In this document: piece after piece, positions 1 through 64,000 of the stretch | Layout of the letters: each line of letters opens with the position of its first letter | How positions within the stretch are numbered: position 1 is the first letter of the stretch | Source of the DNA: Chryseobacterium sp. | GTDB taxonomy: Bacteria > Bacteroidota > Bacteroidia > Flavobacteriales > Weeksellaceae | Direction: 5' to 3' | Length of the DNA stretch: 64,000 nucleotides | Assembly: GCF_008014695.1 (NCBI RefSeq) | Contig: NZ_VOXE01000004.1 | Coordinates: forward strand, 186,001 to 250,000 | Position numbers and translations under genes: made by a program | The notes under the pieces: generated by a model | Databases searched by the model: none | Told to the model about the DNA's origin: nothing | The model's input: only the letters and a program-made list of their open reading frames with translations

Positions 1-1396
1 CCTCGCCTTCCAAGCTGCTGATACTAGCTTTTAGGTCGTTAAGGATGCTTTCATTGTTTTCGTACGCATCAATTACAGCGCTTTCATCATTGGAAGTGTG
101 GCTTTTTGCTTCGGCTAAATCAGCCTTTAATATAGGGAGCTGTTTTAATTCTTTCTGTAAGATTTCTTTGGTATGGTATATAAATTTGAAATTATTTATT
201 GATGTTTGGTTTAGCAACAACCTGATGCTGTTCAGTTCTTCATTAGAAAAGAAACCGAAATCATTTGCTGATTCCTCTTTTTTCAGATCTGTTCTTATGT
301 AATCGGTAATTTCCGATGCCAACTGTTCAGGAGCTACATCACAATATTTCTTTTCTATGAAAAACCGGTTAATCCGGTCATTAATGTAATTAAGCTGAAG
401 TGCAGTAAAATTGTCATTACTTCCCATCACTTCGGTTTTACTCAAGATGAGTTCCAATTCTTCTCTGATGGTATCAACCAATTTGGGCACAAAAGCCTGT
501 AATTCCACTTCCTCGGCATATTTGTTCACCCAGTGCAGGTATTCCAGCTCTTTATCTTTCAGTTCAGCGATTCTATTTTCTAAAATGTTTATCTGGTCCT
601 TGTATTCCTGCTGTAAATTTTTGCCCTCTTTGGCTTTTTTATAAAAATCTTTTTTATCTATAGAATATCCCAGTTTTATTTGCTGCTCTTCCTTCAGTAA
701 TTTTATTTTTGCTTCTACATCAGACTTCGTATCCAATAGTTTTTGATACGCAATGCGTTCGGACTGTATTTCTATTGTATCCGCAATATACCTTTCTTTC
801 AGTTTATGCGCTGCTTCGCCAAGATGCAAGTATTTATTGAATCCCATTACGTTCTCAATATTTTCTTTAATAACCCGAGAGAGATAATCCTCTTTCAGCA
901 GGTCACCGGATTCCATCGCATCAAATAAGAAATATTTGCTTAGTTCTTTCGGAAGGTTTGCCTTGATGATTTTATTGACCTCTGCTTCCATTTTGTTCCT
1001 TTGGGAGAAAGGCATTGCCGAGCCATAAGTAAAAATGTCCCCATTAAAATTAAGAGATACCGATTCCACCGGGTTTTTTTGGGTATTGAGGGCATATACT
1101 CTCTTAATCTTGTAGAGGAAGTCCTGTGATAAAACTTTTCCCTTAAAATCAATTTCCAATTCTATTTTAATATCATCAGTAAACGGTACTGAAGCGGTGA
1201 TAAGTCTTTTGAAATGAGCTGCGTCCTTAATTTCCAGACCGTATAAGGCAGCGTAAATAGCCTGGAACAGGGTTGTTTTTCCCCCGCCGTTTTGGCCGCC
1301 GATGAGTACAATCGGCTGATCGGGGTTTACCGATAAATCCAGATCCAGTTCTTTATAGGTCTTGTAATTTTTAGCTGCAATTTTTGTGATGAGCAT
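1..1396 (-). CDS. DndD/Rad50-like AAA ATPase (3' end outside window)
   Basis: The frame is open from an ATG at 1396 to the left edge, so the C-terminus is missing. The N-terminus reads as an SMC/Rad50-type ATPase head: a short beta lead, then the Walker A motif GGQNGGGKTT at about residues 31-40. A long charged, coiled-coil-like stretch follows from about residue 190. A conserved patch FLFDAMESGDLL near residue 130 recalls the FDGE region of DndD, the ATPase of DNA phosphorothioation systems. It starts 11 bp after the small gene at 1408-1665 and continues the same-strand run from the type III restriction genes, so it is probably co-transcribed with them. No dndC/dndE is visible. It could instead be a stand-alone defence ATPase. 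The AAA/Rad50-like assignment is firm; DndD is only the closest resemblance. Confidence 0.8.
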   Translation of the reverse strand, partial: MLITKIAAKNYKTYKELDLDLSVNPDQPIVLIGGQNGGGKTTLFQAIYAALYGLEIKDAAHFKRLITASVPFTDDIKIELEIDFKGKVLSQDFLYKIKRVYALNTQKNPVESVSLNFNGDIFTYGSAMPFSQRNKMEAEVNKIIKANLPKELSKYFLFDAMESGDLLKEDYLSRVIKENIENVMGFNKYLHLGEAAHKLKERYIADTIEIQSERIAYQKLLDTKSDVEAKIKLLKEEQQIKLGYSIDKKDFYKKAKEGKNLQQEYKDQINILENRIAELKDKELEYLHWVNKYAEEVELQAFVPKLVDTIREELELILSKTEVMGSNDNFTALQLNYINDRINRFFIEKKYCDVAPEQLASEITDYIRTDLKKEESANDFGFFSNEELNSIRLLLNQTSINNFKFIYHTKEILQKELKQLPILKADLAEAKSHTSNDESAVIDAYENNESILNDLKASISSLEGE

Positions 1397-1407
1397 TTTA
1401 TAGATTT

Positions 1408-1665
1408 TTATTTGTTAGCTAGTGCCTTTTCCAAAAGCGTTTGAAGGGACTTTGAACTTATATCTTCATTTTTCATTTTTAACTCGTGGTATTCTTTGAG
1501 TATGGCATCTTTGAACCACTCGAAGTCAATGTCATTATCTTTACAAATATTCTCTATAATTGCCATATCTTCATTCCTAATACCGGAATGCATAAACATC
1601 GCATCTAATCCTTTATTCATCTCTTTCGTTTTTGTTATTTGATTGTGTTCTATCCTGCTATACAA
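1408..1665 (-). CDS. Small acidic helical protein beside the DndD-like ATPase
   Basis: An 85-residue protein, or 70 residues if translation starts at Met16 (position 1620), which begins the better-looking globular part. It is rich in Glu, Lys and Leu and predicted mostly helical, with the segment DFEWFKDAILKEYHELK followed by a Ser/Leu-rich helix. Its size, its place directly before a DndD-like ATPase and this pattern fit the small proteins annotated as DNA-modification-system-associated. That resemblance is from memory. The role is unknown; a bridging subunit or accessory to the ATPase is plausible. The promoter region just upstream (1666-1811) contains repeated operator-like motifs. Confidence 0.65.
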   Translation of the reverse strand: MYSRIEHNQITKTKEMNKGLDAMFMHSGIRNEDMAIIENICKDNDIDFEWFKDAILKEYHELKMKNEDISSKSLQTLLEKALANK

Positions 1666-1666
1666 T

Positions 1667-1762
1667 GTAACATGATATCGCAGATATGTTAGTTTTTTTT
1701 AGTTTTTGTAACACGAATTGTGGAACATGTTATCGTTTTTCAATTTTTGTGACATGATCTCG
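1667..1762. promoter_or_regulatory. Operator-like repeats, 41-bp period
   Basis: The non-coding gap between the res stop and the small gene holds three related 14-mers: GTAACATGATATCG at 1667, GTAACACGAATTGT at 1708 and GTGACATGATCTCG at 1749. They are spaced exactly 41 and 41 bp, about four helical turns. A fourth related site, GAACATGTTATCG, lies at 1723. TAACAT at 1668 and ATGTTA at 1686 form an inverted pair. This looks like a regulator-binding array for the small gene and ATPase unit; the regulator is not identified. Confidence 0.5.
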
Positions 1763-1811
1763 ATATCATAATTGTCTAAATATTATAAGTCATTCAGATT
1801 ATTGTGATCTA

Positions 1812-4145
1812 TTATAATTTCTGACTCATATCCGTGAAACCAGTGGTGTTTTCTATATATGCATTTTCCTGCAGATCGAATTCCGAGAAATAGAATTTCC
1901 AGATTCCAGCCATTTCCACCGGAATTAAGACTCCACCAAAATATTGATCGCCATTAGTTGTGATCCACTTTCGCAGACCATTGTGTTTGTTAGCATCATC
2001 AATATCTGATTTTAATGATTTGGTATCAAATAATCCGATGCGACCGTCCTTTGTTCTTATTATAAAATCTACGTAAAACAGTCTTGGGGTCCCGGAAACA
2101 TCAACGTAATCTACTGCAAAATGTTCGCGACCGCTGTCTCCATTCTTATACCAATAATTCAACTTATCTGCATTGGCAACTAAAAACTGCTTAAACAGTT
2201 TTTCGGGATTAGAAGCGCCGTTCTGTTCATAAAACGGGCTCAACGCATGACTTTCAATATCTTCTCTGCTGTGTTTTTCACTGTAGTAGCGTTCGGCAGG
2301 AATTGACCAATCGGAGTATTCCACCCTTCGTCTCTCGTTTCCGACGGCCTGTTGCCAGGCATCAAATTTTTCCAGAGCTACCTTGATATCATCTAATATA
2401 ATTGCCCTGTTCTGTGGGAAGAGGTAAATTTTTCGGGCATCAAATTCAAAAGACTGCAAATAATACTCAGCAAAATTGATGAGTGTTTCCCTCATTTTGC
2501 GCCAGGACTTTTCTTTGATCAAGCGTGTGATGCTGTCGTAGCAAAACCGGTCGAAATACTGCCTGAATTCTTCATGGGTAATGGCAAATTCCTTACGGTT
2601 GCCCGTGTTGAGCTGAATGGCATCTACCTGATAGGGGTCGACTTTTATATCGGAAGGAATTTTTATCTGGTGGTCATCGGTTTCAAATACCCAGCCTTTT
2701 TCCAACATCTTCCGGGTATTATCCTCTTTTATTTTCAGAACGTCTTCATCATCCTCAGGGCGTGGCGTAAACAGGTCAATGTCCGGAAGTTGCTTAATAC
2801 CGTACTTGTTCTCCATATAGCTGAAAAATATGGACTGAAATCTGGAGGTTAAGGTGGCACTTGTTTTACGGTCATTGATCATTTGTGCAGATGGCATTAC
2901 CGGAAAATCCCACCCTTTATCCGATTGTCTAACGGCCAAAAGTTTATCGAAATAATCAGAATCTGAAGGCACCAATTTAATCTGGTTGGTTTGTATATTG
3001 GTGAATACATAGCCGTGGTTCAGGTCATCGTGAAGGTAATGTCTCCTGTGCGGCATGCGTAAAATGCGGCCGACGGTCTGGATTCCAAAATCCTCAGAGC
3101 GGACATTACGGTAACTCACCAAGATGGAGGCCCGCGGACAATCCCAACCCTGTGCGATGGCCTGTTTAAAGATCAAGACATCCTGCAAACCGTTCAGGTC
3201 TTCCAGATCATCTTTATTTTTTTCGCCGGATAACCACACCGCTAAACGACCGTTATTTAAAGTAATGTTATAATCTGAAGCCAGGATTCCTTCGAGCGTC
3301 TCCCGAATGCTTTTGTCTTCATCGGACAAAGTGACGGAATCTGATGGAAGCTGAATAAGCAATAAAGGATTTACGATGCCTTCCCCTAATTCTTCATCGT
3401 ACAGTTTCTGAAGTTCTGCCTTTTTTTCAAACGCTTTCCTGAGGAGATGAATGTGCACATTATCGCTCTTTTGCTGAGCAGGATCCAATCCCATGTTCAG
3501 GCGTACTGATTTTTTAATCAATTCCTGTTCAATCACTTCGCTGCGCTGCACAACGACATTGCGGTCCGGGATATGAGCTGGCGTCGCGGTGATCAATATT
3601 TCTACATCTGCCGCAATAAGGCTGCGAACCGCTTTCGCCTGGGCTCCCGTAAAAGCACTTAAGTGCGCCTCGTCAATCACCAGAATAATCTTGGTATCAT
3701 TGTTCCGGATATTTTCAATCAGCGATTCCAGATTGGTGTTGGTTTCGTTTTCTTTACGCCAGATGTTGGTGGCGCTGCTCAGGCTGCTCCAGTTCGCAAA
3801 AAGCAAATCGCCCGGATTTAAGACCGGATTAGCAGAAAGTTCGCTCAGGTTGATGCAATTTAACCGGCGGGACTCTTCATACAAGGTATGTAGTGAATCG
3901 TAACTCTGTATGTGCAGGGTATTGGGCGCGAACCAAATGAAGGCGATGTTGTTATCGAGACCGGGGTGTAGGTGCGCCTGATCTACAATACGCTCTATTA
4001 ACGCTGCCGCCATAACGGTTTTGCCGGAGCCTGTAGGCGCTTTTAATAAAATGGGAGTTTGTGCGAAGGGACTTTCCAACGCCGCGATTACATGATCCTG
4101 CAACTGGCCGACTGCTTTTTCCTGAAATTCTAATAGGGTGTACAT
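1812..4145 (-). CDS. Type III restriction enzyme, Res subunit
   Basis: A 777-residue helicase-nuclease, the DNA-cleaving and translocating subunit of a type III restriction-modification complex. Superfamily 2 motifs are in order: Walker A APTGSGKT at about residues 36-43, the DEAH box VIDEAH near 157, ITATP near 188 and motif VI QTVGRILRMPHRR near 357. The C-terminus carries a PD-(D/E)xK-like nuclease pattern, VDF followed by LFDTK, at about 693-705. It is somewhat shorter than EcoP1I Res (about 970 residues) but complete. Its ATG overlaps the stop of mod (TAATG), which implies translational coupling and a Mod2-Res complex. It cuts DNA lacking Mod methylation. No inactivating changes are visible. 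Confidence 0.9.
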   Translation of the reverse strand: MYTLLEFQEKAVGQLQDHVIAALESPFAQTPILLKAPTGSGKTVMAAALIERIVDQAHLHPGLDNNIAFIWFAPNTLHIQSYDSLHTLYEESRRLNCINLSELSANPVLNPGDLLFANWSSLSSATNIWRKENETNTNLESLIENIRNNDTKIILVIDEAHLSAFTGAQAKAVRSLIAADVEILITATPAHIPDRNVVVQRSEVIEQELIKKSVRLNMGLDPAQQKSDNVHIHLLRKAFEKKAELQKLYDEELGEGIVNPLLLIQLPSDSVTLSDEDKSIRETLEGILASDYNITLNNGRLAVWLSGEKNKDDLEDLNGLQDVLIFKQAIAQGWDCPRASILVSYRNVRSEDFGIQTVGRILRMPHRRHYLHDDLNHGYVFTNIQTNQIKLVPSDSDYFDKLLAVRQSDKGWDFPVMPSAQMINDRKTSATLTSRFQSIFFSYMENKYGIKQLPDIDLFTPRPEDDEDVLKIKEDNTRKMLEKGWVFETDDHQIKIPSDIKVDPYQVDAIQLNTGNRKEFAITHEEFRQYFDRFCYDSITRLIKEKSWRKMRETLINFAEYYLQSFEFDARKIYLFPQNRAIILDDIKVALEKFDAWQQAVGNERRRVEYSDWSIPAERYYSEKHSREDIESHALSPFYEQNGASNPEKLFKQFLVANADKLNYWYKNGDSGREHFAVDYVDVSGTPRLFYVDFIIRTKDGRIGLFDTKSLKSDIDDANKHNGLRKWITTNGDQYFGGVLIPVEMAGIWKFYFSEFDLQENAYIENTTGFTDMSQKL

Positions 4146-5962
4146 TAATTATCCTGGTTTTGGGTGGAGGCAGCTGCCTGATTCTGACTTAGTTTTAAAG
4201 TTCGGAAAGTTGCACGATAGGCATTGTAAATACTGTCCGGGAGCGGTACCGTTTCTATCTTATCCTGTACCGCAAAGAAATCATCTTCGATGGAATCTTT
4301 TTCCGGGCTGAAGGCATAAATCTTTACTTTCTCGGTTGTTTCCAATCCTTGAATTACTTCCGTCAGTTTTTCAACTACTGCTTCCATATTCCGGGAATGG
4401 TAGATGACGACCATGTAACTGCCCAGAAGGTCGGTAAACAGTTGCGCCTGTTTGGGGTTGATTCCAAAATCTGCAGTAATACAGTGGTAGCAGTTTTCTT
4501 TAATGCAAAGCAGTTCTGTGGAGCGTGCGGTGAGCTGACGGCGGTTCACCTCGGTGCGTGCGCTTGGGATAAAATCTGACTGATAATATCGTAAGTTATT
4601 GTTCATAAGACCTTCTACCTTATCGCCTTTTGCGCTGGTATAACCCTGTATAACGCGTTTGTTGCGTTCGTAGGTTACCTCTTCGGCAATATTGTTTTCG
4701 TTGTTGGTTACCAAAATGCACTGGCGGTTGCCGCCATTTTCCGCATTGAGCGCCATGGTAGCGTGTAAAGTGGTGCCGGACCCAGCGAAAAAATCGAGAA
4801 CTAAAGATTTTTGATCAAATAAATTTAAAATGTATTTTAACAATTCAATCGGCTTGACAAATGAAATAGGCTCTTCGCCTGAGAAAATTTCCTTTATAAG
4901 GGAGGAGCCTTGTTTTGTTGTTGCTATACTTCGTAAAACAGAACTTGGATTTATAGTGCTTTTTTGTTTTCTGCTATAAATCTTTCCATTATTTCTAAAA
5001 TAAAACTCCAAAACCCGTTGCCCTTTACTGTCAAATGTTTCTAACCCTTCAAAGAAGCTTTTCATTTGTTTTTTTTGAGTCCAGCCAGCCCTTAATATCA
5101 CATCTTCTTTTAATATCCCATTTTCAGAAATCATTTTTCCCTCAACTAAGGTAAGCGTTTCTGTGCCTCCCCAAGATTCCGTTAATTCAAATCCAGACGG
5201 TGCATCAAATCTAGTTCCTGCAGGAAATTTAAATTCTGAAGCTGGATTTTTAATTCCAATTTTTTTAACAGCTCTGTCGTCAATTATCCCCTCACCACCT
5301 TCAAAATTTTTGACCAAATCTCGATTTTTGGTATAGGCAAGAATATATTCATGTGATCGTGTAAAATGACCTGCAGAGGTTCCGGTCCCTAAGTCCCATA
5401 CTATTGAGGCAAGGTGGTTTGTATTTTTAGTGCCTTTATTCGTATTAAAAATCTCGTCACATAACATTTTTAATTGTGCTTGTTCGTTGTCATCAATTGA
5501 GATAAAAATAACACCTTTCTCCGATAGTAATTTTTTCGCTATGCGTAAACGCTTATTCATAAATGATAACCATTTACTATGACGAAAAGAATCTTCTAAA
5601 TCAACATATTTATCATTATATTTAAATTCTTTCTCCTTCCCCGTATTATAAGGAGGATCAATGTAGATTACATCAATTTTTCCTTCGTGGGTGTAGGTTA
5701 GCGCAGTAAGGGCATGAAGGTTATCGCCTTCAATAAGGATATGGTTGGGCGCAGTTTTGTCTTCTGAAATGATAGCACGTTCCTTAACCTCCTTAAAAAC
5801 CGGCAGCATGCTGCGCAGCTGTTCTTCTACATCTTCGGGTTTGTTTTCCCAGACCAGACCGTATTTCTTTTTGGTGTTGACTAAATCGATCAAATACGCT
5901 TTTTCTTCGCGTGAGATGTCCTGTATCTTGTTGATTTTTTTTATTAAATCCTGTTTGTTCAT
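4145..5962 (-). CDS. Type III adenine-specific DNA methyltransferase, Mod
   Basis: A 605-residue beta-class N6-adenine methyltransferase: catalytic motif IV DPPYNTG near residue 104 precedes the AdoMet motif DFFAGSGTT near 392, as in type III Mod enzymes. The part between them is the expected target-recognition domain. That middle part (about 4800-5650) is visibly more A+T-rich than both ends, which hints that the specificity domain was exchanged. Mod methylates the recognition site for self-protection and gives Res its specificity. The gene follows the DUF262 gene by about 60 bp and overlaps res. The start at 5962 gives a normal N-terminus (MNKQDLIKKIN). Confidence 0.92.
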   Translation of the reverse strand: MNKQDLIKKINKIQDISREEKAYLIDLVNTKKKYGLVWENKPEDVEEQLRSMLPVFKEVKERAIISEDKTAPNHILIEGDNLHALTALTYTHEGKIDVIYIDPPYNTGKEKEFKYNDKYVDLEDSFRHSKWLSFMNKRLRIAKKLLSEKGVIFISIDDNEQAQLKMLCDEIFNTNKGTKNTNHLASIVWDLGTGTSAGHFTRSHEYILAYTKNRDLVKNFEGGEGIIDDRAVKKIGIKNPASEFKFPAGTRFDAPSGFELTESWGGTETLTLVEGKMISENGILKEDVILRAGWTQKKQMKSFFEGLETFDSKGQRVLEFYFRNNGKIYSRKQKSTINPSSVLRSIATTKQGSSLIKEIFSGEEPISFVKPIELLKYILNLFDQKSLVLDFFAGSGTTLHATMALNAENGGNRQCILVTNNENNIAEEVTYERNKRVIQGYTSAKGDKVEGLMNNNLRYYQSDFIPSARTEVNRRQLTARSTELLCIKENCYHCITADFGINPKQAQLFTDLLGSYMVVIYHSRNMEAVVEKLTEVIQGLETTEKVKIYAFSPEKDSIEDDFFAVQDKIETVPLPDSIYNAYRATFRTLKLSQNQAAASTQNQDN

Positions 5963-6024
5963 ATTTTATGTCCGTCACTAAAGACTGGATTTTTCGTTTA
6001 ATTTAGCTTCTAGGCTGTTGCGTT

Positions 6025-7962
6025 TTAGTTATAATAATTTTTAAAAGTATCTGCCGGATCCGGAAGTGACCATTTACCGACGACAAAGTCAATAATTTTA
6101 TGGGTACGCTCTATGACATGTTCTGTCTTCCAGGAAGGATAATTCCGCAGTTCCTTTTCAGATTCATAGACGGTATAGCCTTTTTCGATCGCATTTTGTA
6201 TCCGCGTTTTGTGTTCCTCAAACGGCTTAGGCGCATGTGAGTTGTTAGACATGTATAGATTTCCCAGCGCATAGGTGTACTTTCTTTTCTTCGCCTGACC
6301 CCAGCGGTTAATGTCAGAGTAAAAAGCTCTTGTAGAGGGGTTTTGATCGTCAGGAAAAATCAGGTTAACGGCCACTTCGCGGTGAACGGGTTCACCGGAC
6401 AAATGTTCGTCGTACTCTTTTAACAGAAAATGAATACCGTCCCAATTGGCAAAATCCTGTCCCATGGTAATATTCCGAAGTACAGTGTCCCAATTGAAAT
6501 GACCCACTCTAACATTAAGAATGGTGCTGATTAATGCAGGTATGCTGGCGGCATCTCCGGCATTATAGAATTTATTGATCTCCCTGAATATTACTTCCTG
6601 GTTGAAATTGGTTTTGTTACCGTAAAACAGAAAGCACATGATATTATGACGTTCTGCTGCCCATAACAACTCTTCAATTGATCGGAGATTTTCCTGTTCT
6701 TCGAGAGACAGTTCTTGGTCTTCCACTTTTGGCGGTAGAAGCTTAACCAAAACTGCAAGTATCAGGTTGAGCATATAGCGGCCATAACCATAAGGAAAAC
6801 TATGAAGCCGCAGCAGAGATCTTTGTATTGAGGGCGTGTAATGATAATTAAAATCGTCATCCGAATCCACTTCGTAAGGATTGTTAATAAAATACCATAA
6901 CACGACCGAATGACGCATGCATGTTAACCACTTTCGGAGTGTATCCGGCATCATATACCGGTTATTATTAATATTCAACAGATTAAAGTCATTTTCGAAA
7001 AGATTTTTCTGGTATGCTTTGAATTCCTTTGCAACCATACTGTCGTTTGAAAAATAGAGAAGCCAAAATGCTTTCAGGAAAGCGTCGTCATCCATTACTT
7101 TCTTAGGAGCAGGATTCCTACCGAGCCATTTATAAATCTGCAGCCATGTTTTATTGATGGTTATTCTTCGGGATGCAATTTGATTAGCGCCAAAAGCCTG
7201 CTTAGACAGCAGGTATAAGGCACGGTTCTTAAAACGTTCCAATCCGGACAACTGCATGCCTCTAAAGTTCAGGGTTTCGAACACCATTGAGATGTCCAGG
7301 TTGGTACCGGCAGCTTCGCTGAGATTCAATACTGAAAACAGAAGTCTTTCCGTGATTTTGGTCATCAAATCCCGAACATTATTCTGCCCATAATCCTCCA
7401 GCTTTTCCTGGAAGAATTTTTTTGCAAAATCGAGATTGTGGGTGTATAGCGTTTCTGTTTTCTCAGGATCGTAAGAACTGTCTTCAAAAATGTTATGAAT
7501 CAAATAATTATGAGAAGGCACATCAACATGATAACCGAAAAGGTATTTGTTGCCCTCCTCATATCTGAAAAAGTATTTTCTCGAAATCTGCAACTTTTCA
7601 GCGGCATGCCGTAGTTTTTCATTGAGTTGGGAAAGCAGTATGAGTATGGTGGTTAACCTCTGCTGTCCATCCACTAAATTATATGCCTTGAAATCTTCAT
7701 CATTTAACCGCACTATTTTTTCATGAAGGTCAATAGCATTTTCAAATCCTTCTCTGGCAAGGTTTGCAAAATCGTCGTCTGAAAAATCATTAATGGTTAG
7801 GATACCGGTAAAGTGGTAGGCGTTATTACCAAGATGAATGTTTGTAAGATCTGCCCAGAGATCTTCGAGTTGCGGTTCCTCCCAAGAGTAACCCCTCTGG
7901 TAATCGGGAATGCGGAATATTTTATTGGAAAAGATCTCTTTAAAAGGTAAAATTTCAGGCAT
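6025..7962 (-). CDS. DUF262 (GmrS-like) protein
   Basis: A 645-residue protein with the ParB/Srx-like DUF262 domain at the N-terminus: IPDYQRGYSWEE near residues 17-28 and the family signature VDGQQRLTT near residues 97-105. DUF262 proteins such as GmrS/GmrSD and BrxU bind or hydrolyse nucleotides and act against phages with modified DNA. The usual C-terminal DUF1524 HNH nuclease is not evident, since no EHIxP-type motif is seen. The tail instead has an ERTHKIIDFVVGKW segment, common in long DUF262 proteins. It is first in the same-strand run leading to mod/res and may be an accessory restriction factor for them. The family is sure; the activity is inferred. Confidence 0.85.
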   Translation of the reverse strand: MPEILPFKEIFSNKIFRIPDYQRGYSWEEPQLEDLWADLTNIHLGNNAYHFTGILTINDFSDDDFANLAREGFENAIDLHEKIVRLNDEDFKAYNLVDGQQRLTTILILLSQLNEKLRHAAEKLQISRKYFFRYEEGNKYLFGYHVDVPSHNYLIHNIFEDSSYDPEKTETLYTHNLDFAKKFFQEKLEDYGQNNVRDLMTKITERLLFSVLNLSEAAGTNLDISMVFETLNFRGMQLSGLERFKNRALYLLSKQAFGANQIASRRITINKTWLQIYKWLGRNPAPKKVMDDDAFLKAFWLLYFSNDSMVAKEFKAYQKNLFENDFNLLNINNNRYMMPDTLRKWLTCMRHSVVLWYFINNPYEVDSDDDFNYHYTPSIQRSLLRLHSFPYGYGRYMLNLILAVLVKLLPPKVEDQELSLEEQENLRSIEELLWAAERHNIMCFLFYGNKTNFNQEVIFREINKFYNAGDAASIPALISTILNVRVGHFNWDTVLRNITMGQDFANWDGIHFLLKEYDEHLSGEPVHREVAVNLIFPDDQNPSTRAFYSDINRWGQAKKRKYTYALGNLYMSNNSHAPKPFEEHKTRIQNAIEKGYTVYESEKELRNYPSWKTEHVIERTHKIIDFVVGKWSLPDPADTFKNYYN

Positions 7963-8222
7963 CTATGTTTTTGGTATTACTTATAATTTATTATTCACTC
8001 CATAAATAAATATATTTACTTGCATATCCGCTGAATTATTTACACTTCTCTCAACGTGATGAAAGTTTTTTATCATACACTGTAAATATAGTAAATGCAA
8101 TTGAAAGTAAAAAAGGGAATCCGTAAAGGAAGTAAGTAAAATCCAGCAAAAAAAATTGTATATTCTATTTGGTATCCCTTCACTTAAAGCAATTAGAAGA
8201 CTGAAAATTAGGGGTGTTTTTT

Positions 8223-9165
8223 TTAGAAAAGAAATATGTCATCATCTTCCCCATCAATGGGTAACTCTTCATTTTGTTTCAGCGAGTTTTCCTCAGGAAT
8301 CAAGACAAAATAATTATGGAGTATTACAGCAATATTCTGTAGATACCAGTGTTCGGGAAGGTTGATTTTGACGCCTCTATCCGCGAAATAACCCTGTCTG
8401 AAATCTGTTTCATAGTCAAAGCCGTATTTGCTATAAGGAAAATGGTGGTCACATCTGATCAGCCAGTCCTGGATGATCTCCCGGGTAATAACGGGAAAGG
8501 CAATGAATTCCTTCCAATATTCCAGGGCAAGATCAGACTTTTTGAGGCTCTGTACAAGGGGTTCCAGAATCCAGAGATAGCCGGAGATTTCGTTTTTATA
8601 CCGGTATGTTTTGTCGGCGAAAATATCTGCAACGGTGTGCAGGTGGCCATAGGTGTTGATCCAGGGAATATAGAAATTTTTTGATAGAATTCCTTCAGTT
8701 TCAATTTCCATTTCCAATGCTTTTACCGCACGGTCACATTCATTCTTTTCCCGAATATTAAATTCTGTAGGAAGGTAATCTACTTTGTCATCATCATAAA
8801 AGTAAATACCAGCCCATTCTTCTGTGATTTCCCTGTCAAAAGTTTTGAAACTGCTGCATTTATAAATTGTCTACATAATCATCTTCAGATTCTTCGAAAA
8901 CCATACTCATGAAACTTTCCCCGTCCGAATTCACAAATGAAAATCCTTTTTTACCCTTGCTGCAATTGGTGCACATTCCTTGAACCGCTTTAAAGTCTGT
9001 TTTGTAATTACGATCGTTCCGAAGATCATCAAAGTATGATTTGAGCTCTGCCACAAAAGTTTCCTTGTGGACATCCTGATAAGACTGCCCATCATTCAGC
9101 AGGACGTCGAGCATGTCTAAGTCGAGGTCTTCAAAAGCTTTTAGGATTAGTTGTTTTTTGTTCAT
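8223..9165 (-). pseudogene. Unknown gene split by a +1 frameshift
   Basis: Two overlapping frames look like one protein of about 313 residues. The first starts at ATG 9165 (MNKKQLILKAF; the longer reading to 9213 is less likely) and stops at TAA 8862-8860. The second ends at 8223. Read upstream of its first possible start, a TTG at 8717, the second frame stays open to 8871 and is clearly protein-like (KTFDREITEEWAGIYFYDDD) but has no ATG or GTG. Removing one T from the run at about 8863-8865 joins YVDN to YKCSSF. The first part has a possible zinc motif, CTNC. No family is recognised. It may be a true pseudogene, an assembly error or, less likely, a programmed frameshift. Confidence 0.6.
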
Positions 9166-9335
9166 TTTTGAAGCTAATATTGAGAGGGTAACTAACCGCT
9201 TAATAGATTTCACCTTCCTGAGGTTTAACTTTCCCTTTTAAAATTTGGGGTATCATGGGAATTAGTATAGCCATTTCTGAAAATTTTAGTTGGAGATGAA
9301 ATTAACATTGCTATTAATTCAACTTGAGTGCATTT

Positions 9336-10322
9336 CTATTTTCTCTCTATTAGATTGAGATTTCTAACTTTTTTAGTGAGATCTTTTCCATTGTTTAAAC
9401 AAATTTGTGAAATGATGGCGTTTCCCTCCATATCAATAGAGAATGTAAATCTCATTTCTACTTTTCCTTTTTGGAGCAACGGTAGGCCGTCAAACTCAAA
9501 CATTAAGAGTTTTGAGTTTTGACTTGCCTTAATATTATTACCGTATACAATGTTGGTTATGCTTTTTGATTGATAGTCCTTACTTGTCCTCACCACTGCT
9601 GAATATGTGTATGGGACTTTATCTCCTTTCTTAGCCAAGTATTTTATTTCATCATTTAGAATGGAGATACCGATATTGTGTTTCAGAATATATTGAGGTA
9701 ATAAATCTAATGAAGAAGCTAATTTTTGAATTTTAATGTTATCCGGTGCGATGTCAAACGCTTTATTAATGTCTGTTCTATCCCCCTCTGTTTTGGCTTG
9801 ATATAAAATATCTTGAGCAAGATATTCCCTTTGATTTAGTTCATCATTAACTCCAACTTCAAATTTAGAAATCTGCTGGATGCTGTCTAAACGATTTGTT
9901 GTAGAACATAGATTTGAAAATTCATGGGAAAATGATTTTATCACTTCCTCTTCCTCTTTTATGATGAGAATGTTTTCTCTGTTTTTTTCTTCTGCAAAAT
10001 AGGTCCAGTTGTAGGATCCATTTATGAGAATTATATTATCAATCAAACAGAATTTGTTGTGCATTGGGTTTTCTAAGCTTGAAAAATAGAACTCCCCACC
10101 TAAATCAATAAATTCCTGAAAATTCAATCCACCGATTCGGTTGTTTATAAAATCATTGTGAATTATCAGTTTAATGCGGACCCCATCTTTTAATTTTGTC
10201 AAAAGGATATTAAATAATTCACGATTAGTGAACCAATAGACAGCAATAAGTACCTCATCTGTCGCTGATAAAACTTCTGAAATAATATTTTTTCTTATAG
10301 CCGAGAAATGCGTAGTTATCAT
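9336..10322 (-). CDS. Phospholipase-D-like protein, one HKD motif
   Basis: A 328-residue protein with one PLD catalytic motif, HNKFCLID (H-x-K-x4-D) at about residues 88-95, followed by the typical GSYNWT. The N-terminal part (DEVLIAVYWFTN) matches the first strand of PLD nucleases. Single-HKD bacterial proteins usually dimerise to form an active site and cut nucleic acids. Residues after about 150 are a helical, unrecognised extension. Its ATG overlaps the stop of the receiver-domain gene (ATGA), so it is the last cistron of the retron operon and a candidate effector nuclease. It is strongly A+T-rich, like the end of its neighbour. Confidence 0.8.
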   Translation of the reverse strand: MITTHFSAIRKNIISEVLSATDEVLIAVYWFTNRELFNILLTKLKDGVRIKLIIHNDFINNRIGGLNFQEFIDLGGEFYFSSLENPMHNKFCLIDNIILINGSYNWTYFAEEKNRENILIIKEEEEVIKSFSHEFSNLCSTTNRLDSIQQISKFEVGVNDELNQREYLAQDILYQAKTEGDRTDINKAFDIAPDNIKIQKLASSLDLLPQYILKHNIGISILNDEIKYLAKKGDKVPYTYSAVVRTSKDYQSKSITNIVYGNNIKASQNSKLLMFEFDGLPLLQKGKVEMRFTFSIDMEGNAIISQICLNNGKDLTKKVRNLNLIERK

Positions 10323-12625
10323 TTAGATTTCTTGAAGTTGGGATGTGTAGAAAGTTCAGCAAGAGAGTCCTCAAAAGTTTTTTCTGTTAGACCATTTAAG
10401 AGATTCTTATCACTAACATTTTCAAGAGATGTAAAATATTTCAAAAAGCTTATCAACTCTAGAATATCTTGAATGCCAATTTTACTTGAAATATTTTCTT
10501 TGCTGTAATGAGCTGCTTTTGTATTTCGGTTTGTATAGATTCGCGTCCAATTCATCACCGACGAATTGGAATTTCCCAATCTATAAATTAAAATAGCAGA
10601 TACTTTAAAATTAGTGTCTAATCTTTTAATATGTTCTTGTTTCAACGAATTTTTATTTATATCATATTTTCCGTTTGTGAATTTTATACTTCTCTCAAAC
10701 TCTTTATTTTTCCGTTGCTGAACGAGAATCCTTTGGTCTTTATTTATGACATACACCGAATCGCCTTCGATAAGGAAAAAGTCTTGTGAAATTAAAAATT
10801 CCAGGAACAAATAAATTTGGATGTATGCATATGATAAATACTTCTTGTCAAATCGTGCTCTTTTCAATAATTCAAATGAAATATCTAAAAATGAATTAAT
10901 TTCTTCACCAAGTATTATTTCGTCCTTATCAAATGAAGAATATATAAGAATGGAATTTTTAATTTCTACGAAATCTGAGTAGACATTTTTTAAAAATCCC
11001 ATTTGAGATGCTTCCTTAAAATTTCTTATCAAATCATTAATCGCATTATTTGTGAAAGTTTCATCGATACTGTTTTCGGGTGATTCTTTTATTATAAAAC
11101 CATCCGCTCCCGCGTTTTGATTGGCTTGAAGATTCCATATTTTATTTGTGGCAGAAAATATAAGAACCTGAATGCCGGGATTGTGTTTTTTTATCCTTTT
11201 AAGTATTTTAAGACCTGTAACGCTGGAAATGTCTTTCTGCAGAAAATCGGAAGGATGTAGCCGGAAATCCAAGAGTACTATATCGGCGTCAATTTTGATC
11301 ACCTTTTCAATACCCTTTTCAATGATCAGGTCCTGAGAAAGCGTCTTGAAATCTTCCTCGAGATAACTGAACTCAAATCTATTAATGTCATAGAAAATTT
11401 TACAGAGGTTTTTGTACCAGCCTTTATTTGCGTCATCGTCAATGAGGAGAATCCGGGGTTTATTGTTTACCTTAATCTTAAGCGTATTCTCCAAAATTAT
11501 TTCTGCCGATGAAACCGGGAATCTGGTTTTTAAATACTTAAAATAGCTGTCTCCCTCGACTCTCTTGCTTATTTTTTCAATTGCCTCGTCAGAAGTATCT
11601 AATGTCCGGGCCCATCTGTAAATTGCCCACTCATTAGTCGCGCTATGGGAATCTTCGTAATTGGAAGGGACTTTCAAATTAATTTTAGCCAGCTCAGCCG
11701 GCAACTGGTAATCCTCTAATTTCTGAGGACGGTATGCCAGCGAGCGGAGAAATCCTTCCCTGGAATAACTGATGAGAAAGATGTTCTTGGTTTTTAAAAC
11801 ATCATAGAAATCATTATTCAGTAGGTCCCGGTGCTCTACAGGTGAATAAATAAACAATGGTGTTAATTTATTTTTTGAATCGGTGATGCGAATATGCAAC
11901 GCCAAGCGGAGTCCATTAAAATCGGACAGAACATTTCCGAAGCAAAGGGGGATGAAAATTTTATCAAATGTTTCGTCATTAAACCACTCCTTCACTCTTT
12001 GATCGAGATATTCGTCTGAAATCAGGTGATTAAATTTATCTTCAGTAAAGAAGGTCTCATCCCTTGACTCTTGAATAGAGACGGGAATTTCGTCTTCCAA
12101 GCTAAGCGCCAAAAAAGTTACTTCAGCAGTATCCAATTGTGTTGAATCAAAAGCGTTATTGCTATCCTGTATCTTTTGGAGTAGCTTTTCTTCCCGGAAG
12201 AAGTCCCTGCCAAAAAGCAAGTTGCGTAAATCTATGTTTTCGCTCTTTACTTCTGATAAAAACACCTCTAAATTCTGGTATAAAACAGAAACGGGTAAGT
12301 GGGCGATATTGCCATTAATATGACGGTCCACTTTGCTGCCACTAAAGTACACCAGCGAGTTACCATTCTTTTCGGTAAAAGCAGTCAATTTCTCCCGGAT
12401 GAGACGGCTGTCTTTCGGGTGGTTGTTAAGAACGTTGTCAAAAAAGGATTCGTGAAACAAGATTATGCTGTCGTCAGCAAAGATTTCCTCACGCAGATTA
12501 CCATTCTCCAGATCCTCATATGAAGAAATACTATGTATGATGCCGTGAAATTCGTTAAAACGTTCCTGTGTCCAGGCATAATCTATTTCCTGCCTTTCAG
12601 TTTTTTCGTCTATTAAAAAAATCAT
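10319..12625 (-). CDS. Receiver-domain protein with C-terminal HEPN-like motif
   Basis: A 768-residue multidomain protein. Residues 1-380 are unrecognised. Residues about 390-520 are a response-regulator receiver: LLIDDD near 393, the phospho-acceptor Asp in IVLLDFRL near 451, FSATN near 490 and the Lys in GFIIKES near 510, so all key positions are present. Residues 530-768 are helical and include RNTKAAHY near 700, an R-N-x4-H pattern (Rx5H) of the kind used by HEPN ribonucleases. There is no DNA-binding output domain. ATGA overlaps on both sides tie it to the 418-aa gene and the PLD gene. A switch that controls an RNase or signals to the PLD protein is inferred. The receiver is confident; HEPN is tentative. 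Confidence 0.7.
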   Translation of the reverse strand: MIFLIDEKTERQEIDYAWTQERFNEFHGIIHSISSYEDLENGNLREEIFADDSIILFHESFFDNVLNNHPKDSRLIREKLTAFTEKNGNSLVYFSGSKVDRHINGNIAHLPVSVLYQNLEVFLSEVKSENIDLRNLLFGRDFFREEKLLQKIQDSNNAFDSTQLDTAEVTFLALSLEDEIPVSIQESRDETFFTEDKFNHLISDEYLDQRVKEWFNDETFDKIFIPLCFGNVLSDFNGLRLALHIRITDSKNKLTPLFIYSPVEHRDLLNNDFYDVLKTKNIFLISYSREGFLRSLAYRPQKLEDYQLPAELAKINLKVPSNYEDSHSATNEWAIYRWARTLDTSDEAIEKISKRVEGDSYFKYLKTRFPVSSAEIILENTLKIKVNNKPRILLIDDDANKGWYKNLCKIFYDINRFEFSYLEEDFKTLSQDLIIEKGIEKVIKIDADIVLLDFRLHPSDFLQKDISSVTGLKILKRIKKHNPGIQVLIFSATNKIWNLQANQNAGADGFIIKESPENSIDETFTNNAINDLIRNFKEASQMGFLKNVYSDFVEIKNSILIYSSFDKDEIILGEEINSFLDISFELLKRARFDKKYLSYAYIQIYLFLEFLISQDFFLIEGDSVYVINKDQRILVQQRKNKEFERSIKFTNGKYDINKNSLKQEHIKRLDTNFKVSAILIYRLGNSNSSVMNWTRIYTNRNTKAAHYSKENISSKIGIQDILELISFLKYFTSLENVSDKNLLNGLTEKTFEDSLAELSTHPNFKKSK

Positions 12626-13878
12626 TTTGTAAATTTTAAGATGTATTCAACACCATGGAATGATGAAACTGAATCCGGTTTGGCTTTAGCCGGTTTTCCG
12701 TCCCAGAAATTGATAATATGGGGCTCTTCCGAATCCGCATAGATTGCCCTTATATAGAAATCGCAAAGTCCATTAAGTTGCAAGTCAAAGAGGTTCGACA
12801 GGACTTGACCTGGCCGATTAATTGCGTCAAAGCGAGATTTTCGGAAGGTTGTATTCTTATGATGGACTGACAGTTCTACAGTTCCCTTCTTACTTTGCAG
12901 CAAGGACAGTTTAACTAGGGGTTTTTCTAATTTATATTTTTTTTGCACTTCAATTATCAATTTGATCAAAACGTCATAGGCGGCGATTAGTTTCTGCACG
13001 TTCGTAAATAATTCGATATCCTCAGGGAAGTTTTCTTCCTCAATTATAAATGTAATATCCCTTTCCCAGTTATTTCTTGTATTGTGAGTTTTTAAAATTT
13101 GCACTAGCGGATTGTCTCCCCGGATATGGAATAGTTTTTTAAAATATAATATGAGATCAGAAAAATAAATTGATTTGTCGGCAGGGAATGTTTGTCCACT
13201 TAAAGGTTGAGGCAATTTACAGCCTTTGTTCTTCTGGACGTTCTTAAATCCCGGGTCTGGATGGGGAACTGCTCCCGGATTTTTTCGACACCAACTTTCC
13301 AATTCATCGGAAAACCAATTTATCGTAATTGTGCTGTCCAAATTAAGATTTTTACTGTTGTCAAAATTTCGTCCTGTTATAAATGCAAAGAAGATTGCCT
13401 TGAGGTCGCCGTCTGCATACCCTTTAATCCACTCGTTGAATTCGTCTATTAAAAGTTGACGGTGATTGAAATAATCATAAGTAAGTGTTCCGCAAGCCCT
13501 GTTGATCATCTTTAGTTCGTTGCTGTCAATTAAATGACAGGCGGTACGAAGGAGTGGATTCTGATTGAACTTTTCTAAAAACGATGCTAATTTATGTGGA
13601 TTCACATATTTTAGTTTTGTGGATCCCATTTGCGGGGTTCCCATCTCCTCGTCTATTTTTTTATCGGGCATAACATGTGTCATGCTTCCCAATTTTCCAC
13701 CAAGCGTTGTCTGTACTTGTTCTTCCAACTGAGCAACACGCTGTTCTAAATCTTTGCCCAACAGCCCATCCTTTTTTATCTCATTCTTTGTATTACGTAA
13801 TATACGTTCACGCTGACTAAGCGTCAATTTTTTATTTTCGAGAAGTTCCTGTATAAAATCGTATTTATCTTTTGCCAT
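12622..13878 (-). CDS. Unrecognised 418-aa protein, second gene of retron operon
   Basis: I do not recognise the family. The protein is soluble, with no signal peptide or membrane segment. Residues 1-60 are charged and helical with a likely coiled coil (LEQRVAQLEEQVQ near 43-55). The middle (about 100-330) is mixed alpha/beta with several Trp and Arg residues. The C-terminus ends in a conserved-looking HGVEYILKF motif. Because it is followed by a receiver-domain gene with a 4-bp ATGA overlap, a degenerate histidine-kinase-like sensor role is conceivable, but I see no H-box or N-box. It starts 5 bp after the reverse-transcriptase gene, so it is a likely retron accessory protein. Confidence 0.65.
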   Translation of the reverse strand: MAKDKYDFIQELLENKKLTLSQRERILRNTKNEIKKDGLLGKDLEQRVAQLEEQVQTTLGGKLGSMTHVMPDKKIDEEMGTPQMGSTKLKYVNPHKLASFLEKFNQNPLLRTACHLIDSNELKMINRACGTLTYDYFNHRQLLIDEFNEWIKGYADGDLKAIFFAFITGRNFDNSKNLNLDSTITINWFSDELESWCRKNPGAVPHPDPGFKNVQKNKGCKLPQPLSGQTFPADKSIYFSDLILYFKKLFHIRGDNPLVQILKTHNTRNNWERDITFIIEEENFPEDIELFTNVQKLIAAYDVLIKLIIEVQKKYKLEKPLVKLSLLQSKKGTVELSVHHKNTTFRKSRFDAINRPGQVLSNLFDLQLNGLCDFYIRAIYADSEEPHIINFWDGKPAKAKPDSVSSFHGVEYILKFTK

Positions 13879-13883
13879 AGAAA

Positions 13884-15137
13884 TTATAATAATGCAATTT
13901 GATCAGCTACTTTATCAACTCTAGGAGATGGGTCAGCGTAAAATTTTGACATTGCCTCATCAATACCATTCTTTTCCCATGTATCTAAAAGTTGATCGAC
14001 TGATTTGTTTCTCAGCGAAAGTTTTTCAAATCTTTCTTTTAGACCCAAATAAGTGGAATTGTTTTCCCCCTTTACCATTTTCAAGTAGTTAAGCTTACCT
14101 TCGATAACATTCTCCATAAAAAAGGAGGTCTTTCCAAGGTTTTTAACATGTCCCTTGTCTTTGATGTATCCATTTAAAAATAAATTGAAAGCTTTCTCGG
14201 CCCCAAATTTCTCCCAAAAACTTAGCCATAGACGAATCCTTTTTACATAAGTTCGCGTCACGTTAGAAAATTCATTTACAGTAATGCCGGTTACTTCCTG
14301 GCGTGTACCAGATTTTTGCAGCCTTACTTTATCCTGATTAATTATAAAATACTGGTCGGAAACAATTCTTCCTAATTCCTTTCGAAATGCTCCTTCCTCC
14401 TGATATACATTTTGCATCGAGCTGAAAGTAATATCATCCGCGTATCGACTATATTTAACACCAAATCTTTTGGCGAGCCCAGTTAATCGCCGGTCTAACC
14501 GCTCACAGATAATATTTGTAAGGATAGGGGATAATGGAGAACCTTGTGGTAAGACCCGTTTTTCTGCCTTTTGAATTTTGCCATCTACAAGTCTTTCCAC
14601 AATTGTATTTTCACAGGCTAACCATGCAATATAATTCCCTAATTCTTCCCGTCCATTTTCTTTATTGAAATTGAAAGGTGGAAAACTTAATCGGTTTAGT
14701 ACCCTTCCGATTTCAATACTTGGAAAAAAATCTTTCAAGTCAATATTGAATACGTAGTTATTGCCACAATGTAAATTGGCATTATCTACTACAGATGCAT
14801 CTTTAACAAATCCGTAAGCTGCAGAATGTGGTGTGAAAACTGTTTGGAACATCAGGTTAATACATTGCAACACTACTTTTAATTCAGGTTGTGGTGCATG
14901 AATCGTTCTCATACCCCCATTTTTCTTTTTGATTTCAAAAGAATGGTATCTGTTTTTCGATTTTGGATGAGCCAATGTTTTAATTACATACTCATCAATG
15001 CGGGTACGGTCTTTAAATTCAGGATATAAAATATCCTGACAAATATCAATAAGCATACAGAAATCCCTTAAATCTTTCATTGACTTGAAAAACTTCTTTA
15101 TAAATTCTGCCTGCTCAATTGATATATTTTTTACCAT
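13884..15137 (-). CDS. Retron-type reverse transcriptase
   Basis: A 417-residue RNA-directed DNA polymerase. It has the polymerase core: NIDLKDFFPSI with the first catalytic Asp near residue 128, LPQGSPLSP near 196 and YADD near 228-231. It also has both retron hallmarks: an NAxxH box (NANLH, near 116) and VTG (near 280). Retron RTs copy part of their own non-coding RNA into msDNA. A matching RNA with a1/a2 arms lies 25 bp upstream. There is no maturase or endonuclease domain, which argues against a group II intron. It is longer than the usual roughly 320 residues because of a helical C-terminal tail of about 90 residues. It heads a four-gene run. Confidence 0.9.
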   Translation of the reverse strand: MVKNISIEQAEFIKKFFKSMKDLRDFCMLIDICQDILYPEFKDRTRIDEYVIKTLAHPKSKNRYHSFEIKKKNGGMRTIHAPQPELKVVLQCINLMFQTVFTPHSAAYGFVKDASVVDNANLHCGNNYVFNIDLKDFFPSIEIGRVLNRLSFPPFNFNKENGREELGNYIAWLACENTIVERLVDGKIQKAEKRVLPQGSPLSPILTNIICERLDRRLTGLAKRFGVKYSRYADDITFSSMQNVYQEEGAFRKELGRIVSDQYFIINQDKVRLQKSGTRQEVTGITVNEFSNVTRTYVKRIRLWLSFWEKFGAEKAFNLFLNGYIKDKGHVKNLGKTSFFMENVIEGKLNYLKMVKGENNSTYLGLKERFEKLSLRNKSVDQLLDTWEKNGIDEAMSKFYADPSPRVDKVADQIALL

Positions 15138-15161
15138 TTTTCATTTTTATGTAAAAAGTTC

Positions 15162-15431
15162 AAAGCCTGTTTTGTGTTTTCTTTATATATTCAATTGCTA
15201 AAATAAGTGAGGGTACTTCTGAAATTAAATTGATCAAAAATTCAAGATGTAATAAAGTAAAACCAATGATCTACTAAAATAATATTACCAATTATTATAA
15301 AATAATATCCTCAGTCTACTAAGACCTATAAATCTAAATCAATTTATAAAAGAAACCTTCATCATCCCTAGCTTCGCCAGGAATACCTACAAAAAACAGT
15401 AGGCGAAATCAAAATCTAAAAAACAGGCTTT
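15162..15431 (-). ncRNA. Retron msr-msd RNA
   Basis: A 270-nt non-coding stretch directly before the RT, with retron architecture read on the minus strand. The a1 arm AAAGCCTGTTTT (15431-15420) is perfectly complementary to the a2 arm AAAACAGGCTTT (15173-15162). Just after a1, a TTAGAT context gives a candidate branching guanosine at 15416. An msr hairpin at 15407-15373 has outer TTCG/CGAA and inner CCTAC/GTAGG stems around a T-rich loop. The msd base is a perfect 9-bp stem, TAAATTGAT (15346-15338) with ATCAATTTA (15234-15226), enclosing an A+T-rich template. The predicted msDNA is about 100-120 nt. The exact 5' end and branch site are inferred. Confidence 0.78.
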
Positions 15432-15507
15432 TCAATGAACTCTTATTGTTTTTCTGATGCAAACTTCAACGTCACCAATGCAAAGGAAGTGCACCAGAAA
15501 ATAATTT

Positions 15508-15912
15508 TTATTTATAGCTTAGGAAATCATAATTTCCTCCCAGATGTTTGTCGACTTCAAAGGAGGACAAATATCTAAGATTATGATTCTCCTTTGGGGT
15601 ATAAACCCCGTTAATAAAGTAATTAGGCCTAATCTTTTGCAAGATCCCCAGTACATTGTCAGTTTTTCTTCCCAAAAAAGCGGCGATCTCTTGAGGAGAC
15701 TTTTTTCTATAATAATCCTGCTCATATAGTATGGCAAAAATTTGAAATTTGAAAATATGAGCGGAGCATTCTGCACTGATACGAGAATCTTTATCAAAAG
15801 GTTTCTCTAAATTAATTTCAAAAAGTTCACAAAATCTTTGGAATGAGGCATGTCTACCTGTGGTCCGGTAAGCAACTGTGCCCATTCTGGTGGGTAATTT
15901 TTCATTTTCCAT
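15508..15912 (-). CDS. Small HTH-like protein upstream of the retron RNA
   Basis: A 134-residue protein, family not recognised. A helix-turn-helix-like segment, SPQEIAAFLGRKTDNVLGIL, at about residues 73-92 is followed by a short beta-wing-like stretch (YFINGVYTPKENHNLRYL). The N-terminus is basic. This suggests DNA or RNA binding. It lies about 76 bp before the retron a1 arm on the same strand and could regulate the retron or act as its partner, as small HTH proteins do in some retrons. An inverted repeat (15945-15996) sits just before its start. The ATG at 15912 is the first good start. Confidence 0.6.
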   Translation of the reverse strand: MENEKLPTRMGTVAYRTTGRHASFQRFCELFEINLEKPFDKDSRISAECSAHIFKFQIFAILYEQDYYRKKSPQEIAAFLGRKTDNVLGILQKIRPNYFINGVYTPKENHNLRYLSSFEVDKHLGGNYDFLSYK

Positions 15913-15944
15913 AATGCTGATATTATTTTAATGCATGCTAATAG

Positions 15945-15996
15945 TATTGTGTGCGCTGTATAATGGTACAATGATATAAATATTCTGTGCACAATA
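15945..15996. promoter_or_regulatory. Inverted-repeat operator candidate
   Basis: TATTGTGTGC (15945-15954) and GTGCACAATA (15987-15996) form an imperfect inverted repeat with a perfect 7-bp TATTGTG/CACAATA core. A third half-site-like GTACAATG lies between them. The repeat fills the gap between the WYL regulator gene and the small HTH-like gene, just upstream of the latter. It is a plausible binding site for either protein. Confidence 0.4.
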
Positions 15997-16002
15997 ACTG
16001 CA

Positions 16003-16992
16003 TTAATAATTTGCAGACAGTTTTTTAGCTCTATTTTTAATAATCTCCACCAACTCCAGCGGCTCCAATACCTTCATATTTTCGCCGTAAGAAAGAATGA
16101 GTGACTGCAATTCATAATTTAGCTTGACCTCCAATAACAGAATATTTTCTTTGACTTGTTGTGAACCGTGAACAGGTTTGGATTTGATATACGGGATGAT
16201 GTTATTACTCAATTGAATTTTAATTTTAACGGCAGCTTTCGTTAGATCATTACTTACTCCAACGATCTCCTCAAAGTATTCTTCAAAGTCTATGGGATTT
16301 GCTATGTACTGATCTTTACATGATATGATATTCTGCATCCGATCCAATGCTAAATTCTGAATGTAGCCATCAGTGTGATTCCAACCGAAGAGAAACCACC
16401 TGTTGTTATACTGCTTGAGGTAGTAAGGTGACAAAGTAAATGTCAACACCTCATCTGATGTAAAAGTTTTGTATTGGATTTCAATCACCTGCTGATTGAT
16501 AATAAACTGATATAGAGGGTTCAGAAATGACAGACCCAGCAAATATTCATTTTCTTCGAAACTGATGACCTGTGTTTTCTGCGTTTCCGCATTTAATCCT
16601 GACTGAAGTTTTGCCTGTAAGGAATTCACCCAATCAAAACCGGGGAGATTATTCATTCTGCTCAGGGTCTCCAGAGCTTCTTGCAGAGAAGACATTTCCG
16701 AGGGGTTCAGCGGGGTTTTCAATATGGAAAACTCCGGATCTGAATACCTGTAAAAGACGGTACGACCGTCTTTTAAACTTTCGATGGGCGCCTCAAAACC
16801 GGCATCGCTTTTCATGAAATCCATATCTTCAAAAATCTGGCGGCGGGAAACCGTGGTCTCCTGCGCATAATGATCGGAAAGAATACTGGTGCAATATTCA
16901 ATTAAATCATTGATGTAGAATTTTTTATACTGATTCGCAAAGCATTTGTCCAAAGCCTTGTATCTGATCTGAGCGTTTTTGTTCTGAGCCAT
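16003..16992 (-). CDS. WYL-domain transcriptional regulator
   Basis: A 329-residue protein with an N-terminal winged-helix-like region (about 1-75) and a WYL domain at about 145-235. In the signature the Tyr is replaced by Phe: NNRWFLFGWN near residue 196, followed by the usual ALDRMQ strand. A WCX-like C-terminal region follows. WYL regulators sense ligands, often nucleotides or nucleic acid, and frequently control phage-defence islands (BrxR, CapW). Its position at the head of the island next to the retron suggests that role. A TATTTTTG -7 box lies about 30 bp upstream. Confidence 0.85.
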   Translation of the reverse strand: MAQNKNAQIRYKALDKCFANQYKKFYINDLIEYCTSILSDHYAQETTVSRRQIFEDMDFMKSDAGFEAPIESLKDGRTVFYRYSDPEFSILKTPLNPSEMSSLQEALETLSRMNNLPGFDWVNSLQAKLQSGLNAETQKTQVISFEENEYLLGLSFLNPLYQFIINQQVIEIQYKTFTSDEVLTFTLSPYYLKQYNNRWFLFGWNHTDGYIQNLALDRMQNIISCKDQYIANPIDFEEYFEEIVGVSNDLTKAAVKIKIQLSNNIIPYIKSKPVHGSQQVKENILLLEVKLNYELQSLILSYGENMKVLEPLELVEIIKNRAKKLSANY

Positions 16993-17021
16993 TAAGGGGA
17001 TTCACGGTTAACTCAAAACTA

Positions 17022-17029
17022 CAAAAATA
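17022..17029 (-). promoter_or_regulatory. -7 box before the WYL regulator
   Basis: TATTTTTG on the minus strand matches the Bacteroidetes TAnnTTTG consensus 30 bp before the ATG. No clear -33 TTTG was found. Confidence 0.4.
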
Positions 17030-17087
17030 AAGTGAGAAGGAAAAAAGAAAACCATAAGATGATCTTGTGAAATTTTCTAAAGATATT

Positions 17088-17531
17088 TCACTTGCAAGTA
17101 TACGCCACTTCCGATCCGACGAACCGTTTAAATTTGTTAAGGAAAGTTCTATAAACCCGGTACGTGTTTTCAGTAATGTTAAGATACATCTTCTCCAGAG
17201 TCTGATCAGCGTACTCAAAAAAGTTGATGGATTTTTTTTCCTGTACAGTCTCTTTTAAAGCACTTGCTGAAATGTTTTTAGTCTTTCTTTCCTCGTCGAT
17301 AATTTCCATCGATGCGTCTGCCATTTTAGCGATAAGCACTGCATTCATCCTCGTGCTGTTCGGATAGTTTTTGCGGACCCTTTGCTGGTCCTGATCCCAC
17401 TCTGAGGGAAGAAGCTATATTCCAAGGGAAATAAACCTTGCGTTGCGGTTTTTAATGACGCGGATATAAAGTGGGCATTTGCCAGTTTTATCTTTTTGTT
17501 GTGTTTTAAGAACAAATTTTACGGTTGCCAT
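17088..17531 (-). pseudogene. Decayed tyrosine recombinase (phage-type integrase) remnant
   Basis: From ATG 17531 the frame reads MATVKFVLKTQQKDKTGKCP, the arm-DNA-binding domain typical of Bacteroidetes tyrosine recombinases. It then meets an in-frame TAG at 17417-17415. After the stop the same frame continues with coherent integrase sequence (LLPSEWDQDQQRVRKNYP) and the SAM-like core-binding domain (FFEYADQTLEKM). It ends at a TGA near 17088 just after FVGSEVAY. The catalytic domain with its R-H-R-Y residues is absent. So the gene has a nonsense mutation plus a C-terminal truncation. It marks the outer edge of the defence island and suggests integrase-mediated arrival. Confidence 0.82.
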
Positions 17532-17624
17532 AATTCATACATTTTTTATTAAACAAACTGATGAATGCAAAAGGTTTAAAACCTGTTAAAACGGCGATTG
17601 GCAATGTGGGGCAACGATGTTGAA

Positions 17625-17646
17625 AGGTACAACAATAGGTACAACA
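17625..17646. repeat. Short direct repeat AGGTACAACA
   Basis: Two exact copies of AGGTACAACA start 12 bp apart (17625 and 17637), between the integrase remnant and ahcY. Arm-type recombinase sites can look like this, but no second att copy is known in the window. Apart from this repeat and the ahcY promoter I see nothing in 17532-17782. Confidence 0.3.
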
Positions 17647-17732
17647 AATGCCTCATTTGGATGCTTCGGGATACTTTCTTTTAAAATGTCCAAAAATGAA
17701 AACCCAGTGTTCATGGGCAAACAGCTGCATGT

Positions 17733-17764
17733 TTTGACAGTCCAAAGAAATTTGTGTATTTTTG
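17733..17764 (+). promoter_or_regulatory. ahcY promoter (-33 TTTG, -7 TATTTTTG)
   Basis: TTTG at 17733 and TATTTTTG at 17757-17764, separated by 20 bp, match the Bacteroidetes housekeeping promoter. The ATG at 17783 would give a leader of about 15 nt. Confidence 0.6.
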
Positions 17765-17782
17765 CAAAAATATTTTGAATTA

Positions 17783-19096
17783 ATGGAAACAACTACACAA
17801 TACGTTCCTTATAAAGTTAAGGATATATCATTAGCGGAATTTGGAAGAAAAGAAATAAAACTGGCAGAGGCAGAAATGCCAGGTCTAATGGCCATCCGTG
17901 AAGAATACGGACCTTCTCAACCATTGAAGGGCGCCAGAATTGCAGGATGTCTTCACATGACCATCCAGACTGCAGTACTTATTGAAACTTTGGTTGCACT
18001 TGGAGCTGATGTTACCTGGTCTTCATGTAATATTTTCTCTACTCAGGATCACGCCGCCGCCGCTATCGCTGCTGCAGGAATTCCGGTTTATGCCTGGAAA
18101 GGAATGAACGAAGAGGAATTCGAATGGTGTATTGAACAAACGGTATTTTTCGGCGAAGACAGAAAACCTTTGAATCTGATCCTGGATGATGGTGGTGATT
18201 TAACAAATCTGGTTTTCGATAAATATCCTGAATTAACAAAGGACATTAAAGGACTTTCTGAAGAAACCACGACAGGAGTTCACAGATTATACGAAAGAAT
18301 GCAGAACGGGACTTTAGTGATGCCTGCCATAAATGTAAACGATTCAGTTACAAAGTCAAAATTCGATAATAAATATGGCTGTAGAGAATCTGCTGTTGAT
18401 GCAGTAAGAAGAGCCACAGATCTTATGCTTGCAGGAAAAAGAGTGGTTGTATGCGGTTATGGAGACGTGGGTAAAGGTACTGCGGCTTCATTTAAAGGCG
18501 CAGGATCTATTGTTACTGTGACGGAAATCGACCCTATCTGTGCGCTTCAGGCGGCAATGGACGGGTTTGAGGTTAAAAAACTTGAGACTGTTGTAGATAC
18601 TGCAGATATTGTAATTACCACTACCGGAAACTTCAATATTGTAAGAAGCGAGCATTTTCTTAAAATGAAAGATAAAGCAGTTGTCTGTAACATCGGACAC
18701 TTCGATAATGAACTTGACATGGCGTGGCTAAACAAAAACTACGGTTCTACAAAATACGAAGTGAAACCTCAGGTTGATGTGTACAATATCGAAGGTAAGG
18801 AAATCATTATCCTGGCAGAAGGTCGTCTGGTAAACCTGGGCTGTGCAACAGGACACCCGAGTTTTGTAATGAGTAACTCATTCAGCAACCAGACTTTGGC
18901 TCAAATTGAACTTTGGAAGAATGCTGAAGCTTACGGAAATGAAGTGTATATGCTCCCAAAACATCTGGATGAAAAAGTAGCGGCTTTACATCTCAAAAAA
19001 TTAGGCGTAGAACTGGAAACTTTAAGTCCCGAACAGGCAAAATATATTGGTGTGGAGGTTGAAGGACCTTACAAACCGGAATATTACCGTTACTAA
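17783..19096 (+). CDS. ahcY: Adenosylhomocysteinase
   Basis: S-adenosyl-L-homocysteine hydrolase: it splits SAH into homocysteine and adenosine, using tightly bound NAD, and so keeps methylation reactions running. Recognisable motifs are the N-terminal [17 protein letters not shown] substrate region, the NAD-binding [28 protein letters not shown] and the conserved C-terminal Lys and Tyr (YKPEYYRY). Length (437 residues) is normal. I chose the ATG at 17783 over the TTG at 17762 because the TTG lies inside the -7 box. It is a single gene with its own promoter and terminator and the first clear core gene after the island. Confidence 0.96.
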
Positions 19097-19145
19097 AAAC
19101 AGGTAATTTCAGATGTTTTTTCTGAAATATTTTAATGTCTTATAT

Positions 19146-19175
19146 AACGCTTTGGTTTCCCAAAGCGTTTTTTTA
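19146..19175 (+). terminator. ahcY terminator
   Basis: A perfect 10-bp stem, AACGCTTTGG/CCAAAGCGTT, with a TTTC loop and a following T tract, 50 bp after the ahcY stop. Confidence 0.85.
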
Positions 19176-19360
19176 ATCCCATTAAGATCTGATCACAAAA
19201 AATTAAAATTTTAATTTGAAACAAATCACGCTTCACCTCTATTTATCGATAAAATTCAAGAATTGATTATATTTTGCGCAATTATTAAAATTTTACTCCA
19301 TCCGATGTATTAAATAATAAAAATTGTTTAGATTTGTAAAATAAACTTATAGTGAATATT

Positions 19361-22300
19361 ATGAAGAAATTCTTTACCTTATTGATTCTTCTCTGCTCCT
19401 TTGTTACTTCATTTGCACAATGGACTCCAACGAGTATGCAGGGAGAAAAAATTCGAAATAATACGAAAGCATCGGATTATTTCAAATTAGATTTAAATGT
19501 ATTAAGAGCTCAGTTAGTAAATGTTCAGGAAACCGGGCCCAAGGCGAAGCCAGTTCAAGTTTCAATTCCCACTTTAGGTGGTAAAATTGAAACATTTGCT
19601 GTTTACAGTCTGCCTGTTGTGGTAAAAGAGCTTGCTGATCAATATCAACTCGGATCCTATGTAGGAGTTGATGTGTCTGATCCCTCAAAATATATTAGAT
19701 TTAGTGTCGCTCCGAATGATTTCCAGGCGATGATCATTCATAATGGTGAATATCAGTTCATTGAGCCCGCAAATAAAAGCAAAACAGTTTATGAGGTTCA
19801 TCCCAAAACGGTGGACACTGGAAATAAAGGCTTTTTGTGTTCGATGAATGAAGATATCCTGTCAAAAGAGGAAATCAACAAACTCTATGATGCCGGAAAA
19901 TCTTTCACCAATAATCCTAATGACTTTTCCAAAAGTTCTGATAAGAAATACAGAACAATGCGATTGGCAATTTCGGTGACCGCTGAATATACTACCTTCT
20001 TTGGTGGTGTAGCCGGAGCGCTTACAGCGATCAACGCAACAATGACAAGAGTAAACGGTGTATTTGAAAAAGATTTTGCACTTCATCTGAATGTGCAGAA
20101 TTTTCCTAATTTAATCTATACCAATGCAGCCACCGATCCTTATTCCAGTGGACCTGTAGGGTCTGGTGGACCTTGGAATACTGAACTACAAAATACCTTA
20201 ACTACAGTTATCGGTAATTCTGCCTATGACATTGGGCATCTTTTTGGTGCTTCAGGCGGCGGCGGTAATGCAGGATGTATTGGTTGTGTATGTGTAGATG
20301 ATACTCCGAGCTTAACAGATAAAAATAAAGGTTCAGGATTTACTTCACCTGCTGACAACATTCCGCAGGGAGATAATTTTGATATTGATTATGTAGCTCA
20401 TGAGATGGGTCACCAGTTAGGTGCAAACCATACTTTTTCGCATAATACAGAAAATTCAGGTATGAATGTGGAGCCTGGTTCAGGATCCACCATAATGGGT
20501 TATGCCGGAATTACAGGCACCAACACTGATGTACAGCCTCATTCTGACGGTTATTTTCACACTGTAAGTATCAATCAGGTTCAAACCAATTTAACAAATA
20601 AAACATGTGATGTTGAAATTCCGGTGACTAACAACCCACCGGTTATTGCAGCGTTGCCAACTTATAATATCCCTAAAGGGACCGCTTTTGTTTTAACAGG
20701 TTCGGTAACAGATCCGGAAAACGATCCCATGACTTTTACGTGGGAAGAGGTGGATACAGCCGGAGCTGTCGTTATTAATAAAACAAATCTGGGAACTACT
20801 TCTTCAGGTGCTTCATTCAGGTCTGTTGTACCTTCCACTGGCGGAGCTACAAGATACTTCCCTAAACTGCAATCAGTTTTAGCGGGTGTGTTAAACAATA
20901 GCACCAATACTTGGGAAGCTGTATCAACAGTTGCGCGTACAACAAATTTTGCATTGACTGTAAGGGACAACAATCCTGCAGGAAATCAACAGCAAACGCA
21001 AAGAGCCAATCAGGTTATTGTTGTTGGTAGTGCAGGTCCGTTCAAAGTAACTTCAACTGCAGGTTATAACAACAATCCATCGGCAGTAACCTGGGATGTA
21101 GTCGGAACAACTGCAGCACCTTATAGTGTTGCAAATGTTAAAATAGATTATACAACAGACAATGGAGCTACATGGAATGTACTTTCAGCCTCAACACCAA
21201 ATGACGGTACCGAAAGCTTCACTTTTACTGGTGTTGCTACAGGAGCCATTGCAAAAGTTCGGGTTACAGCTCTTAATAATGTGTTTTATGCAATTGGGAA
21301 TGTCACAATTTCTGCAATGGCAGTTTGTGATCCAACTATTGCCCCAACTGGAATTACGGTTTCACCCGTAACTCAAACTCAAGCTACAGTTAACTGGACT
21401 GCCGCTGCAGGTGCCGCATACGTTCTTCAATACAGAAAAATTGGAGCGCCTACGTGGACAACCGCAACGCCTGCTCCAACCACGAACTCGTATATTATTA
21501 CAGGATTAACAGAATCCACGCAATATGAAGTTCAGGTAGCTTACGTATGTTCTAGCACTCAAGGTGTATTCTCTACTTCAACAAATTTTACAACTTTATC
21601 TTTAAGTTACTGTCCAATAAGTTCTACTAACTTCAGTGACGAATATATTGGTGGGGTAAAAGTAACTCCAAATGGAGCTGCGGTTATGAACAGTACTTCA
21701 GCCGGCAGTACCTACACAGATTATACTACGGATGCTACGAGATTGGTAAATCTTGTAATCGGTTCGGCCAATAATAATATTGAAGTGACAAAAGTATGGA
21801 CTGGTACTACTTTTTCAGAAGCTGTAGTAGTTTGGATTGATTTCAACAGAAACGGTGTTTTTGAAACAGCGGAAAAAGTAATGGATTCACCAGCCAGTAC
21901 AACTAATCCTGTCTCTACAAATTTCACAGTACCACCAACCGCTTACAGTGGAGGCTTACCTACAAGAATGAGAGTTATTCTTAAGTTTAGTTCGCCACCA
22001 ACTGATGCATGTACAGGATATACATACGGAGAAATTGAAGACTATGCAGTTAAATTAATTACCCCTATTCCATGTACTTCTGCAGCGCCACTAAACGGTA
22101 GTGTAACGAATGTTACCGCAACTACCGCAAACGTAACTTGGGATTCTGCTACCGGAGCCACTTATGTTCTGCAGTACAGGGCGGTGGGTTCAGCAACTTG
22201 GATAACGGCCACACCCGCTCCAACTTCAAGTTCGTATACTTTAACTAATTTAACCCCATCAACTCCTTACGAAGTTCAGGTGGCATATGTTTGTGGAACT

Positions 22301-25300
22301 ACACAGGGCACATTTACAGCTCCAATAGTATTCACAACACCTGCGGTGGTTTATTGTCCACAAACTTCCAGTGATACAACAAGAGGTTATATTTCAAACG
22401 TTATGGTATCTCCTACAGGTGCCAATGTAATGACCAACACTACAGGTGCAGCCAACTACACCTTATTTACCGCTGCTCCTGCTCCTGTAAATCTTATTAT
22501 TGGTTCTACCAATAATGCTATTTCGGTTTCCAAAACATGGTCAGGAACGACATACGCCAGTGCTGTTGCTGCCTGGATAGATTTTAACAGAAATGGAATA
22601 TTTGAGGATTCAGAAAAAATACTTACATCTGCATCAAGTACAACCACGCCAGTTACCGCAACATTTACGGTGCCTGCAACCGCTTACAGCGGAGGTTTGG
22701 TGACAAGAATGCGAGTGGTAATGCAAAACAGCACTGCACCAGTCGCGTGTACAAACTTTACATACGGTGAAGTTGAAGATTACGATGTTAAACTGCTTCA
22801 ACTGCAGCCTTGTACTACCAATCCACCATCAAATATTACAGTAAGCAGTGTGGATGCCACTTCAGCTACAATATCGTGGTTGAATGCGACTGGAGCTACT
22901 TATCAGTTAAGATACAGAAAAGTTGGGACTACAGCATGGACAACGATTAATCCTGCAACAACTGCAACCGTTATTAACGGTCTTACTGAATCGACCCAAT
23001 ATGAAGTGCAGATTGCAACAACATGTAGTGCTACTACAGGTGCATTCTCACCGTCAGTAGTGTTTACAACGAGTCCTTTAACATGGTGTCCAATCAGTTC
23101 AACAAGTGCGGGCAGTTTCATTAATAATGTTACTGTAATTCCTACAAATTCAGTGACCATGAGTAATAATTCAGGTGCAAGTACTTACACTGATTATTAT
23201 GGAGTTCCTGCTACCACCATTACAATGGTAAGAGGTCAGGCGAATAACACCCTTTCAGTGGGTAGATCTATTGCTTCAAGTACTTATGCTACATCAGCAT
23301 GGGTGGATTTTAACAGAAACGGAGTATTTGAAACATCTGAAAGGATTATGAATTTAGGTTATTCCTCAACCACACCTGTTACTTCAACATTTACAGTTCC
23401 GGCTGGGGCATATGCAGGATCACAACCTACTAAGATGAGGGTGATCATGTCTTTCCTTACCATTACAAGTCCTTGTACGATGTCCACTCAAGGTGAAATT
23501 GAAGATTATCCCGTTGTGTTTGTAGATATGCAGCCGTGTACTACTGCCGCACCTAGTAATATTACAGTATCAAATATTACCTCTACAACAGCGAATGTTT
23601 CTTGGATAGCTACTACAGGTGGAACTTATGTGATAAGATATCGTCAGGTAGGTTCACCTACATGGATCACTGCAAACGTTCCCGTAACACCTGGAAATAG
23701 TTTTGTAATTCCTGGTCTAACAGAACAGACTCAGTATGAGGTTCAGGTATCAACAATATGCGGAGGAACCCAGGGAGCATTTTCTCCTTCAGTATTGTTC
23801 ACAACAACTCCATTAACATATTGTGTACCGACCCCTACACCAAACAGTGCTCCTAGCACCAGTGCAGATGACTGGATTGCCAATGTAACCATTACCCCTA
23901 CGGGAACTCCTCCTTTTGCCCCGATGACCAATAATTCAGGTGCAAGTGGTTATATCGATTATTCAAGTGATGCTACTAAATTGGTTAATCTGGTGATGGG
24001 TTCTACAGGAAATACTATCTCGATTGGTAAAGCTTGGGATGGAACTAACTTTAGTGTTGCAGTAACCGCTTGGATCGATTTTAACCGAAACGGTGTGTTT
24101 GAAGTAGGAGAAAAAATCATGATTTCCCCTTCAAGTACTACCACACCAGTTACAGCTACATTTGCTGTGCCTTCACCTCCAACTGCTTATAATGGTCCTT
24201 TGAAAACTAAAATGAGGATCATGTTGAGAGAATCTACTCAGCCGACAGATGCCTGTGTAGGTTACACTTATGGTGAGATAGAAGACTATGCTGTTAAATT
24301 GCACGAACCAATACCTTGTCTCAATACAACTCCGGTAGGTTTAACAATCACTGCAATTACCAGTACATCTGCTGTTGCAACGTGGACAGCTGATCCAGGT
24401 GGTGCAACATATAGCATCAGATACAGAGCTGTCGGAAGTACGACATGGATTACTCTGCCGCTAAGTACCAATACCTATACAATGACACCATTGTCATCCT
24501 CGACACAATATGAAGTGCAGGTGGCGGCTATATGCAGCAACCAAATGGGCGCTTACACGGCCTCCAGTTTGTTTACCACTAAATGTGATCCTACACCACC
24601 AGCCGGATTCACGGTAACAAATATAACTGCTACTTCTGCACAGGTGAACTGGGCTGCAACATTAGGCGCAACTTACAGTCTGCAGTATCGTGCAGTAGGA
24701 TCGGGAACGTGGATTACTGTAAACGTACCTACAAACAGTTACAACTTAACAGCACTTACTCCATATACAACTTATGAAGTACAGGTTGCGTCAATTTGTT
24801 CAGGAGCAACGAATCCATACACCACTCCAATTGTGTTTACCACCTTACCAACATGTGAGATGGCTCCAATCGGGCTGACCGTTACAAATCTTACGATGAC
24901 TACGGCTGAAGTGAACTGGAATACTTTTGCCGGTGCAACATATGTCTTAAGATATAGAAAAGTTGGATTTCCAAACTGGACTACTGTTAACCTAACCGTA
25001 AATACCTACTTATTGACGGGATTACTTGAAAATACACAGTATGAAGTTCAGGTAGCGAACGTATGTGGAGGAACATTACAGACTTTTACCTCTCCATATA
25101 TCTTTACGACTCCAAGCGTGGTATATTGTCCAATGACATCTGCGAGTTCTGCAGCTGAACATATTTCGAATGTAAAAGTAACTCCTGCTGGTGGATTGCC
25201 GGCAATGACCAATGATTCCGGAGCAACCAACTATTCAAGTTATATTGGTAATAACCTTAAAACAATCCGTTTGCTTCAAGGAACTACCAATAATCAGATA

Positions 25301-25837
25301 TCTGTTTCTAAAACCTGGGCGAATACCCAGTACAACGAAGCTGTTACTGTTTGGATAGATTTCAACAGGAATTCCACTTTTGAAGTTGGTGAAAGAATTC
25401 TTACTTCTCCACCAAATAAAAACACTCCAATTACCGGCACATTTACTGTTCCTTCCGATGCATTTGTAAGTTTAACAAATGACAAATATGTGGTAATGCG
25501 AGTGGTAATGCAGAGAGATGGTTCACCATTAAGCTGTGTTAACTTCCCTAACGGTGAAGTGGAAGACTATAAAGTGATGATTTCAAAAAGCGGTACAATC
25601 AATGCTTTGGATCAAAACACGATATTTATTTATCCGAACCCGGTTAGTGATATCCTGAATATTTCCAAAGTTTCTGAAGGTGCTCTTTATACCATTTACA
25701 ATGCTGCTGGCCAGCTGATCTCCAAAGGTAAAATCTATGGCAGAAAAATAAATGTCAGCAAACTCGAAAGAGGCGTTTATGTAATTGATATAGACAATAA
25801 CGGAGAAACCGCCCAGAAAAAATTCATCAAGAATTAA
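19361..25837 (+). CDS. Giant T9SS-exported reprolysin-like metalloprotease with FN3/GEVED repeats
   Basis: About 2158 residues. A signal peptide (MKKFFTLLILLCSFVTSFAQ) is followed by a metzincin protease domain with zinc site HEMGHQLGANH near residue 346 and Met-turn STIMGY near 379. From about residue 660, fibronectin type III domains (seven recognised, each with a YEVQVA-type strand) are interleaved with five GEVED modules (WIDFNRNGVFE ... GEIEDY). The last roughly 75 residues are a Por secretion-system sorting domain (YPNPVSDILNIS ... KKFIKN), so it is exported by the type IX system and probably cleaved at the surface. A role in protein degradation or adhesion is inferred. ATG 19361 is preferred to GTG 19352 because it starts the signal peptide. 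Neighbouring modules are near-repeats at DNA level, so assembly collapse is possible. Confidence 0.93.
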   Translation: MKKFFTLLILLCSFVTSFAQWTPTSMQGEKIRNNTKASDYFKLDLNVLRAQLVNVQETGPKAKPVQVSIPTLGGKIETFAVYSLPVVVKELADQYQLGSYVGVDVSDPSKYIRFSVAPNDFQAMIIHNGEYQFIEPANKSKTVYEVHPKTVDTGNKGFLCSMNEDILSKEEINKLYDAGKSFTNNPNDFSKSSDKKYRTMRLAISVTAEYTTFFGGVAGALTAINATMTRVNGVFEKDFALHLNVQNFPNLIYTNAATDPYSSGPVGSGGPWNTELQNTLTTVIGNSAYDIGHLFGASGGGGNAGCIGCVCVDDTPSLTDKNKGSGFTSPADNIPQGDNFDIDYVAHEMGHQLGANHTFSHNTENSGMNVEPGSGSTIMGYAGITGTNTDVQPHSDGYFHTVSINQVQTNLTNKTCDVEIPVTNNPPVIAALPTYNIPKGTAFVLTGSVTDPENDPMTFTWEEVDTAGAVVINKTNLGTTSSGASFRSVVPSTGGATRYFPKLQSVLAGVLNNSTNTWEAVSTVARTTNFALTVRDNNPAGNQQQTQRANQVIVVGSAGPFKVTSTAGYNNNPSAVTWDVVGTTAAPYSVANVKIDYTTDNGATWNVLSASTPNDGTESFTFTGVATGAIAKVRVTALNNVFYAIGNVTISAMAVCDPTIAPTGITVSPVTQTQATVNWTAAAGAAYVLQYRKIGAPTWTTATPAPTTNSYIITGLTESTQYEVQVAYVCSSTQGVFSTSTNFTTLSLSYCPISSTNFSDEYIGGVKVTPNGAAVMNSTSAGSTYTDYTTDATRLVNLVIGSANNNIEVTKVWTGTTFSEAVVVWIDFNRNGVFETAEKVMDSPASTTNPVSTNFTVPPTAYSGGLPTRMRVILKFSSPPTDACTGYTYGEIEDYAVKLITPIPCTSAAPLNGSVTNVTATTANVTWDSATGATYVLQYRAVGSATWITATPAPTSSSYTLTNLTPSTPYEVQVAYVCGTTQGTFTAPIVFTTPAVVYCPQTSSDTTRGYISNVMVSPTGANVMTNTTGAANYTLFTAAPAPVNLIIGSTNNAISVSKTWSGTTYASAVAAWIDFNRNGIFEDSEKILTSASSTTTPVTATFTVPATAYSGGLVTRMRVVMQNSTAPVACTNFTYGEVEDYDVKLLQLQPCTTNPPSNITVSSVDATSATISWLNATGATYQLRYRKVGTTAWTTINPATTATVINGLTESTQYEVQIATTCSATTGAFSPSVVFTTSPLTWCPISSTSAGSFINNVTVIPTNSVTMSNNSGASTYTDYYGVPATTITMVRGQANNTLSVGRSIASSTYATSAWVDFNRNGVFETSERIMNLGYSSTTPVTSTFTVPAGAYAGSQPTKMRVIMSFLTITSPCTMSTQGEIEDYPVVFVDMQPCTTAAPSNITVSNITSTTANVSWIATTGGTYVIRYRQVGSPTWITANVPVTPGNSFVIPGLTEQTQYEVQVSTICGGTQGAFSPSVLFTTTPLTYCVPTPTPNSAPSTSADDWIANVTITPTGTPPFAPMTNNSGASGYIDYSSDATKLVNLVMGSTGNTISIGKAWDGTNFSVAVTAWIDFNRNGVFEVGEKIMISPSSTTTPVTATFAVPSPPTAYNGPLKTKMRIMLRESTQPTDACVGYTYGEIEDYAVKLHEPIPCLNTTPVGLTITAITSTSAVATWTADPGGATYSIRYRAVGSTTWITLPLSTNTYTMTPLSSSTQYEVQVAAICSNQMGAYTASSLFTTKCDPTPPAGFTVTNITATSAQVNWAATLGATYSLQYRAVGSGTWITVNVPTNSYNLTALTPYTTYEVQVASICSGATNPYTTPIVFTTLPTCEMAPIGLTVTNLTMTTAEVNWNTFAGATYVLRYRKVGFPNWTTVNLTVNTYLLTGLLENTQYEVQVANVCGGTLQTFTSPYIFTTPSVVYCPMTSASSAAEHISNVKVTPAGGLPAMTNDSGATNYSSYIGNNLKTIRLLQGTTNNQISVSKTWANTQYNEAVTVWIDFNRNSTFEVGERILTSPPNKNTPITGTFTVPSDAFVSLTNDKYVVMRVVMQRDGSPLSCVNFPNGEVEDYKVMISKSGTINALDQNTIFIYPNPVSDILNISKVSEGALYTIYNAAGQLISKGKIYGRKINVSKLERGVYVIDIDNNGETAQKKFIKN

Positions 25838-25855
25838 CAATAAATTTTAAAAGAA

Positions 25856-25887
25856 AAAATCCCCAATTACTTGGGGATTTTTTTTTT
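25856..25887 (+). terminator. Terminator after the metalloprotease
   Basis: An AATCCCCAA/TTGGGGATT stem with a TTAC loop and a run of ten T, 20 bp after the stop. Confidence 0.85.
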
Positions 25888-25963
25888 GGAGTATTTTTAT
25901 GAAAAGGTTTTTCAGCTTCAAATAAATTGCACTTGAATATGAAAAAAATCGTAATTTCAATTG

Positions 25964-27292
25964 ATGAATTTCTTGAAACTATTTCTTCTTTTCACCGCGG
26001 TCTTTTTTAGAGCGCAGGATGGCTTTGAGATCACGGAAAATAAGAAGACTACTGTCATTCCTTTTCAACTCATTAACAATTTAATTTTCATTCCGGTAGA
26101 GCTGAACGGTGTTCCGCTTACCTTTCTATTAGATACCGGAGTTGCGGAGACGATCCTTTTTAGTACAGACAATAAAGAAATCAATTTCAAAAATATCGAA
26201 AAAATAAAATTTTCCGGACTTGGGGGAAGTCTGGAAATTGAAGGCCTGAAATCCATAAGAAACCAACTTAAAATAGGAAAAAATTTTACCGATTCTTCCC
26301 ATACCATTTTCATTATTTTAGATGAAGACTTTAATTTCTCATCTCATATCGGCATTCCGGTAAACGGAATTATTGGATATTATTTTTTCCGTAACCATCC
26401 TGTTTCCATCAATTACATCACTAAAAAAATTACGGTTTTTGAGGACGAAAAAGCACTTCCAAAGAATATAGGCAAATTTCAGCAGTTACCCATTACAGTA
26501 GAATACAACAAACCGTATGTAGTGGCTGACGTTGAAATGAAAAACGAGAAAAACAGCTCAAAACTACTGCTGGATCTTGGCAACAGCGATGCCCTTTGGC
26601 TCTTCCCTGCCCTCATCAAGGATTTTGTTTACAACCGTCCGAATATCGAAGATTTTCTGGGGCGTGGTTTCAACGGAGATGTGTATGGAAAGCGAAGCCG
26701 CATTCATCATTTCTATCTGGGCAATTTTAAATTTGAAAAACCTTTAATGGCCATGCCCGATGAATTTTCTATACAGCATGTAAATTTGGTGAAAGACCGG
26801 AAAGGCTCGGTAGGCAGTGAAATCCTGAGGCGGTTCAATATTATATTTGATTATGAAAATAAAAAAATGTACCTCAGAAAAAACAAGAATTATGGAGATG
26901 ATTTTCATTTCAACATGAGTGGCATTGATTTTAAACATGACGGAGTGAAATGGGAAGAAGAAATGGTAAAGGTTGAAACACCTACCAAAAATGACAATGC
27001 AGGTAATGAAGTAAATGTTATTGCAAACCCTTTTCAGTATAAATTTGTACTGAAACCCATTTACTCTGTCGCGGGAATAAGGAAAGACTCTCCAGCCTTC
27101 AAAGCCGGGCTTATGAAAGGTGATCAGATTCTCTCCATAAACGGAAAAAAAACTTCAAGCATGTCCTTAAACCAAATTAATGACCTTATGAAGTCGGAAG
27201 AAGGTAAATTTATTGAGATTAAGGCGACTCGCAATACACTAACCCTTACTTTTAGTTTTAATTTGGAAGACCCAATCCCTTACCGGGAATAA
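25964..27292 (+). CDS. Retropepsin-like aspartyl protease with PDZ domain
   Basis: A 442-residue protein with an N-terminal signal peptide (MNFLKLFLLFTAVFFRAQ). Two aspartyl-protease half-sites are visible: FLLDTGVAET near residue 56, and a second, altered one, LLLDLGNSD, near 205 where DTG/DSG is expected. A PDZ domain occupies about 350-430 (GIRKDSPAFKAGLMKGDQIL). Such PDZ-linked aspartyl proteases are common periplasmic or lipoprotein-type enzymes in Bacteroidetes; the substrate is unknown. The Thr/Ser-to-Leu change in the second motif may reduce activity or reflect dimer-type catalysis. The next gene starts 3 bp after the stop, so the two are co-transcribed. Confidence 0.85.
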   Translation: MNFLKLFLLFTAVFFRAQDGFEITENKKTTVIPFQLINNLIFIPVELNGVPLTFLLDTGVAETILFSTDNKEINFKNIEKIKFSGLGGSLEIEGLKSIRNQLKIGKNFTDSSHTIFIILDEDFNFSSHIGIPVNGIIGYYFFRNHPVSINYITKKITVFEDEKALPKNIGKFQQLPITVEYNKPYVVADVEMKNEKNSSKLLLDLGNSDALWLFPALIKDFVYNRPNIEDFLGRGFNGDVYGKRSRIHHFYLGNFKFEKPLMAMPDEFSIQHVNLVKDRKGSVGSEILRRFNIIFDYENKKMYLRKNKNYGDDFHFNMSGIDFKHDGVKWEEEMVKVETPTKNDNAGNEVNVIANPFQYKFVLKPIYSVAGIRKDSPAFKAGLMKGDQILSINGKKTSSMSLNQINDLMKSEEGKFIEIKATRNTLTLTFSFNLEDPIPYRE

Positions 27293-27294
27293 TT

Positions 27295-27813
27295 ATGAAA
27301 AAAGAAGAAACAACTTTAGATAAAATCCGTACGCGTCCGCGATTTAAGCTGATCATTCAACTCTCGCAAGATGAATATGCCGCAGGGCTGAAAAAATATC
27401 TTCAAGAACACCGGGAACAGTTTTCAGGAAATGTAAATTCCGAAATGGTGACCGTTTCCGTTAAAACAGAAACCGACAGTTACTGGAAGCCCTATTTGTC
27501 CTTACGCATCGAAAAAGAGGAGGAAAACACGGTTATTCGGGGCGTTTTCGGTCCCAGTTCCGCGGTATGGACTTTTTTCATGTTCCTTTATTTCCTTTTC
27601 GGGATCTTGTGGATGGTTTTCATCACCATGTGGTTTGTGGAAAAGCAGATTAAAAGCAATGAATTTCCTTGGGCATTGTCAGCTTCAATCACCATGCTTG
27701 TTCTGATATTCCTGACTTATGCAGCCGCAAAAATCGGGCAGCGGAGATCAAATACCGAAATGGAGATGCTGAGAAATTTTGCAGAAGAGTCTGTCCTTCC
27801 TTTTGAGAGTTGA
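27295..27813 (+). CDS. Two-TM membrane protein, unknown
   Basis: A 172-residue protein with no recognised family. The N-terminal roughly 85 residues are soluble and charged. Two hydrophobic segments follow, at about 91-114 (FFMFLYFLFGILWMVFITMW) and 125-146, then a short acidic cytoplasmic-type tail. It probably sits in the inner membrane with both ends on one side. It directly follows the PDZ protease gene with almost no gap and converges with the L,D-transpeptidase gene. Confidence 0.75.
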   Translation: MKKEETTLDKIRTRPRFKLIIQLSQDEYAAGLKKYLQEHREQFSGNVNSEMVTVSVKTETDSYWKPYLSLRIEKEEENTVIRGVFGPSSAVWTFFMFLYFLFGILWMVFITMWFVEKQIKSNEFPWALSASITMLVLIFLTYAAAKIGQRRSNTEMEMLRNFAEESVLPFES

Positions 27814-27817
27814 TTTT

Positions 27818-28789
27818 TTATGCAGCTTCAATATTTTTATCTGAGGCTTGTTCAGATGACTGAATAACATGCTCTCTTTTCTCCTGTTCATCAAGAATTT
27901 TAGAAAGATGTGGCTTAATTACTTCATTCAGGTCTTCCACAGTAATTAAATTGGCGGCAGGATTGTCTGATAACATTTTCCATGGCTTTTTACCACCCCA
28001 TTTATAATCACCGAAAACAATAACGGGCGTTCCGTTGGCCTTTAAGGTCGCACCTCCGTCGTTCAAAATCCACGTATCTGCGAAATTGTACATCCATTTT
28101 GCGTCGTTCATTAAAAGGCGCAGGCATGAATGAGAAGCGGGAAAACCGGGAAGGTCATACTGATGCCATCCGATTCCAAGCGTATTGTGAATGTTGACGT
28201 TATAGGGCAGTTTCCACTCGCTGTCGACTGTAGAAATCGCAAGTTCCTTTTTCCAGTTTACAAACATAAGGCCGCGCTTTGTTTGCGCCGCTTTTTTGCC
28301 CATACTTGTAGGACCCCATTTCAGGAGTTCTCCGTTCTGATATACCGCATAAGCCTGGATGGGATAAGAAAAAATCACAAATTTATTCACCTTATCCAGC
28401 ATTTCCATTTTCCTGGGAAATGGACTGTATAGCATTAATGTCGGGTCAAATTTATCGGGGATCACTAAAGTATCAGCTCTCCAGCGGTTTTTCTGGTCAA
28501 GACGGTTAAGAGCAAGGATTATATACTGCTCTTCTTCGGAATATTTTTTTGTAAACTCCCCCATCAAAGAATCCTTTTTATTTTTCGGGAAGATTAATGA
28601 TGTATATTGAATTTGAGTGGCCTTCAGGGAATCCTCAATTGCCTTTTGCTTTTGATTATTCTGTTCCTTAGTAAGCACTTTATTTTCAGGGGAAATCTCT
28701 TTAACTGCTTCTTTTGTACATTGCATGAGCACACCAGAAAGCGTACCCATGAATAAGAAAAACAGAATTCTTTTTGTTGTAATCTTCAT
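27818..28789 (-). CDS. L,D-transpeptidase lipoprotein (YkuD family)
   Basis: A 323-residue protein. The N-terminal signal ends in a lipobox-like LMQCT, so Cys24 is probably lipidated. The YkuD catalytic region lies at about 120-260, with WHQYDLPG followed by SHSCLRLL, where Cys222 is the likely nucleophile. These enzymes make or edit peptidoglycan cross-links, or anchor proteins, in the periplasm. The usual SxGCxR motif is altered to SHSCLR, as in many Bacteroidetes homologues. It is a single gene on the minus strand that ends 4 bp from the convergent membrane-protein gene. Confidence 0.88.
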   Translation of the reverse strand: MKITTKRILFFLFMGTLSGVLMQCTKEAVKEISPENKVLTKEQNNQKQKAIEDSLKATQIQYTSLIFPKNKKDSLMGEFTKKYSEEEQYIILALNRLDQKNRWRADTLVIPDKFDPTLMLYSPFPRKMEMLDKVNKFVIFSYPIQAYAVYQNGELLKWGPTSMGKKAAQTKRGLMFVNWKKELAISTVDSEWKLPYNVNIHNTLGIGWHQYDLPGFPASHSCLRLLMNDAKWMYNFADTWILNDGGATLKANGTPVIVFGDYKWGGKKPWKMLSDNPAANLITVEDLNEVIKPHLSKILDEQEKREHVIQSSEQASDKNIEAA

Positions 28790-28935
28790 ATATCCTTTCC
28801 CTACTCAGTTTCAAGAATGATACCAAATATCAGTGTTTACAAGGAATTAACTTGAAATCTTTGAATTATTAGATGGCTTCATCTATGCAAAGTGAAATCT
28901 TGTGTGTTGATTACCAAAATGTAAATAATATAAAT

Positions 28936-28959
28936 AAAAAAGCCCCTGAATGGGGCTTG
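28936..28959 (-). terminator. Terminator after tRNA-Asp
   Basis: On the minus strand AAGCCCC-ATTCA-GGGGCTT is followed by a T run, immediately after the second tRNA-Asp. Confidence 0.75.
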
Positions 28960-29033
28960 CGATCCGGACGGGACTCGAACCCGCGACCTCCGCCGTGACA
29001 GGGCGGCATTCTAACCAGCTGAACTACCGGATC
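28960..29033 (-). tRNA. tRNA-Asp (GTC), copy 2
   Basis: A 74-nt cloverleaf read on the minus strand: acceptor GATCCGG/CCGGATC, D-arm with AGTTCAGCTGGTTAGA, anticodon loop CTGTCAC (GTC, Asp), T-arm GGGTTCGAGTCCC, discriminator G. CCA is not encoded. It is identical to the copy at 29119-29192. Confidence 0.96.
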
Positions 29034-29118
29034 AATTTTTTAAAAGTACTGACAAAACTTTAATGATTTCATGTGGCTCAATCAAACAAAATAATAAGAT
29101 TGTGCCAAGCAATATATG

Positions 29119-29192
29119 CGATCCGGACGGGACTCGAACCCGCGACCTCCGCCGTGACAGGGCGGCATTCTAACCAGCTGAACTACCGGATC
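29119..29192 (-). tRNA. tRNA-Asp (GTC), copy 1
   Basis: Same sequence and fold as the copy 86 bp downstream; anticodon GTC. It is the first of a tandem pair, probably transcribed together, since the only terminator lies after the second copy. Confidence 0.96.
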
Positions 29193-29318
29193 AATACGTT
29201 TTAAAGAGCTTGTTTCTTTTGATGAGTGCAAAAATACAACTTTCCGGCCATCTACAAAACCTTTTGACAAAAAAAATGCTTTCTTTTATAGAAAGCACTC
29301 AGTTTCAAGAGGAATTTT

Positions 29319-29636
29319 TTATAAATGTGCCGATAATTTTTCAGCAATCACTTCTTTTGAAGCAACACCTACTATTTTATCCACCACTTCTCCGTTTTTA
29401 AAGATCAAAACGGTAGGAATATTTCTGATTCCGTAATCTACCGAAACCTGTTGGTTATTATCTACATCTACTTTACCTACAACTGCTCTTCCTTCAAAGT
29501 CATTGGCTACCTCTTCGATGATTGGCCCCAACATTCTGCAAGGTCCGCACCATACTGCCCAAAAATCCACCAATACCGGTTTATCTGATCTTAATACAGT
29601 CTGTTCGAAAGACTGATCTGTTATTTCTAAAGCCAT
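29319..29636 (-). CDS. trxA: Thioredoxin
   Basis: A 105-residue cytoplasmic disulfide reductase with the active site WCGPC (Cys30/Cys33) in FWAVWCGPCRML, followed by the cis-Pro region NIPTVLIF. Length and fold are typical. It reduces protein disulfides using electrons from thioredoxin reductase. Its own TATTTTTG promoter box lies at 29678-29685. Confidence 0.96.
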   Translation of the reverse strand: MALEITDQSFEQTVLRSDKPVLVDFWAVWCGPCRMLGPIIEEVANDFEGRAVVGKVDVDNNQQVSVDYGIRNIPTVLIFKNGEVVDKIVGVASKEVIAEKLSAHL

Positions 29637-29677
29637 TTTTTTATATTTTTTAAATTACTGTTACTAAATTTCTTCCG

Positions 29678-29685
29678 CAAAAATA
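29678..29685 (-). promoter_or_regulatory. trxA -7 box
   Basis: TATTTTTG on the minus strand, about 40 bp before the trxA ATG. Confidence 0.5.
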
Positions 29686-29713
29686 CAATATTTAAGCCAA
29701 AGGAAAGCCCAAA

Positions 29714-30889
29714 TTATCTATGCTGAATATTTGTTTTGTCTATTTCAAAGCTTTCCGAAATCTCTTTAAGCGCATCCGTAAGCGCATCAATCTCTGCTTT
29801 CGTGGTCAGATGGCTAAAGGAAACCCGAAGTGGTGTGCAGTTTTCCATTTCCTCTTCTTCCAAGAGCATCATCATGACCATTGAAGGTTTTGAAGCACCG
29901 GAAGAACACGCACTTCCCTGCGAAACTGCGATTCCCTTCATATCCAGTTTCAAACCAATCATCGGGTCTTTAAAAGGAAGCAAAACACTCAAGACGGTGT
30001 AAAGGCTGTTTTCTTTTTCGGCGCTTCTGCCGTTGAATTTTACGCCCGGTATTGCATTCCGCAAATTTCCAATGGTATAGTCTTTTATCTCCTGAATCTG
30101 GGCCGAATATTCTGCCATATGGTCTACTGCAAGTTCCAGGGCTTTACCCAAGCCCACAATTCCGCAGACATTTTCAGTTCCCGCTCTGAGGCTCCTTTCC
30201 TGGGGCCCACCTGTAATGATACCTTTCAAACCCGAAGATTTTCTGATGAAAGCAAAACCGCTGCCTTTCGGACCGTGGAATTTATGTGCACTGCACGAAG
30301 CAAAATCAACCGGAATATCGGAAAAATCCAGATCAACATGAGCAACCGTCTGCACGGTGTCTGAATGGAAAAGCGCTTTGTTTTCGTGACAGATTTCGGC
30401 AACCTTTTTTATATCGAGAAGGTTTCCGGTTTCGTTGTTAGCATGCATGAGCGAAACCAGCGTTTTCTTGTCCGAATCCTTAAGCAAGGTCTCCAGTTGC
30501 GCAAGATCGAAATCGCCTTTCTTATCAGGCTTAAGATAAATCACCTCCACATTTCTGCGTTTCTTCATGTCCAGAACCGTTTCGGCGACACATTTGTGTT
30601 CCATCGGCGAAGTAATGATTCTTTCCACACCCAGATGGTTCACACATGATTGAATGATCATGTTGTTGGATTCGGTTCCGCAGGAAGTAAATGTAATTTC
30701 AGCGGGCGAAACCTTAAGACATTCTGCAATCTGCCTTCTTACGTTTTCGATGAGAATTTTCGCCTCCTGACCAAAGCTATGTGTAGAAGAAGGATTTCCG
30801 AAGGTAATTTTCATCACCTTTACCATCGCATCGATTACTTCATCAGAAAGCGGTGTGGTAGCGGCATTATCCAGATATATTTTATCCAT
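29714..30889 (-). CDS. Cysteine desulfurase (NifS/IscS family)
   Basis: A 391-residue PLP enzyme that takes sulfur from cysteine as a protein persulfide for Fe-S clusters or tRNA thiolation. The N-terminus YLDNAATTPL, the PLP lysine in SAHKFHGPKG near residue 200 and the catalytic-cysteine loop QGSACSSGASKPS near 326 are all present. The loop and length are closer to the NifS/IscS group than to SufS. It is on the same strand as, and 38 bp downstream of, the HAD gene, so it may share its transcript. No isc scaffold genes are visible nearby. Confidence 0.92.
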   Translation of the reverse strand: MDKIYLDNAATTPLSDEVIDAMVKVMKITFGNPSSTHSFGQEAKILIENVRRQIAECLKVSPAEITFTSCGTESNNMIIQSCVNHLGVERIITSPMEHKCVAETVLDMKKRRNVEVIYLKPDKKGDFDLAQLETLLKDSDKKTLVSLMHANNETGNLLDIKKVAEICHENKALFHSDTVQTVAHVDLDFSDIPVDFASCSAHKFHGPKGSGFAFIRKSSGLKGIITGGPQERSLRAGTENVCGIVGLGKALELAVDHMAEYSAQIQEIKDYTIGNLRNAIPGVKFNGRSAEKENSLYTVLSVLLPFKDPMIGLKLDMKGIAVSQGSACSSGASKPSMVMMMLLEEEEMENCTPLRVSFSHLTTKAEIDALTDALKEISESFEIDKTNIQHR

Positions 30890-30927
30890 TTTAGTTGGAG
30901 ATTTTTAAGATTTTTAAAAGGGTAAAA

Positions 30928-31515
30928 TTAGTGAAAAAATTCAAAATGGCTTTCGTTGGCCCAGTCCATCATTTCACGGTCACCGGAAGTGTCTCCAAAG
31001 GCAATGGTCTTGTCGAATTTTTTATCTGAAATCGCCTCTTTGATGCGGTTGAGCTTCTCGGCTCCGTTACAGTTCTTACCGATGAAATTTCCGGTAAAAA
31101 TCCCATTAATGAATTCGGCTTTTGTCGCGATAAGATGCATGCCGAGTTTTTCGGCGAAAGGCTGCACCCAAATGTCTAGAGATGCGGAAACAATATAACT
31201 TTCGGTTTGGCTGCGGTCTATATTTTCAATGAATTCCAAAGCGTTTCCGCGGATGATGGAAGGATAGCTCTTTTCAAAAAACTCGCGGGATTTTTTCTCG
31301 ATTTTACTTTTGCTTTCCCCTTTTAAAACGGAAGAAATAAAACTTTTCTTTACTTTTTCGGCGCTGGCAAGTCTGAGCTTCAGCAGAATAAAAAGCGGAA
31401 TATGTTTTGCAAACTGCAGATAGAATTTCGGGGCATCATAAAACTTAAGGAACCGAAACATCGTGTCGCTGTAGGTAAGGGTGCCGTCGAAATCAAAAAA
31501 ATATGCTTTTTTCAT
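30928..31515 (-). CDS. HAD-IB family phosphatase
   Basis: A 195-residue HAD hydrolase with motif I DFDGTLTYSD (nucleophile Asp8, acid Asp10), motif II Ser in YIVSASLD near 110, and motif III/IV with GDTSGDREMMDWA near 170. It belongs to the phosphoserine-phosphatase-like subgroup. It directly follows the DprE2-like gene. In actinobacteria the polyprenyl-phospho-ribose 5-phosphate intermediate must be dephosphorylated before epimerisation, and this protein is a natural candidate for that step here. That is inference from position. Confidence 0.85.
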   Translation of the reverse strand: MKKAYFFDFDGTLTYSDTMFRFLKFYDAPKFYLQFAKHIPLFILLKLRLASAEKVKKSFISSVLKGESKSKIEKKSREFFEKSYPSIIRGNALEFIENIDRSQTESYIVSASLDIWVQPFAEKLGMHLIATKAEFINGIFTGNFIGKNCNGAEKLNRIKEAISDKKFDKTIAFGDTSGDREMMDWANESHFEFFH

Positions 31516-31530
31516 CTGAAGAGTGCGTTC

Positions 31531-32256
31531 TTAAAGTTTCAATTTTTTAAAAATAAATTCCGGAATATTTCTGATGATCAGCATAATGAGTTCCCAAACA
31601 GGTAAAACATATGCGACATTTTTTCTTTTTTTATAGGCTTTGTAAATATGAGCAGCGGCTTCTTTTGCAGTGGCCGTCAGATGCGGGTTCAGGGGCAGGC
31701 CTTCTGTCATTTTGGTGGCCATAAATCCGGGTTTCACGGTAAGAACATGTACTTTATTGTCGAACAGATAATTTCTGAGGCCGCTCAAATAGGCGGTTAA
31801 TCCTGCTTTTGCGCTGCCGTAAATGAAATTGCTCTGCCTTCCTCTTTCACCAGCGACCGAAGATAAAACAATGAGCGTTCCGGAACGTTTTCTTTCCATT
31901 TTTTCTGCAAAATAATTCAGTACAGGAATGAGTTTCGCATAGTTGATGCTGATGATCTTTTCAGTATTCTTACTGTCGTAAAGCGATTCTTCGGTACTTT
32001 CGCCGAGATGGCCTATTGCACAAAAAACCAGGTCCGAATTGATGTCCTCGAACCGGCTCCAGTCTATTTCTTTTGTCAGATCCAGGTCAACGACTTCGGC
32101 CTGCTGCACATATTTCACCTGAATGTGTTTCACAAACTTTTCTGAGGTTTCCGCATGGGAAGTGAAGAGATAAATTTTTGAAAATTTTTCTCCTTCCTTC
32201 AATGCTTTTTCTACAAATTCCTGCGCAACCTCGGAGTTGCTTCCCAATACGATCAT
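31531..32256 (-). CDS. SDR oxidoreductase, DprE2-like
   Basis: A 241-residue short-chain dehydrogenase: nucleotide-binding start VLGSNSEVAQEF, Ser in VLSSVAGERGR near 130 and YGSAKAG (catalytic Tyr/Lys) near 143-147. It resembles decaprenylphospho-2-keto-erythro-pentose reductase (DprE2), which with DprE1 epimerises polyprenyl-phospho-ribose to polyprenyl-phospho-arabinose. The neighbouring DprE1-like and UbiA-type genes strongly support this. The C-terminal hydrophobic segment (VWELIMLIIRNIPEFIF) suggests membrane contact. Confidence 0.82.
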   Translation of the reverse strand: MIVLGSNSEVAQEFVEKALKEGEKFSKIYLFTSHAETSEKFVKHIQVKYVQQAEVVDLDLTKEIDWSRFEDINSDLVFCAIGHLGESTEESLYDSKNTEKIISINYAKLIPVLNYFAEKMERKRSGTLIVLSSVAGERGRQSNFIYGSAKAGLTAYLSGLRNYLFDNKVHVLTVKPGFMATKMTEGLPLNPHLTATAKEAAAHIYKAYKKRKNVAYVLPVWELIMLIIRNIPEFIFKKLKL

Positions 32257-32301
32257 ACAAAATGATTAATGACGAATGACCACGGATCATTCATCGGAAA
32301 A

Positions 32302-33621
32302 TTAACTGTTACTGATGATTCTTTTGTGCTGAAGTGAAACAAATTTCGGATTCTGAACGTTTTTGAGATAATCGGTGAGGCTTGATTTACTCATGCTGTC
32401 TTTGGCAAGATAAATCCGTCCACCGTAATCCTCAACAATCTCATCCAGTCGGGAGACGAGTTTTTTTAATTTCGGATTCACTTTAAAATCCAGCGCCAAG
32501 GTATACCCTTCGATCGGAAAGGAGTTGTAAGCTTCCGGATTATTTTTCCCGAAAAGCTTGAGCACTGCCAGAAAAGATCCGTTTCCGCTGTCGGCAATGG
32601 TTTCCAGAATCTTCTTTAAACCTTCTTTTCCATTTTCCTTCGGTATCACGAACTGATACTGAATAAAACCATTCTTACCGTACATTCGGTTCCAGTCGTT
32701 CACGATATCCAGCGGATAAAAAAACGTTTCGTAGTTTACGTAATCTGCAACTTTATTTTTACGGTGGTGATTGAAATACAGAAAATTAAAAAATTTTACG
32801 GTGATATTATTCAAAATAAAACCAGGCAGATAGAACGGAACCGACGGTGTTGATTTTTCTTTCAGCCTTAACGGATTTTCCTGAAGTTTTGGTGGCAACT
32901 GATGACGGAATGCATGTTCACCCCTCATCATAACACTTCTACCGAGGTTTTTGCCTTTCTGAAGACAGTCGATCCAGGCTACATTATACGTCCAGCTTTC
33001 ACTTTCGTCAAAAAGTCTGAAAATCTCATCAATATTTTCTGCTTTGATGATTTCCTGACGGATATAAGCCGTTTCAATGTTTTTGAGTTTGAATTTCGCT
33101 GAGAGGATGATTCCCGTCAGGCCCATTCCACCGACGGTTGCCCAGAATTTTTCTGAATTTTCTGTTCGGGAACACGTAATAACTTCCCCATTTTCATTCA
33201 GAAGTGAAAATTCTAAAACGGATTCAGAGAAACAACCTTCGGAATGATGGTTTTTGCCGTGAACATCAGCTGCAATGGCACCTCCTAAGGTAATGAATTT
33301 CGTTCCCGGTGTCACGAAAAGAAAATAACCCTGAGGAACACAGATTTCCAGAATTTCTGAAAGAAGCACACCAGATTCACATTCAATGATGCCGTTTAAA
33401 CGGTCGAAACTGATGAATTTGTTAAGCCTGATTGTTGAAAAAATATGTTCACCGAGCGCTGCATCACCGTAACACCGACCGTTACCGCGGGCAATGACCT
33501 CGTTATTGTTTTTAATAAATTCCCGGATACGAGATAACGAATCCATCGATCTGACCTCCTTCTCTACCACCGGAAAATTTCCCCAATTCGCTATTTTTCT
33601 GATAAAATTTGGCTTCATCAT
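32302..33621 (-). CDS. FAD-dependent oxidase, DprE1-like
   Basis: A 439-residue vanillyl-alcohol-oxidase-family flavoprotein. The FAD-binding stretch ARGNGRCYGDAAL near 44-56 and GTKFITLGGAIAADVHGKNHH near 107-127 match DprE1, the enzyme that oxidises the 2'-OH of decaprenylphosphoryl-ribose. The ATG overlaps the stop of the UbiA-like gene by 4 bp, and the DprE2-like partner follows after about 45 bp. It probably acts at the cytoplasmic face of the membrane. The product would be a lipid-linked pentofuranose donor; the final sugar is not proven. Confidence 0.85.
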   Translation of the reverse strand: MMKPNFIRKIANWGNFPVVEKEVRSMDSLSRIREFIKNNNEVIARGNGRCYGDAALGEHIFSTIRLNKFISFDRLNGIIECESGVLLSEILEICVPQGYFLFVTPGTKFITLGGAIAADVHGKNHHSEGCFSESVLEFSLLNENGEVITCSRTENSEKFWATVGGMGLTGIILSAKFKLKNIETAYIRQEIIKAENIDEIFRLFDESESWTYNVAWIDCLQKGKNLGRSVMMRGEHAFRHQLPPKLQENPLRLKEKSTPSVPFYLPGFILNNITVKFFNFLYFNHHRKNKVADYVNYETFFYPLDIVNDWNRMYGKNGFIQYQFVIPKENGKEGLKKILETIADSGNGSFLAVLKLFGKNNPEAYNSFPIEGYTLALDFKVNPKLKKLVSRLDEIVEDYGGRIYLAKDSMSKSSLTDYLKNVQNPKFVSLQHKRIISNS

Positions 33622-34502
33622 TTAAAATAGATTTGGAGTAAAAAAACGACGAGCCACAAGAGCAGCGTAATTTGAATATAGTGATCGCGGTAAAGTATTT
33701 TGGTGGGTGATTCGGTCCTGTTGTAAACCAATGTCTGCTGAAGGTATCTTAGAAAAGCATAGACCACAAAAATTACGGTATAAAATATCGTGGGATGGAA
33801 GCGCTGCTGAACTTCAGGCGACAGGGTAAACATAAGATAACAGACAATTGCCAAAGTACAGCTGATCGACAGGGCAATATCTGCAAACTGAACATTGTAA
33901 CCGTCCAGCGCTTTTCTCGTTCTTCCGGTAACCTGAGCATTGATGAGTTCTCCCCTTCTTTTCCCGATCGCCAGAACCAGCGCCAGAACAAAGGTCAGCA
34001 GAATGGCCCACTGAGAAACCAGAATTCCGGTAATCGCTCCACCTGCCAATACCCGCAGCACAAAACCTGATGCAATAATGAAAACATCGATAATGGCTAC
34101 ATGTTTCAGCTTAAAAGTATAAGCAATGTTCATTAAAAAATAAAAGGCGATTACTGAACTGAATTCCAAAACATTCTGGTGAAAGTAGGCTGAACTGAAA
34201 TAGATGAGCATGAGAACGGCTGCAACACATGCCGTAAAAATTGCCGCTGCAGTTTTCTTTGAAACGGAGCCACTCGCAAGCGGCCTTTTTCTTTTTTCGG
34301 GGTGTTTGCGGTCAGACTCAATATCCGAATAATCATTGATGATATACACGGAACTTGCGGCCAGGCAAAAAATCACAAAAGCAAATAAACTTTTGATCAA
34401 TAAACCGGTGTTGGTAACGTTTCCAGAGAAAAATAAAGGCAAAAAAACAAAAAAGTTCTTTACCCACTGTTCCACCCGCAGGAGTTTTAAGTATTTCAGC
34501 AT
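33618..34502 (-). CDS. UbiA-family prenyltransferase (polyprenyl-phosphate phosphoribosyltransferase-like)
   Basis: A 294-residue integral membrane protein with about eight or nine hydrophobic segments. The first Asp-rich motif is NDYSDIESDRKHP near 57-69 and the second region lies near 180-195 (IGKRRGELIN). The NDxxDxxxDRxHPxKxxRP pattern is that of Rv3806c-type enzymes, which transfer phosphoribose from PRPP to polyprenyl phosphate. Overlap with the DprE1-like gene fixes it as step one of the same pathway. It heads the operon. Confidence 0.87.
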   Translation of the reverse strand: MLKYLKLLRVEQWVKNFFVFLPLFFSGNVTNTGLLIKSLFAFVIFCLAASSVYIINDYSDIESDRKHPEKRKRPLASGSVSKKTAAAIFTACVAAVLMLIYFSSAYFHQNVLEFSSVIAFYFLMNIAYTFKLKHVAIIDVFIIASGFVLRVLAGGAITGILVSQWAILLTFVLALVLAIGKRRGELINAQVTGRTRKALDGYNVQFADIALSISCTLAIVCYLMFTLSPEVQQRFHPTIFYTVIFVVYAFLRYLQQTLVYNRTESPTKILYRDHYIQITLLLWLVVFLLQIYFK

Positions 34503-34576
34503 TAATATTGAGGAGTGAAAAGCAAAAATACATATTTTTTACTTAAATTTTCCCTGATTTCCCAGTCTTTGAAATA

Positions 34577-34602
34577 AAAAAAACCGCCGAAGCGGTTTTT
34601 AA
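34577..34602 (-). terminator. Terminator after OmpA-like lipoprotein gene
   Basis: AAACCGC-TTCG-GCGGTTT on the minus strand with an extended T run, about 25 bp past the stop. Confidence 0.75.
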
Positions 34603-34624
34603 AAATATTGATGTGTATAATGGT

Positions 34625-35314
34625 TTACTGACCGTCCTGTGCATCCTTGATCATTTCTGCACCAGCGGTGATGGCAAATTCCACCCTTCTGTTCTCAGCT
34701 CTTCCAGCATCAGTGTCATTAGAAGCTACGGGTTCTTTTTCGCCCATCCCCATTGTAATCATTCTGCTTGAGGCAACGCCTTTTGAAATCAGGTAAGTTT
34801 TAACTGCAGCAGCTCTCCTGTCGGAAAGGGAAAGATTGTATTCATCTGTACCTTTGCTGTCGGTATGGCCATAAATGTTGATATCCGTGTCAGGATTGTT
34901 AATTAAAACCTGAGCAAGTTTATCAAGATTTGTTTTGGCGGTTTGAGTCAAATTTGAAGAATCGAATGCAAAGTTCACCATATTTTCTTTCATGGTTACT
35001 CGGATTCCTTCACCAACTCTTTCCACTTCAGCTCCAGGCAAAGTATTTTTAATTTCTTTGGCCTGTTTGTCCATCTTGTTTCCGATTACATTACCTACCA
35101 CACCTCCAAGGACACCGCCTAAAACGGCTCCAGCCGGCGCATTTTTACCTTTACCGATATTGTTTCCGAGTACACCACCCAGTACAGCTCCAGCTGCAGC
35201 ACCGATCACGGTTCCTTTCTGTTGGTTGTTTGCGTTCTGTACCGACTCACAGCCAGTAAAAAGCAATCCTGTTGATAAAAATAAGGCTGCTATATAAGTT
35301 TTATTGAATTTCAT
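34625..35314 (-). CDS. OmpA-family lipoprotein with glycine zipper
   Basis: A 229-residue protein. The signal ends in the lipobox LLFTGC (Cys22). Residues about 36-80 are two glycine-zipper stretches (GAAAGAVLGGVLG, GAVLGGVLGG). The C-terminal OmpA domain (about 110-220) has the peptidoglycan-binding signature NIYGHTDSKGTDEYN and LSDRRAAAVKTYL. It anchors the outer membrane to the cell wall (Pal/YiaD-like). It has its own terminator; the lipocalin gene lies just upstream on the same strand. Confidence 0.92.
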   Translation of the reverse strand: MKFNKTYIAALFLSTGLLFTGCESVQNANNQQKGTVIGAAAGAVLGGVLGNNIGKGKNAPAGAVLGGVLGGVVGNVIGNKMDKQAKEIKNTLPGAEVERVGEGIRVTMKENMVNFAFDSSNLTQTAKTNLDKLAQVLINNPDTDINIYGHTDSKGTDEYNLSLSDRRAAAVKTYLISKGVASSRMITMGMGEKEPVASNDTDAGRAENRRVEFAITAGAEMIKDAQDGQ

Positions 35315-35336
35315 CTTCTTAATTTTTTAATATTAA

Positions 35337-35816
35337 TTATTGTGCTGCTGTTCTCGCGAAGTTATAAACTACATTCACCATTTGTCCTTCGAAAGGAACA
35401 CTTTGCTGTAAACTGAACTGATCTGTAGACTGATTAAGCAAAGTCATCATATATCCATCCGGATTGGCTTTTGCCTTTGTTCCTTCTACAATTTTTTTGA
35501 ATAAAAATGTATTACCATCTTTTACCTCGAATTTCACGGGCTGGGTAAGACTCGGACAGTCTCCACCACCTTTCAGCGTATAAGCTCCCGAATAGTTATT
35601 CGGAATTAGTCTCCAGTGGCTTCCTACAAAACAGTTGACATCTGCACCTTCGTCAAAAGGCTTTATTTTATAACTCTTGTCATAATTTACACTTGTAATT
35701 TCCCAATCGCCTTTCATCTTTAAAAATTCGGCCCGGTTAGACTGTGCTGTTTTTGCAGTGGAACAGGAAACAGTTAAAGCAGCTCCTAAAATTCCTGTCA
35801 GTAATAAATTTTTCAT
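35337..35816 (-). CDS. Lipocalin-like lipoprotein
   Basis: About 159 residues from ATG 35816, which begins a clean lipoprotein signal (MKNLLLTGILGAALTVSC). The longer reading from 35876 only adds a non-signal lead. The mature part starts with LKMKGDWEITSVNYDKSY, the GxW-type first strand of lipocalin-like proteins. Beta strands follow and no catalytic motif is seen. Ligand unknown. It lies 22 bp before the OmpA-like gene, so the two are probably an outer-membrane/periplasm operon. Confidence 0.82.
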   Translation of the reverse strand: MKNLLLTGILGAALTVSCSTAKTAQSNRAEFLKMKGDWEITSVNYDKSYKIKPFDEGADVNCFVGSHWRLIPNNYSGAYTLKGGGDCPSLTQPVKFEVKDGNTFLFKKIVEGTKAKANPDGYMMTLLNQSTDQFSLQQSVPFEGQMVNVVYNFARTAAQ

Positions 35817-35876
35817 CGTAATAAAATTATTTAATTTGTTATGAACAAAAAACCGTGCCAAGATGAACTCAGACAC

Positions 35877-35905
35877 AAAAAAAGCCCGGATAAACCGGAC
35901 TTTCG
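35877..35905 (-). terminator. Terminator after subtilase gene
   Basis: AAAGTCCGG-TTTAT-CCGGGCTTT with a T run on the minus strand, 20 bp past the stop. Confidence 0.75.
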
Positions 35906-35923
35906 TGTATTCAAGTTAAAATT

Positions 35924-37615
35924 TTACATTTTTATTTTTTTTCTTGCCTTGTCAGCTTTTTTCGCAGACATTGGTTTATAAAAATTGGTAAAAGCATATT
36001 CGGCTGCCTTTCTCAAATCAATAACTCCGCCAGCTTCCGAAATCAAGTCGAAACGGTTGTTTTCATTGGAACCAATCATTGCATTAACTGTTGATTTGTT
36101 TGAGGTCTTCACCAAAGATTCAATAACCTCAGCCGGAGTCAGGTTCGGCATATAAGCCAAAAGAACTGATGCCGCGCCAGCTACAACCGGTGCAGCCATT
36201 GAGGTACCCTGAAGATATTCGTATTTGCCATCCGGAACAGTAGAGTAAATTTTTTCTCCCGGTGCGAAAACGTTTACCATTTTCTGATTATAGTTGGAGA
36301 AGTCTGCTCTCAGCATTTCATTGTTGTTGGTACTTGCGCCCACTACTATCATATTTGAAACGAATGGTTTAGCATCAGTAACATTTTTGAAATTCGTCGG
36401 ATAATATACATTTTCAGAAATATTTTCGTTTTCGTTACCTGCAGCTTTCACCAAAAGCACACCGTTATCCTGCGCGTATTTAAAGGCATCCCAAACTACA
36501 TTTTTCCCCGGAGAAACCGGTTTTCCAAAACTCATATTCAGAATTTTCGCTCCGTTATCCACTGCATATCTGATGGCGTTAGCCACGTCTTTATCTCTTT
36601 CGTCACCATCCGGAACAGCTCTCACCGTCATGATTTTTGCAGTTTTATATCCTACACCGTACTGAACTTCAGTTCCTTGTGGCAATCCCGCGATAATTCC
36701 TGCAACGTGGGTTCCGTGTTTTGCATCAGCGCCTTCGTAGTGGTTGTTTCCGTAAGATTTTTCTGAATAGTTGTCGTAATTGTCGCCAACGATACTGGCT
36801 CTCGGATCAAAATCCAGGTTGTACTGTTTTGTAGCCTGGGGTCCAAAATAATCTAAAGCTTCTTTCATCTGAGCGTCCAGAAATTTCTGCACTTCAGCCG
36901 GTGATTTTCCTGCCAATGATGGATCTGCGGAGATCTGCGTCAGTACACTAACTGCCATTGCCTGTTCCTGATTGGCAGGCTTAATAGCCGCTACCGCCTC
37001 CGGAGTCAGGTTTTTTCCATTGAGCAAAGCCACCATCGAAGGAATCATCTTCTGAATTCTGGAATAGGTTTCGTACCCTTGTTTCGCTTCCATGCTTTTT
37101 TTGGTGAAGATTTCCTTTGCCTTCATGTACATCGCAAATTCTTCGGGCATTTTTGCCTGATTTGCTTTGTTCACAGTTGAATCGGCACCTTCAAAAACCG
37201 ACTGGTATTTTTTTACCACTCGCGTTACCTCCATATTGTCTACATCGATGTCACCGCTTTTACCGCCGATGAAATTCCAGCCGTGGATATCATCAACATA
37301 TCCGTTATTGTCATCGTCTTTTCCGTTATTGGGAACTTCATTGGGGTTTTTCCACATATTTTTAATCAATCCCGGATGATCCACTTCCACTCCGCTGTCT
37401 AAAACACCAACAATTACTGTTTTTGGTTTTAGTCCTTTGGATTCAAGGTATTTATAGGCATTCTGGGTATTAACTCCGTATACATTAGCCGAGGAAAAGT
37501 CTTTATGATACCACGTCATCAGATCTTTGTCCATCATTGGATCCAAAGGTGCTGCTGTTTGTGCAAAAGAAGCAAAGCCCGTCATAAAGCAAGCTGCAAT
37601 CAGTATTTTTTTCAT
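35924..37615 (-). CDS. Secreted S8 subtilisin-like serine protease
   Basis: A 563-residue protein with a Sec signal peptide (MKKILIAACFMTGFASFAQ). Catalytic triad: Asp in GVLDSGVEVDHPG near residue 73, His in HGTHVAGIIAG near 302, Ser in GTSMAAPVVAG near 470. About 160 residues of helical insert lie between Asp and His, beyond the normal subtilase fold, as in many Bacteroidetes S8 enzymes. There is no T9SS sorting tail, so it is probably periplasmic or surface-bound. It is transcribed separately, with its own terminator. Confidence 0.93.
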   Translation of the reverse strand: MKKILIAACFMTGFASFAQTAAPLDPMMDKDLMTWYHKDFSSANVYGVNTQNAYKYLESKGLKPKTVIVGVLDSGVEVDHPGLIKNMWKNPNEVPNNGKDDDNNGYVDDIHGWNFIGGKSGDIDVDNMEVTRVVKKYQSVFEGADSTVNKANQAKMPEEFAMYMKAKEIFTKKSMEAKQGYETYSRIQKMIPSMVALLNGKNLTPEAVAAIKPANQEQAMAVSVLTQISADPSLAGKSPAEVQKFLDAQMKEALDYFGPQATKQYNLDFDPRASIVGDNYDNYSEKSYGNNHYEGADAKHGTHVAGIIAGLPQGTEVQYGVGYKTAKIMTVRAVPDGDERDKDVANAIRYAVDNGAKILNMSFGKPVSPGKNVVWDAFKYAQDNGVLLVKAAGNENENISENVYYPTNFKNVTDAKPFVSNMIVVGASTNNNEMLRADFSNYNQKMVNVFAPGEKIYSTVPDGKYEYLQGTSMAAPVVAGAASVLLAYMPNLTPAEVIESLVKTSNKSTVNAMIGSNENNRFDLISEAGGVIDLRKAAEYAFTNFYKPMSAKKADKARKKIKM

Positions 37616-37624
37616 CTTAAAAAT

Positions 37625-38236
37625 TTATTTTGTTTGAATATTTCTTAAATAAGTCGAAGATTCAGGACCTTTGTTACAGATAAGGTCCAAAATTGACAGG
37701 TCTTTTTCGAAACCCATCTTATCGCTGAAGGTTTGATAATATTCTTCCATGTTAAATTCCGAAGGTTTTTTTGCTGAAAAAAAGTCCCTGTAATTTTCTT
37801 CTAGGGGCGTTTTTGAGAATTCAGTATTCAAAGAAAATGTTTTTTCTGTTTTCAGAATTTCTAGAATAATTTTGAGTGCATTCAGGTTAAATTCCGTCAA
37901 AGAATTGGTTTTAAAGGTAAAAATTCCCTCCAGCCGGTCTTCGTAAAACTCAAAATACGGGGAACTCTGGTACGCCGTTTTTATGGATTTCCAGTGGATT
38001 TTCAGCCAGTTTTCGCGATGCGACATTTCAATTTCCTTCATTACCCTCTTTCCGTTATGGTTGATGGGAATGATCAGCGAAAGTCTTCCGTTTGCGCCGT
38101 AGATTACGGTTCGGTTCCTGTAAGTCTGTTTCGGGAAATTTTCATACTGTTCAATAATTGCTTCGGTTTCGTCGTTTAAAAAAACAGCGAACCACGAAAC
38201 CGGCGGCAGGTAAAACAGAGGTAATAAAATCTTCAT
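37625..38236 (-). CDS. WbqC-like family protein
   Basis: A 203-residue protein matching the WbqC-like family: N-terminal YLPPVSWFAVFL followed by the nucleotide- or sugar-binding-like QTYRNRTVIYGANGRLSLIIPI. The family occurs in polysaccharide loci of some bacteria but in Bacteroidetes is often beside lepB, as here. The biochemical role is not established. It lies 45 bp after lepB across a hairpin and is probably partly co-transcribed with it. Confidence 0.82.
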   Translation of the reverse strand: MKILLPLFYLPPVSWFAVFLNDETEAIIEQYENFPKQTYRNRTVIYGANGRLSLIIPINHNGKRVMKEIEMSHRENWLKIHWKSIKTAYQSSPYFEFYEDRLEGIFTFKTNSLTEFNLNALKIILEILKTEKTFSLNTEFSKTPLEENYRDFFSAKKPSEFNMEEYYQTFSDKMGFEKDLSILDLICNKGPESSTYLRNIQTK

Positions 38237-38252
38237 TGTTTATATATAAAGA

Positions 38253-38276
38253 AAAGACGCGATTAACGCGTCTTTA
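38253..38276 (-). terminator. Hairpin after lepB
   Basis: AAAGACGCG-TTAAT-CGCGTCTTT, a perfect 9-bp stem between the lepB stop and the WbqC-like gene. The T tract is weak, so it may only attenuate. Confidence 0.6.
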
Positions 38277-38280
38277 AAAA

Positions 38281-39930
38281 TTAATCTTCTTTTTCTTTTT
38301 TTCTGAAAAGCTTCACGAAATAATCCCATCCGAAAAACAAAACCAGAAGGCCTGCGGCAATCCACCAGTAAGAGGTTTTGTTGGCTTCTCCCGTATTTGT
38401 GGCTTTAAACATGCGGTCCCAGCGAACTTTAAACGGAGCCTGATAAGAGGAGCCTGAATCCTTAAATGCTCCCTGTAAACTCATCCAGGTAAACATAGGG
38501 CTTCCGACAATGTTTTCTTCCGGAACAAATCCGAAAAATCTGGCATCCAAAGAAGCATCGCGGTTATCGCCGATCATCATATAATAATCCTGTTTAATCG
38601 TGTACTTGTCAGCTTCCTGACCGTTTATAAATATTTTACCGTCTCTGTTTTCAAGTTTATTATGTTCGTACTCAGAAATGATCCAACGGTAAGCAGGCAA
38701 AGTTTCCTGGTTCAATGATACCACATCGCCTTTTTTAGGTATTCTGAGCGGACCGTACCAATCTGGATTCCAGCTTTTGTTCACTGGAAAAATAGATTCG
38801 GTGCTATCCACATTTTTGGTATAAGCCGTGCGGTCTGCATTTAATTTATAGGAAACAGCTGCAGAATCCTTTGGCCAAATGTGCTCCTGCATATCAATCA
38901 CCTGTGGAAGTGCTTTAATTTCATTCGCCGTTTCATCCGTTAAACCCTGAAAATCATAGATAAAACCTTTATCATCCTGCTTTTCCTGAACCGGAAGAAA
39001 ACCGTACTTTTCATAAAGCGCAGGAATATCCAGCGGTTTTCCGGTATACACGACATATTTGTGTTGCTCGTACTGATCTCCAAGAATCGTTTCCGGTTTT
39101 CCGTTTACGTAAAGTCTTCCTGCTTTAAATTCCAGCACATCACCAGCAACAGCGACACATCTTTTTACATAAGGATCTTTTCTGTCGATAGCCGTATGCA
39201 CAGAATCCTGAGGATAATTAAATACTACAATATCATTCTTCTCCGGTTTGTTGAACTGCAGAATTCTCCAGTAAGGAAGTTTCACGGCATCCACATATGA
39301 TTTTGGATCATCTTTCGGGTTGCCCTTCTGACCGGTATCCATAATCGTTCCCTGCAAAAAAGGAATTGCAACGGGACGCATCGGCAATCTGTAACCGTAA
39401 CTCCATTTGTTCACAAAAAGAAAATCACCCACCAATAGCGTTCTTTCCATAGACCCGGTAGGAATCCCGAAAGGTTGGGTTAAAAAAACATGGATCACCG
39501 TGGCAAAAACCACTGCAAAAGTGATGGAACCGATAAATGTTTCTTTCTTTTTTGCATTTTTTTCCTCTTCGGTTAAATACAGATCGTCTTCGCTATAAAT
39601 TTCAGGGTCTTTTGAATAGTTGACAAAACCCATATAAATAAAAGGAAGAATTACGGTAAGTAGTTTCTGCATAAAAGTCGTCTTTCCGAAATGCTTCATC
39701 AGAAAAAGATGAAAAACCGACATCATAATCGGGCCCACAATCGGAAGATAGGCCAAAGCGATCCACCATTTCGGATGATTTGTCGCTTTCTGGATCAGAT
39801 AATAATTATAAAACGGGATAAAAGCAAAAGCCGGACTGTAACCCATTTTTTTGAAGAGCTTCCACGTTGAAATTCCCATCAGAACTGAGAGAATAAGAAC
39901 GTAGACAGTATAAGTAAGTAAATAATTCAT
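38281..39930 (-). CDS. lepB: Signal peptidase I
   Basis: A 549-residue membrane-bound Ser/Lys protease that removes Sec signal peptides. Nucleophile Ser in PTGSMERTL near residue 159, general-base Lys in KRCVAVAGD near 258 and box E GDNRDASLDARFFG near 457. The first roughly 130 residues form several TM helices with a DUF5684-like pattern (AFIPFYNYYLIQKA), and another TM lies near the C-terminus. The large size, with an insert between boxes D and E, is normal for Bacteroidetes. It sits in the conserved parA-parB-DUF5683-dapB-lepB order. Confidence 0.95.
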   Translation of the reverse strand: MNYLLTYTVYVLILSVLMGISTWKLFKKMGYSPAFAFIPFYNYYLIQKATNHPKWWIALAYLPIVGPIMMSVFHLFLMKHFGKTTFMQKLLTVILPFIYMGFVNYSKDPEIYSEDDLYLTEEEKNAKKKETFIGSITFAVVFATVIHVFLTQPFGIPTGSMERTLLVGDFLFVNKWSYGYRLPMRPVAIPFLQGTIMDTGQKGNPKDDPKSYVDAVKLPYWRILQFNKPEKNDIVVFNYPQDSVHTAIDRKDPYVKRCVAVAGDVLEFKAGRLYVNGKPETILGDQYEQHKYVVYTGKPLDIPALYEKYGFLPVQEKQDDKGFIYDFQGLTDETANEIKALPQVIDMQEHIWPKDSAAVSYKLNADRTAYTKNVDSTESIFPVNKSWNPDWYGPLRIPKKGDVVSLNQETLPAYRWIISEYEHNKLENRDGKIFINGQEADKYTIKQDYYMMIGDNRDASLDARFFGFVPEENIVGSPMFTWMSLQGAFKDSGSSYQAPFKVRWDRMFKATNTGEANKTSYWWIAAGLLVLFFGWDYFVKLFRKKEKED

Positions 39931-39943
39931 TGTTTGGTTTTGA

Positions 39944-39951
39944 CAAATTTA
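39944..39951 (-). promoter_or_regulatory. lepB -7 box
   Basis: TAAATTTG on the minus strand 14 bp before the lepB ATG matches TAnnTTTG. Confidence 0.4.
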
Positions 39952-40029
39952 AGAATAAGGTTGATTAGTTTATTTTAAATGAAATTTGTTACAGATTATG
40001 ACGCCTTGAAAGCCAATTGTTTTAGTTTT

Positions 40030-40737
40030 TTATAATGTTTTGAAAAGCAAATCCTTCATGGAAAAATTGCCCTTTTTCCCCAGAATCCACTCTGCAGCAA
40101 TTACTGCGCCCACAGCGAAACCGTCGCGGCTAAATGCAGTGTGTTTGATTTCGATTTCATCTACTTCACTCCGGTAGAAAACACTGTGCGTACCGGGAAC
40201 TTCATCTTCACGGATGGCGAAAATTCCCAGTTGGTTGTCTTCGGTTTCTTCCAGTTTCCAGGCGTCATAACGAGAATCGTTATTAATAATTCCTTCGGCC
40301 AGAGAAATGGCAGTGCCGCTCGGAGCATCTTTTTTGTGGGTATGGTGAATTTCCTCCAGCTGAACCTGATATTCAGAAAAATCCTTCATCAAATCAGCCA
40401 GTTTCTCATTCAAAGCAAAGAAAAGATTCACCCCAAGACTGAAATTTGAACCGTATAAAAAAGCGGTCTGGTTTTCGGAAGCGATTTTTTCGATCTCGTT
40501 TTTTCCCGCGAGCCATCCTGTGGTTCCACAGATTACGGGAATTTTATTTTCGAGGCAGGTTTTAATATTTCTGAACGCAACATCAGGATTCGAAAATTCG
40601 ATGACGACATCAGGACTGTTCAGATTTTCTGAATCTGGGGTGTCATTGAGCCTCGCAACAATTTCATGACCTCTTGCCGTGGCAATCCTGTCGATGATTT
40701 TGCCCATTTTCCCATATCCTACCAATGCTATTCTCAT
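40030..40737 (-). CDS. dapB: 4-hydroxy-tetrahydrodipicolinate reductase
   Basis: A 235-residue enzyme of lysine/diaminopimelate synthesis. NAD(P)-binding GYGKMGK at 7-13, GTTGW near 91 and the substrate motif HHTHKKDAPSGTA near 130-142 with the catalytic His/Lys. Length is typical of the short Bacteroidetes form. It supplies mDAP for peptidoglycan. It lies 6 bp after the DUF5683 gene in the par operon. Confidence 0.95.
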   Translation of the reverse strand: MRIALVGYGKMGKIIDRIATARGHEIVARLNDTPDSENLNSPDVVIEFSNPDVAFRNIKTCLENKIPVICGTTGWLAGKNEIEKIASENQTAFLYGSNFSLGVNLFFALNEKLADLMKDFSEYQVQLEEIHHTHKKDAPSGTAISLAEGIINNDSRYDAWKLEETEDNQLGIFAIREDEVPGTHSVFYRSEVDEIEIKHTAFSRDGFAVGAVIAAEWILGKKGNFSMKDLLFKTL

Positions 40738-40743
40738 AATTTT

Positions 40744-41373
40744 TTAAAAACTGTAATTGAGGCTGATTCCGGCTTTTGCAAGCTGAGTTCCCTGGTTATC
40801 GTAAATTAAAGTGGGCCTCAAGGCCAGATCAGGATCTTTTCTTCCTTCATAAAGGTGTGCATCTACAACCGCATCAACAATTCCCAGGATATAAACCAAC
40901 CCGGTGATTGCAATTGCATAATCGCGCTGTCTTTTGGCCTGATCCTGAATGTTTCCCAGCGCTACCTTGTCAATCCAAGGTTTATCTGAAAATTCATGGG
41001 GAATCCCATTCAGTTCTGCCACAAAAGCATTGCGGTATCTTTTATACTGTCTGTCGTTCCAGACAATAAATCCTACGCCTGTGCCGATCGCACCCAAAAC
41101 AATGGGAACTTTCCAGTATCTTTTGTTATACACCTGTCCCAATCCGGGTAAAACAGCAGAATAAAGACCCGCTTTTGTCGGGCTGAATTTTGGTTTCTGA
41201 GGAGCAGAATTAGCCAGTTCAATATCGGTAATAATTGCTGCTTCAGATTTTGAAACCGTTGCTGAGATGGAATCTGTTGGGCGGTTTTCGACGCGGATTG
41301 TGTCATTCGGACTGATCTGCGAATAAAAACTCTGTGTAAAGTAAAGGAAAACGAACAGCAGTAATTTTCTCAT
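40744..41373 (-). CDS. DUF5683 membrane protein
   Basis: A 209-residue protein with an N-terminal signal or anchor and the DUF5683 signature SAVLPGLGQVYNKRYWKVP near 72-90, followed by two TM segments (IVLGAIGTGVGFIVWN and YAIAITGLVYILGIVDA). Function unknown. The family is found next to parB in Flavobacteriia. Its ATG overlaps the parB stop by 4 bp. Confidence 0.88.
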   Translation of the reverse strand: MRKLLLFVFLYFTQSFYSQISPNDTIRVENRPTDSISATVSKSEAAIITDIELANSAPQKPKFSPTKAGLYSAVLPGLGQVYNKRYWKVPIVLGAIGTGVGFIVWNDRQYKRYRNAFVAELNGIPHEFSDKPWIDKVALGNIQDQAKRQRDYAIAITGLVYILGIVDAVVDAHLYEGRKDPDLALRPTLIYDNQGTQLAKAGISLNYSF

Positions 41374-42260
41374 AATTTGAAATGTGAAAGAATTTTCTCG
41401 AGTTCCTCTTCATCTTTAAAATCCAGTACAATTTTCCCCTTTTTGCTGTTAGCAGCCGTTTTAATCTCCACTTTCACTTCCAGAATATCGGTCAGGTTTT
41501 TTGCGGCTTTTTTATAGCTGTTAGGCAAGCTTGCCTGAATTTTTTTATTTGGTGTTTTCGGGTTTTTTAAAAGAATGGATTCCGCTTCTGCCTGACGGAC
41601 ACTTAAACTGTTTTTTAGAATTTTATCAAAGAGAAGGTTCTGCATTTCTGCATTTTCCAGGCTGATGATTGCACGGCCGTGTCCGGCGGATATTTCACCG
41701 CTTCGGATGGCATTCTGAACATCAGGATTCAGTCTCAGCAAACGGATTGAATTCGTAATCGTACTTCTTTCCTTTCCGACCCTCTGGCTCAGATTTTCCT
41801 GAGTCATTCCTATTTCTTCAAGTAATCTTTGGTACGTCAGGGCAATTTCAATGGCATCAAGGTCTTCACGTTGAATATTTTCGACCAAAGCCATTTCCAG
41901 AAGTTCCTGATCATTCACGAGACGGATGTAAGCAGGGACAGTTTCCAAACCGGCAATTTTACTCGCGCGAAAACGTCTTTCACCGGAAATGATCTCGAAT
42001 TTACTTCCGTCTTTTCTCAAAGTAATCGGCTGGATTACTCCAAGATTTTTTATGGACTGCGCCAAATCGCTCAGCGCTTTTTCATCAAAATAAGTTCTGG
42101 GCTGGGTTGCATTCGGATAAATATCTTCCAGAGAAACCTCTACGATATTTCCTACGTATTTATCTGCGCCTTCATCGGTCGCTGAGTTGACGGATGCCTT
42201 GGATTCTGCACTTAAAATTGCGCCCAAACCGCGGCCCATTGCTCTTTTTTTGTCTTTCAT
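41370..42260 (-). CDS. parB: Chromosome-partitioning protein ParB
   Basis: A 296-residue CTP-dependent clamp protein that loads at parS sites for origin segregation. N-terminal GRGLGAIL, the ParB/Spo0J box ISGERRFRAS near 95-105, the helix-turn-helix region (MTQENLSQRVGKERSTITNSI) and the C-terminal dimer domain are present. It forms the parAB pair with the gene just upstream. No parS consensus was securely located in the window. Confidence 0.95.
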   Translation of the reverse strand: MKDKKRAMGRGLGAILSAESKASVNSATDEGADKYVGNIVEVSLEDIYPNATQPRTYFDEKALSDLAQSIKNLGVIQPITLRKDGSKFEIISGERRFRASKIAGLETVPAYIRLVNDQELLEMALVENIQREDLDAIEIALTYQRLLEEIGMTQENLSQRVGKERSTITNSIRLLRLNPDVQNAIRSGEISAGHGRAIISLENAEMQNLLFDKILKNSLSVRQAEAESILLKNPKTPNKKIQASLPNSYKKAAKNLTDILEVKVEIKTAANSKKGKIVLDFKDEEELEKILSHFKL

Positions 42261-42298
42261 GCTATGCTTTCGGCTTCTGCATTACTGCAATCCGCTCT

Positions 42299-43072
42299 TT
42301 AATTTTTAACTAAATTTTCGTTTTTCAGCAAAACCTCTTCCGCCAGCTGAAGGTATTGGATGGCGCCTTTACTTTCGGCATCATAATTTAAAATGCTCTC
42401 TCCAAAACTTGGCGCTTCGCTTAAGCGGACATTTCTGCTGATAATGGTTTCGAAAACCATTTCCGGGAAATGCGAATTCACTTCTTCCACGACCTGATTT
42501 GAAAGGCGAAGACGAGAGTCGTACATCGTGAGAAGCAGCCCTTCGATATCCAGATTTTTATTGTGAATTTTCTGCACGTTTTTTACAGTGTTGAGGAGTT
42601 TTCCCAAACCTTCGAGTGCAAAATATTCACACTGAATAGGAATAATCACCGAATCCGCGGCTGTTAAAGCATTGATCGTGATCAAACCCAAACTCGGAGC
42701 ACAGTCGATGATGATATAATCATAATTTTTTCTGATCGATTTTAACGCTTCTTTCAGCATGTATTCCCGGTTTGCGCGGTCAACCAACTCAATTTCAGCA
42801 GCAACCAGATCAATATGAGACGGGATAATGTCCAGATTGGGCGAAGAAGTTTTTTGGATGCATTTTGCGGCATCAGCACTGTGCTCCAAAAGATTATAGG
42901 TAGAAAAGTTAGACTGTTCGATGCCCAAACCCGATGTTGCATTCGCCTGCGGATCAGCATCAATAAGCAAAATCTTTTTTTCCAGAACTCCCAGTGCGGC
43001 AGCCAGATTTACGGCAGTTGTTGTTTTACCGACCCCACCTTTCTGATTTGCTACACCTATAACTTTAGCCAT
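42299..43072 (-). CDS. parA: Chromosome-partitioning ATPase ParA
   Basis: A 257-residue deviant-Walker ATPase (Soj): KGGVGKTTTAVNLA at about 10-23, Walker A' DADPQAN near 40 and Walker B IIIDCAPSLG near 122. It acts with ParB to segregate chromosome origins. It is first in the par-dapB-lepB run. A TATTTTTG box lies at 43090-43097. The upstream gap contains paired DnaA-box sequences. Confidence 0.96.
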   Translation of the reverse strand: MAKVIGVANQKGGVGKTTTAVNLAAALGVLEKKILLIDADPQANATSGLGIEQSNFSTYNLLEHSADAAKCIQKTSSPNLDIIPSHIDLVAAEIELVDRANREYMLKEALKSIRKNYDYIIIDCAPSLGLITINALTAADSVIIPIQCEYFALEGLGKLLNTVKNVQKIHNKNLDIEGLLLTMYDSRLRLSNQVVEEVNSHFPEMVFETIISRNVRLSEAPSFGESILNYDAESKGAIQYLQLAEEVLLKNENLVKN

Positions 43073-43089
43073 TATTTTATTTTATAGTC

Positions 43090-43097
43090 CAAAAATA
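43090..43097 (-). promoter_or_regulatory. parA -7 box
   Basis: TATTTTTG on the minus strand, 18 bp before the parA ATG. Confidence 0.5.
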
Positions 43098-43181
43098 CAC
43101 TTTTTTATCATTTTCGGATGTGTGTTAATAAGTTGGTTTAAGTTAAAAAACTGTTAATGAAACGTTTATCCCTAAATAAAA

Positions 43182-43212
43182 TTATCCACAAAAAGCTACT
43201 TTTTGTGGATAA
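43182..43212. repeat. Perfect inverted repeat of two DnaA-box sequences
   Basis: TTATCCACAAAAAG (43182-43195), 3-nt loop CTA, then CTTTTTGTGGATAA (43199-43212). Each arm begins or ends with the exact DnaA box TTATCCACA. A third near-box, TTATCCCTA, is at 43167. Lying between the tonB stop and parA, the element could also be a tonB terminator, since T-rich DNA follows on the minus strand. Confidence 0.7.
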
Positions 43213-43231
43213 GATCATATTTGAAGCGTAT

Positions 43232-44059
43232 TTATTCAAATCTCATTGAAATCGGGAATTTGAAATAACTTCTTACCGGCTGTCCTTTGATTTTTGCCGG
43301 AATCCATTTTCCTTTAACAGCTTTGATCGTACGTTCAGCTTCAAGGCTAAATTCTGCATTGGCTCCGTTGGTTTTGATGCCGGAAATTGTCCCATCTTTT
43401 TCGACAATAAATGTTACCGTGGTTTTAATCACACCGCCATTTTCTTCAAAATCGGAAGTATCAAAATTTTGCATGACTTTATTTCTGAAAGCCTCGATTC
43501 CGCCACTGAAATTCGCCTGTACATCCACAATTACAGCCGGTTCATCTGAAGTTTTTGGCATATCCGCCTGTTTTCCCGGCACAACGCTTGTTACAGGCTT
43601 TTCAATTGGTTTGTAGGTGTCGTCGGGTTTCGCGCCGTCTGCGTTTGCAGTTCCGATACTGGCATCCTTGAGTTCATCTTTTGAGGGCGCAGGAACTTCG
43701 GGTTTTGTCAGATTTTTAGTTGGTGTCGGTAATGTACTAACCACGGTTTTCTCCATTGGTGCCGGTGCGGGAGGAGAAGGTTTAACAATTTCCCTTTCAA
43801 TTTTGGGAGGATCTGCGATGTTTCTAAAAATATGCCCCTCTGTAGGTGCAGGTTCGGGAACAGCTATATCAGTATGAGAATTTGCGATCAACGGAATCAC
43901 AGAAACCGCCGCAAAAAATGCAACTCCAATAATAAGCGCTTTTTTTAAGGTGCTTGATTCTTCGGTTCTTAAGACATATGCGCCGTACTGTTTATTCCGG
44001 TTGGCAAAAACCACTTCATTGAACTTTATCTCTCGGGTATCGGTCAGAAAATTTTTCAT
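43232..44059 (-). CDS. tonB: Energy transducer TonB
   Basis: A 275-residue protein: a short cytoplasmic N-terminus, one TM helix (ALIIGVAFFAAVSVIPLIA near 42-60), a Pro/Lys-rich periplasmic spacer (about 70-170) and a C-terminal TonB domain (VEKDGTISGIKTNG; FPISMRF). It transmits proton-motive-force energy from ExbBD to outer-membrane receptors. No exbB/exbD is adjacent. It is a single gene. Confidence 0.9.
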   Translation of the reverse strand: MKNFLTDTREIKFNEVVFANRNKQYGAYVLRTEESSTLKKALIIGVAFFAAVSVIPLIANSHTDIAVPEPAPTEGHIFRNIADPPKIEREIVKPSPPAPAPMEKTVVSTLPTPTKNLTKPEVPAPSKDELKDASIGTANADGAKPDDTYKPIEKPVTSVVPGKQADMPKTSDEPAVIVDVQANFSGGIEAFRNKVMQNFDTSDFEENGGVIKTTVTFIVEKDGTISGIKTNGANAEFSLEAERTIKAVKGKWIPAKIKGQPVRSYFKFPISMRFE

Positions 44060-44216
44060 TGTGAAGATTTTAAAGTTTAATATTCAAATTACACAGTTTA
44101 TACACTTAAACCGTAATTGATAAACTTTTATCAAATAACGAACCATTTTCTTACCTATTTTTAAATAAAACTATTCTATTCATAACAATGTGAAAATTCT
44201 AAACCTTTTCGACAAA

Positions 44217-44244
44217 AAACCATGCTCTTCAGCATGGTTTCAAT
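44217..44244 (-). terminator. purA terminator
   Basis: AAACCATGCT-GAAG-AGCATGGTTT on the minus strand, a 10-bp stem with trailing T, about 30 bp past the purA stop. Confidence 0.75.
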
Positions 44245-44272
44245 TGATATTTTTCCGAAAACAATTCTATTG

Positions 44273-45559
44273 TTAAAACAATTCTTTTCTGATGATGTTC
44301 TGGCTTCTCTCCGGGCCTACTGATACCAGATAAACGTTGATGCCTAGATAACTTTCGATGAACTCAATGTATTTTTTAGCGTTTGCAGGAAGTTCGTCGT
44401 AGGTTCTGGCTTTCGTAATATCTTCATCCCAACCTTCCAGTTCTTCATAAATCGGTTCGTAGTTGTACAGTTTTGTAGTTGAAGAAGTAAAATAATCGAT
44501 AATTTTCCCGTCTTCTGTCTTGTATTTAGTAGCAATTTTAAGCGATGAAATTCCGGAAAGCACATCCAGTTTGGTAATAACGAGATTATTGATCCCGTTA
44601 ATCATTGTTGCATGTTTCAGCGACAAAAGATCCAGCCAGCCTGTTCTTCTCGGTCTTCCGGTAGTCGCACCGAATTCGTGGCCAATCTGACGGATTTTCT
44701 CGCCTAAATCATCATGAAGTTCCGTAGGAAATGGACCATTACCAACTCTTGTCGTGTATGCTTTTGCAACACCGATGAGATTCTGAAGACTTGTCGGCGG
44801 AACTCCAGCTCCGGTACAAACGCCGCCTGTTGTTGGCGAAGAGGAAGTAACATATGGATAAGTTCCGAAATCGATATCCAGCATTAAAGCCTGCGCTCCT
44901 TCGAAAAGTACATTTTTACCGTCTTTTATGGCCTGATTAAGTTCCACTTCGGTATCTACAATGCGGTCTTTTAATTTTTCGCCGATTTCAATAAATTCAT
45001 TGTAAATCTCGTCGATATCAAGTGTTGGTTTCCCAAAATATTTTTCGAATAGACTGTTTTTGGTTTTGAGGTTTTTTTCAATTTTTTCGCGCAGCACTTC
45101 AGGATTCAGAAGATCTACCATTCTGATTCCAACCCGCGAAATTTTATCTTCATAACAAGGACCGATTCCTTTTTTCGTGGTACCGATCTGGGTTCCGTCT
45201 TCATCTTCCTCGCGGTAAGTATCCAATAAAATATGATATGGCATGATCACGTGTGCTCTTCTGCTGATATACACATGATCGGTTCGGAGGCCTTTTTCTT
45301 CGATCTGAGCAATTTCTTTCATGAAAGCTTTTGGATTTACCACTACTCCATTCGCAATAATGCATTTTCCTTTACACTGCAGCACTCCTGAAGGAAGAAG
45401 GTGCAGTACAAATTTTTCATCGCCTACATAAACGGTGTGACCCGCATTGTCGCCGCCCTGAAAACGCACCACATAATCCGATTTTGCCGAAAGAACATCC
45501 GTAATCTTACCCTTGCCTTCGTCGCCGTACTGAAGACCAACCACCACATAAGTTGACAT
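44273..45559 (-). CDS. purA: Adenylosuccinate synthase
   Basis: A 428-residue enzyme joining IMP and aspartate with GTP, the first step from IMP to AMP. P-loop-like GLQYGDEGKGK near 8-18, GDNAGHTVYVG near 36-46, the switch region IGTTKKGIGPCYEDK near 127 and TTGRPRRTGWLDLL near 296. Full length. It is divergent from hpt, another purine gene, across 170 bp holding both promoters. Confidence 0.97.
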   Translation of the reverse strand: MSTYVVVGLQYGDEGKGKITDVLSAKSDYVVRFQGGDNAGHTVYVGDEKFVLHLLPSGVLQCKGKCIIANGVVVNPKAFMKEIAQIEEKGLRTDHVYISRRAHVIMPYHILLDTYREEDEDGTQIGTTKKGIGPCYEDKISRVGIRMVDLLNPEVLREKIEKNLKTKNSLFEKYFGKPTLDIDEIYNEFIEIGEKLKDRIVDTEVELNQAIKDGKNVLFEGAQALMLDIDFGTYPYVTSSSPTTGGVCTGAGVPPTSLQNLIGVAKAYTTRVGNGPFPTELHDDLGEKIRQIGHEFGATTGRPRRTGWLDLLSLKHATMINGINNLVITKLDVLSGISSLKIATKYKTEDGKIIDYFTSSTTKLYNYEPIYEELEGWDEDITKARTYDELPANAKKYIEFIESYLGINVYLVSVGPERSQNIIRKELF

Positions 45560-45584
45560 ATTTTACTTTTTTAATAGATTTCCA

Positions 45585-45592
45585 CAAAAATA
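45585..45592 (-). promoter_or_regulatory. purA -7 box
   Basis: TATTTTTG on the minus strand, 26 bp before the purA ATG. Confidence 0.5.
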
Positions 45593-45706
45593 GTTTTAAT
45601 AAAAGTTTTGGGCAAAGTTTGTGGAAAAATAATTGTGTAATTTGTAGATTTTGACGCTTTTACAAACGTTAAGTCTTTAAAACGAAATAAATTCCTCAAA
45701 AAAACT

Positions 45707-45714
45707 TAAATTTG
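45707..45714 (+). promoter_or_regulatory. hpt -7 box
   Basis: TAAATTTG 18 bp before the hpt ATG fits TAnnTTTG. Confidence 0.5.
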
Positions 45715-45731
45715 CACTTTCAAATCTATCT

Positions 45732-46286
45732 ATGGAATCCATTCACGTTCACGACAAAACATTCGTTCCTTATCTGAAGGATGCAGAAATTCAGGAAATC
45801 GTAAAAACCACCGCTTTAAAAATTTATGAAGACTATAAAGATGAGACCCCAATTTTCATTGGTGTCCTGAACGGGGTGATCATGTTTTTTTCGGACCTTC
45901 TGAAACATTATCCCGGGAAATGCGAAATCGCCTTCATTCAGATGAGTTCCTACGCGGGAACGCAGTCTACCGGCATTGTTTACCAGAAAATGGAACTGAC
46001 CAAAGACGTAAAAGACCGCCATATTATTCTGGTGGAAGATATCGTGGATACGGGAAACACCGTAGAAAGCCTGTTCCAGTATTTTACAGAAACCCAGCGT
46101 CCGAAATCGGTGAGACTGGCATCTTTTCTGCTGAAACCGGATGTGTATAAGAAAAATTTCAAGCTCGATTATATCGGAAAAGAAATTCCGAACAAATTTG
46201 TCCTCGGATATGGTCTTGATTATGATGAACTGGGCAGAAATTACCGGGATCTTTATCAGCTTGAAGAAGGAAAGATCAACGATTAA
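45732..46286 (+). CDS. hpt: Hypoxanthine phosphoribosyltransferase
   Basis: A 184-residue type I PRTase for purine salvage (hypoxanthine/guanine plus PRPP to IMP/GMP). The PRPP-binding loop VEDIVDTGNTV lies near 102-112, with the flexible-loop region MSSYAGTQST near 76 and LDYIGKEIPNKFVLGYGLDYD near the end. Length is normal. It is followed by adk and obg on the same strand, a common Flavobacteriia order. Confidence 0.94.
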   Translation: MESIHVHDKTFVPYLKDAEIQEIVKTTALKIYEDYKDETPIFIGVLNGVIMFFSDLLKHYPGKCEIAFIQMSSYAGTQSTGIVYQKMELTKDVKDRHIILVEDIVDTGNTVESLFQYFTETQRPKSVRLASFLLKPDVYKKNFKLDYIGKEIPNKFVLGYGLDYDELGRNYRDLYQLEEGKIND

Positions 46287-46378
46287 TACATTTGTACGGC
46301 AATACATTTGCCGGAAAATTTAAAAAGTATAACTAAAAACCGGCGGACATGCGAACTGTCGGAAGCCAACAGCAAAAT

Positions 46379-46957
46379 ATGATAAACATCGTTCTATTCG
46401 GCCCTCCGGGAAGTGGAAAAGGCACTCAGGCACAGAATTTAATTGAAAAATTCAACCTGAAACAGATTTCAACCGGTGATCTGTTCCGTTATAACATGAA
46501 AAACAATACGGAACTCGGCAAACTGGCAAAATCCTATATCGACAAAGGGGAATTGGTTCCTGATCAGGTGACTACCGACATGCTGATTGATGAAGTAAAA
46601 AAACCAACCGATACCAACGGTTTTATTTTCGACGGATATCCGAGAACAGCCAACCAGACGGAAGCACTCGAAAAAATTGTAAAAGAAGTGCTGAATGATG
46701 AGATCTCCATCTGTCTTTCATTGATTGTTGATGATGAAATTCTGGTGGAAAGACTTCTGAAGCGAGGCGAAACGAGCGGAAGGATCGATGATTCAAACGA
46801 AGAAATTATCCGCAACCGGATTAAAGAATATTATGCGAAAACCGCAGAAGTGGCCGAACTTTACAAACAACAGCACAAGTATGTTGAAGTAAACGGCGTC
46901 GGAGAAATTTCCGAAATTTCCGGAAAACTTTTTGCGGAAGTAGAAAAAATAAAATAA
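46379..46957 (+). CDS. adk: Adenylate kinase
   Basis: A 192-residue short-type kinase (2 ADP to ATP plus AMP). P-loop GPPGSGKGTQ at 8-17, AMP site DGYPRT near 85, LID arginines in RLLKRGETSGRIDDS near 120-135. It has no zinc-type long LID. I chose ATG 46379 (MINIVLFG) rather than 46349, because the family begins right at the first beta strand. Confidence 0.96.
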   Translation: MINIVLFGPPGSGKGTQAQNLIEKFNLKQISTGDLFRYNMKNNTELGKLAKSYIDKGELVPDQVTTDMLIDEVKKPTDTNGFIFDGYPRTANQTEALEKIVKEVLNDEISICLSLIVDDEILVERLLKRGETSGRIDDSNEEIIRNRIKEYYAKTAEVAELYKQQHKYVEVNGVGEISEISGKLFAEVEKIK

Positions 46958-46959
46958 TC

Positions 46960-47049
46960 GTCATTTGCGATGCAGCGCAGCTGAATGAAGCAATCCATTT
47001 TTTAAGAAAAGATGGTTTTGTGATTCGGCCCTGATTTTTTCGCAATGAC
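46960..47049. repeat. REP-like element with GTCATTGCGA ends
   Basis: A 90-bp element between adk and obg. It starts GTCATTTGCGA (46960-46970) and ends TTCGCAATGAC (47039-47049), near-perfect inverted termini. The inner GAAGCAATCC is typical of the GTCATTGCGA...GAAGCAATC repeats dispersed in many bacterial genomes. There is no coding capacity. Confidence 0.6.
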
Positions 47050-47061
47050 AAAAACAGTTCA

Positions 47062-48045
47062 ATGAGCAATTTCGTAGATTACGTAAAAATCCACTGTAAG
47101 AGTGGTCACGGCGGTGCAGGTTCTGCACATCTTCGCCGTGAAAAATATATTCCCAAAGGCGGTCCCGACGGCGGTGACGGCGGACGAGGCGGCCACGTGA
47201 TCATGAAAGGCGATGCCCATGAATGGACACTCCTTCCTTTGCGTTTTACGCGCCACATCAAAGCGGAACGCGGCCACAACGGTCAGAAAAATCAGTTAAC
47301 AGGCGGCTACGGAGAAGATGTTTACATTGAAGTACCCATTGGAACCATCGCCAGAAACGAAGAAGGTGAAATCATCGCCGAAATTCTTGAAGACGGACAG
47401 GAAATCATCCTTATGCACGGCGGAAAAGGCGGGATGGGAAACGAGCATTTCAAATCTTCCACCAACCAAACGCCGCGCTACGCGCAGCCGGGATTACCCG
47501 GAGAAGAAGGTTTCATCACTTTTGAACTGAAACTTTTGGCAGATGTTGGTTTGGTAGGATTCCCAAATGCAGGAAAATCTACACTTTTAGCAGCAGTTTC
47601 GGCAGCAAAACCTAAAATTGCAGATTATGCGTTTACGACTTTAACTCCGAATCTTGGGATTGTGGATTACCGGAATTACAAATCTTTTGTAATGGCCGAT
47701 ATTCCCGGAATTATCGAAGGTGCAGCAGAAGGTAAAGGGTTGGGCCACCGTTTTTTGAGGCATATTGAAAGGAATTCCATTCTACTGTTCATGATCCCTT
47801 CGGATTCCGAAGACCATTTCCAGGAATTTAAAATCCTCGAAAATGAGCTTAAAGAATACAATCCGGAACTGATGGACAAAGACTTTATTATTTCAGTTTC
47901 TAAAGCTGATTTGCTGGATGATGAACTGAAAAGGGAAATCTCAAAAGAATTTCCGGAAAACAGACAGCCGATTTACTTCTCTGCCGTTACGCAGGAAGGA
48001 CTGATGGAACTGAAAGATCTGATCTGGCAAAAACTTCATGGCTAA
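47062..48045 (+). CDS. obg: GTPase Obg (CgtA)
   Basis: A 327-residue ribosome-assembly GTPase. Glycine-rich Obg fold at the N-terminus ([30 protein letters not shown]), G1 GFPNAGKST near 167, G3 DIPGIIEGA near 214 and G4 SKAD near 280. The C-terminal extension is short, as is usual in Bacteroidetes. It acts in 50S maturation and stress control. A strong terminator follows. Confidence 0.96.
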
Positions 48046-48055
48046 AAAATATTAA

Positions 48056-48088
48056 AACAGATTTGAGATTTCAAATCTGTTTTTTTTG
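48056..48088 (+). terminator. obg terminator
   Basis: AACAGATTTGA-GATT-TCAAATCTGTT, an 11-bp perfect stem, then eight T, 10 bp past the stop. Confidence 0.88.
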
Positions 48089-48123
48089 GAATAATAATTG
48101 AGACTGCAAATAAAAATTTAAAC

Positions 48124-48609
48124 ATGAAATACCTCTTATCCCTATTCAGCTTCGCTCTGCTGATGTCCTGCGCGACAACCAACTCGTCAAAATATTCAAA
48201 AATTCAATACGAGGCGGGTGCCTGCTTCGGGTTCTGTCCGATTTTTAAACTTACGGTAAATCCTGACCGGACTGCCGTAATTGAAGCGGAACGATTCACC
48301 TTTACAGACGGAAAATCCAAGGACGATTTTTCACGACCAAAGGAAGGAACCTTTAAAGCCACCCTTAAAGAAGCAGATTATAAAAAACTGATCAGCCTTC
48401 TGGACGGTTTAGATTTAAAAACGCTTAAGAACAACTACGGCAGTAAAAATGTAACCGACTTACCTACGGCACACCTGAACATCACTTTTAGTGACGGAAG
48501 TACCAAACATATCGAAGATTATGGAAAACGCGGAACAGAAAAGCTGGACGCGCTGTATGATTTCATCGAAAATCTTAGAAAAACCCAAACATGGAGTAAA
48601 GTAAATTAG
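48124..48609 (+). CDS. DUF6438 lipoprotein
   Basis: A 161-residue protein with lipoprotein signal MKYLLSLFSFALLMSC (Cys16). The mature part holds the DUF6438 signature EAGACFGFCPIFKLTV with two cysteines near 38-44, then alternating strands typical of a small beta-rich fold. It is periplasmic or membrane-anchored and of unknown function. It stands alone between two terminators. Confidence 0.85.
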   Translation: MKYLLSLFSFALLMSCATTNSSKYSKIQYEAGACFGFCPIFKLTVNPDRTAVIEAERFTFTDGKSKDDFSRPKEGTFKATLKEADYKKLISLLDGLDLKTLKNNYGSKNVTDLPTAHLNITFSDGSTKHIEDYGKRGTEKLDALYDFIENLRKTQTWSKVN

Positions 48610-48630
48610 AATAATTTTTAAAATTTAAAT

Positions 48631-48668
48631 AAAGGGCATTTTTAATTAAAAAATGCCCTTTATTATTT
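48631..48668 (+). terminator. Terminator after DUF6438 gene
   Basis: AAAGGGCATTTTT-AATT-AAAAAATGCCCTTT followed by TATTATTTTT, a long stem about 20 bp after the stop. Confidence 0.85.
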
Positions 48669-48674
48669 TTAGTG

Positions 48675-48682
48675 TATCTTTG
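48675..48682 (+). promoter_or_regulatory. -7 box before DEAD-box helicase
   Basis: TATCTTTG matches TAnnTTTG and leaves a leader of about 70 nt before ATG 48756. A leader of this size is common for cold-inducible RNA helicases, but no structure is assigned. Confidence 0.45.
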
Positions 48683-48755
48683 CGCCATATCCGCGGCATT
48701 CTAAGCCCTTTCGTAATTAGCTTTACTAAAAATTCTGTTTAAAATTTTTGACAGA

Positions 48756-50069
48756 ATGCTCAAAAATGAAGAAGCAAAAAGCTTCATCCGCTCTAATTTT
48801 AACACAGAAATAATTTTGTTATTTACAGACTTAAATTTAATTAAGCCCATCCTTGATGCGCTTAAAGAGGAAGGTTATGAAAAACCAACTCCAATTCAGC
48901 AACAGGCTATTCCAAGCATTTTAGAAGGACGCGACCTGCTCGGAACCGCGCAGACCGGAACAGGGAAAACAGCTGCTTTCGCCATCCCGATTCTGCAGAA
49001 TCTTACCGAAAAAAACATTCGCAATAATCAAATAAAAGCACTTATCTTGACGCCGACGCGGGAACTTGCGATCCAGATTGAAGAAAGTTTCAACGCTTAC
49101 GGAAAACACCTTAAAATGCGGAATCTCGTAGTTTTTGGCGGCGTAAAACAAGGCGCTCAGGAAGCTGCGCTGAAAAAAGGTGTGGATATTCTCGTGGCTA
49201 CGCCCGGAAGGCTTTTAGACTTCATTTCACAAGGCATCATCTCTCTCAAAAATCTTGAAATTTTCGTTTTGGACGAAGCTGACCGTATGCTGGACATGGG
49301 ATTTGTTCACGATGTGAAGAAAATTGTAAAAATGCTTCCCGCAAAAAGACAGACTCTGTTTTTTTCCGCTACGTTCCCTGATGAAATTAAAACCCTTGCC
49401 AACACCATCCTCAACAATCCAGTAAAGGTTGCTGTTGCACCGGTTTCAGCAACTGCAGATACAATTCAGCAGAAGGTATATTTTGTTGATAAAGAGGATA
49501 AACTGGAATTGCTGACGCATATTCTTCAGAACGACATTTCAGATTCAGTTTTGGTGTTTTCAAGAACCAAACACGGTGCCGATAAAATTGCACGTAAACT
49601 CCAGTCGCACAAGATTTCTGCCGAAGCCATTCACGGAAATAAGTCCCAGAATGCAAGGCAGAACGCACTGAGCAACTTCAAATCCGGAAAAACAAGGATT
49701 CTGGTAGCGACCGACATTGCTGCAAGAGGAATTGATATTGACGAACTGAAATATGTGGTGAATTTTGAACTTTCCGACGTTTCTGAAACCTATGTTCACC
49801 GGATCGGAAGAACCGGAAGAGCCGGCGCCGAAGGAAAATCGATTTCGTTTGTAGACAGTCTGGATCTACTGAATCTGAGAGATACCGAAAAACTCATCGG
49901 CAAGAAAATTCCGGTAGAAAGGGACCATCCTTACCACACCGATAATCTGGTTGCCCAAAAAAGGGATTCGAACAACAAACCTTTTCAACAGAGGCCAAGA
50001 CCTCAATCAAAGGAAAACATTGCTTCGAAAAAACCAAACAACAAGAGTAATTTCTCGAGAAACAAGTAA
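48756..50069 (+). CDS. DEAD-box RNA helicase (RhlE-like)
   Basis: A 437-residue ATP-dependent RNA helicase. Motif [11 protein letters not shown] near 65, PTRELA near 99, DEAD near 174, SAT near 206 and [10 protein letters not shown] near 349. The tail after about 375 is basic and Asn/Gln-rich ([20 protein letters not shown]), as in RhlE proteins that bind RNA non-specifically. The N-terminal roughly 22 residues are unusual; translation could start later at a TTG near 48816. It functions in ribosome assembly or RNA decay. Confidence 0.92.
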
Positions 50070-50076
50070 AATAATC

Positions 50077-50108
50077 AAATCCTTCTCAAATATTGAGAAG
50101 GATTTTTT
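50077..50108 (+). terminator. Helicase terminator
   Basis: AAATCCTTCTCAA-ATA-TTGAGAAGGATTT plus T run. It may serve both convergent genes. Confidence 0.85.
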
Positions 50109-50111
50109 CGC

Positions 50112-51263
50112 TTATATCTTACCGTCTTCTATATTACTTTTCAGCAAAAAGCAATAGCTTATAATACAGAAGGGCAAGGCGGCAGCTAAATAAGTTATAT
50201 TCAAAAATTTAGAATCATAACCTTTTATGAGTTGCTCGAGGATATGATCACCCATAAGACAAAAAATAATAATCGCTGACAAATTGAACACCTGCTTGAT
50301 ATTTTTTATATAAAAGGAAAAAAAAACCGACAGCAACAGGAAAAATACAACTACAAAAATATTTGACTGGCCTTGCATTTTTAAAGGATTATGCTTCAGA
50401 ATAAATTCGAAATTTTCTGCAGGCAGCAATACCGAAGCCAATAAAATCCCCGCCGTTAAAGAAAATGAAGCAATAAATTTTATTTTTTGTTTCCAAGCAG
50501 CTTCCCAAAAAGGTCTAAACAGAAATAAAATCAGCGGAATAACAACAACACTGCGTGTAAGGCATATCACTCCCAAAATAAAACCCAATAATACAGACTT
50601 TTCGAAATAATTTCCCTCAAATTTTTTATGCCACAAAAGTATAAAAACAGTAGTTATAATAAATGACGAAATAAAATCACTTTTACACACAGCTTCGTAC
50701 AAAAATGACAGTGAGATTGTTAAGAGAACAATTCCGTAAAACCTGACAGTATTGTTCTTAAAGGACCAAATAATCGCACACGAAAACAATAGCAAACTTG
50801 CAACCTGTATATATCCTACATTTCCCAAAAGATAAAATCCTACTAAAAAAAGAAGCTGTCCCGGTAAATAGGAGGAAACATTGCCCATAAAATTTTTAGT
50901 GTCGTAAATATACTCTCCGTGAATCCAATAATTCAGCGAATACTCTATTGTTTGCCATCTGTCGATCTTTAACTGATAAGGATCCTTTATAATATGGCAC
51001 AGAAAAATATAAAAAACTGTACTCAAAAAAAGAGTTGAGTAAACTAGCGTATTGCTAATTTTTATTTTTTTTAAAAAATAGTCATAACCTATTAAGATGA
51101 AAATCTGAGATAAAATAAACAATATTATCAGAATATAAGTCGGTATCAAATCTTGTTTTACGCCGTACTTCACTACGAAAAGCAGATTGATGATTACATA
51201 CATCGAGAACATGACGTATTTCATCATCTGAGTATTTTCGATAAAATCTAAGATTTTGTTCAT
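50112..51263 (-). CDS. Polytopic membrane protein, glycosyltransferase-C-like
   Basis: A 383-residue protein with about ten TM helices. A loop after the second or third helix holds KIDRWQTIEYSLNYWIHGEYIYD, of the type found in GT-C mannosyltransferases and DUF2029-like proteins that use polyprenyl-phosphate sugars. A later GVICLTRSVVVIPLIL region fits the same fold. The assignment is by pattern only. It could take part in surface glycan or lipid glycosylation. It is A+T-rich compared with its neighbours and is a single gene. Confidence 0.65.
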   Translation of the reverse strand: MNKILDFIENTQMMKYVMFSMYVIINLLFVVKYGVKQDLIPTYILIILFILSQIFILIGYDYFLKKIKISNTLVYSTLFLSTVFYIFLCHIIKDPYQLKIDRWQTIEYSLNYWIHGEYIYDTKNFMGNVSSYLPGQLLFLVGFYLLGNVGYIQVASLLLFSCAIIWSFKNNTVRFYGIVLLTISLSFLYEAVCKSDFISSFIITTVFILLWHKKFEGNYFEKSVLLGFILGVICLTRSVVVIPLILFLFRPFWEAAWKQKIKFIASFSLTAGILLASVLLPAENFEFILKHNPLKMQGQSNIFVVVFFLLLSVFFSFYIKNIKQVFNLSAIIIFCLMGDHILEQLIKGYDSKFLNITYLAAALPFCIISYCFLLKSNIEDGKI

Positions 51264-51431
51264 TATTCAAGTTTCCACTTATTAAAATAATTCCGTTGCG
51301 TTCTCAGTCGTGGTTCTTTCAATATCAGCAACATCTTTTTAAATATCCACGTTGTAAATTTGATTTGGATAAATATATTTTTCAAAAGCAACGATGGTGA
51401 TCTTGTCTGCGAAGCTTACAGACTAAAAACT

Positions 51432-52196
51432 TCATTGTGTGAATAATTGGACAGCATTAATGGTGGTAATTCTGTCGATCTCATTGAAATCCTTACCGTA
51501 AATATTGACCAATTTTCCGACAATTAAGTCCAGATAAGCACTTTCGTTTCTTTTTCCCCGGTACGGAACCGGCGCCAGATAAGGGGAATCGGTTTCCAGA
51601 ACAATTTTTTCCAATGGGATTTCATGCAGGAACTGATCAATTTTACCATTCTTAAAGGTCACCACTCCACCGATTCCGAGAAGAAAATTGAGTTCAACGG
51701 CATGTTGTGCCTGTTCCAGATTTCCTGAAAAACAATGAAAAATTCCGCGCAATTTGGGGTGTTTTTTCCTTTCCAAAACGTCGAAAACTTCATCAAAACT
51801 TTCACGCGTGTGAATGACGATCGGCACATCCCTTTCTACAGCCCAGTCGATCTGCTTTTCGAAAGCTTTCACCTGAATATCCAGAGTAGACTTGTCCCAA
51901 TACAGATCAATCCCAATTTCACCGATTGCAGGAAAACTTCTTTGTTTCAGGTAATTCTCTACAATTTTCAGTTCATTTTCCCAGGTTTCAGGTTTTACAT
52001 AACACGGATGGAGGCCCATCATAGCAAAAATCTGTCCCGGATAATTTTTTTCCAGATTCAGCATCTTTTCGTGCGTTTCAGAATCGATTGCCGGCAGATA
52101 AAATTTGGAAATTCCTTTAGAAACAGCCCTTTCGATCATTTCTTTGCGGTCATGGTCAAATTCTTCGGAGTATAGGTGGGTGTGGGTATCGATCAT
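51432..52196 (-). CDS. TatD-family metal-dependent hydrolase
   Basis: A 254-residue TIM-barrel deoxyribonuclease-like protein. Metal ligands: HTHLY at residues 4-8, Glu in GEIGIDLYW near 92, His in VIHTRESFDE near 127, HCFSGN near 152 and Asp in LETDSPYLAPVPYRGKRN near 205. TatD/YcfH proteins have 3'-5' DNase activity or act in tRNA/DNA quality control. Full length. The GSCFA gene lies 20 bp upstream on the same strand. Confidence 0.93.
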   Translation of the reverse strand: MIDTHTHLYSEEFDHDRKEMIERAVSKGISKFYLPAIDSETHEKMLNLEKNYPGQIFAMMGLHPCYVKPETWENELKIVENYLKQRSFPAIGEIGIDLYWDKSTLDIQVKAFEKQIDWAVERDVPIVIHTRESFDEVFDVLERKKHPKLRGIFHCFSGNLEQAQHAVELNFLLGIGGVVTFKNGKIDQFLHEIPLEKIVLETDSPYLAPVPYRGKRNESAYLDLIVGKLVNIYGKDFNEIDRITTINAVQLFTQ

Positions 52197-52215
52197 TTTT
52201 TGCCTTAGGTATATT

Positions 52216-53169
52216 TCAGGAAAATATTCTGTGTTTCACTTTTGTTTGCTGAAGCGCAATTCTTCCTTTTAAATTTTTGAGGAATTCCCGATAGGTTGGA
52301 TGAGTTTCGTCTGAAGGTCTATGGTCGAGTGCTTTTGCAATTTTGAAGTTTTCTTCAATAAAATCCATCGTTTCATCAGAAAAATAGGCATTCCCGAATT
52401 TCTCCCAGATGTACTGAACCGCCTGGCTGTTCGGATGAATCAAATCATCCTTATAAAAGCGGTAATCCCGAAGATCATCCATTAAAATTTCATACACTGG
52501 GAGATAATGACAGTTTTCAAACTGAGGCAGGATCTCGTGGATTGCGGAAATAAGTTTGGCTTTGCTCAGGTTGTTTTCAACCATACCGTCTTTGGTATGA
52601 CGAACCGGCGAAACCGTAAAAAGGATCTGAACATCCTCTTTACAGATGTCTTTCAGATTGACCACCGTTTCGTACATGGAATCGGTGAGTTCCAAATTGG
52701 TCAAAAGCCTTTTTTTGAAATATTTTGCCGGAATTTTATGGCAGTTGGCCACGAGTTTGTTTTTCGGCAGAAATTCATGAACGAAAGAAGTTCCGTACGT
52801 GATGATCACCCGGTTCGTGTTCTGAAGAAACAGATTGCCTTCTTCAATTTTTGTGTTGATTTTTTCTAAAGCCTGATGCGCGAACCGGGAACTGAACCGG
52901 GAATGGTGATCGAGCGAAATCGCTTCATCCTGATAGCTGATCAGATCATCTTCCGTGTAAAACTCCGAATGATGGAGTTTTTTAATCGCCTGATTTATTG
53001 AATACGGATTGAAAAGGGTGCCGAACGGATTGCTGAGCGTCTGGATTTGTCCGGTTTGCAGCAAATCAGTGATTTCGGAGGCAAAACAGGAACCGATTGA
53101 GAACACATGGTCCTCAATTTCAATTTTATGCGGTGATTCTGGAATTTCTACTTCGGTCCGGAATTTCAT
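52216..53169 (-). CDS. GSCFA-domain protein
   Basis: A 317-residue protein with the family-naming motif IGSCFASEI near 26-34. It continues with NPFGTLFNPYSI, the Ser-Gly-Asn-hydrolase-like blocks ITYGTSFVHEF and TVSPVRHTKDG and, near the C-terminus, DDLIHPNSQAVQYIWE with a likely catalytic Asp/His. It is SGNH-like and may act on acylated sugars. The family is typical of Bacteroidetes. It probably forms an operon with tatD. Confidence 0.9.
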   Translation of the reverse strand: MKFRTEVEIPESPHKIEIEDHVFSIGSCFASEITDLLQTGQIQTLSNPFGTLFNPYSINQAIKKLHHSEFYTEDDLISYQDEAISLDHHSRFSSRFAHQALEKINTKIEEGNLFLQNTNRVIITYGTSFVHEFLPKNKLVANCHKIPAKYFKKRLLTNLELTDSMYETVVNLKDICKEDVQILFTVSPVRHTKDGMVENNLSKAKLISAIHEILPQFENCHYLPVYEILMDDLRDYRFYKDDLIHPNSQAVQYIWEKFGNAYFSDETMDFIEENFKIAKALDHRPSDETHPTYREFLKNLKGRIALQQTKVKHRIFS

Positions 53170-53257
53170 AAGATTAAGGTGGTGATGTGAGAATATGATA
53201 ATGAAATGGTTCGACCAAAAACCATCTCATTTAATTAAGTCGTTACTGGTTCAGGTT

Positions 53258-54229
53258 TTAGCTTTCCCGTCTCAATAGGTAGTTTGCAAGCTCAATAAAC
53301 GGTTTTTTCTTCGCATCCGGAACATTGATCTGCTTCAGGTAACCTTGTCCGATTTCGTTGTGTTTCTGAATCAAATGAAGGGTTTTCTCATCTACTCTGG
53401 TTCTGCGGAAAATCTTTTCAACGCTGTAAATTTTATCTACGTTGTCAGTCTTCTTTGAATACCAGTAATCGAGTTCCTTCCGTTCTTCATCTGTCGCATG
53501 TTCGCGCGCCAAAAGGTACAGCACGGTTTTTTTATTTTCGTAAATATCACCAGCATGTTTCTTACCGAACTGTTCCTGATTTCCGAAGACATCCAGATAA
53601 TCATCCATAATCTGGAAAGCAATCCCGATATGTTTTCCGAAGTTGAAGATCGCTTTTGCATCGGCAAAATTTGCTCCGGCAATCAACGCTCCTATTTCAA
53701 ATGAAGAGGCACTTAAAATGCCGGTTTTATACGTAATCATTCGGATATAATCGTCGAAAGTTACATTTTCACGCGTTTCAAAATTAATATCATATTGCTG
53801 GCCTTCGCAAAGCAACAAACCAGTGTGGGTAAAAACCCGGATACAGGCTTTGAAAAGTTCAGGTTCCAGATCTTCAAAAAACTTGTAGGCTTTAATTAAA
53901 AGAGCATCACCAGAAAGGATTCCGACATTGATGCCGTGGAGCGTATGAATCGTCGGTTTGTTTCGGCGAATTGGCGCTTCATCCATAATATCGTCATGAA
54001 TGAGGGTGAAATTATGGAAAAACTCGATCGCTAGCGCAGGTTTTATGGCTTTCTGAATATCCCCGTCGAACATATCGCTGGCCATGAGCACCATAATCGG
54101 ACGGAGGCGTTTACCGCCGTGCGAAATGATGTAATTCATGGGCTCATACAACTCTGCAGGCTTGTCTTTGAAGGTGTACCGCTCAACAGCTTTGGCAACG
54201 ATTTCCTGATATTCATCTAAAAATTGCAT
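53258..54229 (-). CDS. Polyprenyl (trans-isoprenyl) diphosphate synthase
   Basis: A 323-residue prenyl elongase. First Asp-rich motif LIHDDIMDEAPIRR near 77-90, second QIMDDYLDVFG near 204-214, and GGKRLRP near 35-41. The residues before the first motif are consistent with medium or long chain products, so it may make the side chain of menaquinone or another all-trans prenyl diphosphate; the exact length cannot be read. A TATTTTTG promoter box lies about 20 bp upstream (54247-54254). Confidence 0.92.
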   Translation of the reverse strand: MQFLDEYQEIVAKAVERYTFKDKPAELYEPMNYIISHGGKRLRPIMVLMASDMFDGDIQKAIKPALAIEFFHNFTLIHDDIMDEAPIRRNKPTIHTLHGINVGILSGDALLIKAYKFFEDLEPELFKACIRVFTHTGLLLCEGQQYDINFETRENVTFDDYIRMITYKTGILSASSFEIGALIAGANFADAKAIFNFGKHIGIAFQIMDDYLDVFGNQEQFGKKHAGDIYENKKTVLYLLAREHATDEERKELDYWYSKKTDNVDKIYSVEKIFRRTRVDEKTLHLIQKHNEIGQGYLKQINVPDAKKKPFIELANYLLRRES

Positions 54230-54246
54230 AAAATTTCTTGTTTTTA

Positions 54247-54254
54247 CAAAAATA
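54247..54254 (-). promoter_or_regulatory. Prenyl synthase -7 box
   Basis: TATTTTTG on the minus strand, 18 bp before the ATG. Confidence 0.5.
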
Positions 54255-54288
54255 CACTTTTAAAAGTTTTTTATTAAAATTTAGGCAT

Positions 54289-54319
54289 AAAAAAAACCAC
54301 TTCCGCAGAAATGGTTTTA
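54289..54319 (-). terminator. Terminator after phosphate transporter gene
   Basis: An AAAACCA-type stem with TGGTTTT around a partly paired loop, with A/T tails on both sides, about 18 bp past the PiT stop. It is imperfect (one mismatch). Confidence 0.55.
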
Positions 54320-54335
54320 AAGATATATATTGAAT

Positions 54336-55478
54336 TTATTTGAACAGATTAACGATCAGATAAGTGGCTCCGGCTACAATCGCAGAGATTGGAATGGTTA
54401 AGATCCAGGCCCAAAGTAAACTTACGGTGATTCCCCATCTAACGGCAGAAACTCTTTTGGTTAACCCTACGCCGATGATTGCACCGGTAATCGTATGCGT
54501 TGTGGAAACAGGAATACCGAAATGCTCGGTTATAAACAGGGTAATTGCACCTGCAGTTTCTGCACTTACACCTTCCAAAGGGGTAACTTTAGTAATTCTG
54601 GTTCCCATTGTTTTCACGATTTTCCAACCGCCACTCATGGTTCCGAGGGCAATCATTAAAAACGAAGTAAAAGGAACCCACCAGTAATGTTCAACAAAAA
54701 AGGAGAACTGGTGTTTACCGTCTAAAGCGAGATAGACCGGGTCATGAAGCATCTGTACATGATAAAAAATTACCGCGGCACCGATGATACCCATGACTTT
54801 CTGCGCATCGTTCGTTCCGTGGCCCAGACTAAAAAGTGCTGAAGAAAACAACTGCAGCTTTCTGAAAACCGTATCTGCTTTCCGAGGACTCGTTTTCTTG
54901 GCGATATTAACGATAATTAAAGTGATGATGATTGAAATAATGGCTCCGATGATTGGTGCCAGAAAAATAAACAGAAAAATCGGCAGTACCTTTTCATATT
55001 TCACCACATTTTGGGTGAAAAGCTGTTTAAAAGCCAAAATCAGATTGTCGAAAAAGCCGGAACCGGGTTGCGCTAAAGCAATTGACTCATAATCCGAAAC
55101 CAAAGCGTACATCAAAGCCGCTCCCAGAAAACCACCGATTAGGGTGTGTGACGAAGAAGACGGTATTCCGAACCACCAGGTCAGCAAATTCCAGGCGATG
55201 GCGGCAATTAAGCCGGAAAAAATAACTTCAAGATTGATGAAATCTTCGTTTACAGATTTTGCAATGGTGTTACCGATTTTAAACTCACCAATCACATATG
55301 CGGCAAGAAAAAAGGCGGCAAAATTCCAAACTGCTGCCCAAAGAACGGCCTGGAAAGGCGTTAAAACTTTAGTGGAAACAATGGTCGCAATAGAATTGGC
55401 AGCATCGTGAAAACCGTTTATGTAATCGAAAATTAAGGCTAAAACAATGATAACGATTAAAAGTATTGGAAAATCCAT
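54336..55478 (-). CDS. Inorganic phosphate transporter, PiT family
   Basis: A 380-residue membrane transporter with about ten TM helices. The two PiT signatures are visible: NGFHDAANSIATIVSTKVLTP-type near 21-40, and the second repeat GHGTNDAQKVMGIIG near 223. It moves phosphate with H+ or as a metal-phosphate complex. The DUF47 gene directly upstream (30 bp) is its regular partner. Inverted-repeat topology is complete. Confidence 0.93.
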   Translation of the reverse strand: MDFPILLIVIIVLALIFDYINGFHDAANSIATIVSTKVLTPFQAVLWAAVWNFAAFFLAAYVIGEFKIGNTIAKSVNEDFINLEVIFSGLIAAIAWNLLTWWFGIPSSSSHTLIGGFLGAALMYALVSDYESIALAQPGSGFFDNLILAFKQLFTQNVVKYEKVLPIFLFIFLAPIIGAIISIIITLIIVNIAKKTSPRKADTVFRKLQLFSSALFSLGHGTNDAQKVMGIIGAAVIFYHVQMLHDPVYLALDGKHQFSFFVEHYWWVPFTSFLMIALGTMSGGWKIVKTMGTRITKVTPLEGVSAETAGAITLFITEHFGIPVSTTHTITGAIIGVGLTKRVSAVRWGITVSLLWAWILTIPISAIVAGATYLIVNLFK

Positions 55479-55508
55479 TCTTTATTTTTAAGGTTAAATT
55501 TGAACAGA

Positions 55509-56147
55509 TTATGCGTATTTTATAACGATATTCTCCATGGTGTTGGCCACATCTTCAGCCTTATCGGTTACGATTTCGAGGTATTCCAAAACCGATTTTA
55601 TTTTGATGATGTTGATGGCATCATTGGTTTCAAAAAGTTTAACAGTTGCCTGGCTTAAAACATCATCAGCAAGATTTTCATAGGAATTGATCTTGATGCA
55701 TGATTCTTTCACCTCTTTTGGGTTTTTAAAATCTTTCAGGTTTTTGATCGCGTTTTCGATCTCGGAACACGATTTCTGAATAAGCAGAGAAAATTCGGTG
55801 TAAGCAGGATCCAGCGGCGTCTTATACAGGTAAATGTATTTTGCTGATGCATACATGTAATCTGCAATATCATCCAACCCACTTGCTAAATGATTGATAT
55901 CTTCACGGTCGAATGGGGTAATGAAATTCTCGCCTAACTGAATGAAAATTTCGTGAGTAAGATCATCTAGTTTATGCTCGTAATCGCTCATATTTTTAAG
56001 CATTGTGTCATCATTGATGTCAAAATCAAGCAGTCCTTCATGAAACTCTCTCGACATTTCAGATAAGGTTTCTGCCACTTTTTCGAACAGCACAAAGAAT
56101 ACTTTGTCTTTTGGCTGGAATGCCTTAAAAATATTTCCGATTCCCAT
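55509..56147 (-). CDS. DUF47 (PhoU-like) protein
   Basis: A 212-residue, mostly helical protein of the DUF47/YkaA family. Metal-binding-type E/D-xxxD clusters occur in HKLDDLTHEIF near 58 and FDREDINHLASGLDDIADY near 79-97, as in PhoU. DUF47 proteins pair with PiT transporters and are thought to control phosphate uptake. It is translated just before the PiT gene on the same transcript. Confidence 0.92.
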   Translation of the reverse strand: MGIGNIFKAFQPKDKVFFVLFEKVAETLSEMSREFHEGLLDFDINDDTMLKNMSDYEHKLDDLTHEIFIQLGENFITPFDREDINHLASGLDDIADYMYASAKYIYLYKTPLDPAYTEFSLLIQKSCSEIENAIKNLKDFKNPKEVKESCIKINSYENLADDVLSQATVKLFETNDAINIIKIKSVLEYLEIVTDKAEDVANTMENIVIKYA

Positions 56148-56284
56148 TTTTTTAATTTAAAAATTAGAGTGCAAATTTCCGAAAAAGAGATTGAACTACG
56201 GCGCTTTAATATTAAGTTTTATTAACATTAAGGAAATTATCAACAAAAATAAAGTTGCCAAGCGCCCTGTGGCAAAGTTCTCCC

Positions 56285-56320
56285 CAAAAAAAAACCAAAG
56301 CAAGCGCCTTGGTTTTTATA
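56285..56320 (-). terminator. Terminator after RNA helicase
   Basis: AAAACCAAGGCG...TTTGGTTTTT on the minus strand, a stem with internal bulge and T run, about 20 bp past the stop. Confidence 0.6.
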
Positions 56321-56337
56321 TCAGTGAGTAACCTTGT

Positions 56338-58092
56338 TTAACTTGCTACTTCTGCTCTCATGTCTTTTCCTTTGAATTTCTGGGTTTCCATCCCTTTCAG
56401 AACTTCGTCCTTGAAAGATTTTTCCACTTCAAAGAAGGAGAATTTCTCCAGAATTTCGATCTGACCAATATCAGGTCTTTTTTTGGATTTCGCTGTAGAT
56501 TTATTGATGATTTCAAGCATGTCCATTTTCTTCAGCTGGTCTTTTTTTCCTAAATTAAAGAAAAACCTTACCATATCGCCGCTGTCTTTTCTCGGTTTTC
56601 TGTCACGGGATTCTCTGCCACCGTCACGTCCGCCGTCTCTTCCACCATCACGGAAACTGTCTCTTCTGTCGTTTCCACGATCCCAACTTCCTCTTCCACC
56701 GTCTCTGCTGTCACGGTCTCTGCCTCTACCGTCACGGTCTCTTCGGCTGTCTCCCCTGTCGTCACTGTTGAATTTCTGGTCGGCAAGGTCATTTTTGTCT
56801 TTATAGAACATCGCCAAATCTCTCAGCTGAAGCTGAAGCATCTGATGTGCGAGTTCTTCTTTTGTAAATGCTGATAAATCAGGAATCAAAGAATCATCAA
56901 AAGTGAAAAATTCTTCGTGTTCGGTAAACAGTTTTTCAAAGACTCCCGCTACCTGTGCCTTGATAATCGCGTCACCGGTTGGGATTTTCTTTTCTACAAT
57001 GTCAATTTTCGTTGACATCTTGATCTGCTTTAATTTTCTTGATTCTTCTGGCTTGATTAACGACATGGAGATTCCGTCTTTTCCTGCTCGTCCTGTTCTT
57101 CCGCTTCTGTGAACGAAAACTTCAGGATCATCAGGTAAAGAGTAATGAATCACGTGTGTTAAAGAATCCACATCCAGACCTCTTGCAGCAACGTCAGTCG
57201 CAACCAGAATATCGATGTTTTTCAAACGGAATTTTTTCATTACCGTATCTCGCTGGGCCTGCGAAAGATCACCGTGAAGTGCATCTGCAGCATAACCGTT
57301 CTGCATCAGGAAATCTGCAACTTCCTGCGTTTCCATACGGGTACGGCAGAAAAGAATCGAATATTGATTAGGATTCGCGTCGATGAGTCTTTTCAAAGCT
57401 TCTTTTTTATGACGGTAACCTACCACATAAAATTCATGCTTGATGTTTTTCTTCACCTCATTGATGGATCCAACCGAAATACGGTGTGGAGAGGTAAGGT
57501 AACTTTTTGAAATCCTTTCCACTTCTTTATTCATCGTTGCCGAGAATAAATACGTGTGTTTTGTTTCAGGAGTTTCTCTTAAAATGGTTTCCAAATCGTC
57601 TTTGAAACCCATTGAAAGCATTTCATCGGCTTCATCAAGAACCAACCACTGGATTTCGGAAAAATCTAGAGCTTTTCTGTTGATTAAGTCAATAACACGT
57701 CCCGGAGTTCCCACAATAATCTGCGGTTTGTCGCGGAGCGATCTGATCTGATCTGAAATACTTGAACCACCGTAAACTGCTGTAGTTTTGATGTTGTTCA
57801 TGTATTTCGAATAATTTTTAATGTCTTTCGTAATCTGAAGACACAGTTCTCTTGTCGGGCAAAGCACCAAAAATTGGATTTTGCGACTACCTTCGTCAAT
57901 CATATCCAAAATCGGAAGCGAAAATGCTGCTGTTTTGCCCGTTCCCGTCTGCGCTAGTGCGATTAAATCGCGAATATCTGTGGAGATAAAAGGAATGGTC
58001 TGTTTTTGGATTTCTGTGGGGCTTTCGAAGCCCAATTCGCCAACTGCCTTCAAGATTTCAGGGCTTAGATTGGTTTCCGTAAATAAATTCAT
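56338..58092 (-). CDS. DEAD-box RNA helicase with RD/RG-rich linker and DbpA-type C-terminus
   Basis: A 584-residue CsdA/DeaD-like helicase. [11 protein letters not shown] near 46, DEADEML near 154, SAT near 185, HRSGRTGRAG near 327. Residues about 440-510 are a low-complexity linker of Arg, Asp and Gly (repeats of GGRD and RDR) likely to bind RNA or form condensates. The last roughly 75 residues (RFFFNLGKKDQL onward) fit the DbpA-type RNA-binding domain. It is involved in ribosome assembly and cold adaptation. A TATCTTTG box lies at 58113-58120. Confidence 0.93.
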   Translation of the reverse strand: MNLFTETNLSPEILKAVGELGFESPTEIQKQTIPFISTDIRDLIALAQTGTGKTAAFSLPILDMIDEGSRKIQFLVLCPTRELCLQITKDIKNYSKYMNNIKTTAVYGGSSISDQIRSLRDKPQIIVGTPGRVIDLINRKALDFSEIQWLVLDEADEMLSMGFKDDLETILRETPETKHTYLFSATMNKEVERISKSYLTSPHRISVGSINEVKKNIKHEFYVVGYRHKKEALKRLIDANPNQYSILFCRTRMETQEVADFLMQNGYAADALHGDLSQAQRDTVMKKFRLKNIDILVATDVAARGLDVDSLTHVIHYSLPDDPEVFVHRSGRTGRAGKDGISMSLIKPEESRKLKQIKMSTKIDIVEKKIPTGDAIIKAQVAGVFEKLFTEHEEFFTFDDSLIPDLSAFTKEELAHQMLQLQLRDLAMFYKDKNDLADQKFNSDDRGDSRRDRDGRGRDRDSRDGGRGSWDRGNDRRDSFRDGGRDGGRDGGRESRDRKPRKDSGDMVRFFFNLGKKDQLKKMDMLEIINKSTAKSKKRPDIGQIEILEKFSFFEVEKSFKDEVLKGMETQKFKGKDMRAEVAS

Positions 58093-58112
58093 TAAGTATT
58101 TTAAATATTTTG

Positions 58113-58120
58113 CAAAGATA
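58113..58120 (-). promoter_or_regulatory. Helicase -7 box
   Basis: TATCTTTG on the minus strand, 21 bp before the ATG. Confidence 0.5.
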
Positions 58121-58208
58121 CACTTTTTTGAATTGATAAAAATTGCATTGTTTTATTAAATTTATCTTAACGGCAGGATGTCAACTACCGTCAACTAATT
58201 CTGAATCC

Positions 58209-58967
58209 TTAAAGTTTTAGTCCAACTCCCATGGTTAAGCAGAAAACTGTAAAAATAACAACTCCGGAGATGATGATTGTTATATTTCCAATATATAGTT
58301 CTTCTTTTCTCTTCCAGTCAGCCAGCTCTGATTTCCTACCCAAAAACAGCATCGGGGAAAACACAGGAAATACCAACGCTTCATAGAGATTCTCCACTGA
58401 AAATGGTCTGTAAAATGAAACTGCGAAAAGAGCTGCGACACCTGCCGACCAATAGGGAATAATATAAAATGTCCTGTTTTTTAACTTCGCAGATGATTGA
58501 ATTATTTTGGAAGTGCTTTGAAAAGAAAACCAGTAAGCTGAGAATCCGATTAGCACTAAAACAGCCCGCCACACATACGCCGATTTTTCTTGCGGAAAAT
58601 AAAAGGCCAAATCGCCGCTGTCGGTAACAGCCGCATAAATACACATCCACGAGAACCAGAACATTTGAAATAGGTAGGCAATAATAAACAGAGGCTTTAC
58701 ATAAAATTCTGAAAAAGATATTTTTTTTAAAACAATCAGCAAAAGGATTCCAACAAAAAGATTCAGCAACGGCCCAAAAGCATCGGTAATAAAACTGTGC
58801 GGCTGGCTCCTGAAATATACTGAAGAAAGTAAAGTTATTCTGTTTCCAAGTATAAGTGAAGTGAGGCCGTGACCAATCGCTTCGTGCACAATATCCGCAA
58901 AAATATATGCGAGAACGCCAATAAAGATGAGGGTCAGTGAATGAAGAATGTTGCTACTTTTCATCAT
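58209..58967 (-). CDS. M50-like membrane metalloprotease homologue
   Basis: A 252-residue protein with about six hydrophobic segments. The first contains HEAIGHG (residues 28-34), the HExxH zinc site seen in site-2-type M50 proteases. FGPLLNLFVGILLLI near 63-77 fits the second, NPDG-like region, but without the metal-binding Asp in standard context. It could be a protease or an inactive relative. It is a single gene. ATG 58967 (or Met2) opens directly before the first TM. Confidence 0.65.
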   Translation of the reverse strand: MMKSSNILHSLTLIFIGVLAYIFADIVHEAIGHGLTSLILGNRITLLSSVYFRSQPHSFITDAFGPLLNLFVGILLLIVLKKISFSEFYVKPLFIIAYLFQMFWFSWMCIYAAVTDSGDLAFYFPQEKSAYVWRAVLVLIGFSAYWFSFQSTSKIIQSSAKLKNRTFYIIPYWSAGVAALFAVSFYRPFSVENLYEALVFPVFSPMLFLGRKSELADWKRKEELYIGNITIIISGVVIFTVFCLTMGVGLKL

Positions 58968-59062
58968 AATTAAATTTTGACAATGAAAAAACCTTGAAAA
59001 TTTATCCTAAGTTAATTATTAAAAATCATTTGTAAAATCTAACTTTGAATTAAAATTATCCC

Positions 59063-59722
59063 ATGAAAGTCATTGATCCGCAAGTTCTGGAATTCCTGCA
59101 TAATCTGAAACTTAACAACAATCGAGAATGGTTTAACGAGCATAAAACTGATTTTACGGAAGCTCAGGAAAACGTTCGGCTTTTTGTGGAGGACCTTATT
59201 GAAGAAATTTCAAAATTTGATGTAGAAATCCTGAAACTCGATGCCAGGAAAGCCCTGTACCGGATTTATCGAGACACCAGATTCTCGAAAGATAAAACGC
59301 CGTACAAAACAAATTTCGGTGCAGGTCTCGGAATGGGGAAAGGCGGCAGGATTTCCGGGTACTATCTTCATATAGAACCGGGCGCTTCATTTTTAGCCGG
59401 CGGTGTTTATCAGCCAGATTCTGCAGTTTTAAAAGAGATCCGGAAAGAAATTTCTATGAATAAAGAGGAATTTTTAAAGATCATCAATGCCAAAAATTTC
59501 AAAAAATATTTCGAGGAACTTTCCCAAAACGAAAAACTGGTGAAGATTCCGCAGGGTTTTGAAAAAGATGATCCGATGGCGGAATTCCTGAAACTCAAAA
59601 ACTTTATAGTAGTCTATAATTTACAGAATGAAGACCTTTCTGATATAAAAAGCGTTGAGAAGTCTGCTGAAATATTTAAGGCGATGGTTCCGCTTAATAA
59701 ATTTCTTTGCGCTCCCTTTTAA
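59063..59722 (+). CDS. DUF2461 family protein
   Basis: A 219-residue protein of the DUF2461/TIGR02453 family. NREWFNEHKTDF near 18-29, RIYRDTRFSKDKTPYKTNFG near 74-93 and the YLHIEPGASFLAGGVY region near 108-123 are its conserved blocks. It is cytoplasmic; function is not established. It is a single gene on the plus strand between the M50-like and FkbM genes. Confidence 0.92.
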   Translation: MKVIDPQVLEFLHNLKLNNNREWFNEHKTDFTEAQENVRLFVEDLIEEISKFDVEILKLDARKALYRIYRDTRFSKDKTPYKTNFGAGLGMGKGGRISGYYLHIEPGASFLAGGVYQPDSAVLKEIRKEISMNKEEFLKIINAKNFKKYFEELSQNEKLVKIPQGFEKDDPMAEFLKLKNFIVVYNLQNEDLSDIKSVEKSAEIFKAMVPLNKFLCAPF

Positions 59723-59781
59723 AATTCCACTTCCTTAAACTAAATAGAACAGTAATTTAACAATTCTTTAACATAAATTTC

Positions 59782-59789
59782 TATATTTG
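59782..59789 (+). promoter_or_regulatory. -7 box before FkbM gene
   Basis: TATATTTG fits TAnnTTTG. Transcription would then begin near 59795, after the ATG at 59793, which favours ATG 59808 as the true start of the FkbM gene. Confidence 0.45.
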
Positions 59790-59792
59790 CGC

Positions 59793-60611
59793 ATGCAACG
59801 GAATCAAATGTGGTTATACAGAAGAATTACTTACCAATTACAGTTTATTTTACCCGGATTATACAAAGAGCGGTATTTTAAAAACTTAAAATCGCTTTCT
59901 GAGGAAAATTTTTCCGAACGCAATGTGGAACCGGAACTGGTGTGGATAAAAAATTATCTCAACAAAAAATCAGTCATTCTAGACATTGGTGCCAATGCAG
60001 GAAGTTTCCTGTATCAGCTCGAAAAAAAACTCGACAATGATAACATTTTTGCCTTCGAACCCAACCAGAAACTTTACCGCAGGCTCAGAAGAATTTTTCC
60101 GAAAATGAACATTCTGCCTTTTGCTATTTCCGACGAAAACAAGACCGCAGAATTTAAAATTCCTGTCATCAACGGAAAAGCCCTGAATACGCGCGGAACC
60201 CTGAAAACATCCTTCAAGGAAACCGGTGAGCATACGAACGTCACACATCAGGTAAAAGTCATCAAACTGGATGACTGGGCCGGAATCGATAATCTGACGC
60301 GTCTTGATTTCATTAAAATTGATGTTGAAGGCAATGAAATGCATACCTTAAAAGGTGCTGTGAACACCATCATAAAATTCAGACCTACATTAATGGTGGA
60401 AATGGAGCAGCGTCATCACGAAGAAAAAATCCTTAATTTCATTTTGCAGGTTGAAAAATGGGGTTATGATGCACAGTTCCTAAACCGCGAAACTTTTCAG
60501 CTTGAAAAACTCACCGAAACAATTATAGAGCAGCAGGCTAATAATGAGTTTAAAAACCGGCAGCAATACATCAACAATATTATCTTCACGCCTCAAAAAT
60601 CTCGAAAATGA
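59793..60611 (+). CDS. FkbM-family methyltransferase
   Basis: About 272 residues from ATG 59793; ATG 59808 is favoured by the promoter box. AdoMet motif ILDIGANAGSF near 62-72, acidic post-I AFEPNQKLYRRL, and FIKIDVEGNEMHTLKGA near 174-190, the FkbM hallmark. Such enzymes O-methylate sugars in surface glycans. The next gene, a flippase, overlaps by 4 bp (ATGA), so the pair works in polysaccharide or glycolipid production. Confidence 0.9.
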   Translation: MQRNQMWLYRRITYQLQFILPGLYKERYFKNLKSLSEENFSERNVEPELVWIKNYLNKKSVILDIGANAGSFLYQLEKKLDNDNIFAFEPNQKLYRRLRRIFPKMNILPFAISDENKTAEFKIPVINGKALNTRGTLKTSFKETGEHTNVTHQVKVIKLDDWAGIDNLTRLDFIKIDVEGNEMHTLKGAVNTIIKFRPTLMVEMEQRHHEEKILNFILQVEKWGYDAQFLNRETFQLEKLTETIIEQQANNEFKNRQQYINNIIFTPQKSRK

Positions 60612-62086
60612 GTGTAGTTGCAAGGCAGGGGTTTAAATATTCGCTCATTGGATATTTCGGTTTTTTACTGGGAACGTTCTCTTCTATTTTCGTTTTTCCG
60701 AACGACATGGTATTTTATGGAAAACTGCGATACGTGCTCCCATTCGCCGAAATGCTCTTGCCTGTTGTGGTATTCGGACTGTCTTTCTCAAATGTAAAAT
60801 ATTTCGCCAAAACCCGTGAAGAAGGAAAACACCAGAATTTCCTGTCGCTTTCGTTACTGGGAATCCTGTTGAACTTCATTATTTTTGTCATCGGATATTT
60901 CGCGGCGAACTATCTTTTCCCGGAACTGCAGAAAATGGAAATCTGGCAGATGAAACGCCTGATTTTGCCTTTGGTTCTGGTTTTAGCCTTCAGTGCGGTC
61001 CTCAATAAATACCTTACGAATTTCAAAAGAATCGTAATCCCAAATATTTTTGAAAATTTATTGCCGAAAGTCGCGAATCTGGGTGCATTCTGTATTTTCT
61101 TTTTTCTAGGATTTCCTGAGAAAGCGGCGTATCTTTTTTTTATCGGCATGTTTGTTTTAGGACTGTTCGGATATATTTATTATGCGAACCACCTCGAAAA
61201 AATAAAGCCGGATTTTTCGACCGCGTACATCAAAAAAGACGGGCTCTGGAAAGAAGTCCTGAATTACAGTTTTTACGGATTTCTGGGCAACATCGGAAAT
61301 TTTATAGCGGTCAGGATCGACAGTGTCATGATCGGCGAATTTCTGGGTTTTGAGCCAAACGGAGTGTACAACACGCTTTACTCCATTATTTCACTCATCA
61401 CCATTCCGGCGATGGGGCTGTACAGTATTTCGGCGCCTATCATCAATAAACATCTGGCCGAAAATGATTTTAAAGAGCTCGACCGGCTGCACAAAAAATC
61501 TTCATTGGTGCTGTTTTTTCTTGGATTTGTGCTGCTTTCCTGCGTCTTGGTAGGCTTTCCCTATTTAACGCATTTCATAAAAAACGGAGAATTGCTGAGA
61601 CAGTCGGAGCCCGTGATCTGGGTATTGGGTTTTGCCATGCTTTTTGATCTGGCAACCGGTTTCAACGGTCATATTATTTCTCTGTCAAAATATTACCGTT
61701 TCAATATTGTCGTGATGCTTTTTCTGGCCATAACCACGGTTACGCTCAATATTTATTTCCTTAAACATACCAATCTTGAACTTTTTGGAGTGGCGGTTGC
61801 GACAGCAGTTTCGCTTACGCTTTTTAATATTGCGAAAATCGTTTTCAATTATATCAAGTTTGATGTATTCCCACTGACTATCGAGATGATTTACGCACTT
61901 ATCGTCGGAACGTTAGGGATTACGGTGGCGGTAATTCTGCCTGAATTTAAAAGCAGCCTGCTGAATCTGTTCTACAAACCAGGAGTGGTTTTAGTGATGT
62001 TCATTATTGGCAATCATTTTCTGAAAATTTTTCCATTGCACGAATACATCAACCGGAATTTTCTGAGAAGTATTTTCAAGTTTTAA
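60608..62086 (+). CDS. Polysaccharide flippase (Wzx/MATE-like)
   Basis: A 492-residue polytopic protein with about 14 TM helices in the oligosaccharide-flippase family (MurJ/Wzx/MATE fold). N-terminal VARQGFKYSLIGYFGFLLGTF and the central NYSFYGFLGNIGNFIAVRIDSVMIGEFLG-like block (shown in part) are characteristic. It probably flips lipid-linked glycans across the inner membrane. It converges with the glycosyltransferase gene, overlapping by 11 bp at their 3' ends. Confidence 0.88.
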   Translation: MSVVARQGFKYSLIGYFGFLLGTFSSIFVFPNDMVFYGKLRYVLPFAEMLLPVVVFGLSFSNVKYFAKTREEGKHQNFLSLSLLGILLNFIIFVIGYFAANYLFPELQKMEIWQMKRLILPLVLVLAFSAVLNKYLTNFKRIVIPNIFENLLPKVANLGAFCIFFFLGFPEKAAYLFFIGMFVLGLFGYIYYANHLEKIKPDFSTAYIKKDGLWKEVLNYSFYGFLGNIGNFIAVRIDSVMIGEFLGFEPNGVYNTLYSIISLITIPAMGLYSISAPIINKHLAENDFKELDRLHKKSSLVLFFLGFVLLSCVLVGFPYLTHFIKNGELLRQSEPVIWVLGFAMLFDLATGFNGHIISLSKYYRFNIVVMLFLAITTVTLNIYFLKHTNLELFGVAVATAVSLTLFNIAKIVFNYIKFDVFPLTIEMIYALIVGTLGITVAVILPEFKSSLLNLFYKPGVVLVMFIIGNHFLKIFPLHEYINRNFLRSIFKF

Positions 62087-63119
62087 GAAGGCTGTTCAGT
62101 ATTTCCTCCAAACCTTTCCGTACGTTTTCTTTGCTGAATTTTTCCTGAAAATCACAGATCACCGAATGACTGCAACTGTGCAGCTGTTCTTCAATATCGC
62201 TCTTTTCAGGAAAAATAAAAGGATATTTTCCTGCATAATTCTCCGGAAAAAGCGCCGGTTTTCCGTATTTGATGGCGTCACCGATATTTCCGGACATTTT
62301 GGTTTTTCCGTAGATTTCAGGGTTGCTGAAAAATGAAGTGTCATTCTGAAGCGGACACCATAAAACGTCGGCGCTTTTCATCCATTTATCAAAAACAGAC
62401 GGAGGAACTTTTTCGGTGAAATATTGTACTTCAATGTTCTCCGGTTGGACTTTTTCGAAGTTTTTCAGCCATTCCAATTCCTTTCCTGCGGCTTTTCCCA
62501 GAAAAATAATCTGCACATCGGTTTGGAAATTTTGGATTTTTTTCAGGACCGAAATATAGTCGCGCCGTTGCTGTGACACTGTACCTGGAATGACCACGGT
62601 AAATGTTTCAGAAGCTTTTTTTGGATGACATTTATTGAAAAAGAGCGGCAAAAACTTCAGCTTTTCATTTCCAAGATTTTCATCCAAAACCAACAGGTTT
62701 TTCGCTTTGTGGTACACTTCAGGTGCCGAGAGCAGACCTTCCTTCAGCAACAGTTTCAGACGGTAAGAGAAATCATCTCTTAAAATATTATTCAACAGCT
62801 GAAAACGGGAAATTTTTGTAAAATTGAGATTGTGCACTATAACCGAAGTGTTGAACTGCGCGGTAATTCTTTCAAAAATATTAAAATAGCGGTGCACAGT
62901 CCCGATGATCACCATCTCATATTCCTTGCTTTTGAGTTGGTCCAGAAGAACAGAACTTTCCGTCACAAACAAATTTACCTGATGTTTCCCAATTTGCTTA
63001 AGGATTTTTTCAGAAAAATAATAATCGACAGAAAATTTCTCTGAGCCTTTCATCAGCTCCATGAAATTTTGCGCAATTTCAGCGTGGGTGTCGATTTCGA
63101 TATAAGCGATTTTCTTCAA
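62076..63119 (-). CDS. Glycosyltransferase, GT-B type
   Basis: A 347-residue protein. The C-terminal half has a GT-B donor-binding layout: VVIPGTVSQQRRDY near 172-185, QIIFLGKAAGKELEW near 205, SADVLWCPLQND near 255 and KMSGNIGDAIKYGKPALFPE near 278. The N-terminal half is an acceptor-type Rossmann fold. No close family is named. Together with the flippase and FkbM genes it suggests a surface-glycan locus. Confidence 0.8.
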   Translation of the reverse strand: MKKIAYIEIDTHAEIAQNFMELMKGSEKFSVDYYFSEKILKQIGKHQVNLFVTESSVLLDQLKSKEYEMVIIGTVHRYFNIFERITAQFNTSVIVHNLNFTKISRFQLLNNILRDDFSYRLKLLLKEGLLSAPEVYHKAKNLLVLDENLGNEKLKFLPLFFNKCHPKKASETFTVVIPGTVSQQRRDYISVLKKIQNFQTDVQIIFLGKAAGKELEWLKNFEKVQPENIEVQYFTEKVPPSVFDKWMKSADVLWCPLQNDTSFFSNPEIYGKTKMSGNIGDAIKYGKPALFPENYAGKYPFIFPEKSDIEEQLHSCSHSVICDFQEKFSKENVRKGLEEILNSLLKT

Positions 63120-63120
63120 C

Positions 63121-64000
63121 TTAAAAAACTTTTAGTCCGTTTGACCAGGTTTCAAGCACTTTGGTTTCCAAAAATTTGTTTTCTTCAACTTTCATTAAAT
63201 CCTGACTTAACACCACAAAATCTGCAGATTTACCAACTTCCAGACTTCCGAGTTCTTTTTCCTGAAACGCAGCTTTTGCCGCCCAGATCGTTATTCCGCG
63301 CAAAGCCTGTTGTCTTGTCAAAGCATTTTCTGGCTGGAAACCGTTTTTGGGGAAATTGTGCGCATCTTTTCTGAAAACCGCTGCAAAAAATGTTTTAATG
63401 GGATTGATTTCTTCCACAGGAAAATCCGTCCCGAGCGGAAGCCAGCCGTTCTGTTTCAACAGATCCTGATATGCATAAGAATTTTTCAGACGCTCTTTTC
63501 CAAGTCTGGATTCTGCCCAATACATATCAGAAGTGGCATGAGTAGGCTGAACTGAAGGAATAATGGAAAATTTCCCGAAAAGGACGAAATCGTTTCTGTC
63601 CACAATCTGGGCATGCTCGATCCGCCACCTTCTGTCGTTTTTAATGCCCAAAACGTCACCGTAAATTTTTAGGATGGTGCGGTTTGCCGAGTCTCCAATC
63701 GCATGCGTACACATTTGGAGGTCACTTTTTATCAGTTTTTCCGCCAGATTTTTAAAATGGACCTGATCGCTCAAAAGTACGCCTCTCCAGTTCTCTTTGT
63801 CGGAATAATCATGGAGTAAACAGGCGCCGCGTGAACCCAGTGAACCGTCAGAATAGACTTTGTAACCTCCGAAGGTGATATTTCCGTTGGTAAATCTTCC
63901 CTTTTTAATCCATTTTTCATAGGAGGAAGTTTTGTCCTCGAGCAGGGCAAAAATCTTCATTTTAAGAATATTCTGTTCCTGTGCTTTTTCAAGGAGCGAA
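63121..64000 (-). CDS. Amidohydrolase (YtcJ-like), 5' end outside window
   Basis: The frame is open through the right edge. At least 293 residues of an amidohydrolase family 3 protein are seen. Conserved blocks are YSDGSLGSRGACLL, HAIGDSANR, IEHAQIVD, VQPTHATSDM, LPLGTDFPVEEINP (metal Asp) and the C-terminal GSLEVGKSADFVVLSQDL of the composite beta-sandwich. These zinc enzymes hydrolyse amide or ester bonds of unknown substrates. An internal ATG at 63960 is not the start, because coding continues upstream. Confidence 0.88.
   Translation of the reverse strand, partial: SLLEKAQEQNILKMKIFALLEDKTSSYEKWIKKGRFTNGNITFGGYKVYSDGSLGSRGACLLHDYSDKENWRGVLLSDQVHFKNLAEKLIKSDLQMCTHAIGDSANRTILKIYGDVLGIKNDRRWRIEHAQIVDRNDFVLFGKFSIIPSVQPTHATSDMYWAESRLGKERLKNSYAYQDLLKQNGWLPLGTDFPVEEINPIKTFFAAVFRKDAHNFPKNGFQPENALTRQQALRGITIWAAKAAFQEKELGSLEVGKSADFVVLSQDLMKVEENKFLETKVLETWSNGLKVF

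Follow-up and report, generated by a model that had tools for sequence, protein, structure and literature searches.

Retrons are bacterial antiviral systems in which a small RNA is copied into DNA, and most of the known retrons hold a toxin directly. HisKin-conflict and iREC proteins are reportedly the subject of work by Burroughs and Aravind in 2020. In Kva2, a type IX retron with HEPN and winged-helix components, the HEPN dimer is kept within the retron complex (PMC13405049). In Retron-Sda1, an adjacent HipA/DUF3037 pair defends without the reverse transcriptase (RT) or the ncRNA (PMC12548924). Thirteen retron types were counted in a 2025 paper and 16 subtypes in a 2026 preprint, with no mention of a histidine kinase in either. 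A full-text literature search of partial coverage returned no report of a retron with a histidine kinase, receiver and HEPN, and PADLOC contains no retron type with a HisKin-conflict/receiver/HEPN partner.

The stretch of Chryseobacterium sp. DNA analysed here (the window, 64,000 nucleotides) contains an ncRNA gene that belongs to an intact-looking retron with an RT of a distinct clade in a Bacteroidota genome. Sequence comparison and analogy with described retrons suggest that the locus represents a retron of a new type. Its RT-msDNA complex would govern a HEPN ribonuclease by way of a two-component-like switch; a probability of approximately 0.78 is assigned to this reading.

The reverse transcriptase and its partner proteins

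The RT (13884-15137, minus strand) was identified as a retron RT of 417 aa from its motifs, relatives and profile matches, with NAxxH at residue 119, YADD at 232 and VTG at 282. By the strict pattern, NAxxH is missing in 2 of the 16 homologues. The nearest solved relatives are the RTs of retrons Ec67 and Ec86. The best PADLOC models were those of retron types XI (324 bits), XII (295 bits) and I-C (275 bits), matched in the RT part only; a type XIII control protein scored 612 bits on its own model as compared with the best score for the window RT, which also reached 257 bits with NCBIfam Retron_TIR against a cut-off of 600. In a phylogenetic tree, the HisKin-linked RTs formed one clade with support of 100/99, apart from the type XIII clade. 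L013, which is the same locus as L038, fell inside the HisKin-linked clade, and both L013 and L066 were long branches. A group II intron, DGR or DRT origin of the RT is rejected on the basis of the retron motifs and the clade. The RT was not found in viral contigs, and phages contained just distant RTs.

The gene downstream (12622-13878, minus strand) encodes a HisKin-conflict protein (PF22561) of 418 aa, assigned by Pfam (E=7e-41) and alignment. Residues H115 and H340 are invariant in the alignment, with no recognisable H-box or N-box. The FKxxIExR stretch contains no conserved His and there is no clear N-box Asn, for which reason the protein is perhaps inactive as a kinase.

The next gene (10319-12625, minus strand) encodes a fused switch protein of 768 aa, the domains of which were assigned with Pfam and alignments as an N-terminal REC1-like domain, an iREC domain at residues 181-285 (PF22563), a receiver at approximately 390-521 (Response_reg) and a HEPN-like C-terminus. 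Elsewhere the protein is split into REC1 (∼210 aa) and an iREC-REC-C-terminus protein (∼560 aa), and in L037 and L072 it is split alternatively into REC1-iREC and REC-C-terminus. The receiver contains the acidic pair, phospho-acceptor Asp and Lys, with D396, D397, D453 and K513 invariant in 13 of 13 proteins. In the C-terminal domain of 14 proteins the only invariant residues are Glu, Arg and His, the Arg being nearly always followed by Asn; the window residues are E609, R700, N701 and H706, forming the motif R-N-x(3-5)-H. Judged from the residues, this E/R-N-x(3-5)-H arrangement is the pattern of the HEPN active site and includes the R(x4-6)H motif. Matches to HEPN Pfam families were weak, the best being 0.0014 with 2 of the 14 members matched and none for the window protein. 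Searches of the PDB produced no match for the C-terminal domain and nothing useful with the HK and REC1 profiles, and AlphaFold models of the HEPN-like domain and the HK from two-sequence alignments were unusable (pLDDT 38 and 40).

These proteins tentatively suggest a His-to-Asp relay driven by the msDNA-RT sensor, at somewhat less than even odds. The kinase, which in some lineages forms one protein with the RT, would phosphorylate the receiver that has a HEPN ribonuclease as output. It is a real if doubtful possibility that the HisKin-like protein is instead a degenerate, non-phosphorylating scaffold and that RT-msDNA sequesters the HEPN protein by contact. The missing phospho-acceptor His and N-box Asn point in this direction, as do the inactivity of iREC implied by its name and the precedent of type IX Kva2, whose HEPN dimer stays within the complex (PMC13405049), and fusions of RT and HK are compatible with it. 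However, a pure scaffold would need none of the four receiver residues that the second receiver retains in every protein aligned.

A fourth gene (9336-10322, minus strand) overlaps that of the 768-aa protein by 4 bp and encodes a PLD-family nuclease-like protein (PLDc_2 by Pfam) of 328 aa with HxK(x4)D. This gene was seen at the window locus and at none of the homologous loci, and of all parts of the system it therefore has the least certain role.

Gene linkage and surroundings of the locus

The genes encoding the RT, HisKin-conflict protein, iREC-receiver protein and PLD protein share a strand, with 5 bp between one neighbouring pair and overlaps of 4 bp at the other two junctions. PF22561 was found in 12 of the 321 genomes of the window's family, 11 of them with this RT adjacent or fused and the twelfth with the gene at a contig edge (hypergeometric P of 1e-17 for the linkage). 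Four further PF22561 loci at the class and phylum level were all RT-linked. Over the family genomes and the class and phylum samples of Bacteroidota, the total is 16 PF22561 loci, with all 15 that could be assessed beside or fused to the RT clade. In 6 loci the RT and HK are a single protein of 671-720 aa.

It is quite unlikely that the locus comprises two systems that work separately, namely a retron and, next to it, an HK-receiver-HEPN defence module with no relation to it. There is a precedent in Retron-Sda1, where the adjacent HipA/DUF3037 pair is sufficient for defence (PMC12548924), and TOTE conflict genes recur near the present loci and are not part of the retron; nonetheless, the fused RT-HK proteins, the linkage to an RT of all assessable HisKin-conflict loci and the grouping of these RTs in one clade argue for a single system.

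Exceptions to the HisKin linkage are RTs of the clade at two loci with other genes downstream. At L034 (G262) the RT (9305-10483) is 62% identical to the window RT and is broken by an in-frame stop, the ncRNA is still recognisable, and the genes downstream encode a different 305-aa protein and others, with no HisKin protein. At L038 (G229) the gene after the same-clade RT encodes a 303-aa protein that matched nothing in Pfam or PADLOC and is possibly another effector.

The TOTE conflict pair consists of a helicase carrying a TBP-TOTE domain and a second protein carrying S1CSD-TOTE domains; it is located downstream of the retron in L031, L032, L033, L034, L036, L067 and L072, and is absent from the window. 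A WYL-domain regulator is encoded near the RT in the window (16003-16992, minus strand) and, as a homologue, at 7 further loci (L031, L036, L037, L038, L067, L072 and L073), in either orientation, and may control the retron system. An ORF of 134 aa (15508-15912, minus strand) separates the WYL gene from the retron; Pfam, PADLOC and PHROGs gave no match for it, and it was not seen at the homologous loci. A short ORF (17088-17348, minus strand) with a phage-integrase SAM-like domain adjoins the adenosylhomocysteinase gene (17762-19096) and is probably what is left of an integrase at the boundary of the island. The window also has two tRNA-Asp (GTC) genes in tandem, of equal score, at 28959-29192 on the minus strand.

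Fold and covariation of the ncRNA

The retron ncRNA (msr-msd) was predicted to extend over 15153-15442 of the minus strand from its fold and a matching plan at 16 other loci, with the 3' end ∼15 nt ahead of the RT ATG (15137) on the same strand. The arms AAAGCCTGTTTT (15162-15173) and AAAACAGGCTTT (15420-15431), on which the sequence-only reading was founded, are exact complements 246 nt apart as described. Folding revealed full arms of ∼18 bp with a bulge, longer than noted in that reading, with a2 (15156-15173, minus strand) paired with a1 (15420-15442, minus strand); outside the core of a1 that corresponds to AAAACAGGCTTT, an outer segment (15436-15442) pairs with 15156-15162 over a 5-nt bulge. 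The region folded more stably than shuffled sequences, with z values of -4.1 (370 nt) and -3.4 (274 nt). When the 370-nt upstream region was dinucleotide-shuffled, 23 of 3000 sequences contained an exact inverted repeat of 12 bp or more with 100 nt or more between the arms, and 3 of 3000 did so when at least 4 G/C were also demanded, which is comparable to the G+C of the arms. Given these frequencies, the 12-bp match is unlikely by chance, as had been claimed, and by itself is suggestive rather than decisive.

The msr was predicted to form two stem-loops on the minus strand, P2 (GCCTAC/GTAGGT, 15385-15404) from the fold and homologues, and P3 (ATTCCTGGC/GCTAGGGAT, 15364-15384) from the fold, homologues and a covariance-model match. 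The letters TTCGCC/GGCGAA, previously proposed as the msr hairpin, are present in the window; the best fold has P2 and P3 as separate hairpins instead, and the proposed pairing is not conserved, with a G-U pair in L031 and its loss in L032-L034. The predicted msd (15174-15361, minus strand) is A+T-rich with a conserved ATAAAGAAAACA at its end before a2. It includes the 9-bp stem of 15226-15234 with 15338-15346, which is exact and lies where the earlier reading had expected it; an msd hairpin is predicted from folds of single sequences. The loci compared have a TTGA(T/A)-like element after a1. The branch guanosine had been placed at 15416, a position that is not conserved; comparison of the segments points to the conserved G near a1 within this element, at 15410 (minus strand), as the better candidate. 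Upstream of a1, GAAGTTTG at approximately 15461-15490 (minus strand) was read as a probable Bacteroidota-type -7 element, by the consensus for such elements, and TAnnTTTG, read in the same manner, is a probable -7 element upstream of a1 in several homologues.

Relatives of the RT with 86 to 41% identity were found in the family and order of the window, and homologues at the class level were reached via the RT partner gene. Two of these relatives, L032 and L033, are on Chryseobacterium plasmids (C. balustinum NZ_CP033935.1 and C. oryzae NZ_CP094531.1, respectively), a location indicating that the system moves between replicons. Upstream DNA was compared for 16 other RTs, with the L071 RT, truncated at a contig end, left out. 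In 16 of the 16 loci an inverted repeat was found that ends a short distance before the RT, the arm sequences differing widely, as in AAACCGTAATT (L035), TGAAGTGCCAAC (L038), ATGAGTCTGC (L041) and AATGCCTGTCA (L072), results that rule out a chance repeat in the window.

Pairing of each a1 with its own a2 in 15 loci (the window and 14 homologues) gave a sum of -330 compared with -183 (sd 18) for swapped partners, and none of 20,000 permutations was as good. Own pairs were also the best among 8 divergent lineages and in 14 loci including the later-found L072 and L073, again with 0 of 20,000 permutations as good in each test, and the preference for the own partner extended to P2 and P3 when one member was taken per divergent lineage. 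The msd is too divergent to align, so that RNAalifold returned zero pairs for 15 complete ncRNAs aligned with MAFFT, and whole-ncRNA alignment was replaced by these cross-pairing tests and an msr-only alignment. In the msr alignment the covariation score of P2 and P3 was 0.603 compared with 0.337 (sd 0.037) for shuffled alignments, 0 of 500 reaching it, while controls with slid partners scored at most 0.317; 10 of the 15 pairs change on both sides, with 30 cells showing double compensatory change. Covariation across homologues, named as a check by the sequence-only reading, thus bears it out, as the homologues repeat the a1/a2 arrangement with compensatory changes.

A covariance model built from 10 loci with the window excluded recovered the held-out L042, L040, L073, L072 and L031 (E of 2e-6 to 5e-3) and found the window site upstream of the RT with E=8e-5 in the 370-nt region, a match at 15354-15413 that spans P2 and P3. 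Over all loci searched (466 kb) the window match has a weak E of 0.1, and the loci of other RTs contained nothing below E=0.19. Most homologues have a longer P2 with a CUG...AUCGG motif; the weaker scores of the window and its sister L031 are attributed to a P2 without this part.

The retron ncRNA originally proposed is therefore supported by the a1/a2 plan, the covariation of the homologues and the retron RT downstream. A structured leader or DRT-like template RNA that yields no branched msDNA is very improbable, for although Rfam contained no match to the ncRNA even at a relaxed threshold, the order and place of a1 and a2, the msr stems and the retron-clade RT with NAxxH and VTG all speak against it.

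Proposed working and comparison with known systems

For the preferred reading, that of a new retron type with a two-component-like switch, we infer the following dynamic steps. The RT, by virtue of its family membership, would bind the ncRNA, prime from the G just inside a1 and copy the msd to msDNA. By analogy with other retrons, the msDNA-RT complex would be a phage sensor that holds an accessory module off (PMC13405049, PMC12548924). The module would consist of the HisKin-like protein, a small receiver-like protein and an iREC-receiver-HEPN-like protein, the last two of which are fused in the window. Upon damage to the msDNA or its binding by a phage, the HisKin protein would change state and switch the receiver, most likely through phosphorylation of Asp453, to which about even odds are given, and otherwise by direct contact. 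The HEPN dimer would then cut RNA and growth would stop. In the window strain, the co-transcribed PLD nuclease may be a second effector.

A kinase-like/receiver signal path, if true, would give abortive defence a means of amplification or reversal and couple retron sensing to two-component signalling, and the route from msDNA damage to the effector could be tested directly with purified components. The CUG...AUCGG msr motif and the matched arms make the ncRNA family a search model for more such systems in Bacteroidota.

Among known systems, retron types XI (RT-protease), XII (RT-TIR) and I-C (RT-Toprim) supply the closest RT models and resemble the present loci in the fusion of RT and partner at some of them; however, protease, TIR and Toprim domains are absent here, the partner being a HisKin-conflict protein with receivers and a HEPN-like domain. 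Kva2 of type IX is alike in having a HEPN RNase as the probable toxic end (PMC13405049), whereas no winged-helix gene was found here and an HK-like partner is present; furthermore, the HEPN-like part is here the C-terminus of the receiver protein and contains a compact R-N-x(3-5)-H motif that is missing in Kva2. The HisKin-conflict/iREC proteins belong to the same families as those described (PF22561 and PF22563), and were found here only with the RT. Canonical two-component systems have in common with this locus a receiver with Asp, acidic pair and Lys, and an HK-like partner gene. In contrast to these systems, the window locus has no clear phospho-acceptor His and no sensor or membrane part, the RT complex apparently replacing the sensor and the HEPN-like domain the DNA-binding output.
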